Shown here: in pieces, positions 1 to 64,000 of the stretch
How positions within the stretch are numbered: the first letter of the stretch is position 1
Layout: each line of letters opens with the position of its first letter
Source: Hyaloscypha bicolor E
Taxonomy: Eukaryota; Ascomycota; Leotiomycetes; Helotiales; Hyaloscyphaceae
NCBI RefSeq assembly: GCF_002865645.1
Contig: NW_020194628.1
Coordinates: forward strand, 1,922,001 to 1,986,000
Length of the DNA: 64,000 nt
Direction of reading: 5' to 3'
Position numbers and translations under genes: made by a program
Notes under the pieces: model-generated
What the model saw: only the letters and a program-made list of their open reading frames with translations
What the model was told of the DNA's origin: nothing
Databases searched by the model: none

Positions 1-609
1 TATCTGATTTTGTTGGATCGGTCAGGCTGAAGACTTCGCTGAAGCCTTTGACGAGATCTTGTATGAGGGATGTGGAAGTGCTTATTACTTCGGAGGTGGG
101 GCAGAAAATTCTGGTTTTCGTGAGGAAATAGGTTATCCAGGCAGGGAGGGTTTCATCCAGTAGGTTTTGAAAAATGGATTCGGAGGAGGGTTTGAAGCTT
201 GGAGAGAGTTCGGCAGCTGGAGAAGCATTTTTGGATTGGAGGGAAGGTGCAACTGCGTTGGCGTAATTGACTGCTTTAATGACTTTATTGGATCTCGAGG
301 TATTGAAGTACTAGAGAGAGTGACGGTTCTGTGTTTGGTGAGGAAAGATGTGGATTGGGCGAGAAGTCGGGGGTCATTAGTGAGGGTGTTGAGATTGCCT
401 TCCGAGTAAAGGAGCCCAAAAAGTCCTTCCGAGGAGGTTGAGTCTGGCTTGGTTTTGAATGGTGCGGGGCCAAGATCATAGCCTTCTGCTCCGGATCGGG
501 AGAGCTGGGGTTCTGGCTCCTGGGGAATTGGAGATTGCTGGTTGGGGTCATTCTGCTCGGGAGCAGTTCCGCTGGTGGAAGGAGCAGCTTCAACCAGCCC
601 TAATCGCAC
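1..609 (-). pseudogene. Fungal LOV/PAS photoreceptor-like gene, N-terminal part, frameshifted; cut by window edge
   Basis: Read on the minus strand, the segment matches the conserved region in front of the LOV domain in fungal LOV proteins. It has a Gly-Leu-Leu-Tyr-Ser-Glu-Gly block, then a 'QYLE' helix, a 'VNYANAVA' helix, and an 'ETLPAWITYFLTK' helix followed by 'KGFSEVFSLTDP', which normally leads into the flavin-binding LOV core. That core lies beyond base 1. The homologous reading is spread over three frames: frame one ends near 325, frame two runs about 285-325, and frame three runs from about 283 to 1. Each change needs one extra base (near 323 and near 284). No splice signals fit, so I call a pseudogene, although a sequence error is possible. 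The start at 609 is uncertain; an upstream exon could exist. Family assignment is from remembered family patterns. Confidence 0.6.
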
Positions 610-1120
610 GGTGGCAGTAAGTAAGCACCCTCCCTCCTTCCTTCCTTCCTTCTATTATTTCCCCTATTCCTTCCCTCTATTACAACTTCCCTTACTCTCT
701 CCTTCTTTTCTTTCCCCTCGACCTCGAGGGTATAACTGCCCACCTTTCCCTCTCGTTTCCATTTTCTTTTCTCTTTTCCCTTTATAACCACCACTACCAC
801 CACTACCACCACCACAATGGGTCTTTTAGACCATTGCTTAACTCTCTCGGGGCGGGGGATGACGATTGCAGCCCTCAGGCTTGCAGTGTTAGGACGTTTT
901 TGGTCCTCATTTATTTTCTGGGTTGTTCGATAGATAAGGAGAGTCTGCAGGTCATTATTTGTTAATACTTTTGATTACTATTACTAATCCTTTACTTTTA
1001 TAGTATCGGCCGCATTTGTAGAAGGCTTCGGCTTTCTTCAAGGAGCAGGAGACTTTTGCGGCTACATTAGAAGCTGCAGAGCCTCCTTCTTTTCAAGTTC
1101 TCGTTTCGGAAACCTCTTAC
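610..1120. other. Intergenic, pyrimidine-rich and microsatellite tract
   Basis: The plus strand at 625-790 is almost pure pyrimidine (CCTTCC-type runs), followed at 787-817 by an ACC/ACT trinucleotide tract. As the upstream side of the minus-strand LOV-like gene this would read as a purine tract. No gene is seen from 820 to 1120. Confidence 0.5.
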
Positions 1121-1930
1121 TCATATTGGTTCGACCTGCTCAGTGTGATCCTTGACTCGGTCTTTGTACGCCTCGAAAGAGATACTTTGGGTGTTCTCTA
1201 AGATAGACTTCTCAAAAGCCTCAGCAATTCTATCGGGCAAGCTTTCTTGGTGTTGGCTGATCTTGGTTACTGTATTCCCGCGAAGTGCCGTGATCGTAGT
1301 TTGAGTGTCGATGTGTTTTGAGAACACATCTTGATTGGACACCAACGCGTTCAACAAGTCTTTGGCCCGGGTACTGAGCTGTGCATAACGATCAGATTCC
1401 TAGAGCTGAACAATCTTGATATCGTTTCTAACTTATGTTAGCCACAACATCTCAATAAGAGCAACTTCAACCTACTTGAGAGTCAACAAGATACCCACTT
1501 CCAGCTGACTTCTAAATTCAGCCAATTTGGCTGCAAAACCTTCGAGATACCTCTTGTCCCATACGGTTTTCAGTCCTTAACGCAAGCTCTCCCACTTTCG
1601 GCACTTGACGCTAGCTGGAACCTTCAACTCTTGCAGTCTGTCGATTAATGCCTTGCCAGCATCAATGCAGTTGTTGGTCAGAGCTTCAAGCATTTGTTCG
1701 TCTTCGGTCAAGCATCTTGACTTCGGTGAAATTACCACCTGCTGCTTCAACCTCGATATAATCCCAAGCAGCTTCTCAGTCGCATCTTCCAGCTCCAGGT
1801 TCTCAGTCGCAGCGCCGTTTGATCGGATCTGACTGCCCTTCGAGACCACCTTACCGGCAAACTCGACGAACTGGACAATGCTTCCCGCGAGCGAGATTGC
1901 AGAAAGAGGGTCAAGAACCATGGTTTCCAA
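1121..1930 (-). pseudogene. Relic of an NLR/ankyrin-type N-terminal domain with four in-frame stops
   Basis: The first 117 codons from 1930 begin with 'LDPLSAISLAGSIVQFVEF', the signature of the helical N-terminal domain found ahead of NACHT or ankyrin modules in fungal NLR proteins. The same frame continues through 'KTVWDKR', 'FAAKLAEFRSQL' and further recognisable sequence to 1121, interrupted by stops at 1577-1579 (TAA), 1472-1474 (TAG), 1433-1435 (TAA) and 1400-1402 (TAG). All four could come from CAA or CAG by one C-to-T change, and there is no frameshift. No NACHT or repeat domain follows, so this is a truncated fossil. Confidence 0.7.
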
Positions 1931-2471
1931 GAGCTGGGAAGTCGCTCATTGACGCTGGACGTTGCTGAACGAATCCAGCTGCCTTCAGCAGACGACTCCT
2001 TATGTTCACCGATTTGTTGTAGCAAACGTCTCTATTTGTAAGTCAGATCAAGTCTCGAGTGCTGACCCGCTGGTTTGGGTGCGAAGTTCGAGGTTGCGTC
2101 GAGATAGTTCTTGATTGAGGTGAAGATCTTTGGGGATAATCACGAAGAGAGGCTGGCCCAGCTTCGTGGCCGTTTGCTGTCTCGATGTGATTGGACGAAC
2201 TGATTGGAGGGTTGTCTCGTCTGGGCTTCGTCCAAAGAGGAAAGAGCCCGTTGGGGAGCCTGTTTGAGCCGGGGTAAGAAAAGCAGAGTTGGTATCAATA
2301 AAGATAACTTGACCATTCACCTTTCCATGGCTAGACGGAGCCTTTGAAAGATTTTACTTCATTTAGTAGCAAACAGCTAGTCTACCATATTATGGCTGCA
2401 ATAACAACCCACGGCCCGAAATTCCAAGCAGCCTGCGCCGCATGCTCATACAAGCAATAAGATCAACCCCT
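1931..2471. other. Gap without a convincing gene
   Basis: A 90-codon minus-strand open frame (2048-2320) resembles nothing I know and has no splice partner. The rest is the 3' flank of the gene ending at 2472. Confidence 0.4.
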
Positions 2472-4445
2472 CTACTCCGCAGTCGTGGCTTTCGGCTTGC
2501 TAGAGTTCATCCATGCAAACGCCGAGGCGCCTCCAACTGGGTTATTGGACGATCTCGGAATCGTCGAAATGGTCCGTGGTGCTTTCTGTTCATCCGAACT
2601 GACTCTTTTGGACTCCCATCTCAGGGGCACATTCTCCACTCCGCCAGCCTGACTCTGACTCTTCCGTCTGGTTTCTCCCGAAGAACGAGCCGGTGCTGGC
2701 TCATACGTTGCGCCGGTGCGTGCAGCAGAGGATGAGCGGCTCTTGTCAGTAGTAGTTGTCGAGGAAGAGATGGCCTTCGAGGGTTTGAGAACTTTCATGT
2801 GTCTTCCTCCTCCTCTTGTAGCTCTTTGGTATCCGCTCGTGGATTCGTTTTCACTTCCGGCGGCACCATTTGCTTGACGCCACGAACCCCAAATTCCTCC
2901 TGACGATTCGCGACGTGCCGAGTCGGCCGAGGCTCCGGAATCTAATGGTTCTGACTCCTGAGCAGTGCTCTCGACTAGACGTTGCTTCTCGGATTCAGTG
3001 GTGTTCCCGTTCGCCTCGGCACTCTTCACGCTGGAAGCCCTATTACGACTACTTACATCCGATGAGAAGTTGGAGATGAATGGCGATGGCGGTTCTGTAG
3101 AAGGACCCGAACGTTGCTCTTGGTCGGATGAGTTCCCTTTGGTGCGTTGGCCGATTTTTCTTGTCAGCGCAGAATTGACAGCTTCTGGCGTTGGCTCCAC
3201 TTTTGGCTTCGACTCAGTTGGTGTGAGAGGAGTTGCGGACACCTTCAATTCACTTCTCTCGGGTGAGATGTTAGCAGTGCGCAGATTCTTGAACAGATTC
3301 TCGTCTTCAGGCCTCACGAAGGGAACCGAAAGCTTGTTTCTGTCATCAGCGTAGAGCGTCATAACATTCTGAGAGAACAAGATGTCTGCATTATGCGCTC
3401 TAAGGGTATCACTGCCGAGGAAGACACGGATTCCTTTCTTACGGTCGAAATTGCTGCGATGGGTGAGAGAAATGAGTTCGAAGTCCGCCAAGAGGGTGGG
3501 AAGGTGAGGAGCAGGGCTATTAGATCTTGATGTTGGTTGAGTGATGACAGCTTCAGGAAGATAGACGGGGAGCCTGATGGTATGACGTCCAGAGGCGTCC
3601 TTCTGAACCTGATCAAGTAGTCCCAGATCTTTGACGAGGGAGAAATCAAGCAGTGACCTTTGTGAGCCAGTGCAAACGTCAGCGTAGAGGAGCGAATTGT
3701 GTGAAAAGTTGGTTGTCAACCAACACCGGATAATAGAGGGGACGGATCCCAGAACGAACAGTCCTGGGGGAGGATCAGGAATGTCCAAAGGCGAGTCATC
3801 GCCTTGGCCGCCAATGAGGAAATTAGTATCAAGTCCTAGGCTGCTCGTTCGGCCAGATGGGACCGAGTGCATTGAATGCACTGAATGGCCAGCAGAGCTA
3901 TGTCTACCATCTGACTTGTGTGACAGTGAACGTTCCGTCATGGGATGGCTTCCAAATCCGCTCCCTGGACGTACAGGTCCAAAGTCTCCCGAGTTCCGCG
4001 AACCAGCAGCCCAATTCGACCCTTGCAGCGCACTGACATCAAATCGAACGCTGTTGGCTCTTGATGCACCACGTCTGACAGGTTCCTCATCTGCTTCGAG
4101 TTGTAGACTGTTGAGCAAATTCTGTCCTTGTTCATCATCAAAGTCGTCGAAAACGTCGACCGGAGGATTTGGAACTGGACCTATTTGGGTTCTATGTATT
4201 AGCAGCGTCCTGAACGATGAGAGGATTGGGATGAACTGACCTTGCTGGGGGGTACCGCTCAAGACTCCTGGAAACGGCGAGCCAGTGCCCCAAACGGACT
4301 TCAATGCTGCATCATCCGCCTGGCGCTTCTCCAATCTTAAGATCCGGTCTGCATGGTTGATCTGGACAGCCTGGACATGCTTGACGTCCATCTGAACATG
4401 GTATAATTCTTCTCGGGTGGCAGTGAACTGCGAATCCATGCCCAC
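2472..4445 (-). CDS. Conserved fungal protein with N-terminal coiled coil and long Ser-rich tail
   Basis: The protein opens with a helical segment (residues about 3-48, with heptad-like 'HADRILRLEKRQ'). An acidic 'VFDDFDDEQGQNLL' stretch follows, then a globular core of about 170 residues (from 'DIPDPPPGLFVLGSVPSIIRCWLT' to 'NKLSVPFVRPEDE'), then about 270 residues of low-complexity Ser/Thr/Arg-rich tail. The core resembles a Pezizomycotina-wide family sometimes labelled as a ubiquitin hydrolase by transfer; no catalytic Cys or His box is visible, so I do not assign an enzyme. A 60-nt in-frame intron is likely at 4181-4240 (donor GTCAGT, acceptor AAATAG), giving a spliced protein of about 637 residues. 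The start may be Met3 (4439), where the family usually begins. Confidence 0.75.
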   Translation of the reverse strand: MGMDSQFTATREELYHVQMDVKHVQAVQINHADRILRLEKRQADDAALKSVWGTGSPFPGVLSGTPQQGQFIPILSSFRTLLIHRTQIGPVPNPPVDVFDDFDDEQGQNLLNSLQLEADEEPVRRGASRANSVRFDVSALQGSNWAAGSRNSGDFGPVRPGSGFGSHPMTERSLSHKSDGRHSSAGHSVHSMHSVPSGRTSSLGLDTNFLIGGQGDDSPLDIPDPPPGLFVLGSVPSIIRCWLTTNFSHNSLLYADVCTGSQRSLLDFSLVKDLGLLDQVQKDASGRHTIRLPVYLPEAVITQPTSRSNSPAPHLPTLLADFELISLTHRSNFDRKKGIRVFLGSDTLRAHNADILFSQNVMTLYADDRNKLSVPFVRPEDENLFKNLRTANISPERSELKVSATPLTPTESKPKVEPTPEAVNSALTRKIGQRTKGNSSDQEQRSGPSTEPPSPFISNFSSDVSSRNRASSVKSAEANGNTTESEKQRLVESTAQESEPLDSGASADSARRESSGGIWGSWRQANGAAGSENESTSGYQRATRGGGRHMKVLKPSKAISSSTTTTDKSRSSSAARTGATYEPAPARSSGETRRKSQSQAGGVENVPLRWESKRVSSDEQKAPRTISTIPRSSNNPVGGASAFAWMNSSKPKATTAE

Positions 4446-5633
4446 CTTGCGTTTGTATGCCAGACGACAAGTAGGTGTTGGTGACCTTCAACGAGAGAAT
4501 ATTGTGGCAGTGAAAGGTGGATGTAGAGATCCTAGAGATATTAAAACCAAGATGGTGAGGGGTGTTCGATAGCAACTCTTCGGAAATGAGAGCAGGTGTG
4601 GAGAGAAGATGAGGAGATTGGTGTGGTTTGGAGGGTTCCTGTTGAATTGCTCCTTTCAATGGCGGGCTCCCATGAGACGCAAGTTTAAGATAGCGACTAG
4701 GTCACCTATCCTAGATCTGCAAGGCCTCCAGCTCTTTGTACTCTAGTAAAGGGAGCTTCTCTCGACGTTGTCCCTCGTTTGGAAGCAAGTCACGCGGTCC
4801 ACCTCCCCCGCCGCATCGACCTGCGACCGTCGGCCACTGCGGTCGTCTGTATGCCTCAGATTTTGGATCGGATCTTTCACTCTGGAATGTCTCCTCTGGG
4901 AGCGTGTCGGGGGTATAGGTTGTCGTGTTGACTCGGTGGAGTGCCGTTCGTTTGGGACAGGAATAGAGGATCGCGTGAAATCTGCCAAGTCGTGGAGGAT
5001 GATGGTAGATCACGGATGGGAATTGATTAGGAGGCTAGAGATGACCCTATCAGCACCAACGTGGCCGAACAAAGGCTGCCTGGGAAATTTCTGGGGGTTG
5101 AGATGTTACAAGATACGTAGTCGAGCAGCCGAGGCGAACACACTTGATGGATTCACGGACCGTTGGAGTTGGCTCTTGCGTAGATGGAACTGTAGGATGC
5201 TTATCGTGATGGAATGTTGCTTTTTGGACGAATGACAGTTGGTGACAGTGTAGAATTCCTTCTTCAATCAGATGCATCAAACTGAGTCGAATCGGACGAA
5301 ATGAGTGATGTCTGGGGACCTGCCGGGTAAAGGTAGCCCCGGAATGCAGGGATGTGCCCAATCAGGTCAGGGCTGGCTGGAAGTGCGTCATGGACATCGA
5401 AGAGTCACAATTGTATTTTTTTGTACTGTAGTTTTGTTTTCAAGATGGCTGCAAAATCAGGCATGTTTGCTATGCTGACTGGTTTTGCTTGCTTGGCAAA
5501 CACACATCCGTTGCTTTGGTGTTTTGCTTGGAGAGCTTCACCATTTTCATCTCATCTGCTCGCATGTCAATTGCCACTGAATTCTAAAGTTCACTCCGTC
5601 TTTGGAGCAATTGACCAGTGACTGGAATATGCA
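4446..5633. other. 1.2-kb intergenic region
   Basis: Overlapping short open frames on both strands (for example around 4711-5013 and 5352-5621) have atypical composition and no family resemblance. The left part is the promoter and leader of the minus-strand gene starting at 4445; the right part is the 3' flank of the esterase gene. Confidence 0.4.
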
Positions 5634-6911
5634 TTAGTAATACAACCACATCAGCATATGAGTAACAGTAACGTACGGGAAAATCCATGAAGGATTGTCC
5701 AGGGGTTCAACTGCCCATTCCTTTCCTACCTGTTCCCAGGAAATCAGAATCAGCATACTTCTTTCAGGATGTTCTAAGAGCTGCTGGACATGCTACAACC
5801 AGTACTCCGAGAACTTGGGACTCACCAAGGGCAAGAGCTTGTCCAAGAAGACCTTGTAGCCATCGCCAGTAAGATGCAGACCGTCCACTAGGAGGTTCCG
5901 GAGTCCTTCGTCATCACGCTTCTCACATTGTCCCACATACGTTGGGGTCAACCTAAGTCGTGCGTCCATCAAAGCCTCCCAGAGGTCCACTAGTACTACT
6001 TTTCTATCCTCGTGCTCTCTCGCAACCTCGCGAACAACGTCGGCATATTGAGCCGTGACTTCTTGGTGTCGAGTGACAGAACCGTAACCCTTCTTCAAGT
6101 CCAATTCCTGCTTCCAGATAATCGGAGTCAGCATACTTCCATGAGATATTCTTAGGAGTAGAATGTCCCAGGAGCTGCTGGATATTGCTACAAGAGAGAT
6201 TAATAACCTGAGAAGTTGGGACTTACCTCCAGATGGACCTCATTGATGGGAGGTGGAGTGACCAGGAAAATGGTTGGACTGTGAACGGTTATTGAAGAAT
6301 GGTTGAGAATTGTCTTCAGATTTTCCCGGTATATCTGCAATGGGACATGTTGACTGGTCGGACCGTCTTTGAGACAGGCGTCGTTGGCACCGAAGAGAAT
6401 GAGCTTGTTGCAATTAGAATGGAAACGTAAAATAGAATGTATCGATAGCGACAGTGAAAAAATGAATAGCTGTGCTTGAGCTATGGACCGATATTGTCCC
6501 AGAGACAATTTACGAATTTAACAGAAGACTTTTCAAACTTACAAGATAATCCACTTTAGCACATGAAGCCGATGGAATGAGATCTTGAAGAATGACCAAG
6601 GCGTGGGCCGTATTGTATCCGCTCTGAATGAATGTCAGTCTCGACGAGACAAAAAGAAATGAGTGGACGATTTACCAAACCCCGGTTGATGACATCGAGT
6701 CTCCGCTGGCAGTCTATTAATCATCAGAGGCTTGCAGTCCAGAAACGAATTGATAGAGATGGGAGCCAGCGAGAGTGCATTCGAGATATCCCAATAGAGA
6801 CTCACGTTCTTCCAGCCCAGCACCAAAGCAAAAGCCATCACGCAAGAGACTGCTGAATTGAACGATGGAATCTCCTATTAGAAGGAACTGGGGATATCTC
6901 TTGGCCGCCAT
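5634..6911 (-). CDS. IAH1: SGNH/GDSL esterase, isoamyl acetate hydrolase-like
   Basis: Six exons (6806-6911, 6676-6713, 6543-6623, 6227-6403, 5826-6107, 5634-5729) join in frame to 259 codons, the normal size for IAH1 esterases. SGNH blocks are visible: 'LLIGDSIVQFS' near residue 11 (nucleophile Ser), 'NRGLSGYNT' near residue 46, 'LILFGANDACL' (block III Asn) and 'DGLHLTGDGY' (catalytic Asp and His). The family hydrolyses short-chain acetate esters such as isoamyl acetate. I chose Met at 6911 because family members begin with a short lead into 'YPQFLL'; an in-frame Met at 6956 is possible. The last two introns (5730-5825 and 6108-6226) are related in sequence to each other and to an intron at 25.8 kb. 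Confidence 0.88.
5730..5825 (-). repeat. Introner-like intron, copy 2
   Basis: This 96-nt phase-0 intron in the same gene starts GTGAGTCCCAAGTTCTC, contains GTCCAGCAGCTCTTAGAAC and ends TATGCTGATTCTG...GGAACAG. It is about 20 nt shorter than the other copies, mostly from deletions between the conserved blocks. Confidence 0.75.
6108..6226 (-). repeat. Introner-like intron, copy 1
   Basis: This 119-nt phase-0 intron of the esterase gene starts GTAAGTCCCAACTTCTC and ends GAAGCAG. It shares its 5' end, a central TCCAG...CTGGGA hairpin-like block and the branch region TATGCTGACTCCG with 5730-5825 and 25823-25944. Confidence 0.75.
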
Positions 6912-7971
6912 GACCTGGGGTTGTTCAAGGGCGGTTCTTGCACCGTTCCACACCAAGAAATTGTGTGGAGAAGCTGAGGTGAAACGGAGAGGTCAAAGGC
7001 GTTCTTTCTCGAGCCTTGTCCCGGCCGGCCCTTCCCTTCTTTCCCTTCCTTTCCCTTCCCTTCACCCAAGCCTGTGACAACGCTGCGCCTGCTGACTCCT
7101 TGGTAGCGACAACAACTTCTAACTAAATTTTTCGCAACTTGCGGGAGATCGCTCCGCTCTCCTCCTAAACCTGCAAGGCGGCACAATAATAGAGGTACTA
7201 TTGCCGAAATGAAGCAGCCTCATTGCCCTGCAGAAGACCCTGAAGCCACCCCGGCAGCACGCCAAGAGAAGCCACAATGGCTGCATGCAGCCTGCAGGCC
7301 ACCTCGGAACCACCTCCGGACGGAAAAAGTGCTCGTCGCCTTGCTTTTTCGCGGCTGCGGCGTTGTCTCAAAAGGTATTCATCTCAGAATGCTCTTCGTG
7401 GACTCGCTTTGGAGATGTCCGTTGATGGGGATGTCCCTCTCGTAACCTCGTTAAATGATTACAGTATCTACAGCTGCCCGTGATGCTCGATGTCGTGCAG
7501 TTATCACATGGGATCGGCACCAGGCCAGCCCAGAAATGGTGCCCTGGAGTGGATGGGATACGGCAAGCTGACGGGCATCGCGTCACGCAGCTGGAAAGCT
7601 GCCGACTGAATTTCAATGCTGATCCAAGCGGTCTCACACACACGCACCACACACACCCCTCCCCCACCGTGATTTGTGCAACCCATCCACCGAAATAATA
7701 CGCATCCATGGTCCTAATCTGCCTCTGAATCACTCAGTTGGGCGTGTTCGAATAAGACATTGCCTCTCGAAGGCCTGAAGGCGTGGATCGGCCGGCAACG
7801 GGTGTGCCATCCGTGATTGCTTCACTTCCTTGGCAACCGCGTCCCCAGATCTTAATAAATACTGCAGTGCTCCTCCTACCCGGGGTCTTTTCCACCTTCA
7901 ACCGTTTCCACCCCTCTTCTTATGCTCCCCGTATTTGGACACAGCATGTACAGTAACACTCGACTCCCATC
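6912..7971. promoter_or_regulatory. Shared divergent upstream region of the esterase and CLC genes
   Basis: This kilobase lies between two divergently transcribed genes. It contains a repeated CCTTCC tract at 7030-7065, an AT-rich TTAATAAATA element at 7853-7862 and a pyrimidine-rich stretch (7876-7920) about 50-95 nt ahead of the CLC start, the usual setting of a fungal transcription start. No coding region is convincing. Confidence 0.5.
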
Positions 7972-10900
7972 ATGACGGCGCGTCAAAGGACTAGGTCTGG
8001 CCACTCTGGTCGTACAGCAGCGGAAGACTTGAGCATGACACCAGCCCTTCGCTCTGCCGATTCCAGTGGGCCCCCTTCGCCGACTTTCCTGAGGGCCAAC
8101 TTGCCTCGCAACCAGAGCAACCTTTCGACCGATGAGAGGACACCTCTGCTGCCAAGTGCAGGGCGATCCCGAATCCGAGTCCAGTCTGCCCTCGAGCCCG
8201 GCAAGGCTCGATTGTCGAGGGGCCACAGCTTCAACAATGGTACGACGTCCCCTCCAACCCACCCCACCTTTGCTGGCACTTCGCAGACTGATATAATTTG
8301 TCGCAGGAAGCCTTAGGAGTACTCGACATCATAGCCGTGCTGGTTCTTGGGGGACACGACTAGTCACCGCGTTGACACCTCATGATTCAATGAGGGAATC
8401 AAAGGGGTCGATCCCCGGAGACGATCGAGTCTGGTATGATCAATTTACATCGACGGACTGGGTTCAAGACAGCATTGCAGATGCCTACCGCGTCAAAGCT
8501 TTGCGAAGCCGTACGGATCTACGAGGCCGCATAGCGGCATTCTTCGATGGCACACAAGGTTGGATATTGAGTGCACTTGTGGGGTTCCTAACGGCCATAT
8601 TAGCATATCTTGTGGATGTATCCGAAGCTCCTGTCTTTGATTGGAAAGAGGGCTATTGCTCCACTGGCTTTTTCACCAGTGAAAAGGTAAGTTGCTATCA
8701 AGTCTTCATCTTCCTTGCCCAATTTCTGGGGCTTCATGGTCCCTTTTCAATCCCATGGGGTTATCTACAAGGAAGTTCGTCTTTCATCAAGAGAAAAATA
8801 GATCCCTCTACTTCATCAATTTTTACTTGACCTCTGGAATGCAAGCAGCCACCTTGACCTAAATGCAGATCTCCGAGACAATATAATTCACAAGCAGGAT
8901 AAGTTATGACTGACTTGAAATCTAGTTGTGCTGTCCGGATGGAGGCCGTTGTCCGGCTTGGAAATCCTGGTCGAATTTCATCAAAATTCCTCGCATCAGC
9001 GAGCAGATCATCGAGTTCGCAATCTTTGTTTGTTTAGTGGTGGCATTCTCAACCGTATCTTCCCTAATGACGCTTACCACCAAGACGATTGTTCCCTCCA
9101 CGTATCACATGTCCACTCTGGATGAAAACCTCGCAGCTCTGGCTCGACGACCCCAGTCTGACCAGGAGGATGGAACCGCCAGTCCCAGGCAGATCGTAGA
9201 AGAGATTGAGACCCCACCACCCATGATTTACTACTCTGCCGCTGGAAGTGGCGTTGCAGAAGTCCGAGTTATTCTGAGTGGATTCGTCCTCCATGGTTTC
9301 CTTGGAGTCAAAACTCTCGTTGTCAAAACAGCAGCTCTGATATTGAGCGTCGCCTCCGGACTGAGTTTGGGAAAGGAAGGCCCCTTCGTTCACATTGCCA
9401 CTTGTGTTGGTAATATTGCTTGTCGATTATTTTCGAAGTACGACAAGAACGATGGAAAGCGCCGAGAAGTGCTTTCAGCCGCAGCCGCAGCCGGAGTGAC
9501 AGTAGCTTTCGGTGCTCCCATCGGCGGTGTTCTCTTTTGCCTGGAAGAAGTTGCATACTTTTTCCCGGCCAAGACTCTTTTCAGAACATTCTTCTGTTGC
9601 ATAACCGCAGCTCTGACGCTAAAGTTTCTCAACCCGTACGGCACCAACAAAATTGTCATTTTTGAAGTGAGATATCTCATAGATTGGGAGTTCTTTGAGC
9701 TTGGTGCTTTCATCCTCGTGGGAATGCTCGGCGGTGCCGCCGGAGCCATTTTCATTAAAGCATCTCGATCTTGGGCGCGAACCTTTCGAAAGATAAATGT
9801 CATCAATAAGTACCCGCTGGTTGAGGTAATGTTGGTCGCATTACTTACTGGACTTGTCAGTTATTGGAACCCTTTAACGAAAATGCCAGTGGCAAAGTTG
9901 CTCTACAATCTGGCAAGTCCTTGTGACCCTAACAAGCGAGACGAAATGAACCTTTGTCCTAGCGATATCGATGAAATCTTCCCCGTTATTTCGAAACTCG
10001 CAATTGCCTTTTTCATCAAAGGAATTCTCACAATAATCACATTTGGCATAGTGAGTCTTTCTCTCATCCCATACCAGTGAGTCCAAATGTCATTTACTAA
10101 TCCAACTCGTAGAAAGTTCCAGCTGGAATATATGTGCCGTCGATGGTTGTCGGAGGCCTCGGTGGTCGAATCATCGGCCACCTGGTTCAATGGGTCGTTC
10201 TTCGATATCCCACTTGGCCCATCTTTGGGAATTGTGCAGCGCATGTCACCGGCCGCTCTTGCATTACTCCCGGGGTGTATGCTCTAATTGCAGCAGGCTC
10301 AACCATGTGTGGTGTGACTAGGTTATCAGTGACCCTGGCCGTCATCCTTTTCGAATTGACTGGGAGTCTTGATTACGTCCTGCCGTTTTCGCTTGCTATT
10401 CTCGTGGCAAAGTGGACAGCTGATCTCATGGAGCCCCTCAGCATCTACGTAAGTGGCCCCAGTCCGGACAGCCGTGTATTTGGCTAACTCAGGGTAGGAT
10501 TTGCTAACAAACTTAAACTCTTATCCATTTCTTAACAACAAGCACAAACCAATCTTCACGTCAGATCTAGCTGACATCGTCCCTCGTGTCCGCCGTGAGC
10601 GAGTGATTGATATCTCTGCCTCACCACTTGTGCCAGCAAGCACTCTTCGGCAGAAATTAGAGATTCTTCACAGAGCAGGAGAGGTCGATGGCGGCCTCCC
10701 CATTATCCGAGATGACATCCTCGTTGGTCTCATCTCAGCTCCTGATCTGGAGTTTGGTTTGGACAACCTCGAGGATGAAGTCGATAGCTTGTGTTTAATG
10801 ACAAAGGTTGCAAGCATCGACGATTCGGACAACGAGGCTATCGTTGACCCGACAGATTTTTCAACATATGTCAACCAGGTGGGTTTGGCCAGCACTGTTT

Positions 10901-11149
10901 TCACCAGAAACCCTCTAACGATACAGGCACCGTTGGCACTTGACATTCACTCCCCAATGGATCTTGTATATGAGTGTTTCGTGAAGCTCGGATTGAGATA
11001 TGTCTGCGTGACGAAGGAAGGGCGCTATGCTGGACTGGTAGGCTTCTTTCTCGGAGTGTAGAATGGCTCAAACTAATAACTTGCAGACGCACAAGAAGAC
11101 ATTTGTAAAGTACATGCGGGAATTAGAAGAAAAGGAAGGTCAAACGTGA
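7972..11149 (+). CDS. CLC-family chloride channel / Cl-/H+ exchanger (Gef1-like)
   Basis: Seven exons (7972-8239, 8307-8686, 8926-10050, 10113-10448, 10498-10878, 10927-11037, 11087-11149) join to 887 codons. After a polar cytosolic N-terminus with 'DERTPLLP' and the family's 'YDQFTSTDWVQDS', the multi-pass CLC core carries all selectivity motifs: GSGVAE, GKEGPFVH (with the gating Glu of exchangers), GAPIGGVLFCLEE and AGIYVPS. The C-terminus holds two CBS domains ('VIDISASPLV...LVGLIS' and 'ALDIHSPMDLVYECF...YAGLTHKK'). Fungal members act in Golgi/endosomal or vacuolar membranes, supporting acidification and cation homeostasis. The 48-nt intron at 10879-10926 is in frame but removing it restores the usual CBS linker. 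The gating Glu suggests an exchanger rather than a channel. Confidence 0.93.
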
Positions 11150-11557
11150 AGAAGGTTTTGCATCTGCATCAGCATTTTGCATGAGCATCAAGGAATGCAT
11201 AGAAGGTTTTGGCGCTGGAGTCGGGAATTGATATTCATACCCCTTTCTTGTAGTGTGGCATTGGATGCATTGGCATTTGGAATTGCATCGAGCGGCGTTT
11301 CTACCATTGCGTGGCTTTAGTCAAGCCTAAAACAAAAGAGATATAATAAGAGCATCACTGCACCATTACTATAATCTCATCTTATCGTACAATTAAGTCC
11401 TGTAAATGCCGTCCTAACTCAACGCTAAACAAGACAATGCAGGCAATGAGATCCTTCAGATGCTCGCTCCCAATTACCCAATAGAACTAGCAGTAGACCT
11501 CCGATATGCACGCTTCCCACAACGCCCGCAACACTAACACACCACCAAGTCAATCAA
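11150..11557. other. Convergent 3' region
   Basis: This AT-rich stretch lies between the convergent CLC and ICMT genes and contains TAATAAGA at 11344-11351, suitable as polyadenylation context. No gene is seen. Confidence 0.5.
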
Positions 11558-12469
11558 TCACCTAATCCCCGGGATCCCAACCCACGTCCTCGCCCTATAC
11601 TCCACATACTCCTCCCCAAAAAACTTCACCAGCAACTCCTCCTCCCCCCTAATCCTGCGATCAAAGAACCGGAACAGCGCCAACGGGTACGCCACAAGGA
11701 ACACCCTGTTCCCACACATAAGCTGCGTGCCTACCGCCCACCAGAAATACCCGAAATAGCTCGGATGCCGCAGGATAGAGTAGATCCCGGATGTGACGAG
11801 CCGGTGGGATCTTGCTTTTGTATGCCGCACTATGTGCGAGAAGTTGGAGCCGGCTGTTAGCATTGCTAGTGCGCGGGTCGACTGCCCGATTACTATGAGA
11901 GAGAGGCCGAGGACGAGGAGGATGGTCTGGATGGGTGGTGGGAGGAGGGAGGGCGCGAGGAAGTACGAGATGAGGGGTTCGAAGAAGAAGGCAGAGTGTG
12001 CCATTGAGTATGCGGAGCCATTGGAGGAGAGTAGGAAGGAGCCCGTTGTTGCTGCGTTACTGTTTGCGTAGGCTGTGGTGTAGAACTCGAGGAAGTGGAA
12101 GGTTGACAGAGTCGCGAGGAAGAAGGGGGGGCGCCAGAGGGGATGCCCTGTCCAGAGGAGGACGAGGGAGAGGGAGAGGGAGAGGGCGAAGACTATGCCG
12201 AGGAGGCAGGAGCGCAGAGCTATGCCGGAGAGGGATTTCGACTGGTGAGGAAGGAATTGCTGTTCGTATCGATCGAGGGCTGCGAGGATGTCTTCTGGTT
12301 GGGAGGGTGCTTGGGGGCCTGGGTTATGCGCGGCGTGACCGAGACCACCGCGGTTGATGAGGTGTGCGGCATCGTTGAGGACGTTCCATCGAGGGGGCTC
12401 CCAGGCTTGAGGTTCGTAGTCGGAGTGGTGGGCTGAGTCGTTCGCGGAACCATTTTCTGAAGTCGACAT
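11558..12469 (-). CDS. Protein-S-isoprenylcysteine O-methyltransferase
   Basis: A single exon of 303 codons from Met at 12469. Several membrane segments follow a polar N-terminus of about 90 residues. The C-terminal ICMT (Ste14) catalytic signature is clear: 'HRLVTSGIYSILRHPSYFGYFWWAVGTQL' and then 'RIRGEEELLVKFFGEEYVEY', which bind S-adenosylmethionine and the prenylcysteine. The enzyme carboxyl-methylates the C-terminal prenylated Cys of CaaX proteins such as Ras, Rho and a-factor-type pheromones in the ER membrane. An alternative in-frame Met at 12532 would add 21 residues; the inner start gives the more typical N-terminus. A hexanucleotide run at about 12165-12185 encodes alternating Ser-Leu in a membrane helix. 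Confidence 0.9.
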   Translation of the reverse strand: MSTSENGSANDSAHHSDYEPQAWEPPRWNVLNDAAHLINRGGLGHAAHNPGPQAPSQPEDILAALDRYEQQFLPHQSKSLSGIALRSCLLGIVFALSLSLSLVLLWTGHPLWRPPFFLATLSTFHFLEFYTTAYANSNAATTGSFLLSSNGSAYSMAHSAFFFEPLISYFLAPSLLPPPIQTILLVLGLSLIVIGQSTRALAMLTAGSNFSHIVRHTKARSHRLVTSGIYSILRHPSYFGYFWWAVGTQLMCGNRVFLVAYPLALFRFFDRRIRGEEELLVKFFGEEYVEYRARTWVGIPGIR

Positions 12470-13399
12470 GTTGGAGATGGTTAGGTTGAGGAATCTATGT
12501 GCAGAGTGAGTTCGAAAGATAGATATGTTCAAACTCCGCAGCTGGTAGTTCTAGATTTGGCGGTCAACAACCGCTGATATGTCACGACTTCCATCCCAAA
12601 TGAGGCTGTTTTGAGATAACACATCCCATGTGATGATACGAGGAAATTGTTTCCACGCGGCAGTATTTCGGAGCTATTCTGCTTTTGTCACGCATATCAG
12701 GCTACACCGCCCACGGGTAAAAGTGGGGTGACATGCACTCCCCAGTCACAGATCTCATGCAGGAATTATTCGAGTTGCGAAAATGAAGTTTTATTTATCC
12801 CTTGTTGCCACCTGTATAATGTCATTAGGGACCGTAGCTCAACTCATTTTTCAGTAGCTACAGGTAGAAGAAACTTGCTCAATCCGCGTGCCAACTGTGG
12901 TTTTCAAAGAGTGACTGTGTCTCTTTCATGGCAACTTTCATCGTTGAAAAGATTGTCACGGAGAGGATGAGGACGGTCTGTTCGACTAACGCTCACCATT
13001 TGATTGCGAGACCAGCGTTTACCTCCTCGAAGGGCTTCAGCCACCGGTTCTAACGGCGTTGAATATCCTCTGTCTCGTCCGTCTTCAAATCCATTTGAGA
13101 GAGCAATCTTCATCCACCTTTCACTCAATATCCCCCGAGTTGAAGGCGTTCCTATCGTTGATGACGTGATTGAATACTCCAAACTGTCTCTTGAGCCAAG
13201 AGGTCTAGCTTTCCAAATCGTCGACCACACTCCAGTTGAGATATACAACAAGACTGAAGGTCAGGACTCTGGCCAGGCCATGGTTATTTCAAGAGAGTAT
13301 AATGTCGTGGCGGCGGTGGCTGGGTCCCCTGGATATTGAGATGATATTGCAACCATGCCAGTGGTGCTGTGTTTGTATAGAGCCGTCGGATGTTCACGT
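12470..13399. other. Intergenic region, no convincing gene
   Basis: Long open frames on both strands around 12904-13339 overlap each other and lack homology features. The right end is the 3' flank of the TMEM170-like gene; the left end is the promoter of ICMT. Confidence 0.4.
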
Positions 13400-13960
13400 T
13401 CATAAACCTCCTTGAATGGAAAATGACGACAGAATCAATATCAAGACGTTGATCAGCGCCCATATAAATGGGATCCATGTCGACATTTTGAAGTATCCCG
13501 CATTGTATACTGTGCCAAGGCTTGAGAGTGTCAGTCGTGCGTATGCCGGAATGAAGAGGGCCATCTCAACCAGGTCCACAAGCAATGACTTACATCAAAC
13601 CAACGATACTTCCGGCTAACAGAGCCTCAACCCCAGCAACCAGAGAGTAGAGTAGTGGGATGGCCCAAACATATTGCCAAGCTTTCTTGCCTTTTCCCAA
13701 TTGCATCAACACGGCAAATGCTGCCACAGCCAGATGGAACACAGCAAATATGATAAGGGTCCAGAGAAGAGTATGGCGCCAAATATCGTGGGCATAGTAA
13801 AGGTAATTCGCAACGCCTGGCTTTGCCTTGTAGGGCCAGTACAGAGATGGAAATGGAGGCGTGGTGTAACCAAGCGGTGCGGTACTGGAGATGTGGACGC
13901 TATTGATCAATTAGTTCACCAAAGAGTAGAATGGCACGGCGATACTGACTTGAATGGCAT
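13400..13960 (-). CDS. TMEM170-family small membrane protein
   Basis: Three exons (13950-13960, 13594-13899, 13400-13520) join to 145 codons. The first exon is only 11 nt and supplies 'MPF' plus two bases of the next codon. Three hydrophobic helices follow a conserved lead ('YWPYKAKPGVANYLYYAHDIWR'-type segment), and the end 'GYFKMSTWIPF...LSSFSIQGGL' is the family's most conserved part. In animals TMEM170A shapes ER sheets and the nuclear envelope; the fungal role is not established. The second splice acceptor was chosen at 13521 (CTCAAG) because only that joins 'GLILGTVYNAGYF' in frame. It is divergent from PEX8, with only 193 bp between the starts. Confidence 0.8.
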
Positions 13961-14153
13961 GACGGCCGTGGCCACCCTTGTTGGGGGTTGACCAGTTTCG
14001 GGATCGTTAGATTTTGAAGTGTCGTTGAATTGAGGTTGCGCTTGAACGCGAAATCGCGGAAGGCTGGAGATGCCTCGGCTGAAGAGCTCCGAAAACATTC
14101 AAGCTCACACTGCCAAGAAACAAAACACAAACATCAATGGCAATTCAGTAACC

Positions 14154-16211
14154 ATGCCGGCAGATCGCCTTCTTACGAATGTGCTTCGCGCATATCAAGG
14201 CCTTCCTGATCCAAAGCAGAATGATAGAATTCTGTCCAGCACGACCTCGCTGCTTACCACGCTCTCTAATCCTCTGAACGTGACGCTCCTGACCTCACAC
14301 CTGCTTACCGCGCCGGCAATATGGAATCGAGTTGATGGGTTACGAACATGCCTTCGAATAATCAGCGTCTTCAATACTGCTGCCATCACGGTGCACAAAA
14401 ACCAGCTTGAAGGCCACCCAAAACCATACGATTTGTACCAACCAAGACAGGGAGGTGGAATAAGCTGTGACGACTGGGCAAAAGCTGTGGTCAAGGGCTT
14501 AGATGATCGGACGCCGAGATGGCAACACATACTGGCCATAGCAGGTGTACTGCTTGGAATGGAGGGACAAGAGAGACATGGCCTATCCAGAGGGTTGAGG
14601 TCCACCCTTGAAACTGCTATGGTGACCGCTGCAAACCTCGCCTTGGAAAATCAGGCAAGTGGTGGTATCCTAGGAGCCGAATCTATTGTCCTGGCTCTCA
14701 ATCATACATTTCCGCTCTTGTCCGATAATGTCAGACGAGAGCTAAATTACGATGCCCTGGTTATGATCATGATTCCGGCCATGACATCCACGGAAGGATA
14801 TGAGGAAGGATACTTTTTGGAAGCCATTGACCACGATGTCAGACCAGGAAACAAATTCGACTGGTCAGCAAAATCGCCCTCGTTTCTTCATTTACAGAAA
14901 CTGGCCTCCAAGCCTTTAATATCTTCCATGGGACCATTATCAAGGCTTATCGCCCATTCGATTGAGAATATGAATGGTTCATTGAGATTGGTTGAAGTCC
15001 AAGAACATTTGCTTAAATTTACAGACAATTTGTTGCAAAGATGGCAGACGAATAAGCTGTCTGAGATTGACACCTCAGGAGAAGCTACCTTTCTCACTCC
15101 CGAAACACTTCGAGTTACATTTCCAGTTCTTTGGCAAGTTCTAAAAACTGCCATGTTTGCAACAGTTGTCATCCTGCGAGCAGTAATAGGAAGGACGCTC
15201 ATCGATCCCATCCTGGCCTCTCCACAGCAAGCGCCAGTCACCGCTTCCCAGACCCTCCTCATCCTCAAGAATATCCACTTCATCTCCTCCCGGCTTGGTT
15301 CAAATGCCTTCTCTGCATACACATTTGTCAACCTCGCCTCAATCGATATCCTCACTCGCTACCCCGCCTCTTCACTCTCCTTCCTTCGCTCCATATACCC
15401 TACTCAAGCCGGGCAAATACCTGCTCATCCGTTAAAACGCAATCACGACCTCTTCTACCTCAACACAGCTGAACACTTCACTCTGTCCCTCTCTCCGGCC
15501 GATGCCGAATTACTCATCGTGGCGCCCTGTACACCATATCTAAACCCAACCGCCAACGCTCATCTTCTCGAAATCTTTGAAGCTGCACACAGCGCCATGT
15601 TATCTGTCCTTGCAGAGCCGCAAAATGCAGATTTAACAGCAAAAGTATTACCCTTTTATATGGAAAGTCTTTTTGCTTCTTTCCCAAAGAATCTGAGTCC
15701 AAGGCAGTTTAGATTTGCCTTCAAAGCGTTAATGCAGATCTCCACGCCTCCGAATCCCCTATCAAGCTCACAACCAATGATGGCGGAGACGTTGCTAGAG
15801 CTGCTGCACCATCGGGCTTTAGGCGCACCTACAACGCCGCTTCCGCCATTTATGGCTATCAAAAGCGAAGCAGATGCTAAAATACTGGAAGTTCCACTCT
15901 CAGAGCAAGCCGTCTTGCTCCTGACATTACTTGATGCCCTACCCAACGTTACGTTGAACGTCCTGGGAGAGTGGCTTCCTTTGGTAGCGGATCTTCTGAA
16001 TGTGATTCAGGATAGGAGTATGAGGGAGCATTGTAAGAAGAGGTTTTGGGAAGTAATGGAAAGTGGAGAAATGGATGTCGAGAGGAGCGCTGTTTGCGTT
16101 TCTTGGTGGAGCACGAGGGGTGGTAGGGAGAGGGTGTTGTTTGGTGATCAGGGCGAGGGAGGTCCGTTCATGAGTGGCGGACTTGGGGTGAGAGATGGGA
16201 GTAGACTATAA
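14154..16211 (+). CDS. PEX8: Peroxin 8 (intraperoxisomal import factor)
   Basis: One exon of 685 codons from Met at 14154 (upstream in-frame Met at 14070 looks like leader). The sequence matches the filamentous-fungal PEX8 family: 'MPADRLLTNVLRAYQ', 'LLTTLSNPLNVTLLTSHLLTAPAIW', 'DRTPRWQHILAIAGVLLGMEGQ', 'PLSRLIAHSIENM' and a long helical solenoid. It ends in Ser-Arg-Leu, a PTS1 signal; PEX8 proteins are imported this way and bridge the docking and RING complexes on the lumenal side. The protein therefore acts in matrix-protein import, including that of PTS1 enzymes such as the KAPA synthase encoded at 41.8 kb. Confidence 0.87.
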   Translation: MPADRLLTNVLRAYQGLPDPKQNDRILSSTTSLLTTLSNPLNVTLLTSHLLTAPAIWNRVDGLRTCLRIISVFNTAAITVHKNQLEGHPKPYDLYQPRQGGGISCDDWAKAVVKGLDDRTPRWQHILAIAGVLLGMEGQERHGLSRGLRSTLETAMVTAANLALENQASGGILGAESIVLALNHTFPLLSDNVRRELNYDALVMIMIPAMTSTEGYEEGYFLEAIDHDVRPGNKFDWSAKSPSFLHLQKLASKPLISSMGPLSRLIAHSIENMNGSLRLVEVQEHLLKFTDNLLQRWQTNKLSEIDTSGEATFLTPETLRVTFPVLWQVLKTAMFATVVILRAVIGRTLIDPILASPQQAPVTASQTLLILKNIHFISSRLGSNAFSAYTFVNLASIDILTRYPASSLSFLRSIYPTQAGQIPAHPLKRNHDLFYLNTAEHFTLSLSPADAELLIVAPCTPYLNPTANAHLLEIFEAAHSAMLSVLAEPQNADLTAKVLPFYMESLFASFPKNLSPRQFRFAFKALMQISTPPNPLSSSQPMMAETLLELLHHRALGAPTTPLPPFMAIKSEADAKILEVPLSEQAVLLLTLLDALPNVTLNVLGEWLPLVADLLNVIQDRSMREHCKKRFWEVMESGEMDVERSAVCVSWWSTRGGRERVLFGDQGEGGPFMSGGLGVRDGSRL

Positions 16212-16395
16212 GTTAATGAAAGCGAAATGATACCAATGAATTTGTACGCTAGGTTATGAAGGTGATGGTAACACCATTTTCATCTTTGTTTGAGAAAGCA
16301 GCAAAACATCTTATAGTTTCTCGTCAATTTATTAAATACCCATTCTACACATGATCTAACCTAATTCTTTTTTGTATACCTCTTTGATTGAATAC

Positions 16396-18259
16396 TCATT
16401 GCAGTTTACCTTCCACATCCGAGTCGGTTTTAGGCACATCACTTCCAGTAAGCTGACCATTGCTCTTCAAGTCGACATCTGCTGTCTTCACAGTACCAGA
16501 CTCCAATACCTCACTTGGTCCCTTGTCAACTCCCTGCTCTGTATTCAAAATCCGATCCAGACTCAACTCTTCAGTAAAGAAACTCGAGATAAGGGCTACC
16601 GCATTGAACGCGATCAAGGTAGCCCAGATCAGCTTTAGAGAATCTGCGAAAACTTGTCTGAGCACCAGCTTGTCGTGGGAATCATTCGGAAGCAGCTTGA
16701 TGACTTCCACGACACCAAGAACATTTTGGGCAAGCCCCTCAGTCTGGCGACTGAAACTCGAGGCCTCGAGCTTATGCTGAAACGCGTTTTGGAAAATGAC
16801 ACCGAGGATAGCGAGGCTCAAAGACATTCCCAAGGTGCGGGAAGTCATAACCATAGCAGCCGCATGAGCTATATCCTCATCTTTGGCGCTGGCTTGTATC
16901 GCAAGCCTCATAACCGGCATCAATATCCCAACGCCGATACCGGGTAAGCAAGTGGTAAAGATCCATTGTGGGATGGTGATATTGAGGTCAAGCCTCATCA
17001 TGATTCCGACCCCCAAGACAGCCATAGTCCACCCAACCCAGAGAATCTTGCGATATGACCCAAGTTTCTTTAATGTGAAACCTGTGATAGCTGCGGACGG
17101 GGAGACAGCCAGGAGGATGGGAAGAATAGCGACGCCGGATATGATGATTGAGTAGTCTTTGACTGCTTGGAAGTAGAGAGGCATGTAGTAGATGACGGCC
17201 CACATGTTGAGGCCGGAGACTAGACTCTGCCAATAAACTGTTGTTGCTGTTCTGTTGTTGAAGATTCGCGTTGGGATGAGAGGGTGCTTGGCGCAGTATT
17301 GCTCCCATACCACGAAGAGTGCTACACCGGCGATGCCTAGGAGCAATGGGACAAGCGTGTGGTAACTTGACCAGGGGAACATGAGACCACCCCATGATAC
17401 GGCGATGAGGGTCGATGTCGCAGATGTCATTAACAGAAAACATCCAATCCAATCCACCTTTTTAACTTTGCCCACAAGCGAGCCTTTTGTCGGGCGAAGA
17501 CGAAGGGATATTGGTAGCAGTATGAGAGAAGCCACTGCACTGTTGATTATTAGTCCAGTTACAAGATTCGAAAAAGGGGACTTACAAAGGCAACATTATC
17601 CAGAATATCCACCTCCAAGTCGCCTTCTCCGTGAAAGCCCCTCCAATTAACGGGGATATTGCGCATCCTATTGCCCACGCAATAGCGTTCATGCCGAAAT
17701 AGCCTCCTCGATGCCTGAGAGGTACCAAGTCCGTGATGATGATCTCAATGAGCGAAAGACTTCCACCGCTACCCGCACCTTGCAGTGTTCTCCCAACCAA
17801 TATCGTGGGAACATTATGCGCCAATGCACATATGATTGAGCCTGCGATAAAGAGCACGAGTGTTGAAATCGCAACTGGTAGTCGGCCAAAGGTATCAGAA
17901 AATGCAGCGAAAGGGGTTTGGCAAACGGCACTAGCGAGTAGATATGATGTGCCAATCCAAAATGCTTGAACTGAAGAACCATGGATGTCTTGTGCTATGC
18001 TCTGTCATCTCCAATGTTAGCATTTGTACGTGTATATTCAGAAACGGGTCCTAGAAGGAAGACTTGCGGGTAGGGCAACTCCGATGGCAGTGCTTTCCAA
18101 AGCTGCATAGAAGGACATTACCAACAAGACTGAAAATGCAACATTCTCTCTTGTTCCAAGCTTAAAATCCCCTTCAAGAACTTGTCGAGGTCCATTTGCC
18201 ATCGTATCGTCATTTTCGCTGGATGTTTGTGAACGTGATGTCTCCTGTGTTTGTATCAT
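16396..18259 (-). CDS. MFS drug/metabolite efflux transporter (DHA type)
   Basis: Three exons (18068-18259, 17586-18001, 16396-17539) join to 583 codons. The cytosolic N-terminus (about 45 residues) leads into the first helix with 'ESTAIGVALPSIAQDIHGS'. Motif A-like 'DTFGRLPV' follows, then motif C region 'GRTLQGAGSGG' and 'RGGYFGMNAIAWAIGCAISPLIGG'; helix count suggests the 14-TM exporter group. Substrate cannot be read from sequence. The first intron (18002-18067) uses a GC donor (GCAAGT) with a good branch point and CAG acceptor; the second is 17540-17585. It lies beside two Zn(II)2Cys6 regulators, which is common for exporters of secondary-metabolite or detoxification loci. Confidence 0.88.
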
Positions 18260-18798
18260 TTTTGCGATGAGACTGGCAGCCTCCTCCCTGTTGCAAAGAA
18301 ATTCAAAATTGTATCTTCCAACACTGACTACATTCCAACGCTGGAAGGATATATATAGCCTTAGGAAATAGCAAGACCCTTTAAGATTTTCGATCGGAGC
18401 TGATGTGATGTATGAGTGGCTGAGTAGCGTCGAATCCCCGCGAAACGCCCCGAGACGCCGGAATCGCCTTTCGGCTGTTCATGAATCGGCTTAAAATGGT
18501 CTTCGTATTCCCGAGGTTTCCATTCAATTGATATCTTGCGAGCTGCCCATTTAATCTACCCTCGTCTCCACAAGACCCTGGAGGGACGTACTGAAATTTT
18601 TGCTCACGCAACACCCACTCCAAAATTGGCATGCTCTCTCTCTGGGTATTTCTCAAAAGACTTCTCTAGAAAGGAACCGATGCCAACTCCCAGCTGGATA
18701 CTTCCACGCATTCTAGTCCCCCATAACTCTATAAGAAAGTGTTTCTGCTTCAAACTGTACATCCGACCAATTTCAGTAATCGAACTTGCCACACAACT
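18260..18798. promoter_or_regulatory. Upstream region of the MFS gene
   Basis: A TATATATAG element lies at about 18350-18358 on the plus strand. No coding region is convincing; the right part is the 3' flank of the regulator gene. Confidence 0.4.
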
Positions 18799-20709
18799 TC
18801 ACATCAACATGAGCTTGAAGTGGAGACTTGTCATTACGTCCCCCCAATACCCATCTCCGAGAGAAGGGACAGGATTGTTCAAGCGCCGCCTCTTCCAGCA
18901 CTCTTCCAAGAATTTAAGCACGTTCCACCCTAAACCAACGGACGTTTCGCTGACGCCGGCTCCAGAAATCATGTTCCTGATCATTGTGTGCTCGTCCTCC
19001 TCCAAAGCTAACGACGCCGTGATTAATATGGGCCAAAATGCTGAACGTGGCAAAAGCGGATTTGGAAGTCTTTTGAGCAACTCCATCGTCTTGCAAACGT
19101 TCTCTCGAATCTCGGGCAGTTCTGGGCATGGGCCAGAGACCACCACATGAAGATAAGTCAAAGCTGCACGCCCGTAAAGCTCAGTAACATAGTCTGCGTG
19201 TTCTGAAAGCGGCGTTAGGTATGGCAAGGCTGGCCTATCACGAATTATGGGATGTTTGCGATCCTTCGTGAACTTGTCAAAGGCCTGTTCCAGCTCACTT
19301 TCTAACAGGGTTGCCCTTTTGGCAAGCTCGATGATGCTCAGTGTTCCATTTGATTGTGAGGTCCTTTTCCACGAATCCAGAGAAGCAATCTTTCCGATGG
19401 AGATCAAGGCCCAGTTTTGGATGCCTCCAATTTTATCCAGACGAAGAGGAGGATCGTCGCCACCAAGCAAACGCTCATGATGTTCTGCAAGAAAAGGACT
19501 TGAGCCTAGGGAGACAGCGCTGGCGATGTCTATCCATGTGAAGACCGCCATTAAGAACTTAAGTAATACCTCATCCTCATTGAAGAGCAAAGAACCCTCT
19601 GAGTCATGTGGGGATATGGAAGATTGTGGAGAAGGATCGGGTTCTGGAAATGGTATTGGTGAGATGAGAACGTTTACGAGCCCTGAAACAACGTCTGTGG
19701 CTCCCTTCATGTGGATCTGCCAGTTTTCAACGCCTCCAGCAAACCCCTTCACGTTGAAACATGGTTAGCGTACGACCTTAGATTTTCTTGTCATGGATGA
19801 CAAAATTGTAAAAGAACATACAATAAAGGCGATCATTTGAAGAATGCATCCGAGGACTTTCATACTATCCTCCAAACTTCGAGTATCCTTTTGTTGACTG
19901 TAGACTCGGATGTATTGCTGTAGGTTCTGCAGTGCTGATCCAAGTTGTGCCAAGCTAGCCTGTTTTCGCTCCTTGGCTCCGTTCGGCACTTCAATCATTT
20001 CATAACAATGAGCACTCATTGCTAGGGTCATGTGGTACATGGGAGGGGTCCGGAGGAGGAGGGATAAAAGCCATCCCCTTCCTCCTTCCGCGGCGGTTGG
20101 ATTGTACATCCTGAATTGGATAGGGAAGACGTAGTCTAAATAATACATAAGCAGCGAGGCTTCGCGTCCTTTTAGCGCTTGCGGCAAGCTATAATCGACA
20201 GGTCGTGGGGTTCCCAAGCTAGTGGTTGCTCCTTCGAAGCCGTTGAAGTTCTCGTTTCTAGACAAGGTAGCAAATGAAATAGCAGGCCCGGGACGGAACC
20301 CAGTCTTCAAAGCTGGACCAGTGGGAGTATTTCCAGGTGTTAATGTGACACCGGCTTGCGAGTGTTCCCGTAAGACTACATTTGCAAACTCTTCCTCAAG
20401 CTGCGCGTTGTCGTCTGGTATTGGAAAATGGTGTGGAGACAGTGCATTAGAATTGCTTCGATCCGGTCGATCCCGCGCAGGAGCTGGTGGAGGTTCTCGT
20501 CTTGCTGCATTCTTAATTTGACGTCGGGTTTCTGCTGTAGCTGCCTTTTCTTTCTCACCGCCGTCCATCCACTCAGGTCTCAATCCATAGCCATGGCATG
20601 CGATGCCTAGACCTTCACAAGTCGCACACACTGGCCTGAGCTCATCACACTTCTTCCTCCGCAACCGACAAGTCCAGCAACCAAGTCGGCTTCGCGACCC
20701 TCCTGCCAT
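18799..20709 (-). CDS. Zn(II)2Cys6 transcription factor, fungal TF domain family 2
   Basis: Two exons (19822-20709 and 18799-19746) join to 611 codons. The binuclear zinc cluster sits at residues about 10-35 with spacing C-x2-C-x6-C-x6-C-x2-C-x6-C ('GCWTCRLRRKKC...CATCEGLGIAC'). A proline-rich linker follows, then the helical fungal-specific regulatory region ('LLMYYLDYVFPIQFRMY', 'SLLLRTPPMYHMTLAMSAHC', 'NWQIHMKGA'). I start at Met 20709, directly before the zinc cluster; longer in-frame starts exist. The intron at 19747-19821 has donor GTATGT and acceptor GAAG. It neighbours the MFS exporter on the same strand and may control it, but this is inference. Confidence 0.88.
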
Positions 20710-21766
20710 CGGTGGTTTTAAAAAAGCGTAAAGATACGTAGATCTACTTAGAGTACAAAGAGCGAAATTTGAACTCATGGGTGGGAGCGGATGCGAAACG
20801 CAGCGAGACGCAGCGAGACGCCTGCAGAACGTCAGCACTAGCACTCATGCTTAACTTCGAGTTGATTGGTTCATCTACTCGTAAACGAGACCGGGGAAGC
20901 AGCTGCAACCTCGGCTCTTCGAGATACAGCCCTGCGATCCATGTATGGAAAGCAGATTTCTTGTGCGAGAGTTTGCTCTGAATTGGAGGTGCAACTTTGC
21001 AGTACAAGGATCTGAAATATTTGCTCAAAAAGTAAAGCTGCGAGACACTTGAGAAGTCGAGTCAGTGCAACGCGCATCTTCAAAATCAGAACATACAAAG
21101 AGAATGTCTCGGTGAGCCTGGGCATCTGAGAGACATATCTTGCTCGATCTGGCTCGAGTTGAATGCAGCGGCCTTTCCGTTTAATATGCCCATATCGCCG
21201 GGGTCAGCCAAACCTCAGGAACGAAGCTGGGAAGATCATCTGCGAAGTCCTTTCCCGGTAGCTTGGGCGTCGAAGTGAGGCCTTGAAATCGATCGTTGAA
21301 AGGAAAGTGGAACATTGAGAAATGGTGACTACCATTCTACTCTATTGTGCAGCCATCAGTCGGGCAGGGTTGCCGGACCGCCCAGCTAGAAACTAACAGT
21401 GCAGGGCTGGACTACTGCTTGATTTGTGAAGCATTATTTTCAGCTGGTCTGAGAGAGCCACATTGCTGGCTGGAGGTGGAAGATGTTCCTGAAATTGAGA
21501 GAGCAGAGGATGGGTGAGGATTTTGAGGAACCTGAAAGATAGCTTCAATCGGGAACCCCTGTTTAGATCACGTGATTCACACGACGACTGTCTCAGGCAG
21601 CATCTTTTGCAACAACCGACTCAAAAGCTCGCCTTCTTCCAGCTCTCCGCGCTCAAACAGCCCTCACTATTACCTCAGGCATATTTCCCCAAACTTGGAA
21701 TATTGTGGTTATCAAAGCCAGCAAGGAGGGTTACGGGTCCTCCCCAAACGGCTGAAACGGGACGAC
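20710..21766. promoter_or_regulatory. Divergent upstream region of two transcription-factor genes
   Basis: About 1.05 kb between divergent Zn(II)2Cys6 genes. A short direct repeat (GCGAGACGCA twice) lies at about 20801-20820. No gene is seen. Confidence 0.45.
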
Positions 21767-23974
21767 ATGCCGGACTCAAACCAGCCATCTCAGCCAAACC
21801 CCAGCAGTCTCGGTCGCATGGCGTGCTCCTTCTGTCGAAGGAGAAAGTTGAAATGTGATCGTAGAACTCCGTGTGAGTCCTGCCAGAAGTTTGGATTCGA
21901 TTGCAAGTACGCAGCCGGCATATCTTCAGGCAGCTCAAGACCAGATCTGAAGTCGTCACGTGTGAGGCAGTTGGAGGATCGGCTAGGTCTGTCATAGAAC
22001 TCGCCCATGATGGCATTTTTAAAATTAAGAATGAGTAGGGCGAGTTGAGCATCTGCTTCACTCGAAGAACAAGCGTGACACAGGAACTACTCCGACGAAT
22101 TCAACTGGCAAGGATGCAGCGGTTGAGACGGATAGGGACGACACTTCGTTAGATTCCGATGCCATCAGAATGCTGTAAGTGACTGAAACTTGCCATTACG
22201 GTTGATCCAGAGTCACTGATCCGTTCAGGGAGGAGAAATACTTCGAATTCGTATGCATGCCTCTTGCCTTATCTCCCCAGTCTTAATTTCCCACTAGCTG
22301 CAGCAACATTCAAAGAAATTCTTAGATTGTATCAAAGCGAAGTGAACTAGTCTATCATTACTTACTGGGAGATCCTTTAGGTCCATCCTGTCATAAATGT
22401 CATCCATCCGGCCCGATATGCTGAACGCATTCGGGACCCTGATACTCCCCCACCAATATACCTTCGCCAAGCGATGTGGGCGTTAGCAGCAACCACAACC
22501 GACCTTTACTCAGATCGCTGCGAAGCTCTCTACCAATCATCAAGAAGGCACCTTGAAGAAGATGAGCTGAAGAATCCCGGCATGGAGGCTATAAATTTAG
22601 CTCCTGCCCAAACATGGATTCTGATCGCGATGTACGAACTGAATCATGGATATATCCATCGAGCGTGGATGAGCACGTCACGTTCAGTGAGGTTGGTGCA
22701 AATGATGAGACTTCACCGACTTGACGGTGTGACCCAGGTTATGGACCCAACGCTTCGCTTCGTCCAAGCTCCACCAGATCTTACCGATGCCGAAGAGAGG
22801 AGACGGATCTTCTGGCTGACTTATATTATGGATCGCTCATCTTGTATCTCAATGGGATTTCCAGCTCTAATTGATGAGAGAGACGTCCGTTACTATCCCC
22901 CCATTGTTCCTTGGCTGGGCACTGACGAGCTATATCTAGATTCGCACATTGTTGCCTGTTTCAAATGCTGCGTTCGAGAATTCGACGAAAGAACGTTGCT
23001 TGTTCCTTTCGGATGCCCTGACCACCCAAACCAGCAAAGACTTATCTGCCTTTGCTGCTCAGATTGTCATCGTTTCCTTATGCGGCTCGAAGCTTGCTGA
23101 GCTCCAACGCTATGACCCGACAGCTGCCCCACTAGAGTCAGCAGGAAGCATCTGGCTCCAACCGCAAAGGCTAGGTGGTGCCCTCACAACAGAGTTTCGA
23201 GTTCCAGAGCATCTATCCATACCGTTCGCTCCGTTAGACCCAACTACAGCTTTTCTAAACATGTCAGCTTTTGGCTGTACAATCTCTGTGCATCGAGCAG
23301 CCCGAGCACAGCTTGGCCAGGATTCTGTTTCCGAGGTTATCTTGACTCAAAGTAGGAAACGGTGTGTTGAAGCTGCGTCGAAGATCGTTATGATTATGAA
23401 AGTGACGAGCCACTGGGATATCTTGTCCGTAAGTAACAAAGCTCAAACTACTCCTTCACAAGGACAACCTAACAGCCAGCAGTTCAATCCATGGACGAGT
23501 TATACTCTCTACTTAGCCTGTGTAGGATTCGCAAATGCGTGGCTTGAAGAGCGGGATCCTGCTCTCGAGGCTCCATTGAGCTTTCTACTGGAAAGTTTGA
23601 GAGCTTTCAAAAAGACTTCGGCACTGGCAACAATGATGCTGTCGGATATCAATATCGAATTTCCGAGTCTGTTGGGTCAGCTTGACAAGCAACTTGCTGA
23701 ATCATTAAGTGATGTAAGTACATTCTGTCCCATCGTTTTCCATCAGGTACTAACGGGACAGGATTTCTTCGCCTTCTCCGGAGCATGTGTTCCTGTTCAG
23801 ATAGGGACTAGAGAACGATCGACTGCTTCCGATTTTTCTGTCGATCCAGACTTCACGAACGGGACCGCAGACATGTTGAATTTGGAGGAGTTCGACATGC
23901 CACAAGAGAACCCTGATGCTTGGGATTTGAACCTCTATGGGCTGAGCCCATTTCCTTTCGGGGGCCGTCTGTGA
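21767..23974 (+). CDS. Zn(II)2Cys6 transcription factor, Fungal_trans family
   Basis: Seven exons (21767-21986, 22039-22174, 22229-22250, 22381-22884, 22940-23428, 23480-23713, 23762-23974) join exactly in frame to 605 codons. The zinc cluster is at residues about 19-45 ('ACSFCRRRKLKCDRRTPCESCQKFGFDC'-type, spacing C-x2-C-x6-C-x5-C-x2-C-x6-C). A coiled linker 'LEDRLGRVEHLLH' follows, then the middle homology domain: 'YFEFVHPVINVIHPARY', 'RQAMWALAAT', 'EERRRIFWLTYIMDRSSCISMGFPALIDERD'. What looks like a frameshift near 22.9 kb is a 55-nt intron (GTCCGT donor, TCTAG acceptor); splicing gives 'DERDIRTLLPVSNAAFE'. Target genes are unknown; the nearby exporter and GMC gene are candidates. Confidence 0.87.
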
Positions 23975-24119
23975 ATTCAAGGACATTGAATTCTTCACGA
24001 GCATGGTGCCCACGCGGGGAGAAACCCGTTGCGTGTAAGACCTAGAAATTTCTCTCTTACTCAACTACATGAGTTTGACATAGGAAATAGTATGGGTGTA
24101 AGGGCCCTCGATCAGCAAC

Positions 24120-24857
24120 CTAGAAGCAAGACCATTCGAGCCGGTCATCATACAACCACACATCCACATCGATTACCGCCACTCTCAGTGTGCTTTCCCC
24201 AGTAGTTCCTTCCGACGTTAGTCCCCCATCTTCGGCCCTGAACTCCATGTATATTGGAAATGTAGAAAATCGGTCCGTCTCAACGCAATCTGTGGATTCG
24301 ATCCACCTGCAAGTCTCGTATTTGCAAGATAGAGTCGAAGGTATTCGATGATAACGATGAAGTAATATATTCCGAGCCCAGTCAGACATGCCACCTGTTG
24401 GGTACAATACCAGCCAATCTACCTGGAAGGATGGGGATGTTCCAGCTACCAGCCGTAGAATTCAGTCACAAAACCCAAACGGCATACCAACGACGTCCTA
24501 ATCGCTCGCAACTCAGGGCAAAATATGTTGTTTATAGTATCTGCTCACAAACGTCACTTGAAAGTCAGCTCCGATCGAGGAGAATCAAGCACCAATTCCG
24601 TAAATACCATTCCACAACACCTCTTTCGCAACATGAGGATGCGTCACGCTTGTCCATGTCAACCAGCTACATTGAAATAAAACCGCTACGACCACGACCG
24701 CAAACAGGAGTCGGAACGAGTTTGTAAGATCGAAATAACTGTTTGCAATCGAGGCACAGAGAACAAAGCAGGAGAGGACATTCGCGAGCAGGAGCCGACA
24801 TCCTTTACCCAGTGTGATACTGAACACCGCAAAAAGGATCGCAGCTGTGGCGTACAA
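24120..24857 (-). pseudogene. Fragments of an unidentified membrane protein gene
   Basis: From 24857 about 90 minus-strand codons encode three hydrophobic helices ending 'WTSVTHPHVAKEVLWNGIYGIG', then a stop. A second open segment (24407-24120) shows no clear domain. I could not join the two with convincing splice sites. The pattern of helices followed by a soluble stretch is loosely like fungal wax-synthase or terpenoid membrane proteins, but this is weak. It may be a decayed gene or a small intact membrane protein. Confidence 0.25.
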
Positions 24858-25351
24858 CGTCGACGCATCAAGAAGGATTCGGGATCACCTTTAAGCAGAA
24901 GCTTGTTCATTATTGGATTCTAGCAATCTCTTCCGTAGAAATTTCTTGGACTAGTCATTTCATACGAGTTTTGTCCAAACAAGGATGTAGTGAGTGAGCT
25001 TTCTTCCGCCCTTGGTTGCGAGCAATTCAGGGGCTCGCTCGCTCTGGCAAAAAATATGGGGTTCTTCAGCGATTTTGCGGTGAATCAAGGGCGTCATTGA
25101 TAATCAAAACAACTACGAATGTATTCAGGATAAAAGTTACTCTTCTCGTAGCGCATTTGGAGATCCGCAAGGTTGCCTGCAATTATCCATTAATTAGTCT
25201 TCATCCGGACGTGGTACAGGCGATGCAAATTCACGAGATTGCACAATGAACAACTTTTGATGTTCCGCCCCCTGGCCCTCTTGCCCAAACCTCTTTTCGA
25301 GTGAAAAGCTGCGAGGGTCTTGCTGAAAGAGGATTATATTAGCGTAGTCAA

Positions 25352-25585
25352 GTGAGCCCGACTTCACTTCTGAAGCTTATGGCTTTAGGTGAACTGAATT
25401 TTGCTAAGCTCTCTAACGCCTGGACGGGAAAGATACCTCTTATAGCGGGTTTCGGGGCGTCCCATGCCACAACACTCGAACTTTACAGACACCACCGATA
25501 TGCGTGGGGTGGCGTGGGACAATCAATTGTTGACATTCCACTTTCCGCCGACCCAGAGCTCCATCGCAAGCTCTCCATGTGCTAG
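25352..25585 (+). other. Possible exon of an unidentified gene
   Basis: This 77-codon open frame ('LNFAKLSNAWTGKIPLIAGF', 'YAWGGVGQSIVDIPLSADPEL') has protein-like composition but no family I recognise. It lies just ahead of two exons joined by an introner-like intron and may belong to the same gene, although no clean splice connects them. Confidence 0.3.
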
Positions 25586-25639
25586 CTCAAAGCTATAGCT
25601 CTCCTGAGCAGCCTTTTGTTTTGAGAATTCCCCGATAAT

Positions 25640-26092
25640 CAAACCGCCAATATCCCTTTGCAACTACATGATTGTGTACTTGCATGTCAACTCCTCGCGC
25701 CCACTGTAGTATCATACGCACAGGCTCATACCAGCGATTTCCTTCCACATTTTCTCAAGGAGCCCATTAAAACGCTCATATCACAGGGCTATGCTGCATA
25801 TCAACCTTTTCCGGCTGGAGTGGTAAGTCCTAACTTCTCCGGGTATTGATACCTCTTGGAGCAAGCATTGTCCAGGAGCCTCTGGAACATTCTACTCCCA
25901 AAGACACCTCAAGACGTATGCTGACTCCGTTTTATTTGGAATAGGTAACTGTTGAAGGCATCATTGATTCCTGGGGTCCAGGAGTACTCATATCCAATTC
26001 CAAATCAGGAGTGCCTTGTGGCGAAAAGACCAAGTCGGTATTGATAGGAAGAGGCGCCATCACCTGTGTTCCAAACCAAGACAACAACTGAC
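25640..26092 (+). CDS. Two-exon fragment of an unidentified protein
   Basis: An open frame up to 25822 ('LHDCVLACQLLAPTVVSYAQ', 'GYAAYQPFPAGV') joins in frame, across the 122-nt intron 25823-25944, to 'VTVEGIIDSWGPGVLISNSK' and ends at a TGA near 26092. The excised sequence contains in-frame stops, and the joined product is compositionally normal. I do not recognise the family; the upstream start is not determined (Met at 25658 is possible). Given its neighbours it may be the remains of a metabolic enzyme. Confidence 0.35.
25823..25944 (+). repeat. Introner-like intron, copy 3
   Basis: This 122-nt phase-0 intron starts GTAAGTCCTAACTTCTC, contains TCCAGGAGCCTCTGGA (a perfect 5-bp stem) and TATGCTGACTCCG, and ends GGAATAG. 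It is on the opposite strand and 20 kb from copies 1 and 2, in an unrelated gene. Confidence 0.75.
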
Positions 26093-26404
26093 CACACCCC
26101 TTATATCATTTTGGGCGCTCTTGCGACCTTGCAGCCGACTTACCAACCTTCAGTATTTGGGACAAGCTAACCATTGGAGCTATCTCCGTACAAGAGTCAT
26201 GCCTGTTGGATCCAGCAAAGCGTCGAAAGTCTTCGGAACCGTACCTCGACGTTCTTGGCGCTTGCGATGACTACTGGGACTTGGCAGATCGGTAAATGAT
26301 GTTTCAAGCTGGTCAATACTTTAGTCTCCAGGTCGGCAGCGTATACAATAAGGTTAAAGGCCGCCGACTAAAGACGACGATATTAGAATTATAGAGATTA
26401 CTGC

Positions 26405-27460
26405 ATGATTTCAGAATTCTTCTTCAACCGTGGGGAATTTCGACATTCTGGGAACACTCACAAGGTCAGCGTGAAGAAGGAACCCATTCTCAGTACCGGG
26501 ACGATCAAATCGCCTCATGTCTTGGAGCTCTCTGGTATTGGAAACCCTGACGTCCTGTCTTAAGTCGGTATCAAAAGTCTCGTCGAGAATAAGAGAGTAA
26601 GGGAAAATTTCCAGGACCACCCTCTCATAGGTACTGTGTACGAGCTTGCTCCAGGAGAAGCATCACTGAACATGCTCCAAGATGTGCAAGAAGTGCAAAA
26701 AGCTATGGCTGAGTATAGCACTACGAAATCTGGTCTCCTCGCAAGCAACGGCTCTGGTAACTGCTTCACAAGCTATGCCGCCCTTGCTTTCCAAGAAGAA
26801 ATTACTACTATAAAGCAATCCATCATCTCGCCTGATACACCAACTCGTCATTTAGAAACAGCGAAGGGACTTCTAGCGGATGCACTCGCAAGTCCAGACC
26901 ACGCAAGTCTCCACATAGTCTACGTCGCAGCAACCGTAAACATCGACGCTTTCCCGTCTCAATCCAGTATGTTGAAGCCTCCAGAGAGCATGAAAGGCAA
27001 ACCGGGTATCAGCTTCACCATCGCTGCAGAGCGTCCGCTTTCTGTAGGCTCCTGCTACATACTCAGCAGCAACCCCGAAGACGACCCGCGATTGACCCGG
27101 CGTACCTCTCGCATCCCGCTGATGCTGAGGATAGAACTTGCGGAGAAGATGCGGACGACTAGTCCATTCAGTGAGAAAATCAAACAAAGAATATTCCCGC
27201 CTGAGAGCGTGGAATTGGGGAAGAAAAAGGAGAGGCTGGCGTATTTGAAAGGTGCTGTTACCACGTAGTATCACCCGAATGGTACCGCGGCGATGGGTCC
27301 AGAAGGGCAGGGAGCTTGCGATGAGCGGTTGAGAGTGAGAGGGTGCAAGGGCTTGAGAGTCGTGGATGCGAGTATCATTCCGGTGCATGTCAGTGGAAAT
27401 ATTGTGAGTATGGTGTACGCGATTGCTGAAAAGGGAGCGGATCTGATCAAGGAATATTGA
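26405..27460 (+). pseudogene. GMC oxidoreductase, C-terminal remnant with two nonsense codons
   Basis: The frame reads the GMC (glucose-methanol-choline) C-terminal half. It contains 'ILSTGTIKSPHVLELSGIGNPDVL', 'VRENFQDHP' and the end 'YHPNGTAAMG...RVVDASIIPVHVSGNIVSMVYAIAEKGADLIK', with the catalytic His of the first block and the conserved Asn of the last. TAA at 26561-26563 and TAG at 27266-27268 interrupt the frame; both fit CAR-to-TAR changes, and no frameshift occurs. The FAD-binding N-terminal half with the GxGxxG motif is not found upstream. The gene is dead. Intact relatives oxidise alcohols or sugars, often in lignocellulose or secondary metabolism. Confidence 0.8.
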
Positions 27461-27651
27461 GGCTTGTAAACCGGGCATGTCAGGTTATCGATCAAAAGTT
27501 GGCAGACCAATTTCTTTCACTTGAAGGTGTTCGAACATGAGAATTACGTGGTTTCGTTTTGATTTCGCTACTTCATGAAGCAACTGATGATGATTAGCCT
27601 CGGTTTCCGAGAAGTCAGGAGTAGAACATACTCATATTTGGAACTTTTCGC

Positions 27652-29272
27652 TCAAAAGGGCTTACTTGATACATCATACAAAAGTCTTCCAAAGGTGGAG
27701 CTTGCCTGCGACTTCGCCATTTCCGGCCGTGGCGGTCTTGTTGGCCTCCATGCATTCCCAGCCCCACCCGGAGCCGGGGTCACGGGGCTGTTGGCAGTTG
27801 GGGAATTGAGATTCCCCACAACCCTCCCTAGATGGCCTGTCTTACCACTACTAATGGATCCCTTCTCATTCACGATGTTTGTACGACCTAAGGATGCTTC
27901 GAAGTTCTTGGATAGGCGCTTCGCTTTTCGTTTGCGGTAGACGAAGATACCGAGTATGAGGGATGTGACAACCAGAATACTAGCGGCTGATGCACCAGCT
28001 ACAATAGCCGCGGAGACTCCCTTGCGAGAATCGGAGGAGTCGGGATCATCTGCCCCAGCTATCAGAGACGTTGCAGCTGATGATGTTTGAGCTGTCGAAC
28101 CTGAGACCGAGATTGATTGGGGAACGATCGCGAGAGTTGATGAACGGATTGACTTATTGCAGTTAGCATTTCCTTACAAAGTCAGGTGTAGAGGAGTAAC
28201 TAACAGAGGTTAACTGGATGGGAGAAGAGATTTGAGGCACTCGTTGAGATGGAAGTGGACTGGATGTATCCGGACTCTGCGTGACTGGAACTGCTGAGGG
28301 TACAGAAAGTGGACTCGATATCGAAGAGGGTTGAGTAAAAGACAAATCCTGGCTTACAGAGATTGGCGTCGATGGCGAAGGAATTAGTGTTGTTGATGGA
28401 AATGGCTCAACGAATGTGCTGCTCGGTATCTGACTTTCTACAGACGGCTGGGTCTGGATCGCATTGGATGATGACGACGTGGTAGCGCTTATTTGTGCTG
28501 GAGGAGTAAGCGTTGTCTTTGTGATTTTTGGTGTTGGGTTACTTGGTACTGGCCGACTTTCGATAGTTGGTTGGTTTTGAACGGATGAAGCTTCGAAAAA
28601 TGAAGATACTTCAGCGCTACTGCTTGCTGCCGGTATCTGTGAGAACGGAGTTGTGACAGGATCTAAATTCGGCATTGCAAGTGCATTCGAGCTTGCGATG
28701 GTCGTTGATGTTTGGACATCAGTGGAAGCCTGAGAAGAGGTTGTCTCGATGGAAGTAGTCGCCGCTACCGTAGAATCTGGGTTTGTAGACATCGAAGTAA
28801 AGTTTACTGACGGTTCGCTGAAAGAAGTCCCGACGCCAATCGTTAAAATTGAACTCTGAGCAGCACAGCACTGGAATCCATTGCCATTATCGCAGCAAAA
28901 TTCGCCGAGCGAAGGAGATCCGCATGGGAGTACTGTGACTTTGCCGCTATCATTGACTATGAATGAACATGAGGCGGTAGCTTGGAATCCTGGGTGATAT
29001 TACTCACTCCCTTTACAGAAATTCGGGCAAGTGGAGCCGTATGACCTGTCCAGACACGACCCTCGCGAAAATCTGTTATGATCTTCCTTCGAGACGCAGA
29101 GTTTGTTTGAGGAACACAGCTCGTCCGGTGCGCAACATCTGCTGGTTCCATCGTTACTGATGCAAGGGACATCGGTGGCATTGATGGAGCCATCAGGAAG
29201 AAAACAAGAAGCTGAATCGACAAGTTTTGGCAGGGCCAAAGCCCCAACTAATTTCAATATTCGCAAAAGCAT
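27652..29272 (-). CDS. Cysteine-rich, Ser/Thr-rich type I membrane protein (sensor-like)
   Basis: Three exons (29008-29272, 28205-28956, 27652-28152) join to 505 codons. Residues 1-21 form a signal peptide. A cysteine-rich ectodomain of about 110 residues follows ('SRCCAPDELCSSNKLCVS', 'GSCLDRSYGSTCPNFCKG', 'GEFCCDNGNGFQCCAA'), then about 220 residues very rich in Ser, Thr and Pro, likely O-mannosylated. One membrane helix ('AAIVAGASAASILVVTSLIL') leads to a basic cytosolic tail 'YRKRKAKRLSK' and a Gly/Pro tail. The layout is that of fungal wall-stress sensors (Wsc/Mid2-like), but the Cys spacing is not the WSC domain. Function as a surface sensor or adhesin-like protein is inference. Confidence 0.78.
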
Positions 29273-30573
29273 TGAATTGACATGAGGGAATAGAAGGAAT
29301 TAAGGGAGACAAATATGAACTCGGCATAAAGCATATACGTGTATCCCTACTCGCAGTGGACCATTGACCTCTAGTTTATGCTTAGCTCAACTTGATACGC
29401 GCAGAGTAACGGCAAACAGATGATGCTCAGAAGGATATCCATGAAGCTTCAGAAGGAAGAGAACATTTCTAGAACACCCAAAACATACCATTTCAAGCCC
29501 CAAGTAAGTTTACTGCAGCCCTATCTGGACGATGGTAGATGGATTTGAGGCGGTCGGTGGGCTTAAAGTACCGGCCAGACCTGTGTCGAGCTGCCCCGCT
29601 CTTAGCAAGTAAAAGAATATCAGACTATTTCTAGCCGAACTCGAACCGGAAGGAGCAAGTGTTGCGTGGCAGCTCTGGATAAACTTTTCTCGGTCGTTTC
29701 AACCAAACTTAGATCTCTTCAATCATCTGCATTTCCAAGATCGGATGAAACGAGTCCATATCCTGCATGAAGCAAATCGACAAGGGAGCCACGATCTGCA
29801 CTTCGACCCTAGATCCTTGACATTAATGAGACTCAAAGAACCAAGTGCTAGAAACTCGCAAGTCTCTAGTGAGGTGGTTCGCTCTTTTCTGGAAGAACTC
29901 GGATCTTCGTTTGAGACAAGTCGGGTATCCTTGAGAAGTAGGGAAGGGTCTAATAAATCGGTAAGAATTGGACATTTCTTGCAGAACTCCTTGCCGCCAG
30001 CCTTGACAATGCAACCGAGGATTATCCACCAGGAGCAAGCCCGTCGTTGCTTTTCTTGGAATTGGTGTACGTGTGATCACGTGTGGGCTATCACAACTAT
30101 GTGCAACTTGCGCATAGCCACAGAACTTCCAAGAGGCGAGATCTACGAACAAGTATGAATGAAGAAATGTAAGGTCATGGTTTGCAGCTGAGGTGCGCTC
30201 TTGACAAAGATTCTTCTGAAATGCTTCCACACCTCCAAGGAGCGCCTCGATGTCAGACTGCGCTCGACAAATCGGTACCGTACCGATGCCGGATGGAACA
30301 GATAATGCTTCACTTAATCGATGCCCAAGACCGACTCTGTGTCCACGACCGTTCCAGGTCACGACCAACCAAACCCCACGATCTTAGCTCCCGGTCGAAC
30401 CAGAGAACTCTCACTCTCCAGTCTTGCTTATCCAAGCACAAGTGATGGAAGCATTGCAAATTCATCATTCGGCATTGGCGAATCCGGCATACGGCTGAAG
30501 CTTAATTAGTGGCATCGATAGAGAGATACTGCTCCCTACTCTGCTCATAAATGTGGAAACATCATTTCTCGTT
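29273..30573. other. 1.3-kb intergenic region
   Basis: Overlapping open frames on both strands (29745-30158 plus, 29823-30368 minus) exclude each other and match nothing known. The left end is the promoter of the sensor-like gene. Confidence 0.4.
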
Positions 30574-31878
30574 CTATTCTGCCCTCAACAACGGGCCTCT
30601 CTTGTACGGCTCGATCACCCGAGAGTCGAGGGCAGTCGGGACCTCGTCCTGAGTCCAATACTTGGTCCCGTGTCGAAGCCAGTGCGCATATGTTCCTGGG
30701 ACATCGTCTGAGCCGTCATGCCTCCTCCACAGCGATCCAAGTGTGTCCCCCATCACCCTCAATATCATACCATGGGCCAACTTGAACCCGAAACTCTTCT
30801 GTAGGCACCCCTCGACAATCTCCCTTGCCCTTTTCTGGTCCTCACTCTCCTGCTTGCCCGCCTTTGGAAGCGAAAGTGACATTAATTCGAATGCCTTCGG
30901 GCCGTTCCACGCCGTGAATACGTTGATAAGCTGCGACCCAGCCATATAGTCCATTGCGTAGATATGCTCAGCGACATATTTCGGTCCGTCCCAGTTGTCC
31001 TCTTTGTCGATGAGTCCCATAACCATGGTCATTACTTGACCTTGAGTGATGTAATCAGATAACATCTTGCTGACTTCCTCCGCCTCAAACTTCTTTCCGC
31101 CTTCTTCGAAAGCCAGCGAATCACCCTGGCCGAGTAGTGGAATACCCTTCAACAATGGACTGGCATGCATTCCTTCGGTGCTCGTCTTGCCACCATCCGC
31201 AGCCCACAACTCCAGGAAAAGCTTGTGACACCGCGCGAAGAGTGGATTGTTCCGCCCAGAGCAAAGGAAATAGTTCGTCAGACTACGCTCTTTAACACTG
31301 CCGGCATTATAGGTGAGAATCTCAAAGCGGGAGGCGGGGTTTCCCACGGTTTGATTCCATAGACGGTCTAAGTCGCCGATCTGCATTAAACCAACGTCTG
31401 CGTAGACGCCGCCAAACTTGAGCAGCAATGGCCACCTCACAAGGTCGGAGGTGTGCTGGGGCGCATAGTCACCGCCGATTGTTCCATCCACGAAAGCCCG
31501 GGGAAAGATGCCCGGGTCAGAGATATCGAGGAAGTTCGCAACGTTCAAAGGGGACGAAGGTAAACGGTCGAGGACACGGATGGTCCAGCCTTGCTTGGAG
31601 AACCGCCGATGCCAGGCTCGTACGTTTCGCTGGGTGTAGGGATGCATGTGTGTGAACCCGGAGTGCCAGAAGAACCATATGTTCTTTTCATCCGAGACGG
31701 GCCTCGGGTGGAGAAGGTCGTGATCAACTTCAGAATCCGGCCGCGTGTCGAGGAGGTGAGAAGGGATGGCATGGATCCCTGATGGGATTGGGTAGTCCTG
31801 AAAGTCCATTGTATGCTGATCTAGTTGATCTGAAAATGTGAGATTGGAGAGCAGTGGCATCAAAAGTGACTTATCCAA
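30574..31878 (-). CDS. Capsular-polysaccharide-type glycosyltransferase (Caps_synth / GT32-like)
   Basis: A single exon of 434 codons. Near residue 66 'NIWFFWHSGF' marks the beginning of the nucleotide-sugar fold; 'HTSDLVRWPLLLKFGGVYADVGLMQIGDLD' contains the aspartate pair (YADVG) that replaces the classical DXD metal/UDP-sugar site in this family, and 'HYIYAMDYMAGSQL'-like sequence follows. No membrane helix or signal peptide is visible, unlike many Golgi members; the N-terminus may start at Met 31809 or an exon may be missing. The enzyme probably transfers a sugar to a glycan or lipid; the substrate is unknown. Confidence 0.78.
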   Translation of the reverse strand: MDKSLLMPLLSNLTFSDQLDQHTMDFQDYPIPSGIHAIPSHLLDTRPDSEVDHDLLHPRPVSDEKNIWFFWHSGFTHMHPYTQRNVRAWHRRFSKQGWTIRVLDRLPSSPLNVANFLDISDPGIFPRAFVDGTIGGDYAPQHTSDLVRWPLLLKFGGVYADVGLMQIGDLDRLWNQTVGNPASRFEILTYNAGSVKERSLTNYFLCSGRNNPLFARCHKLFLELWAADGGKTSTEGMHASPLLKGIPLLGQGDSLAFEEGGKKFEAEEVSKMLSDYITQGQVMTMVMGLIDKEDNWDGPKYVAEHIYAMDYMAGSQLINVFTAWNGPKAFELMSLSLPKAGKQESEDQKRAREIVEGCLQKSFGFKLAHGMILRVMGDTLGSLWRRHDGSDDVPGTYAHWLRHGTKYWTQDEVPTALDSRVIEPYKRGPLLRAE

Positions 31879-32455
31879 CTGTCTGGAAAGAAGAGGTGCG
31901 CGTGAGAGAGCTGATTCGCGACAAAGCAGTATGACGTAGATGAAGATGAAAAGAAAAGCTGCTGTTGAGACTGGTCACCTAGGAGACTTGAGTCTCATAT
32001 TTATATCGAAACCTCTGACGAGATACTCAACCGTTACCAGATGCGGGTCAATGTAACGGAAGAGAGAGGAGACGAGACTCATTATGAGTCTTGATGAGCG
32101 AGGCAAGACCAGGGTGTTACAGGGGGTTTAAATAGGCTGTTGCTTGCCCCTAACCCCACTTGCGGCCGCTAGATCGTTTTCGTCTTCACTGTGCGCGGAC
32201 TCCGTAGGCGCAACACTTGACTACAGTAGCTGAGCCAGCATCATTAACGTCACGTGTGACTCTTTGTCCTCACCTGCCTTTTACCTCGTTGGGTCCTTTG
32301 CTGCTTTTCGTCCTCCCTTCGCATTCCCTCCCAAAATTTCGGATCCACTAGAGTCAACCGAGGTGCTGACTCCAGGACTTCACCGATCCCTTGGCCTGTT
32401 TTGGCCGAGCACTCGAGGTATTGCTCCGCTTTGATGATGTGTGCGACGTCTTGAT
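31879..32455. other. Upstream region, then edge of transposon
   Basis: Promoter side of the glycosyltransferase gene. A NotI-type GCGGCCGC site lies at about 32162. The left terminal inverted repeat of the transposon that follows could not be identified. Confidence 0.35.
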
Positions 32456-34370
32456 CCTAGCTCCTTTGGACATTCGAAGAGCAACACTTATGCGTCCCTG
32501 TCCGGGGTTAGCGGAGTTCCTGCGTCCACGTTGGGTCATCGCAACAATGGACGGATGTTAATCCAACAGAAGGCTGTCAAGCAATAGTTCCTCAGCCCTC
32601 AGGAGGAGAAAGCACTCGTTACTTATCTCCTGCGAATGGCCGAGAATAGCTTTCCATTACCTGTCAAGTTCTTAAGGAACTTGGCACTTGTTATCGTGCG
32701 TCGGCAAGTATCGACTTTCCAGATTCCTGCAACCGATAACGATGACATTCGACCACCAGAAAAGAACTGGCCACAAGCCTTCTATAAACGCCATCCAGAG
32801 CTCAAAGCCATACGAATAAAAGCACTAGATTAGGAGAGGCACGAGTATAATATCTACGAGAAGGTAGTAGACTAATTTATAATTATTAGGAAGAAGTTGG
32901 CGAATCCCCTAATACTTGCAGAGAATATTTATAACATAGATAAAACAGGAGTTCTTTTAAGCGTTCTGAACTCTTTAAAGGTTCTGGTAGGTAAGAACGA
33001 GCTCAGGAATTATAAAGGAGCAAAAGTAAAGTATACTTTAATTACTATAATCGAGGGTATCTTTATAGATAGTTAGTATCTCTATCCCCTGATTATTTGG
33101 CTAGTGTGACGGCTGGTGTCACATGGTTGATACGGACGTGGTTTCAGCCAAAGGGGTTGGTTTCAGCTAAGGTTCCAAGCTATGGTTCAACCAAGCTCGC
33201 TTCCAAAGCTCGGCGTTTCAGTGGTCTTGGCCATACCTACTTATCCACTGCCACACCTCACTCCTTCCTCCTTAGCTTTAAATTCTCAAGACATAGGAAA
33301 TCATTGATCTTTGAGCCTCGTTCCATTGCTCTGTTCCTGCCGTCACAGCTAGCTACTACTTACCAAAGCACTTGGACGGTTTATCTTACTCCTAAATAGC
33401 ATTTTGGCTATTCGGAAATAGGATATATAAATATAGTAATTAGCCTATACTAGATTTAATATGTCTTTAACTTATGGACAAAAGCTCGAGCAAAGAACAA
33501 TTTGCGAATCTTAATTAATAATAGATTTGGTATATATAAGTCGCTCGAAATTATGAAGTTCTGCTACGAAAATAATATTACCCTTTATTAGCTTTTATTA
33601 TATATGTCCAATATACTCGAATCCTATAATATTAGTATTTTTGGGCCACTAAAGATAGCATATCGGGAGGAGGTTAAACGCTTATACTAAGAAGGGTCTA
33701 ATATAATCGGAAAATAGCACTTTACCCTTCTCTATAATCGTATATAACATAAAGCACTTAACCTTCGAAATATTATATTAGGCTAGTCCAAAACCGGACT
33801 ATGATTATTTAACCCAGAAAGGGTACTAAAAGACATCCAAAACCCCGGTATAAATATTGACTTAATCGCTACTGAGATCGAGAAACCCTATAATATTCTT
33901 TACCCCTAGCTTAAAACTCTAATAACGTTAGAAAGTTTACTGTCCTTGCGTAAGCGGATCGAAGAGAGTATTATATATAGTAGAGAAGTTAATGGCCCTT
34001 GTAAACGTAATATTCAAAAATTGGCTAATATAGCGGAGAATGCCTTTACTGACCGAGCTATTCTCTTAGACGAGAACTTGCTTCTCTTTGAGCAAAATAA
34101 TGAAAAGGCTACTCGCAAGTCTATTAGAGCGATAGTAGTAGGCAGTACAAGAGTCATGAGTTATGAGGATATTATTGAGGCGCAAAAACAGCGTGATATC
34201 AAAGAAGCGGCGGCCGAAGTAACCCGGGGCCGACGATCAAAGCGGAATCCGCCAGCCCAAGTCCTCGGGAAGAGATCGCGCGGTCAAGAATTAGAAGAGG
34301 CGGAACATGAGATTACAGCGTCGGGACTTGGGAAATACTGTTCCGTGTTAGATTTTAAGTAATATTAGAT
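32456..34370 (+). mobile_element. Degraded Fot1/pogo-type DNA transposon
   Basis: The plus strand carries a transposase relic in one general reading direction. A helix-turn-helix lead 'SGVPASTLGHRNNGR' comes first, then 'FLSPQEEKALVTYLLRMAE', 'NWPQAFYKRHPELKAIR' and 'AENIYNIDKTGV' (first catalytic Asp of the DDE triad). 'LIIWLA' to 'HFGYSE' follows, then 'SIFGPLKIAYREEVKRLY', 'LWLFNPERVL' and a basic tail ending at 34362. Many TAA/TAG codons interrupt the middle (32831 to 33950), which is strikingly AT-rich, as expected of repeat-induced point mutation; both ends have ordinary composition. A solo LTR is inserted at 33105-33347. Inverted terminal repeats were not recognised. Confidence 0.85.
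33105..33347. mobile_element. Solo LTR of a retrotransposon nested in the pogo relic
   Basis: The 243-bp element begins TGTGACGGC and ends GCCGTCACA, a perfect 9-bp inverted terminus with TG...CA ends. It is flanked by the 5-bp duplication GCTAG (33100-33104 and 33348-33352). Removing it plus one GCTAG rejoins the transposase frame exactly ('IIWLA' to 'TTYQSTW'). Its base composition is balanced, unlike the AT-rich host element. Confidence 0.9.
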
Positions 34371-34760
34371 CAAATTACAGTACTGCTATTATAAAACGAT
34401 TCTTTTTCTTATCTTTCTTCGTCGTTCCAAACCCCCAATCATCTGGCTCTACTTCTCGTAATCTTACATCGTCTTGCGGGTCAAACACAACGTCTCTCAA
34501 AACTTCTGCGGCAAAATCACCATGGCTCTGTAGCAGTGCTACGAACTAAATTTGGAGATCATCTTTCACTCCTAATTTCACCAAGATCCATTGCTTAATG
34601 ATTTTGCAGGGTTTACAGTAGGAAGCCGGGAGTGTTGCGATTCGGGTCCCGGACTCGTTTCAGCCTCAATAAGCCAGGAATAACCCTGTGTAGAAAGACT
34701 TTATGTATTAAAATATGGACATGGCCCTCACTGTATCTTAGGTAGTGGACAGACGTCTCT
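34371..34760. other. Intergenic gap
   Basis: This is the 3' side of both the transposon and the DUF6604 gene. An antisense frame (34613-34816) has no support. Confidence 0.35.
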
Positions 34761-37123
34761 CTATATTGCACTCTTCCAGAGAAATTGCTCCAGAGATTGC
34801 TTGCCATCAAGCCCATTGAAGAAGAGTTTGGCGTTATTCACAGGCTTCCAGTATGGCAGGAGCAGTCTCAGTTTATTATCTCGCTGGTGGTCAACAATCT
34901 GGACTAGTAGAGAGTCGACTACCGTGAAACCTAGGTCCCTGTCTGGCTGGACCTTTTGCTCCTCAATGGCGCTAAAGGACTTACAGAGCTCCTCCATCGA
35001 ATTTGCACTAAAGACGAAGACCGCTAGATAGTTGATGCGAGCAACAGGTAAAGGTCCGTTGAACTCTTGCACAACATTCTCCTTGACCTTTTCCAAGGAG
35101 ACAGTAAGAGGTGAGCTATAAGCGCGCTTTAGTGCCTCGTTTTGTTCACGTCTGGTGGTGGGTTGCCATCGAGGTTTGGCTTCAAAGGTAAAATGCCAGA
35201 AATCGGCTGACGGTTCGTAGCCAAAAATGTGCAAGTCATAAAATTCTGACAGCCGCGTCGATCCAGTTTTGCGCATCGAAATTCCCGGAATAGGTTTGGA
35301 AAGCTCCATCTGGTTGCTTCTTTTGACGTTCGCCTCCCAATTAAGTGGACCGCCCATGGCTCGCCGGAAATGAGAACTGAAGTTCTCGGTAGGGAAAACT
35401 CCGAGGAAGAGCTTATCTAGGAAGATCTCGCAGAGTTGGTCTAGCAGCTTAATTTGTCGAAAATTAGAGTCTATCTTCCGCAGGGCATTGTAGAGATGAA
35501 GCAGCGCGCATAAGTATCCTGTATCGCAGCACAGATGTAGACCTTCGAACATCGCGACGCTGAGAATTTCGACAATATGGCATCCGGCAGTCCAAGGGGC
35601 TTGAGAGTAGAGGTCAAAACGGTTTTCTCTAGTATAGCCTTCCAAGCCATCAAGGACACTCTGCAAGTCCGACAGATTGAACGCTGACGCAGATTCCCTT
35701 CTCCTCTGAATGCACCTTATGGTCTCGGAAAAAGACTTCTGGACCTCGAGCGCGAACTGAAGCACTAAGATACGGCAGTTTTGTCTGTTTAACACGCCAT
35801 CGGGCCACGTATATCCCTTGTATGAAGCGAGCAGCATTTCCATTCCAAATACCAACTGAACATATATAGGTAGCTCTTTGTCGGAAAATACCTGGTCGAT
35901 GAAAGGGAGAAGTGGCTCACAGACGGCTTGCGGAGCTCCCGGTGTCTCAATAGCGGCGATTGCACGTTTTGAAGCGAGGAGTTGTCGTATGTGCTCTAAC
36001 ATTAGATATATGGCCAAATGATCGTGGAAAGCAGATTCCTTATTATCTTTCGAGAAAGGAGCAATAATCTTGCTGAAGTCCTCATATCTCCCAGCCTCTG
36101 GCACAACTCTGGCGTTTTCCTGCAGAGTCCTGTAGTGTTGAAGCAGGCTTCTGTGGAAAGATAATCCTTTGAGATCTGTGAACCGCCGTGTCTCCGACTG
36201 CAATCCCGGAATATCGTTGAATCGAATCTCGATCCGTTTCATCCGATGTCTCGTCCATTCCGAAAGCAATGTGTCATAATCACATTTCTTGTACCTCCTC
36301 CCCACCTCATGGAATGCGGCAGATGACAGCCATGCAGCCAGGCAAATAGGAAGAATCCCGTTCGCCCCCTCCGTCCAGTATTTCTTGGTTTGGTCGAGAA
36401 TTGCATCTAGTGACTTTAAGGGTCTGTTAGTACCCGAGACGTCAATCCTGTCTAGAGAGACACAACTCACGTATATGAAATAACTAAGTTCAATCCACTC
36501 CCCCAGATCGTCATCCTCAAGAGCAAGGCGATCGTCGGGGACCACTGTTTCAGTTTTTGCGGGACGATTTTCATCTATTTTGGCAGTCGAAGCTGTGTCT
36601 TCTACTTCCATCGCATTCTCATAATTGGCCGTTCTTGAGCCAAGAGAAGCGAAACGGTTACAGTTTTGGTTATTTTCTGACGCTTTTTGCGAAATAGCAG
36701 GATTGTATTTGCTATTCGACTGGAGAATATAGAGTGTCTCCTCGAGCCTTCGCAATTCAGTCTTCATTGAAGCGCGTTGCATTATATCATTTCTCCTTAC
36801 CTGGCGATAAAGGCTTCATGAGCGTCGTCGCTGTCTTGCGCAAATGCATCCGAAGCACTTGCATGAAGCTCCTTATACATCTGATGGACTCTGCGACGGG
36901 CCTCGATCGCCTCGCGCAACGCAGTTATCACGAATATAGGTACCTCGTATCTATCGGGTAGGCGTTTTACGCAGTCAATTATTTCTCTTGTACTCCCAAA
37001 AGTTCCCTTCGATTCCCAGTTCCCGACGGAGCAGGTTTGAGTTGAGAGCCAATCGAGCGCTATCTTCGTCGTTCTTTTATAAGAGTGGTGAAAATCTATC
37101 AGTGTGTTTGTTAAGGTGGCCAT
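34761..37123 (-). CDS. DUF6604-domain protein, large uncharacterised fungal protein
   Basis: Three exons (36801-37123, 36471-36747, 34761-36413) join to 750 codons. Residues 1-115 match the N-terminal DUF6604 module: 'LIDFHHSYKRTTKIALDWL', 'RYEVPIFVITALREAIEARRRVHQMY' and 'DDAHEAFIARLEETLYIL'. A linker and a long helical C-terminal region of about 550 residues follow, with no catalytic motif I can name. Both introns are well formed (second: branch TACTAAC). The family occurs in variable copy number in Pezizomycotina and lies here between transposon debris and a HET gene. A role in self/non-self or stress response is only a guess from context. Confidence 0.75.
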
Positions 37124-37923
37124 GTTGCGTGTAGCATTCAGTAGGGAAAGTAGAATGCATGATTTAACATGCATTCTAGAAAAATAAAAATAAAAAACTG
37201 ACAAATCGCTTAGTAAGAATCCATCATCTCCAGCCACAGTTGATCCTGTTGCCTAAGGCTTAAAAATCAGAAAAACAGCAAATTTAGCCGAGCGATAGAT
37301 ATTCCACGCCCCTACAGACTGCCCGACTCTCTTGCACGAGACTTTACTCCTTTGCTAACAAAATAAAGAAAATATTATAACTTGATTAGACTGCTTTCGC
37401 TTAACTTTACTAGAGTGTTGGGCTTCTATAACACCTCTAAAAGGTGAGCGAACTATGAGGTAAAGAAATAAGTTACAAAAGAAACAATAAATCAGGACAC
37501 AATTAACAATTCTTTATATGAGTTCTTCCGAAAGAAAATGGTAGATAAAAATGACAAAATATGAAATATAAGTTCAGAGCATCGTGAATAGATTTATATT
37601 ATTTGGTGTTGAGATATTACGCGATTCGGTCGAATTTTCAGTTGTACTACGGGATTCTCGCCTCGCAGGGATGTCTGTTACTTGTATCGACCATCGGAAA
37701 AGAGGGTGGAGATCTGGGAGGCTCGCCACTTGATGTACGGAAAGTGTAGCCGGGGTCGGTCACGTGTCGCTATAATAAATCCACATCTCAACCTCCGTGA
37801 CAAACTGCCGAACCCAACCTCATCCTTTCTACTTCAAATTCAACATCGCCATCTGCCAGTGCACAAGACTGAGACAAAGCTTGATGCTGGCGGATACGCC
37901 CGCCTTTCGATTTATAAAGCCTT
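37124..37923. other. AT-rich divergent intergenic region
   Basis: 37264-37640 is clearly more AT-rich than the flanks and contains no gene. It separates the divergent DUF6604 and HET genes and probably holds both promoters or an old mutated repeat. Confidence 0.45.
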
Positions 37924-40131
37924 ATGGCAGAGACTCAAGCTCTCCCAGAGACCGACTCCAGCAAACACACACTAGTTTCTGATACCGCTTCCGTCTTGCC
38001 AAAAGCCATCGCCGGAAGCCTGCTTTCTTTTGATTTCAGCACAGATGTTGCAAGCTCCGGGGATGTCGAATGTCTCAGAGAGGAACATCCTCAGGTTACA
38101 GTCAAGTACTTAGTCGCTGAGGACTGGGGAGAATTTGTTGAACAGCGGGATGCAAGGCTCTGCTCAAGGTGCCATGCCTTCTTGGAGAGGTTGCCGCAAA
38201 TCGCTACCAAGCTATTGTTAAAGAAGAGCGAAAAATGCGAAGAACTTCGAGCCACGTTCGAATGACTGGAATGTTCAGCAAGTTCGGGCTGCCCCCTCTG
38301 CGCTATGCTCGTAATGGTATTGGCACATTATCCACCTGAAGAACGAACCTCTGCAGGTGTAGCCTGTTTTCGCTGCCGGAAGCTTCGAGAGGACATTTAT
38401 CTTGACTGCAAACTCATTGCCTCTTCCCGAAGCCCTTTGAAGATTCAGTTGTGTGATACTCGTAAGTGCAATCATCCTCGACTCTGAAGGTCTGCTAAAT
38501 ACGCTCTTCGAAGGAAGTCAACCCGTACCTAGACTCCTTGGGGCTTCCACGGGCGGCAATTTTTCGATAAAAAGAGCCAGGGAATGGTATGATTATTGCA
38601 GGAATTTTTACTCCGAGTGTGTTGAGACCGCCGGACGAACCTTGCCTACCAGACTACGTTACTACAAGAATGTCTCCCTTCGACTCTGTAACAGCGTTGA
38701 TCTGGATATCAGCACCAGATATGCGACTTTGAGTCATTGTTGGGGGAAGTCGCCAATGTTCAAACTAACGATGGAACGAGTTCAATCATTTCAAACAAAT
38801 ATCGAGATCAAAGATCTAAGTCGAACTTTCCAAGACGCGCTTCAGGTTCTGGCTCATCTTGAACTCGAGTTCTTATGGATTGACAGCCTTTGTATCGTGC
38901 AAGATGATCCCGATGATTGGAACAGAGAGTGTTTATTGATGTCTTCCGTTTACGGTTATTCAGACATCACGATCGCCGCGGCTAGTTCTACGGATGGCAG
39001 CCAAGGATGCTTCTACGAGAGAAAGATGCCTGTCGAGCAACTTTTGCACGTTAGCATTGTGGCTTCCTATGGCTGCAAGAGGTACATAATTACGCACCCA
39101 CCGAACCCGGAACTTGTTCAAATTGACTGGCTACCTCCATCCGCTCTGAACAATCGATCTCCTCTATTTTCTCGAGGTTGGGTATTTCAGGAGAGAATCT
39201 TGACACCCCGCCTCCTTACTTTCACCTCGTCATATCTGTACTGGCAATGCGCATCATGGAGCGGACCAGAGTGGAAAAGACCCGGGATTGACGAGTCACA
39301 AGGTCGCCACGAACTCCGAAATCTCACCATGGGCAAGGACTACAACTGGCACGAAGTAGTCAGGGTGTATTCGCGCACTCAGCTTACATTTCCCAGCGAC
39401 AGACTGGTGGCAATATCAGGAGTCGCGAAAAGGATTCAGAAAGTGTTTCCCGATCAATATCTTGCGGGAATGTGGCGAAAGGATCTGGAGCGCCTCTTGT
39501 GCTGGTCCGTTGTCACACCCCAACAAGGAACTCCTCTCGAATATCAAGCCCCATCGTGGTCATGGGTTTCTCTCCTTCCTGGCACAAGAGCTAATCTACC
39601 ACAAGATTCCCGTGGATTCGGGAGATTACTTATGCAAATAGTGAATATCGACATGACGCTTGCAGGCCCAGATCCAATGGGTGCAGTGACTAGAGGGGTA
39701 TTGAGGGTCCGTTGTGAGACGCTGCTTTGCGGAATGGCTGTCAGCGGAATGATTCTAAGTGGAAACCGAGATAATTTTCTGGCAAATTTTGGCTCTGTTT
39801 AATCTCCGTCCGTCTCAGGTTGGATAGCCAACCAAATATAGCCGATCCTTTCCCCTTTTATCTACTCCCTGTTTTGCAAGCCCCAGGAAACAAAGGAGGA
39901 AGAGTGTATATACGAGGACTCGTTCTAAAACCTACCAACAAGTGTAAGGGGGAATATGAGAGAATCGGGCAATTTCGAAAGGGCGATAGCCCAGGAGAAA
40001 ACCGGCCGAAGATCTTCAAAAAGACTGGCAGCATGGATTTTGCAAAGTTGAGTTACACAAAATTAGATAGAGAGTTGTTGTTTGAGAGTAGTGAAGGCGA
40101 GAAGGGCCCACACTTCATCACAATCGTCTGA
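37924..40131 (+). pseudogene. HET-domain (heterokaryon incompatibility) gene with a stop and a frameshift
   Basis: The N-terminal part has Cys pairs ('LCSRCHAFLERL', 'GCPLCAMLV') typical of HET proteins. An intron at about 38462-38512 joins 'LCDT' to 'RSQPVPRLLG'. The HET domain follows: 'RYATLSHCWGKS', 'LSRTFQDALQVL', 'FLWIDSLCIVQDDPDDWNRE', 'SDITIAAASS', 'SRGWVFQERILTPRLLTF' and 'PSWSWVS'. TGA at 38263-38265 interrupts the first part in frame. A one-base shift near 39770 moves the C-terminal part into another frame, where 'RVYIRGLVLKPTNKCKGEYERIG' and the end 'FITIV' are recognisable. Translation from an internal Met (38305) could still yield a HET domain, so partial function cannot be excluded. 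HET domains trigger cell death on non-self recognition. Confidence 0.82.
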
Positions 40132-40601
40132 GCTATCCTCAAGAGAATCGTCAAAAATTTATATTGGAGATATTTACAGTGGACCTATATCAATTGGCCA
40201 TGAGAAACGTCCTTGGAGAAGTCGGTCTCTGCTTGCAGCTCCCGAGTCACGTTCCAAAGTCTGATATTTGGTTGGAGGCAATCCCAATAGACTGCGACCA
40301 GGCTCGCGGAATAAATTACAAAGAATTGGTCTGTATTTCCTGCTGCGGATGCCTTTCGCACCGAAAGGATAGCTTGCAGATATACCCTGATTGATTAGCG
40401 AAGCCTCCTTTTCGATGTCAGTCACGTGGAGTAAGCTGAGTGATATCAGAACTGCCGTGTGGTCAGGCACCAGTATAATTACAGCACGCATTCTGACACG
40501 CGTATATCCTATCCTCTTAATACCTCATAATCCCCAGATCAAGTCTTCGTAGCAATTTCTCGTCGCATACAGACACCACACTGCTCCAAGGCCAAACCGA
40601 T
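40132..40601. other. Intergenic gap
   Basis: A short plus-strand frame (40164-40394) is unconvincing. No recognised element. Confidence 0.35.
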
Positions 40602-41457
40602 ATGTTGCCATTCATGAAGCTAACTTTACTTAATCTCCCCGGGAGTCCGACGAGAGATACTCATTCATTACCTCTTACTTTCGGCTCCAGAATTTGAAGC
40701 ACCTAAAGGGATTCATGCCACGCCGTTCAATCGACCTCTCCTCGCCTTCTGCGATTCTAAGGCCGAGAGTGGATCCAGCCCCCAAATTTTAGGAGAAATA
40801 CCGAGACAAAACCACCCACCGTTGGAAAATGGTCAAACTTCTATCTCACAGAGGCAACAATGAACCTGATGCAGGTGAACAAGCTCCTCTACAACGGAGT
40901 CTCATCCTGCGTCTTCTCAGAATTCGCCCTCATCCCGCCTCGTCAAATCTTCCGCTTCGTTCACTGGTTCCCCTTCCTCCCCAACCAAAATGCTCAAATC
41001 TTTGATCTCGTCCGGCATCTCCAGCTCCGCGTCTCTTTCTCCCTAAACGAGGAAGGAGCAGAGTCTCATTACCTCGATGCCATGAACGAAGAAGACGTGA
41101 CTAGATTCAAGGGGTTTCGGGACTGGTTCGGTGGTCTGAGGAGCGTGAGGTTGCAGATTTGGTTTAGAGGTGGGAAGTTTGAGATGCTCGAGGAGAAGAA
41201 GAAGAATGTTGTGAGGAGGATTATGAGGTGTGTGGATGTTTCTAGGCGGGTTGAGGTGCTGCATTTTGTTGAGAGGACTGAGGAGGGAGGGGGATGGTTT
41301 GGCTTATGAGAGGAATAGCGTGAGGGAGCGGATTATTGAGGAGATTATCGGGGAGTGTGAGAGGCAAATTGGGGGAAAGGAGATTCGAATTTGGCATCCG
41401 ATAAAATTACACTGTTTCGTTAGTGAAACTGGATTGGGAGAAAGAACATTCGGTTGA
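40602..41457 (+). pseudogene. F-box/leucine-rich-like fungal hypothetical gene, frameshifted
   Basis: The pieces follow the usual pattern of fungal F-box-like proteins. A short lead 'LLNLPG' passes into 'VRREILIHYLLLSAPEF' (frame change near 40640), then 'FYLTEATMNLMQVNKLLYN' (change near 40790), a hydrophobic/charged body to about 41295, and 'RNSVRERIIEEIIGECERQI' in a third frame to the stop at 41455-41457. The changes fall in or near homopolymers (CCCCGGG, CCCCC, GGGAGGGGG). An atypical intron could explain the second one. No function is assigned. Confidence 0.45.
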
Positions 41458-41822
41458 CATATCCTCTCCTTGTCATGTGACCAACCAAGGGTCACAGGAT
41501 ATCAATATTTCTTCGATTGTGTCAATTTGAAGATTATGGAATAGAGTTTTGAGAACATAGTTGTTTTTGATCCCCGGATCATTCCAATGCTAAGTCCTTC
41601 GATCCGAAAATCACGTGAAAGCCGGTTCCGGCCCCAAATCTTACCATTCTCAACGTTCTTTCATCAGACGATAGCCGGCCTCCACCTGCGCTATAATTAC
41701 CAATTCGGTTCAAAACTCACTGGAGCATGTTCAATTGCAAGATGGAACCAAAAATTTAGATCTACCTTTCATCAGCATCAGTTCCTGCACCTCACGATTC
41801 ACGACAATCTCAGAGCTTCAAA
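41458..41822. promoter_or_regulatory. Upstream region of bioF
   Basis: The region between the F-box-like relic and bioF holds a TCACGTGA palindrome at 41612-41619. No gene is seen. Confidence 0.4.
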
Positions 41823-43188
41823 ATGGCCCACTCAACACTCTCCTCCAAAATGACCTCCCTCCTCAGCGCCCGCAAAGCCAACTCCGCCTTCCGCACCCTC
41901 ACAGTATCCCCCCCAACCTCAAAAGACTTCTCCTCCAACGACTTCCTCTCGCTGTCCACCTCGCCTGTCCTCCGCACCGCCTACCTCTCAGAACTCACCT
42001 CACACCCCGATTTCCGCCTCGGCAGTTCTGGCTCCCGCCTCCTCGACGGAAACTCCCTCTACGCCGAAACCCTTGAAAAAGAGATTGCGGAGTTTCATGG
42101 TGCTGAGGCTGCGTTATTGTTTAATTCCGGGTTTGATGCAAACGAGGGCCTTTTTGCTTGTGTGCCGCAGAGAGGCGATGTCGTGGTTTATGATGCGTTT
42201 ATTCATGCTAGTGTGCATGAAGGGATGAGGTTATCGAGGGCGGGAAGGAAGGTTATGTTTGAGCATAATTCTGTTCCGGATTTGGAGAGGGTTTTGAGTG
42301 AGTTGGCGAGGGATGAGGAGGTGAGGGACGGCGAGAGGAATGTTTTTGTAGCTGTTGAGAGTTTGTACTCGATGGATGGGGATTTATGTCCTTTGAAGGA
42401 AATCGTTGAGTTGGTTGAGAGGATGCTTCCGAATGGGAATGGCCATATTATCGTGGATGAGGCTCATTCGAACGGTATTTATGGCTCTCAAGGACGAGGG
42501 GTTGTCTGTAGTCTGGGGTTAGAGGACAGGATATTTGCAAGACTTCACACCTTTGGCAAGGCAATTGGTTGCAACGGAGGTCAGTTTCAATTACATATTC
42601 AAAGAGGCAAACTGACATACCGTAGCTGCTATTCTCTGCTCCCCCCTGACAAGGGCATACTTGATCAACTATGCTCGACCTCTCATTTACACAACAGCAA
42701 TGTCCTTCCCCTCCCTGGCCGCCATAAAAGTGGTGTATGGTCTCATGAAAGACGGAACAACCGTACCAGTTCGTTCCCCATTACCCATTTTCAATCCATT
42801 TACTTACCATATCCAGCTAATATGGCACCTTAACTCCCTCATCACGCACATGTACGAGCAGCTTCTCACGCTCCAACCGCTCACTACGGACTCAGCCCTC
42901 TTGCGACTCCCGCAATCTCTCCCCAACTCACCAATTTTTGCCCTCCTCACCCCAGAGCCACGGAGTTTGGCGAAGTGGTGTCAGGCTGCCGGGTTTGTGG
43001 TGAGACCGATAGTTCCACCTACAGTGCCTGAAGGAACGCAAAGAGTCAGGGTCTGTTTGCATGCAGGGAATTCGAAACAGGAAGTTGAGGCATTGGTGGC
43101 TAGTATCAGGGCGTGGCTGATTGCCAGAAGGAGGGCTGAATCGGCTGAAGGAATTGTGGAGAGCTTAGACGTGAAAGCTAGATTATGA
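41823..43188 (+). CDS. bioF: 8-amino-7-oxononanoate (KAPA) synthase
   Basis: Three exons (41823-42579, 42626-42768, 42817-43188) join to 423 codons. This PLP enzyme condenses pimeloyl-CoA with alanine, the first committed step of biotin synthesis. Visible alpha-oxoamine synthase motifs: 'SSNDFLSLS', 'GSSGSRLLDGNS', 'FNSGFDANEG', 'YDAFIHASVHEG', 'VDEAHSNGIYG' (Asp and His that hold PLP), 'HTFGKAIGCNG' (Schiff-base Lys) and 'YARPLIYTTAMSFPSLAAI'. The C-terminus is Ala-Arg-Leu, a PTS1 signal, in line with peroxisomal KAPA synthase reported in Aspergillus. It is convergent with bioB, 670 bp away. Confidence 0.93.
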
Positions 43189-43858
43189 GATGACGACAAC
43201 GAGGCTGGATCTGACTGCGAGGAGAATCTGGTCCTAAGTCGCGAAGGTTAGAGATCAGCACACGCTCACATTGCATCATAGAGCAGAGCGCCTTAGAGGT
43301 CAACTCCAGAGTGATGTGTATACTATTTTGAGATGCGAAAGATAGAACTTGTCGCTCGCGCTGAGCCCAGTACTGTATATATCTTCACCTCGCTTACATC
43401 TAAGCGAGCTCAAAGAGAAAAAAATGCAACTCTACCACGCCCCACAAAAAAAATTCAAAACGGCAAAAGAAATCCTTTCGGACCAAGAAACTCGCTTTTG
43501 CTGGTTTACTTGTGGCAGAGCATATCTCTTCTAAGCCGGCTGGTCCCTATATTGCTCGAACCTCGCGGTTACATAGGGCGTTACTAACAATCCTTAACCT
43601 TGAGCAGTTTAGTGCAAGGAATTAGAAGTTGCGTTCACTCAAACTCACTTAGAGTTTGCTGACTGGAGATCTCTGTACAAACTTGCCTTATTTCGGTATA
43701 TGACAGCCGGGAGAAATCCACTTTGTCGGAGTTCGGAATGCCATTGAGCGAGGCTAGCTGGATATCAGCGATTGCAAAGATAGACTGGAAGGATAGTAGG
43801 AGAAATGATATCAGACGAATATATGAGTTGCAAACGAAGTTGTATTCAATGCTATTTA
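43189..43858. other. Convergent region between bioF and bioB
   Basis: Shared 3' flank. Short open frames on both strands have no support. Confidence 0.4.
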
Positions 43859-45193
43859 TCATGCCACCGAAGCAGCAACAGGTCTATCTTTCTGGATCTC
43901 TAATGGAGCAGAACTCGACACCAGCTCTCTCAATGCCTCAACCTCAAAGCTCTCCATAGGCCGTAATCCCCACTTCTCAAAGATAACTCTATCCTCATCC
44001 CACCCATTACAAGCAGTCGTGAGCATCTTCTCTCCCGTGAAGACAGCATTGGCGCCCGCCATGAAGCAAAGAACCTGCTGCTCTTCCGAAAGCGTAGTTC
44101 GACCAGCAGCAAGACGGATGATCGTCCTCGGCATGACCATCCTGGCTGTTGCAATCGTCCTCAACGTCGCATCGAAAGGAGAGGTCTCCTTATCCCCAAT
44201 CCTGTCACCCAACGGCGTCCCTTTGATCGGAACCAGAGTATTGACCGGGAAACTCTCAGGATGCGCAGGCAGGGTAGCGACCGTATAGATAAGGCCCACA
44301 TGATCACTTGGTTTCTCTCCCAGTCCTAGGATACCCCCCGTACAGACATTCAGCCCCGCATCCCTAACATTCTTAATGGTGGCCAATCGCTCATCGTAAG
44401 TCCTCGTCGTAATGACAGACGGATAGTGCTCCCTAGACGTATCGACATTGTGGTTGTACGCCGTGAGACCTGCCTCCTTTAACTCCTTGGCCTGCTCGAG
44501 ATCGATCATGCCCAGTGTGACGCACACCTCCATTCCCATTTCTCGGACACCGTTCACCATCTCCTTGATATTTTTGAGGTTGGTTTTCCGCCCGCGCATG
44601 TCACGCCACGCGGCGCCCATGCAGAAGCGTGTGCTGCCGTTGTCTTTGGCGATTCGGGCTGCGGAGAGGACGGAGTCAACGGTCACCATTTTGGAGGCTT
44701 TGAGGCCGGTTTGGTATTTAGAGGACTGAGCACACTGCGAAGAGTTAGTTGAAATTCTGATCGACCAGTTGAATCGTCTCTGTGTGCAGAGTGATTGTTC
44801 GTAGAACTCACGTAAGAGCAGTCTTCACTGCATCCTCCAGTCTTGATATTCATGAGAGTACACATCTGGATCGAGGAAGGGTTGTGGAATTTCCGGTGAA
44901 CTGTGCCCTGCTTGCTGTCAACGGGTACTCGAAACCTCCAGTGGAAAACGGCATACAGCTGCAAAAGCCAATTTCATCAATGACGTATCATAGATCTCTT
45001 TGATCTCCTCTTTCGTCCAGTTGTTCCTCGGCGCGTTGGCCTCGAGAGCATGATCAAAAATAGCCGACTGCGGGGTCGGCCCAGCGGAGACAGACGAGAC
45101 AGTGCCATATTTCCTCACAAGAGACTGTGGCTTGGTCTCCTGGAGCAGAGCTCTGCAACTGGCAACAAAGAATTGAGGTCGGTGGCCACGCAT
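43859..45193 (-). CDS. bioB: Biotin synthase
   Basis: Three exons (44957-45193, 44812-44907, 43859-44734) join to 402 codons. The radical-SAM enzyme inserts sulfur into dethiobiotin. The cluster motif C-x3-C-x2-C ('[10 protein letters not shown]') is split by the second intron, so its last Cys opens exon 3. Further family motifs are '[13 protein letters not shown]', 'TGGILGLGE', '[12 protein letters not shown]', 'IRLAAGR' (Arg ligand of the 2Fe-2S cluster) and '[12 protein letters not shown]'. Residues 1-35 are basic and acid-free ('[17 protein letters not shown]'), consistent with a mitochondrial presequence. Start at 45193 is well placed. It is divergent from bioDA, 661 bp apart. Confidence 0.95.
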
Positions 45194-45854
45194 GATGTTG
45201 TTGGTGAGTCAATTGACTCTTGATGGAAGTGTGTCGTGGGTTGTATATCGGCCAGAGGCTATTCGATGGTGGGGCAGCACCTCGGATGGATCGAGTTTAG
45301 GCGGGAAACGCCCCTGAGCCCGGCGATTGTTGAATGCCCCGCCCCGCCCCCTTGTTGGGAGAGCCTTCACTCGCTGAAATTTCTTGAAGCCTGCATCGTG
45401 CACGTGAGCTAACGCGCGCTATTACCATTGCCATCAAATAATACCGCAGGCTCGGCGCTCGGCTCGTCCAGAGGAACGGTTCCTTCCATTTTCTTTCAAC
45501 CCAATCACAGTCTCGCTGCTCAGGGACTTCACGGTCGACAACATTTCATCTTCGAGCATAAGTGGAAGGTGGTGACAATACGAGAAGCTTCTCCAATTGG
45601 TATGAGGTTGGCATAAACGTTCCCGCTGGGTTTTGGTGGAACTTTACGGCTTCTTTGAAAAGGCGGGGCAACTCGGGGCATTGAATTTTCCTCGGACAAG
45701 TATATCTCACTTCAGATAGACGAAGATTCCCGGACAAAATCTATTCCAAAGTGTCCTCAAGCCGTAAAGTTCATGGCTTGCTTTCAAATCTAGAACTTTT
45801 CAAGAATAATAATACTAACAGGTGATAGAATCTCGTACCCAAGACTTGCCGAAA
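45194..45854. promoter_or_regulatory. Bidirectional promoter of bioB and bioDA
   Basis: About 660 bp separates the divergent starts. It includes a GTGCACGTGAG motif at 45398-45408 with an E-box core CACGTG, which is shared by several fungal bHLH regulators. No gene is seen. Shared control of the two biotin genes is inferred from the layout. Confidence 0.5.
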
Positions 45855-48339
45855 ATGGCCTCCAAAACCTCTCTCCGGAGGACGCTCAGAGCCTACCAAA
45901 TCTATGGAGCCAACACAAACGTCGGCAAGACGATAATGTCAACGATAATTTGCAAAGCCTTCAAGCGCCAATTCCCTTCTCAGAACGTGTGGTACCTGAA
46001 GCCTATTTCAACTGGCCCTTTGGATGAGGCGGATTACCGACATATTGCACGGTTCTCGCCGGAAACCAAGACAAAGTGTTTATTTCAGTTTGATGAGGCT
46101 GTGAGCCCTCATATTGCTGCTCGCTCTAGCAAGGTTTGGTCTTCAGTCTTCAGAAATTAATAAAAATATCTAATCACGTGACAGTATCTGTCCGACTCCG
46201 AAGTTCGTGACGAAGTCCTCGCACATCTTATGGCCTGTTCGGAAGCCGGAGAAGGAACATTACTTCTGGAGACAGCAGGAGGTGTCCATTCTCCCACTCC
46301 CAGTGGCAGTTCACAAGCAGATTTATATAGACCGCTCCGACTCCCTATTTGTTTAGTTGCAGACCACCATCTTGGTGGGATCTCTGCCTCGATCTCGGCT
46401 TTCGAGTCACTTCATATCAGAGGCTATGATTTAGATACCGTACTACAGTTTGAGGATGGAAAGTATCAAAACCACACCTATCTACAAGAGTATTTCGAGC
46501 AGAAGGGAATCTCCTCACTTTCACTCCCGCCACCACCACCCCGAGGACCAACCGAAGAAGAAGATCAAGAAATTATGTCCGATTACTACGAGAAGATGAG
46601 CAAACTCGACAAGGTCGAGGAAGCCATCTTCTCCTTATCCGAGAAGCACACAAAGCGACTAGAGAACCTAGAAAGCATGAGTACCAGAGCCAACGATACG
46701 ATCTGGTACCCATTCACGCAACACCGCGATATATCCCCACAGAGTATCGTGACCATCGACTCCGCATCGGGGGATTTCTTTCAAACCTACACTCCCACCT
46801 CTAAAGCCGGTACGTTGATCCCGACATTCGATGGCAGCGCAAGCTGGTGGACACAAGGCCTCGGCCACGGAAATCCAGAACTGTCCCTCGCAGCAGCCTA
46901 CGCAGCAGGCCGCTACGGACACGTAATGTTCGCAGGTGCAATCCACGAGCCTGCTCTCCAACTCGCGGAATCACTTCTCCACTACCTGAACAATCCACGT
47001 CTCCAAAAGGTCTTTTACTCCGACAATGGGAGTACGGGCATGGAAGTCGCTGTGAAGATGGCGCTGACGGCTTCATTTGAGAGATATAAGTGGGATGTGC
47101 CGAAAGAGGAGGTGGGTGTGATTGGGCTGAAGGGTAGTTATCATGGGGATACCATTGGGGCGATGGATGCATCTGAGCCGAGCACTTTTAATGAGCGAGT
47201 ACATTGGTATAAAGGGCGGGGCTACTGGTTTGATTTCCCGCAGGTGAAGATGGTAAGAGGGAAGTGGATTGTTGAGCCGCCTGAGGGGATGAAGGCCGAA
47301 TTTGGAGAAGTGACTGAGTTCGCTTCTTTGGCGGAGATCTTCGACATTCAGGCGAGGCTTGGATCGTCGGCTGGGCGGAAGTACAGTAAACACATTGAGG
47401 AGACATTGAATGGACTGATCAATAAAGAGGGAAAGACTTTCGGCGCGCTGGTAATGGAACCTGTCATCCTAGGTGCGGGAGGAATGCTCTTCGCGTAAGC
47501 CCCTGTTACCCTTTTCCATCTCAATTTACTTACATGTAACTCTAAGCGACCCCCTATTCCAACACCTCCTCGCCTCCACCATCCGCACTTCGCCTCTCTT
47601 CCCCTCTCCCCCTCACGCTTCACCGGAAACCTGGACCGGCCTCCCGGTAATCCACGACGAAGTCTTCACTGGCCTCTACCGCCTCGGCACCTTCACACCC
47701 TCCACCCTCCTCCAATCCCACCCCGACATCTCCGTGCACGCCAAGCTGCTAACCGGGGGCCTCGTCCCGCTCTGCTGCACTGCGGCATCGCAATCCATCT
47801 TCGACGCCTTCCTTGGGAACGAGAAGCGTGATGCGTTGTTGCATGGACATAGTTATACCGCGCATCCAGTGGGTTGTCAAGTTGCGGTGAAATCGATTGC
47901 GAAGATGGTGGGGATGGAGAACGAGGGTGCGTGGGATCACGCGAAGGAGGATTGGAAGAGTGGGTCCAGGCTTGCTTCTGTCTCCGATCAGGCGGTGCAG
48001 GCTTGGAGTGTGTGGTCGAAGGGGTTTGTGGGTAAAGTGTCGTTTTCAAGGGAGGTTGAGAGTGTGATTGCTCTTGGTTCGGTTCTGGCGATAAAGCTTC
48101 AAGATGAGAATTCTGGTAAGTATTCGATTTCAACCCTGCAAGAAACGGATACTTACAGGCGAATAGGGTATAGCTCAACAGCAGCCACTGGACTGCAGAA
48201 GAAGCTTTTGGAAGGATCAGACGGGTTCAAGATTCATGTTCGAGTTCTTGGGCATGTGCTCTACGTGATGGCTAGTCAGACGTCCAGGACTGAGGCTTTG
48301 CGGAGTATCGAGAAAACTTTGCTCGATGCTCTGTATTGA
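45855..48339 (+). CDS. bioDA: Bifunctional dethiobiotin synthetase / DAPA aminotransferase
   Basis: Four exons (45855-46133, 46185-47494, 47547-48115, 48167-48339) join to 776 codons. The N-terminal third is BioD: P-loop 'GANTNVGKT', 'VWYLKPISTGP' (substrate Lys) and 'LLLETAGGVHSP'. The C-terminal two-thirds is BioA: 'IWYPFTQHRD', 'DGSASWWTQGLGHGNPEL', 'FYSDNGSTGMEVAVKMA', 'LKGSYHGDTIGAMDAS', 'IHDEVFTGLYRLG' and 'HAKLLTGGLVPL' with the PLP Lys. It converts KAPA to DAPA and then to dethiobiotin, linking BioF and BioB. The fusion is usual in fungi and plants. The acceptor at 48166 was chosen because the nearer AG would bring a stop into frame. Start at 45855 sits just before the first beta strand; 45822 is an in-frame alternative. 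Confidence 0.94.
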
Positions 48340-48500
48340 GGAAAGAGAAAATAATGTATATATGAGATGGAGAAAATGAGAAAGCAGTTTGTACACATAT
48401 TGCAACACTTTCAGGCTCTAGAGGAATTCCTAAGATGAATATGGCTGGCAGTCGTTTATCTAGACGTTCTTCGATTTTTGCTATTGAATCGTGGTAGTTT

Positions 48501-50273
48501 TCACCGTGACCATCGTTCTACTAGCTGCTCCCGGTTTATATTCTTAGCTTGCAAGGCATGTAGTTCCACGGCGTCCAGACTCCTCTGCAAGTCCTGAACC
48601 TCGTGATCGAACTTCGAAACGTCTGACTCAACATCGGGATCAATCAGTCGAACTTTCCCATAAAGTGTCTCGGCCAACAGAGAATCCCGCAACAAGCCCA
48701 GCGTAATCTGAGCATCCAGCAAATGCGAAGAAATGGATGTCTCTGCCGTCGATTGCAGACTGTTAGCGTGACTCTCAAGCCTCGTAATCCTTTCAGAAAG
48801 CATCTTCTCAAGGGCCTCAACCCTGGCAGTATCAGAAACTCCTTCAGCTGGGAGAATGATACCCAAGTTTCTGGCCAGTTGCTGTTCTGGCTCGATGTCC
48901 TCATCGTGCCCGGATGATCGGCGTCGGGTTGTTCTGGCACGGATTGGGGATGTTTGAGAGCTTGACGATTTTCGTCTTCTCTGGGTGTTTGGTTTAGTCG
49001 GGCTCGAAGGCTTGGTTGTAGAAGGCTCTGGGCGTGCGAGCTCTTTCTTTGCGGAGTCGACTACAAATTGCAATGCCATTCTATGGCATTGACTCTCCTC
49101 AATGCGTTCTAGGAGAGTCTCGATTCGATTTACGAGGAATGTGAGACACTCACATATCTGGGAGGATGTTAGTCAGGTCTCGAGAATGGTAAGGGAAGCT
49201 TACATATTTCACTGCTTTCACAGACCGCTCTTGTCCCTGTCCATTAGTAGCGGCAATAGTTCTTAGAGCTGGTTCCAGATATTGCTGTTCTGCAGACATC
49301 TGAGCCACAGGAAGTATTTCTGAATACAGAGACTCGAGCTCTTCTTGTAGATCATTGACTTGGTTGTCCGAATCGTGTCCGTTTGAAGTATTCGATGATT
49401 TTAAAGTATCCAAATAAATTCGGTCCAGTCTCGTTCGTATGCCTTCTACTGTGTGCTTAATCAATCTGGATACGTTAGAAAAAGTATCTGACATTTCTTG
49501 CGAGACTGAATACCTTGCACACAAGTCTCTTATCCTCGCTATAGTATCATCATCTCCGGACTGCCCTGGATCGAGGTCACTGGCCAGCTTTTGTAAACTT
49601 AATAGTAGTTTGTCGTCCGATTTGAGGATATTATCCACGGTTTGCCTCACACCCGCATCCGTAGCCTTGGATTGTTGTTCTAGATCCACAATTTGGTACT
49701 TAAGGCTTTGCGACAATTCCTCAATCTAATGTATATTAGACAATACTATCCGCAGGGGAGATGAAGGCCGTACGGCAGCATTGATATGACCTTTCTCCAC
49801 TTCCCATTTCCTGACTTGGCCTTTCTCAGTATGTGCACGCGTCTGGCTAGTCCTTTTATCGTTCTTGACCAGCGAAGCCATAGCATTCTGCTGTAATCGC
49901 AACGCTTCGGTTTGCTTTTCGATAGCTGCCGTCGATCTTTTTAGCTCTTCGATTGCATTTTGGATCTCCTGGTGAGTGAATGCTTGAGCAATAGACAGGT
50001 CTTGGGCTGCCAAAGCTTCAACCTGTCCATTCTTCAATAGGGTAGCGTATCTAGCTCAAATCAGCATCGGCAATTTGTAATTTGAAAGATATCTCACAGA
50101 GCGGCTTCATCTCTAGTGAGGAGCGTTTCAGGAGTCAGATATTCTTGAATCCACGTTTGAATAGCGGTCTGGTTGTCCGGGTCATTGAATGCAGCTTTGA
50201 TAGCATCTCGATCATGCGGCACATCTCGATCGCGCAGTATCGAAAGGAGGGTCTGGTAGGAATCTTCTGCCAT
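48501..50273 (-). CDS. Coiled-coil protein, HAUS3/AugC-like augmin subunit
   Basis: Six exons can be joined: 50098-50273, 49774-50050, two segments within 49200-49725 split by a short intron near 49514, a small step over about 49150-49200, and 48501 onward. The N-terminus 'YLTPETLLTRDEAALYATLLKNGQVEAL' follows the pattern of HAUS3 ('...LSERELEAF..L...G'). The rest is mostly long helices with a Ser/Arg-rich basic patch ('RRRKSSSSQTSPIRARTTRRR') about 190 residues from the end. Augmin recruits gamma-tubulin to spindle microtubules. The assignment rests on N-terminal pattern and coiled-coil layout, so it is tentative. It is divergent from the LrgB-like gene. Confidence 0.6.
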
Positions 50274-50484
50274 GGTGGTTGAAAAGAAGGCTGAAATAGT
50301 GCCTTGTAGATCGTGTTGTGTTGATCGCGCGAAAGGCGCGCCCAAACCTCAGCCTTTCGTCTCGGCAAGCAAAATTCCGTGACCCCTCCGATCCGGGCCG
50401 AGGGAGACCACTCTATGAAGAACAAGAAGAGTGTTCCGAGTCAAAGCAACTTCCTTTTCTTAAATTTCATATATATCTAATAGT

Positions 50485-52518
50485 ATGGCTGGGGATAATG
50501 GCTCCACCAGCATTGCATCAGCTACCCTGGAAGCCTTCAAGTTGGTCTGCAACTGCGCCATTGACTGGATGACATCGGCAAGGCTGATAATTTACAGGTT
50601 GCCCGCCTATCATGGCACCGGAATTTGACTGCATGGGTTTTCATACCAGTTGGGGTTTTGGTTATCCTTTTGGCATGTTTTGGAGTCAATTCTCTCATTG
50701 GACTAAGCTCTGTATCTTTCCCAGCTTCAGTTGCGTGCTTGCTTGTTCTGTTTTTGGCCCTGATTGTATTGGATATGATCATTGGAGACCGGAAAACAAG
50801 AGCCGTTGTCAATATTATTGACGTACCAGTAAGCATTCCGTTGTTCTACATAAGGATATTTTCTGAATATTTGGTATGAAGGCTGGATTTGCTCTTCGAT
50901 GGATAAATATCTTTTTCACGCCTTCGTATGTGTTCCTCCCAACCCCCTTTCACTCTCTAGACGCTGAATAGTACAGCTTCGTTCTGCTCCCATTGAGTCC
51001 TCCGATTGGGGGTGTCGAAGTGGCAAAGATCATAGCAGTATTCCGTAAGTAAGATCTCTTGCTTGAACCCAGAGCCCATTATTCGGAATTTTACCTATAT
51101 CTAATCCTCCTTCAAGTCATTGGGTTCTTCGTGGTTTTCATAGCCACGGCCTGCATAGCAAGATTTCTACACCTGATCTCGGGCACTTCAAAAAGAGCAA
51201 TAACCGAAAGAGCAGAAGAGATGGGTGACGAATCTGATGCAATTCCTCTCGCAGACTCAACTCCAAGAAGGCAAAACTCCGAGACCACTCTTACAAGCGG
51301 CTGGAGCACACCTGGCTTCCCAGGCCTCCCAGATGACTCGACCAACGACTTGATTGCACCTCAACGAGCTCAAGATCCCTCTCGAATCCGAGGTACCGGT
51401 GGCCCACCAGAGAGCGATACCCCAAATCAACATGTTGCCCGGAGTCAGATCTTGCAAGCCCCTCTCCCACTCACCCGTCCGCAAAGATGGGCAGCGTTCA
51501 TCAACCTGAATTTCGATAGACTTACATACCTCTTCCTCTTCCTCTTCATCGGACTTCCAATCTACTACTCAACCGGCTATGCCATGCCAGCACAGCTAAC
51601 CTTCAACATCCTCGCCTACTTCACAGCTCTGTCTCTCCCCGCTCGATGGAGACAATTCCTGCATCCGGTCTTGGTCTCATCCGGGATTACAATCCTCGGA
51701 ATCTGGATCCTAGGGCTCATCCGCGGCGACAGCCTAAACACCAGTCTAAGTGCCTACAAAACGGGCACAAACTACCTCGACCTCTGGCACGGTGAGAAAC
51801 AGCTCAAAATGCCAGGAACCGGTGATCTCCTCGTCAGTGCCCTTGATGCAAGCATCGTTGCACTCGCTCTCCCGATGTTTTCCTACAGAATGGAACTTAA
51901 GCGGCATTTTTTCGCTATTGTGATTCCAAATGTCGCTGTCTCAATAGGCTCTCTCTTTGGATATCCTGTGGTGTGTTATGCTATTGGGATCTCTGCAAGA
52001 CGGAGTCTTGCGTTTGCGGGACGCAGCTTGACGCTTGCTCTTGCTACGCCAGCGGTTAAGAATCTGGGTGGCGATGCGAATACTGTCGCTGCGTTGGCGA
52101 TTATGAGTGGGATTCTTGGGGCGCTGATCGGCTCCAGGGTGCTGGATTGGTTGAAGATACCTGAAGGTTCGTGCTGCACTCTCTTTCCACCGACGTAGAT
52201 ATTCCAGGATGTTCACTTGCACTTGCACTGCGGCATTTCTTGATGTCTGCAACCATGAACCCCTGAGGCGGCCTCCGTGATTCGGCTGAATGGCGGAAAT
52301 TGCTGGAAACCACTGACAAAGAAAAAGACGACTATGTGACTCGAGGTGTCACACTGGGAGGGAACTCCTCAGCGATCGCAACAGCAGTCTTGCTGGTTTC
52401 AGACCCGCGAGCAGCAGCACTATCAAGTCTAAGTATGAGTTTGTTCGGTATCATTACTTTGGCTTTAACATCAGTTCCTGTCATAGTCAAAGCGATTGAC
52501 TCGTTAGTTGACTTGTAA
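50485..52518 (+). CDS. LrgB/PLGG1-like membrane transporter
   Basis: Six exons (50485-50544, 50598-50828, 50882-50925, 50977-51044, 51117-52166, 52328-52518) join to 547 codons. It has at least ten hydrophobic helices in two halves separated by an acidic/polar loop of about 120 residues (51190-51480). The second half carries the LrgB signature 'RRSLAFAGRSLTLALATPAV', 'GGDANTVAALAIMSGILGALIG' and 'TRGVTLGGNSSAIATA', and the first half resembles LrgA, giving an LrgA-LrgB fusion as in plant plastidial glycolate/glycerate transporter PLGG1. In fungi the substrate is unknown; a small carboxylate is the best guess. Confidence 0.8.
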
Positions 52519-52705
52519 GGAAGGGCAGATACCCAGTAATTGAGATCATGACATCGATATTTCATACTCAAGCACTTTTTAGATATTGACACAACTGTGA
52601 ATACAGCCAACTGCTAGGATCTGAATGTCCAGCAATAGAGAAACCAGCCTTATCAACACACTATTTAGCCCAAAGCAAACGTCCCAATAATACTCAGACA
52701 GCTGC

Positions 52706-53363
52706 TCATTCCAATCTGAACAGTCATCAGTAACCACGAATCGGACAAAAGGCGCAAGTCTTACCTCTCAATCAAGTGCAGCCCAGAAGCAGTCTCAACA
52801 ACGCGACTAACGTCTCCTGGTTTCAGTTGGAAGGCAGCATCCTCGAACTCCTTTTGCATGTCGCCTTTGCCAAAGAAGCCCAGATCTCCCATCTTTCTCG
52901 CACTGCTGCAATCTGATTCGCTCACAGCAAGCTGTCCCAAGGATGTCTGACCACTTCGGATGCGAGCTTCGTGCCCAAGGATGATGCTCATAGCCTCCTC
53001 CTTTGTGCGCTTAATCTCGGCCTAGTAGTCTGTCAGTGATGAGAACTCTAAAAGCTTCGAAATGTGTAAAAGTACCTCGCGCCAGCTGCTGGGACGCCGG
53101 CTATCCTTATGCTTCACCAATAAGTGACTTGCCCTGATCTTGCCATTATTCCCGGGATTGCCGTTCGCCCCTCCAGCTTCGGGTCTGATCTCAGGCGCAC
53201 TGTGGTGCTCAGCCATGTAAGTCTTGAGTTTCTCGGTATCTGTTCCTGGCGGTGGTTCCCATCGTGACAGCTTTTGTGATTCGTTGAAGTAGTAAGGGAG
53301 ATTCTTCGAATTCGAGTGGCGGACTTCCCAGCCAGCGGGCAGGCCTGCGTCTGCCTTTTGCAT
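52706..53363 (-). CDS. Peptidyl-prolyl cis-trans isomerase, PIN1/ESS1 type
   Basis: Three exons (53076-53363, 52765-53021, 52706-52715) join to 184 codons. An N-terminal WW domain ('GLPAGWEVRHSNSKNLPYYF...SRWEPP') is followed by a parvulin domain: 'KIRASHLLVKHKDSRRPSSW' (Lys/Arg/Arg phosphate clamp), 'SDCSSARKMGDLGFFGKGDMQKEFEDAAFQL' (active-site Cys) and the end 'SGLHLIERLE'. The final exon is only 10 nt; splicing to it gives the standard 'ERLE' end, whereas reading through adds only a stop. The enzyme isomerises pSer/pThr-Pro bonds, notably in the RNA polymerase II CTD. An additional upstream coding exon cannot be excluded. Divergent from RPB9. Confidence 0.93.
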
Positions 53364-53889
53364 CTGTCAGCAAGCTTCGATGTTGTTTGGGGGCAAGTAT
53401 AGAGGAAGTAAACAAACAGTTAGTGAAGCATGGCACATACCATTTCGTGGAACGCGAGGACTTGATGAGGGTGTGCTTCTGAGAGGAGGATTGACACTGA
53501 AGAGGTTGCCTTTGAGGTTGTACAAAGGCGTTCGGGTTGATGGAGGGATGTTGAAATGTGCTGCAGGAACATTGAGGGCAGTCCGAGGGTCACAGGACCT
53601 TCGCGGGGCTGCATTGCGCTTGCTTGATTCGGCGATAGCAGGCCGGGAACCAGGGTGCCGGCGCAGACTCTAGTACCGTGTACCTTTCGCCGCCTCATCC
53701 ACAGATCTGAATCACAGCCATCTTTTGATACATTCAAAGAACAACGCCAGCACCACAGCTACATATCCTCGTGGAGGGATCTCGACTGAGAATCGCAAAC
53801 GCTTCCAAAAGCAACAACTTCCCCCATCCCACCGAATCCACAACTACACCCACCTGCAACACCGACAATACCTTGAAAAGACCCCCACC
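53364..53889. promoter_or_regulatory. Divergent promoter of PIN1-like gene and RPB9
   Basis: This 526-bp region lies between two genes linked to RNA polymerase II. No coding sequence is convincing, although frames are open on both strands. Confidence 0.4.
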
Positions 53890-54562
53890 ATGGCCACCCC
53901 CGAACCAAGCACCGTTGACGAGACCAAGAAGATGGAACAGATCACCTTTCGCTTCTGCAGCGAATGGTAAGTTATATCCCCTCCATGGCACAATATAAGA
54001 TGCTAACTGCTCATAGCTCCAATATGCTGTACCCGAAAGAAGACCCCGAGAGCCACCGACTGAACTTCGCCTGCCGAACGTGCCAATACTCCGAGGAAGC
54101 CACCTCGTCCTGTGTGTTCCGGAACATTCTCAACAACGCCGTCGGTGAGACTGCTGGCGTGACTCAAGACGTTGGATCGGATCCAACTGTGGGTTTACCT
54201 CTCTGTTTGTTATGTGGCTCTGTCATCCTGTGTGAAGGCCGCCAGGCTCGAGAAGAGGTGGATAGTGCCGCAGAGGAAGAGTCGCACTAGGAGAGAGGCG
54301 CTCCGACATGGAGGTTGAGGTGTTGAGATGATGTTAAAAGGCTCTCAAAGACTTCTACTGACATTCTTATGACTTTTAGCTTCCTCGGTCGAATAAGACT
54401 TGCCCGAAGTGCAAGACGGAGGATGCAGTGTTCTTCCAGTCTCAACAGAGATCTGCGGAGACTGGAATGGTGAGTACCCCCAAGACTTAAGCGTAATACT
54501 TTACTAACTGCGCCTAGAAACTCTTCTATGTGTGCTGCGGGTGCGGTCACATCTTCTCATGA
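53890..54562 (+). CDS. RPB9: RNA polymerase II subunit RPB9
   Basis: Four exons (53890-53966, 54017-54188, 54380-54469, 54518-54562) encode about 127 residues, normal for RPB9. Zinc ribbon 1 is 'FRFCSECSNMLYP...[10 protein letters not shown]'; zinc ribbon 2 is '[30 protein letters not shown]' ending in '[14 protein letters not shown]'. All eight zinc Cys are present. The subunit sits at the downstream jaw of Pol II and affects start-site choice, fidelity and TFIIS response. The 191-nt third gap is unusually long for this gene set but has good splice ends (GTGGGT...TTTTAG). Confidence 0.95.
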
Positions 54563-54765
54563 TACCCCCGTTTTGGCGATTATTGCATTCTGTTTTCTTG
54601 TGTTGCGGCGTTCAGTGGATCTGGATCTAGACAAACGGAGTTTGGAGTGGGCTCCCATCTCAAAACAGAGACATAGCATGGGAGGAAAGATCTCATATTT
54701 TCAATGACAAAGGTGTCAAACGCCGTTTCTCCTATGCTCTTTACCCATGATTTCTATACATATTC

Positions 54766-55333
54766 CTACAAGTGCATCGGTGCCAGTGATAATATCTTTG
54801 ACCATTTCATCTTCCTCAACTCGGTCCCAACAACACCTAACAGGGAGTGTTAGCAAGAATCCAGCCAAAGCATACATGCAACCTCACCATTCAACCGCGT
54901 CCCTATCGGTTCTCCCGCCTTATTGATCAAGACACACGCATTATCGTCGAACTTTACAACACTGCCGTCAGGCCTCTGCAGCTTCTTTGCCGTCCGAACC
55001 ACGACCGCATGCCTTAGATCCCCTCTTCGCACCTTATTCGCAGCTGAGGTAGAGACGCTTGCACCTGGGCCTGACTCCGGACCGAAATTCCGTTGCTTTT
55101 GTACCACGACAATGATGCGATCACCTAGAACTGAACTCAGCATCACTTCGAAGCTTGTTTATAACAATAGTCGTACCAATCTTTGCGTGACGCTTCATCT
55201 TCATGACATTCACGCATTCGACAATCGCAGCGCCGGAATTGTCGATGCAATTCAGCATCGTCTGTGAGCTCCAGTTAGCACTTTGCACCAAAGGCTGAGC
55301 TGATGTGAATATTCAGACCTTTAATTGTATCAT
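54766..55333 (-). CDS. Mitochondrial ribosomal protein uL14m (L14/MRPL38)
   Basis: Four exons (55319-55333, 55177-55261, 54888-55130, 54766-54836) join to 137 codons. Exon 1 is just 15 nt (Met-Ile-Gln-Leu-Lys), and joining it restores the classic uL14 start '[16 protein letters not shown]'. Family motifs are '[16 protein letters not shown]', '[13 protein letters not shown]', '[16 protein letters not shown]', '[22 protein letters not shown]' and '[17 protein letters not shown]'. Length and basic insert '[11 protein letters not shown]' point to the mitochondrial rather than cytosolic form. It is convergent with RPB9. Confidence 0.93.
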
Positions 55334-55917
55334 CGTGAGATCATGTTACGCTGAATTCTGGGAGAGCTCGCTGTCGGATTGCGATTTCAAAAGTTCACGT
55401 GGCTGTTTCCGGATTAGCCTTGCGCCTTACTTAAGCGCATGGCGCCCAGCCTCCCATTAAACCACCCCTACGGTAAGTGATTTCTCACAATATGATCCTA
55501 CTATTGTTCATTTACTATTGTCATCTTCTGTTAGGCCTTCAATGGATCTGACATTTTGGATATTTAAATCATTTTCCTCGTATTTTTGCCCACTGTCGTT
55601 TATCAAACTTTCTCACACATACATGCACGCTGTCTACCCCTTGTATCGATTTGAGACCTGCAGCTGAGCGGAGAAGAGAAGAGGAGGCTGCGCCAGCAAC
55701 AAGGTCAAGACGGACCCCGAGGCCAAGTAGCTTACCTTGTGTAGACTGGAGGAGTTCGGGAACGATAAATTCACTCCTTCAAATTCGAACGGCTGTGAGA
55801 GAGTTCTTCCATTCAACGCCACTACCTATCTTACTCATTGCTCCACCACAGCTCCTCAGCATATTTCCATGATTGCACTCGTCGCATAAGCACTTCCTAG
55901 TTTCGCAAATCTTCGCC
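55334..55917. promoter_or_regulatory. Divergent promoter of uL14m and SET9
   Basis: This 584-bp region has a pyrimidine/CA-rich stretch ahead of the SET9 start. No gene is seen. Confidence 0.4.
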
Positions 55918-58026
55918 ATGGCTCCTGGAAACACTTCACCGAAGAAAGAGCGCCTCACACTTGCGCAATTAACGTCTTATGACGACATCTTGACAGATGC
56001 CCTGGTAGATCATGTAAGTTCCCCCTTATCCACGTCTCTCGTCCGGATCCTGATGTTCGGGCCAGGTCTATTACTGGACGAATATTCGGAAGAACAGAAA
56101 CGCATATCATTCATCCCGAGGAATCAAGGAGGATGAGGTTACTTCGATTCTCCAGAAGCGAGTTATTATCGAGAAGGACCCGGCGAAGGCAGAGCTTGAA
56201 TTGCTTGCCCTAACTGGTCTCAAGAAGTTCTGCGACGCCCTGAAAACCGAGAAGGAGAAAGATGACTTCCGGAAGCACCTGAGAAAATACATAAATATGT
56301 ACCTACCCGATTGTCCTTTCGAAGTTGCAAGTACGAATCGATACACGGTTGTTACTCAAGAGGCGTCAGTCACAGCACGGCAATTCATAAAGAAGGGGCA
56401 GGTCGTCAAATACTTGTGCGGGATCCAAGTGATTATGACTGAGGAAGAGGAAGAAATGATCAAATCAAGCCGACGAGATTTCAGCATTGTCGTGTCGAGT
56501 CGCAACAAGTCAGCCTCCTTGTTCCTGGGACCAGCCAGGTTTGCAAATCATGATTGTGGCGCCAACGCTCGACTTATGACGAGTGGAAGTGCGGGGATGG
56601 AAATTCTTGCTGTAAGAGACATCGAAATTGGGGATGAAATTACAGTTTCATACGGTAAGTCCAATACTGCCTCGATTCCATGGAAGTGAGCTTGCTAATA
56701 GCCTCAAAAGGGGAGAATTATTTCGGCGATGACAACTGCGAATGTCTCTGTGAAACCTGCGAAGACAACTGCGAGAATGGCTGGTCTGCCGGAGCAGATG
56801 GCGAAACTAAAACGATTCCCAAGAAGTCGATCGAAGAGGAGACCTCGAGTTCTTACTCATTCAGAAATAGGCGACGACTAGGCTCTTCCGTCTCTTCTCG
56901 GAATCAGTCCGAGACCCCAGAAGTCAATATTCGGCCACACGTTCCCAAGAGAACCCCGCGGTCACTCTCCCAGTTCAAGAATCAGGAATCTTCACCCCTT
57001 GGCAAATCGCCCTCTCGAGAGCCGAGTGAAAGCGCCGGGACTGAAACTCCACGGAAGAGAAAGAGAGAGCTTGATAATCTGCTCACTCCATCACGACAAT
57101 CCAAGAAAGCCCGTCCGAGTCCTCTTGTCAAAATGGAGTCCAACCCATGCTTCTCACCGCCCATGAGCTCGAATCAATCCCCATCCAGCTCAGTTCAAGG
57201 ATCTCGGCTCACCAGCCTTTCACCATCAGGTACAGATGGCCAAAACAGCACCGATGCTACCTCTGTCGATGAAGATACCATTATTGTCCAACCCCGAATC
57301 GTCAGTCCCACGGTATCGAGATTGAGACGATCCCGTGCCACGAAGCAATCACCGCTGGAGCAGGCCAAGTCAGGGGAGCCAATCCTAGTCGGGAAATCTA
57401 CAGAATCATCGCATCCAGTTATCCAAGACGATTCAGACTCGCTTCTGTCCGAGCTTAACAGCGAAATGTTCGACTTTGACGACCAACCCACACCCTCAAA
57501 ACCCAAGGAGATCAAGAAAGAAGTCGAAGAGGAAGACGCCATCAACACTACGCCGAAAGCCAACACTACTCTGAAGAAGAAAAAGAGCAAGGGAACGTTC
57601 CAACCAAAGACAGACTCTGACCACGCTCCACCTGTTCGAAAGCCAGGGGACTATGTTCTCACGCATCGTCTTCTGGCTGAGCCAACATCGGCGTGGATCA
57701 ACTGCAAGATTTGTGAGGAACCATTTGTCCAACAAAACGCGTATTTCACTCGCTCATCGTGTCCGCGATGCGAGCGACATAGTAAACTGTATGGATACAT
57801 GTGGCCTAAGACGGACAAGGAAGGGAAGGACGACAAGGAGGAAAGAGTCCTTGATCACCGGACCATCCACCGTTTTGTCCGACCATCCGAAGAGCGGACC
57901 ATCCGCAAGAGAAATCGCAGTGAGACCGAAAGCCGTGCTGTGACCAGAGAGATTAGCGAGCTTGTTGTCGAGGAAGTGGTAGAGAAGGGGCGGAAGAGAG
58001 CGAAGAGGAGCCGTATTACGATGTGA
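55918..58026 (+). CDS. SET9: Histone H4-K20 methyltransferase, SET9 / Suv4-20 type
   Basis: Three exons (55918-56013, 56066-56654, 56711-58026) join to about 666 codons. '[35 protein letters not shown]' is the family's N-terminal block. The SET domain follows with '[19 protein letters not shown]', '[10 protein letters not shown]', '[20 protein letters not shown]' (cofactor and active-site NH-x-C block) and '[14 protein letters not shown]', then the post-SET Cys cluster '[13 protein letters not shown]'. The remainder is a disordered Ser/Lys-rich tail with a second Cys pair '[23 protein letters not shown]' near residue 560. The enzyme methylates H4 Lys20 in the nucleus and supports DNA-damage signalling. 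Confidence 0.93.
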
Positions 58027-58551
58027 GAAGATATGGATCGGTGTTGTTTTTGAGCGAGCATGAGCATTTGATGATATGGTGGCGTTTACGGTGGCATGGA
58101 TGGGTTGGAAGCTTTGCATAGCCTGTATCAACACGGGCGATTTGTAACAATAAACTTGGGAGAAGAGCCTAGATTCAAGGGATGTACAACACATAGGGTG
58201 GACGTCGTACCGGTTGCTATCTGGTTGGATTGCGGATTTGGGAATGAAGATGTTGAGAGGACTTCTTCAAATTTACTAGTGAAGTGTTATCAATTGTATC
58301 GTATTGCAACGCACCTTACATGACGCCTCCGTCGGGCACTCTTTTTCTCACTTCCTCATATCCCTTCCAGCCCTCCTCTCAATTTCGCACAAGTCTTTGC
58401 ATGGAGGACGCCTGTGCCTGTCAACCCAGCTCCTTCCCTTCCTGCCTCCATGCTTTCGTGAAAGTGGCACTAACTCCGCCAAAAGCTACACCTGGCAATC
58501 TCAGAGACACGCAACAGCACACGTAAGAGCAAGATACACTTCCACAAACCT
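58027..58551. other. Convergent 3' region
   Basis: This lies between SET9 and the GH16 gene. Pyrimidine-rich plus strand; no gene is convincing. Confidence 0.4.
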
Positions 58552-59595
58552 CTACATCGTCTTCCCCTCCCTCGCCCTCTCAAAATCCTCCGCAAACCTC
58601 CCCCAACCCCCGGCGGGCTCAGCACTCATCCTCAGCTCATGCACCACAAAGTCATACCACCCCTCCCCGGGCAAGCGTCCACCACAAACATTCCCGCCCA
58701 TCGCGACATTCAAAATAACCCTCCAATCACTAATCCTCCTCGTGCCCCTCGGAATCCCGGCCTTCATGACCGGCCGCCCATCAATATACCACACCAGCCT
58801 GCCTCCCTCCCCGTTCCCCGGCTGATCCCACGCCAACTCAAACGTATGCGCCCTCTGCCCCATATCCGGAATCGGCGTCTCCACAACGCGATGCTTGTCC
58901 CAATCCGCGCCGTTGTAATGCCCCCAGTGCAAACAGGAATGGTTCACGCAGTCCCCGTTCCAGCTCTCGAAGATGTCGATCTCGCCGTCGTCGGGCCAGG
59001 TGAAGGGTTGCGAGGGGAGCAGCCAGAACGCGGGCCAGATCCCGGGTGCGCAGGGCGCGGTGAGCGTTGCGGAGAGGGAGCCGCGTTGGCGGTCGAGCGT
59101 TTGGTGGGAGATGAGGCGCGCGCTGGTGTACTTGTTTTCCGGGGAGGAGTCGCAAATTGCTCGTAGGACCAGCTTGTTGTCGGGTGTGAAGAAACAGTTG
59201 CGGGGGTCGGTGGTGTAGTTTTGGGATTCGGCGTTGCCCCAGCCGTGGGCGCCGGTTTCCTGTTGGAAGATGGTGGAAATGGGGGTTTGGGGGTTGAAGG
59301 CAGCTTGCCAGTAGGGAGATGTGGAGGGAGAGGGCCGCGTTGAGGCGGGTATGAATGGGGAGGGGGTGCGTTGGGGCTTGGTTGAGGAGGGAATCGGCGG
59401 TGGTTGTCCTCCGTATTGAGGTTGATACTGGGGCTGGTACTGAGGTTGCTGATGTTGAGGCTGAGACTGATACTGGGACTGATACTGCTGTTGATATTGA
59501 GGTTGAGGTTGAGGCTGAGGGCGATTATTGGTCAATTCATCTAGCTTTGCTTTCCCTTTATTAAAAAGGCCTTCGAGGGTATGTTGGAACGACAT
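58552..59595 (-). CDS. GH16 family glucanase-like protein without signal peptide
   Basis: A single exon of 347 codons from Met at 59595. Residues about 25-70 are a Gln/Pro/Tyr repeat tract ('QPQYQQQYQSQYQSQPQ'-type), then a Ser/Thr/Pro linker. The GH16 jelly-roll follows: 'KYTSARLISHQ', 'PGIWPAFWLLP', 'DDGEIDIFESWNG' (E-x-D-x-x-E catalytic triad intact), 'HTFELAWDQ' and 'VILNVAMGGNVCGG'. GH16 members cleave beta-1,3/1,4-glucans. Most are secreted; this one has no signal peptide or GPI signal, so an intracellular location or unconventional export is implied. An in-frame Met at 59622 does not add one. Confidence 0.85.
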   Translation of the reverse strand: MSFQHTLEGLFNKGKAKLDELTNNRPQPQPQPQYQQQYQSQYQSQPQHQQPQYQPQYQPQYGGQPPPIPSSTKPQRTPSPFIPASTRPSPSTSPYWQAAFNPQTPISTIFQQETGAHGWGNAESQNYTTDPRNCFFTPDNKLVLRAICDSSPENKYTSARLISHQTLDRQRGSLSATLTAPCAPGIWPAFWLLPSQPFTWPDDGEIDIFESWNGDCVNHSCLHWGHYNGADWDKHRVVETPIPDMGQRAHTFELAWDQPGNGEGGRLVWYIDGRPVMKAGIPRGTRRISDWRVILNVAMGGNVCGGRLPGEGWYDFVVHELRMSAEPAGGWGRFAEDFERAREGKTM

Positions 59596-60790
59596 TTTGT
59601 TTGTGTGAAGAAGAGAGAGCAAGCTTCCAAGAAATTGTCCTCGTTACCAGCTGGTAAGTGACGTACTTCTCGCCTTATCGGGATCAAAAGTGCGTTGCGT
59701 GCTCATAATTGCGCATACGCCTGATCATGGGAATTTTAAACTTGTAGTCCTGTTTACAACGATATCAGCTGCGCCCAAATCTAGCGCACTTCTGGACTTC
59801 ATTACTCTCCTCGCTGTCATGTGTTACTTCAAGCAAGCTTACTATAAAGCACAAATTAGGGAGAGTATAACTAGATTCAAGAGGTGAGTCTCTTCTTCAT
59901 GCTATGAGATTAAGAGCAGCTTTGAAGACACCTTCAAGATCTTCAAAATGGATTGGAATTAATTAAGGATGTGCTGCGCCAGAAGCTAAAAACGGTATCC
60001 CAGTCCACAAGGCCTGCAAATGCAAGAACGCCTGGCCAGGAGCTTGCCCCAAGTTCCGGGTTGACCCGGACGATGAAGTTGCAGTATAATTGACATTTAA
60101 TCCATGTACAAACTCACTTCGGATTATATGAGACGGAGATGTTCGACAATCTATAGTCCTTTCGCGAACTGCATACCAAAAGAGGAGATGTTAGAGCGGA
60201 AGCGTGCGGCACAGGAATCGTTTGTCGTGTTCACAAAACTCTGCGTTTTCGGACACGTAGGGCATAAGCTTGGGAAACCTTTACCTAGAAATCACTATTG
60301 CTTCGTTCCGCTTTCCTGGAAGATTTTTTGCTTCGCCCTGCTGTTGGGCTATTTTTGAAGCTCCGGTATCTTCGGGAGCGGGGTGCCTTACTCGTTACAA
60401 GCCCACCCTCAAAGTCCGTGTTTTTAGGGCATTTCGCTAAGAAGCGAATGCCAAACCCAATTTTGTGCCTTTTATCTTATTCTCTAAATCGCTTTAAAAG
60501 AGATTTAAAACTCACTCTAGCTTCTTTAATCATATATATATATATATTATAATAGGTTACAATTAATAGTTATTGTATATTTGTCAAGTGAAGTGGGAGA
60601 CTTTGGTTTTGCGATACCTGAAAATATCGCTAAAAACACGGACTTTTGAGGCCGGGCTCGTTACGAGTTAGCGAAGTAGAAAAGGGGTTCCAGTCACCTA
60701 CCGCCTGTGTCAGCGTTTTGGGCCCGTCAAATGGGCTGAGGGACCAGTTATTTCTGCTGACACTTGCAGGATTCCTTTAGGATCACAACG
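59596..60790. other. 1.2-kb gene-poor region with repeat
   Basis: Holds the MITE-like element below and, at about 59965-60089, a cysteine-containing open stretch that may be a remnant exon. An (AT)n run lies at 60531-60546. No intact gene is seen. Confidence 0.4.
60390..60668. repeat. MITE-like element with imperfect terminal inverted repeats
   Basis: The left arm (60390-60427) reads ACTCGTTAC..AAGCCC..CTCAAAGTCCGTGTTTTTAG. The reverse complement of the right arm (60630-60668) reads ACTCGTAACGAGCCCGGCCTCAAAAGTCCGTGTTTTTAG, so about 33 of 38 positions agree. The 279-bp unit has an AT-rich centre and no coding capacity, as expected for a non-autonomous DNA element. A target-site duplication is not obvious. 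Confidence 0.6.
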
Positions 60791-61251
60791 TCAAGAATGT
60801 GACCAAGACTTCATATCATGTCGGGTATGAATGCTGAGAGGTCCAACGCGGCAATCAGCTGGCTCACGCTTGTCGGCTAGGATCTTCGCGTTCTCTTCAG
60901 CTAGCAGAAGTAATACAGTGTAAGATGTATCCTGGGATGAGCGGAACTCTTCGGAGTGAAAGAAGAGACTCGCAATCAGATTTTCTATTTCTTCAATGTC
61001 GAGAAAAGGAAAATGTTCATCAAGACTGATGGGGTGGTAAGTGCATAGCCTAGGATCTGTAGCTTCCAAGCAAGCCAATTATTGTTCTCCAGCCATAGAC
61101 ATCCTCTGTTGGAATGTAGTTGTAGACTGTTGCCACTGCTGCTGAGTTTCGGATATGTTTTGGTTCCACGGGTAAGGATGGATTCGATCTCGTCGATCAT
61201 CCAAAGGCACTTGCATCGCCATCCCTGTCTCGCCTTTCCTCTGCCCGGCAC
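60791..61251 (-). pseudogene. Fragments of an unidentified protein
   Basis: Two minus-strand frames overlap in sequence order (61251-60985 and 61078-60791). The second ('DEHFPFLDIEEIENLIASLFF...YTVLLLLAEENAKIL') has protein-like composition and could be a terminal exon. No family is recognised and no splice junction is convincing. Confidence 0.25.
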
Positions 61252-62048
61252 AGTCTGTCCCCTTTGCCCAGAATTTACTTAAACGTTGAACTGTACAGTC
61301 ACTTACAAAATCAGCTTCGTCCCCTTTCGCCCAAAAAAATTCTGAGCGCAGACCAGCCCGGCCACTTTTGGTGCTGAGACTTGTTCGTATGTGTCATCCC
61401 ATGTACTCTACAGTACCAGGCCACTATATCGATTTTGGAAGGAAATACTTTCTGACCACAGATGCGAGCAAAACTGGCTTCCCCTTTGTGCGCAGCGGCT
61501 GGAACTTTTACCTTGCTAAGTCTATAGAAGTAATAATTTTAGAAGTCACATAGGTTTGAACTTTTTGATGGGGTAGCACGGGGCATAATAATATGTGCTT
61601 GTATGACACAGCACATGATGGAGTACATCTTACAAGTATTTGGCGTCGCGCTGCGCGCTCCGCTTCTGAGCATGCTAAAGATACCATTATTAAGTAGAAT
61701 AAAATAATTGAAATGAAGTGGTTATATTACTGTAATATATGGATAGTTGAAGCCTCCTTAAATGTTCTTGGAGTAGTTTCTAGAATATACTAAATACGTC
61801 GGGTGGCAACATTATATAGTAAATAAAGATTAGCTCCCCTAGGACCCTCTCTATCAAAGTTATTATAATAATATATATATATTAATATTGCAAAAAGTAA
61901 GGAACAGTGATTTTGCATAAATGGTTGTCTGATTAGAAGCTCGCAAGGAGCCTCTGGATCTAGCTAAATAATGGGGAGCTGCTGAGTAAGCGAAGCTAAG
62001 CTCCCTAGTACCCGTATCCATACGACAATTAATATAATAATTTCCGAA
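61252..62048. other. AT-rich intergenic region 3' of the NACHT-ankyrin gene
   Basis: 61690-62045 is AT-rich, with (AT)n at about 61871-61882. No gene is seen; it may be an old mutated repeat. Confidence 0.4.
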
Positions 62049-64000
62049 TTATGGATTATTATAGTGTCTTGCGCCTTTCTCTAGCAGCAACTTCACCACC
62101 GCCTCGTGCCCCTTCTCTGCAGCGCATGACAGCGGTATTCGACCAACAAACTCGTCTTTGGTCTCTAGCTGGGCACCTTTCTCTAGCAGCAGCTTTACCA
62201 CCGCCTCGTGCCCCCTCTCTGCAGCCCATAATAGCGGTGTTCGACCATAATCCTTGTCTTTGGTCTCCAGCTCAGCGCCTTTCTCTAGCAGCAGCTTTAC
62301 TACCGTCTCGTGCCCATTCTCTGCAGCCCATGACAGCGGTGTTCGACCATAATCCTTGTCTTTGGTCTCTAGCTCAGCGCCTTTCTCTAGCAGCAGCTTT
62401 ACCACCGCCTCGTGCCCATGCTCTGCAGCCCATGACAGCGGTGTTTGACCATAATCCTTGTCTTTGGTCTCCAGCTCAGCGCCTTTCTCTAGTAGCAGCT
62501 TCACCACCGCCGCATGCCCCTTCTCTGCAGCCCATGATAAAGGTGTTCGACCATAGGTATCCTTGGAGTCCAGGTCATGTCTATTTTTGAGCAAGGCCAT
62601 CGCCGTTTCTACCCGTCCGAAGTATGCTGCAAGGTGTAATCCTGTCATTCGCCTTGGCACAATCTGACTGTAGCCGCTGGAAGCCATCATAGCCTGGCTA
62701 GAGCTAGATACCTTGGCTCCACTCTCAAGCAGTCGTATAATCAACTGTTCCACCTCCGCCGAAGCTGTGCGACCATGATATCCCCAGTTACGTGCAGCGT
62801 AGTCATAGAGCGGATTCAACCTGAGCCGCTCCTCAAACTCGGCGTTCGTTTCACAAAACCCGCTCTCAAAGACAGAGAACGAAAGGTAGGTGACGCAAAT
62901 TGCTATGATATCATTCTCCGCATTTGGGAACCATTGGTCTTGTGTCTGCTTGAAGTATTCCTGTGTTGTATAATGGACCAGTCTGATGATATCAGTCTCT
63001 TCATCGACCGTGACCAATCCGGCACACACAGAGACCATGTCTTCAATCTGTGTGAGGTTTCCCTCGTCAAATTCGGGCTTGCCAACCTCTACTGCAAGGG
63101 CGTGCTGAAGCTCCAATGTAGTAAGGTGCCTTTTAGTACAGATGATCCACGACAGAATACGCTCTGCAAGCTCCCGAGAATCTGTATCTTGCGCTTTGAT
63201 TCGCTCCATAGCGTCCTTGTACGCGTGATTATATGCTTGGGAACCTGTTGGAAGGCCTTCCAAAGCCTTTTCGACTTTATTGGGTGTTTTCTTCGTTCTT
63301 ATAGAGTCGAAATAGAGGTGTGCTAGGAGAAACCTGGGCGAATATTAGTTTGGTAGTCCACCAAAACAACATTAGGAATAGACGTTTATTCCACTAACTG
63401 CTTTTGTGATCTCAGTTTTGATTTTTTCACAGTAGGTCTTTAAAAGCTTCGATTCCGATTGTGATATACGGCCATCCAGATATTTTCGCACATCTTCATC
63501 ATGGGCACGGATCTCTAATTGCACGCTACCATTGAACTGATCAATAATCTGTGGAATGGGCCTCGAAGTTGCAAAAATGTTCACTTCGTGCCGTGTCTGA
63601 AGGCTGAAAAGCTCTGACAGAAATCTCGCCCGGCTATCATCAGATACTTGGCATTTATCAAGTGCGTCGACGATAATAAAGGCTCTCGAATACATTTTTG
63701 CTACAGATTGGAGAACTCCCAAGATCTCGTCGAGTAATGGCCGTGTTCGCTTTGTCCTATGCTGATCATAAAGATCTTTTACGCTCCCTGGCAGAGAAGA
63801 CTGGCCCTGAGCTAATTGTATTAGCAGACTCGCCATTAAGTCTTCGATCTTCTGCGTGCCTTGCTGCTGGAAGTTGCAGTAGATATACGCCACGCCAATG
63901 GCTGGGTCGCTAGAAGCCCGTGTATCGAGGTCATTAACAACGATAGCTGTGAGGATTGTCTTTCCTGCTCCTGGAATGCCTGGACAGAACAGCGTCTGCT
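62049..64000 (-). CDS. NACHT-ankyrin NLR-like protein, 5' end beyond the window
   Basis: The partial protein starts inside the NACHT NTPase: Walker A 'GIPGAGKT' at about 63960, 'YIYCNFQQQ' and Walker B-like '[11 protein letters not shown]'. Then '[14 protein letters not shown]' (sensor-like Arg) and the region '[11 protein letters not shown]...[19 protein letters not shown]' follow, with winged-helix-like '[24 protein letters not shown]' and '[11 protein letters not shown]'. The C-terminus has one divergent and five nearly identical ankyrin repeats (62060-62620) before a short tail and stop at 62049. Fungal NLRs of this type act in non-self recognition. The splice near 63320-63390 lacks a canonical donor in the right phase (see findings), so the gene may be damaged. 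Confidence 0.85.
62060..62570 (-). repeat. Tandem ankyrin-coding repeats of about 102 bp, highly similar
   Basis: Five units of 34 codons differ at only a few positions: '[14 protein letters not shown]', '[14 protein letters not shown]', '[14 protein letters not shown]', '[14 protein letters not shown]' and '[14 protein letters not shown]', each followed by '[10 protein letters not shown]'. Nucleotide identity between units is also high, including third codon positions, which implies recent duplication or conversion. Confidence 0.9.

Follow-up and report, generated by a model that had tools for sequence, protein, structure and literature searches.

The origin of new introns is a long-standing question. 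Introner-like elements (ILEs) have been described from Dothideomycetes (PMC4457414); in the pertinent passages of that study the copies of families regarded as active, in F. fulva and Z. tritici, are 98–99% identical, and D. septosporum is given as a case of diverged ILEs that may no longer be active. From Xylariales, sister stwintrons that carry near-terminal repeats have been described (PMC8469720, PMC12403724, in their accessible portions), and ascomycete introner families are without TIRs or TSDs according to the available text of a survey (PMC9860276). No literature report of introners in Leotiomycetes, Helotiales, Hyaloscypha or Meliniomyces was found, within the accessible portions of PMC3510045 and PMC4457414 and with the species table of the survey left aside; the same portions of PMC4457414 list Meliniomyces variabilis among the compared genomes. 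Here we describe an introner family in Hyaloscypha bicolor E that is, provisionally, new to Leotiomycetes. Our overall reading, to which we assign a probability of roughly 0.8, is that this family spread by an RNA route during a past burst in Hyaloscypha and its relatives.

The window, by which we mean the whole analysed stretch of 64,000 nucleotides, lies within contig G000:C51. A preliminary description, made from the sequence, had proposed that two introns of a minus-strand esterase gene (i1 and i2) and a third in a plus-strand gene (i3) are copies of one element; their coordinates, strands and lengths (Table 1) proved to be as claimed, and the common 17-nt start with one or two changes, the central block and the TATGCTGA block are all present. 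In a window-only search i1 and i3 show 77.5% identity over nearly their full length (E about 1e-19), and i1 and i2 align in short pieces only, i2 being a shortened relative. Profile searching confirmed that the window holds these three copies and no others, and Rfam returned no match at the gathering threshold within it. Once i1 and i2 are removed together with four ordinary introns (92, 52, 139 and 55 nt), the minus-strand gene does encode a GDSL/SGNH protein, colinear with the esterase of Hyaloscypha finlandica at 94.5% identity, the closest among the best 120 of 203 homologues; the stop position was set by inspection. Two properties ascribed to the three introns hold in part: all are phase 0, but the family is not (phases 0, 1 and 2 in 40, 16 and 30 of 86 copies), and that they are longer than most introns here is partly true within the esterase gene. 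The host of i3 is of doubtful identity, its spliced frame of 114 aa having no Pfam match and lying upstream of GMC-oxidoreductase-like frames interrupted by a stop. The stop-broken GMC-oxidoreductase-like frame downstream of i3 (26387–26944 of the window) resembles a decayed gene.

Table 1. Introner copies, parts of copy i1 and host gene in the window (positions are those of the window)
Feature	Position	Strand	Details
Host gene, GDSL/SGNH esterase (IAH1-like)	5591..6911	-	255 aa, seven exons, six introns, two of them introners
Introner copy i1	6108..6226	-	119 nt, one hairpin unit, phase 0, HLE/ELDLKKG junction of esterase
5′ near-terminal inverted-repeat arm of i1	6205..6221	-	intron nt 6-22
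Central 33-nt hairpin unit of i1	6158..6190	-	intron nt 37-69; bounds by inspection
3′ near-terminal inverted-repeat arm of i1	6112..6128	-	intron nt -5 to -21
Introner copy i2	5730..5825	-	96 nt, internally shortened, phase 0, KLLPL/VGKEW junction of esterase
Introner copy i3	25823..25944	+	122 nt, within short open frame, identity doubtful

On a genome-wide scale (82.04 Mb, 76 contigs) a search with the 119 nt of i1 gave 44 matches, a few of which are fragments belonging to the same copy, with a best non-self E of 7.7e-21; as a control, two ordinary introns of the esterase gene matched only themselves (one match each). Pattern searches with three parts of the element, allowing up to three mismatches and controlled by the reversed pattern, yielded 90 matches against 15 for the 5′ end, 64 against 0 for the 3′ end and 38 against 0 for the hairpin. 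Chance or shared splice signals alone were rejected as an explanation on the strength of the 44 i1 matches, the 0–15 matches of the control patterns and the single-copy ordinary introns. Pattern and DNA matches merge into 131 sites, 41 of which are supported by the 5′ pattern alone. The subsequent profile search covered 100 stretches, 23 regions with 5′-pattern support only being left out, and returned 113 rows at E of 1e-5 or better; these represent 111 distinct copies, two rows being antisense shadows of self-complementary copies (L093 on the plus and L036 on the minus strand). Complete donor-to-acceptor copies account for 87 of the 113 rows when the predicted start may be up to 3 nt from a GT or GC donor and the predicted end up to 8 nt from an AG. 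Capture–recapture with the three patterns puts the number at 110–126 copies, an estimate that is biased low. Beyond the ends of the element the likeness stops, and flanks are not conserved past the first exon base or two. Overall, i1, i2 and i3 are almost certainly members of one introner (introner-like element) family with more than 100 copies. The introner-like nature put forward in the preliminary description is borne out by the many genome copies bounded by splice sites and by empty orthologous sites in relatives; neither of the outcomes that it had named as contrary, few genome copies or old introns at orthologous sites of distant species, was encountered.

Several loci have unusual arrangements. 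L086 (G000:C53:313184-314082), among the densest clusters seen, contains three same-strand copies in about 750 bases (202-320, 421-565 and 832 onward, the last truncated where the stretch ends). At L048 (G000:C1:953832-954912) a full copy (421-570) is followed head to tail by a partial one (571-693), possibly a tandem or nested insertion. L036 (1909-2062), L053 and L093 give profile matches on both strands at one place, a sign of how self-complementary some copies are, and the L036 copy at 1909 resembles an inverted-repeat derivative.

The copies fall into length classes of 117–122, 149–153 and about 184 nt, a ladder of about 119, 152 and 185 nt that exists because the 33-nt hairpin unit occurs once, twice or three times. 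Among 87 copies one unit is found in 48, two in 31, three in 5 and none in 3, and neighbouring units are spaced 33 nt in 29 of 41 cases. Single-unit copies include both first-unit and second-unit variants, which is suggestive of repeated unit loss. Identity within and between the unit-number classes is alike (0.77–0.80) and a tree required 29 unit-number changes (a figure without a shuffled control); for these reasons we do not divide the family into subfamilies.

Close to both ends of the consensus lie two arms, nt 6–22 and nt −5 to −21, which are complementary at 13 of 17 positions, a value equalled by 8 of 5000 shuffles; an internal loop of 4 nt divides their 6+7 pairs, and the inverted complement is set back by 5 nt from the donor end and by 4 nt from the acceptor end. 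The mean best match in single copies is 9.7 of 17, with 9, 11 and 9 in i1, i2 and i3 (the 5′ arm of i1 being degenerate), and the four ordinary esterase introns reach 7–8 of 17. By inspection the 3′ arm overlaps a branch-point-like CTGAC, located at −24 to −20 of the consensus, and the stem is therefore possible only with the branch site free.

Folding supports a structured consensus, and the consensus RNA is predicted to be able to close into a panhandle. The short form folds at −29.2 kcal/mol (z −3.2) and the long form at −46.9 kcal/mol (z −4.6). Folding of the copies, also suggested at the outset, had a divided outcome: the consensus beats its shuffles, but single copies do so only slightly (mean z −0.88), with z below −1 in 35 and above 1 in 6 of 87; for i1, i2, i3 and the most consensus-like long copy z is −1.0, −0.7, −0.3 and −1.2, and many shuffles fold equally well. 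A structured founder whose copies decayed free of selection would look like this, with a strong consensus fold and weak copy folds. Covariation as proof of the panhandle was rejected: pairs between the arms are kept in 67.4% of cases versus 66.7% with the 3′ ends shuffled (244 of 1000 shuffles are as good), RNAalifold predicts no pairs on an 18-copy short alignment, and its prediction for ten long forms departs from the panhandle, joining the 5′ arm to the first hairpin unit and folding the 3′ end into a small separate hairpin.

The family copies look like working introns. Donors read GTAAGT in 56 of 87 copies and GC in seven, so that a noticeable minority may rely on GC-AG splicing; acceptors are TAG in 51, CAG in 25, AAG in 9 and GAG in 2. 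With the copy removed, the open span across the junction measures 400 nt or more in sense in 47 of 86 cases and in antisense in 11, compared with 15.9 expected from random cuts (drawn from 740 cuts). The sense span is longer than the antisense span in 65 of 86 copies (Wilcoxon p 5e-9) and not longer in 21, and 66 of 86 copies carry stops in all three frames. By codon usage, too, sense scores above antisense, in 86 of 112 rows (with the shadows counted), in 70 of the 87 full copies and in 56 of 79 rows outside the training loci. From the 46 copies with long open spans, 20 spliced products were tested; in 15 the junction falls inside a Pfam match, the one in L019 scoring under its cut-off. The host genes belong to unrelated families and include an oxoprolinase, a helicase, a PLP enzyme, amino-acid and sugar transporters, a mitochondrial carrier, Tdp1, NmrA, P450, NADAR and SDR proteins and others; most copies sit in such genes in sense orientation. 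Six loci with a weak sense signal (L057, L065, L055, L049, L087 and L101) were examined frame by frame, and in the first three a sense open frame beside the insert resembles, by eye, known enzyme or transporter families. Reading frames and homology thus predict that family copies are spliceable.

Positions that are new, in the sense of being absent from relatives, were found at four sites, namely i1, i2, L070 and L084. Intron presence was read from metagenomic proteins, each predicted as one uninterrupted open frame of its contig; some JGI, ENA and LGN proteins may stem from contigs derived from RNA, and annotated NCBI proteins are uninformative on intron presence (3 of 119 at L070, many at L084 and the esterase). 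Because the homologue sets include such annotated proteins, which are silent on introns, cases on long contigs weigh most, and the contigs of P0030 (11.5 kb), P0023 (61 kb), P0123 (8.2 kb), P0127 (16.3 kb) and P0130 (15.6 kb) are longer than the mRNA. At L070, 119 of the best 120 homologues (of 602) span the junction without a gap, the exception being P0224 (98.6% identical), whose frame reads into the introner. The same number, 119 of the best 120 (of 1214), do so at L084, a gene whose product shares 98.2% identity over 225 residues with a protein of Hyaloscypha bicolor E; here the frame of the exception, P0325 (99.3% identical), reads out of the introner.

For the esterase, 112 of the best 120 of 203 homologues cross the i1 site and 105 the i2 site with no gap within 4 residues; the remaining homologues, most of them of low identity, have a gap there, stop close by or lie outside the site. 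The comparison of these sites with relatives, a further check proposed at the outset, found i1 uninterrupted in the metagenomic proteins P0030, P0023 and P0035, and i2 uninterrupted in P0023 and others. P0023 thus has both sites empty and P0030 the i1 site. In P0035 (89.6%) the i1 site is empty and the i2 site reads into a long-form introner, a pattern of i1 absent and i2 present that would fail if its contig of 1,090 bases were partly spliced RNA. The H. finlandica esterase (P0001) contains one extra Q exactly at the i1 junction, from which we infer that i1 is present in that species with its last codon annotated as exon. The annotation of P0001 probably took an acceptor 3 nt early (AAG/CAG tandem acceptor). 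Judged from these sequences, i2 would be the older and i1 the younger insertion, both gained within the Hyaloscypha lineage.

The age of the family does not bear out the ongoing intron gain that the preliminary description had envisaged. When the ends of 84 copies are compared, pairwise identity peaks at 92.5% and has a median of 78%, and the median identity to the consensus is 85.5%, well short of the figure given above for active ILE families. As no compared pair exceeds 93%, a past burst is indicated rather than ongoing gain; it looks like a burst within the radiation of Hyaloscypha and relatives that is not visibly active now.

How the copies spread is a matter of weighing routes, and we lean towards RNA-mediated copying. 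Each copy would bring its own donor, branch-point-like element and acceptor, so that, as reading frames and homology suggest, it would be removed wherever it lands in sense in a transcribed gene. The excised intron RNA would then serve as copying intermediate: the near-terminal complementary arms could clamp both its ends together, and the RNA would be inserted seamlessly between two exon bases, by reverse splicing into DNA or an R-loop or by RNA-templated break repair, and be turned into DNA, after which the copies would decay neutrally. Sites are also clustered, with 10 pairs within 5 kb, nine of them same-strand, versus 1–2 expected (one pair, C3 near 1,085,400, may be a single long copy), and with five pairs versus 0.5–1 expected when 5′-only sites are omitted. 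Seamless, sense-biased and repeated insertion into the same genes suits a transcription-linked RNA route; seamless insertion and sense bias can also come from selection after random insertion. Reverse splicing and RNA-aided break repair both fit the data, and a DNA transposon fits less well.

Break repair can also be taken as the entire explanation, folded or double-stranded excised intron RNA being captured as filler during double-strand-break repair, as for the Hypoxylon sister stwintrons. The near-terminal complement and the seamless insertion agree with that published model as laid out in the available parts of PMC8469720 and PMC12403724. The exon flanks are non-random, however, with G as the last exon base in 59 and as the first exon base in 63 of 87 copies, which suits reverse splicing better, although selection for good splice contexts could also yield G flanks; we consider capture by break repair possible and on balance unlikely.

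Still less probable, in our view, are MITE-like introners, in which a transposase cuts and pastes the element via its inverted ends and sense copies survive by splicing. The consensus does have inverted complementary ends, and most non-ascomycete introner families bear such signs (PMC9860276, available text); in addition, repeats that span the junction, intron bases included, show a small excess, from which we draw no conclusion: their mean is 2.47 nt, against 2.35 (sd 0.03) after swapping of the downstream flanks, and they reach 4 nt in 20 copies, 5 in three and 6 in one. Against this, exon-to-exon 4-mers match in none of the 87 copies (shuffles 0.26), in a test that covers exon-to-exon repeats of at least 4 nt and with which a TSD of 2–4 nt inside splice-site bases is compatible; the 12-nt flanks share a longest word of 3.09, against 3.02 in shuffles. 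Moreover, the complement begins inside both ends, both splice sites lie within the element, and the copies are biased to sense. That these are old introns, alike through gene duplication or by chance, could at most appeal to i1 and i2 sharing one gene and is dismissed as next to impossible in view of copies in unrelated genes, the single-copy ordinary introns, the 0–15 control matches and the sites that are empty in relatives.

Three known systems resemble the Hyaloscypha family most closely. With the ILEs of Fulvia fulva, Dothistroma septosporum and Zymoseptoria tritici, as portrayed in the accessible portions of PMC4457414 and PMC8469720, it shares repeated introns in unrelated genes, seamless integration, a symmetric or stable predicted structure and some genes with two insertions. 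It differs in its host, which belongs to the Leotiomycetes (Helotiales), in a median identity of 78% as opposed to 98–99% in active ILEs (PMC4457414, same portions) and in its 33-nt hairpin unit, present one to three times; the likeness is one of description rather than of sequence. The sister stwintrons and cropped sister introns of Xylariales (Hypoxylon, Xylaria; NTIRE-10) have in common with it near-terminal complementary arms, the lack of a TSD, a coding-strand location and new positions, as far as PMC12403724 and PMC8469720 were available. Unlike them, and again by description and not sequence, the Hyaloscypha elements are single canonical introns with G-rich exon flanks and arms of 6+7 pairs that overlap the branch-point-like element; on inspection for a nested second intron ([D1,2] stwintron), the consensus shows one donor and lacks a central AGT junction with a donor behind it. 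Introners with DNA-transposon features (Micromonas and others; Gozashti et al. 2022, in its available part) are likewise intron-generating repeat families with inverted ends, whereas the Hyaloscypha family is without an exon-to-exon TSD of at least 4 nt.

Set against the two ascomycete traits given in the available text of PMC9860276, the family agrees in having no TSD (exon-to-exon, at least 4 nt) and departs in its 13/17 complement, which is near-terminal and weak in single copies. This complement is relevant to two issues: the published statement that inverted repeats are absent from ascomycete introners, and the question whether fungi gain introns through RNA. It is tempting to speculate, and we do so tentatively, that a near-terminal stem is what makes fungal introns mobile, that this Leotiomycete family and the Xylariales stwintrons converged on clamped ends as a substrate for RNA insertion, and that the 33-nt unit is a freely variable spacer. 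The fold predicted for the long forms, with its other partner for the 5′ arm, lowers the likelihood of this idea. With more than 100 copies, datable empty sites and a simple structural signature, the Hyaloscypha family provides a test case for the origin of introns outside Dothideomycetes and Xylariales.
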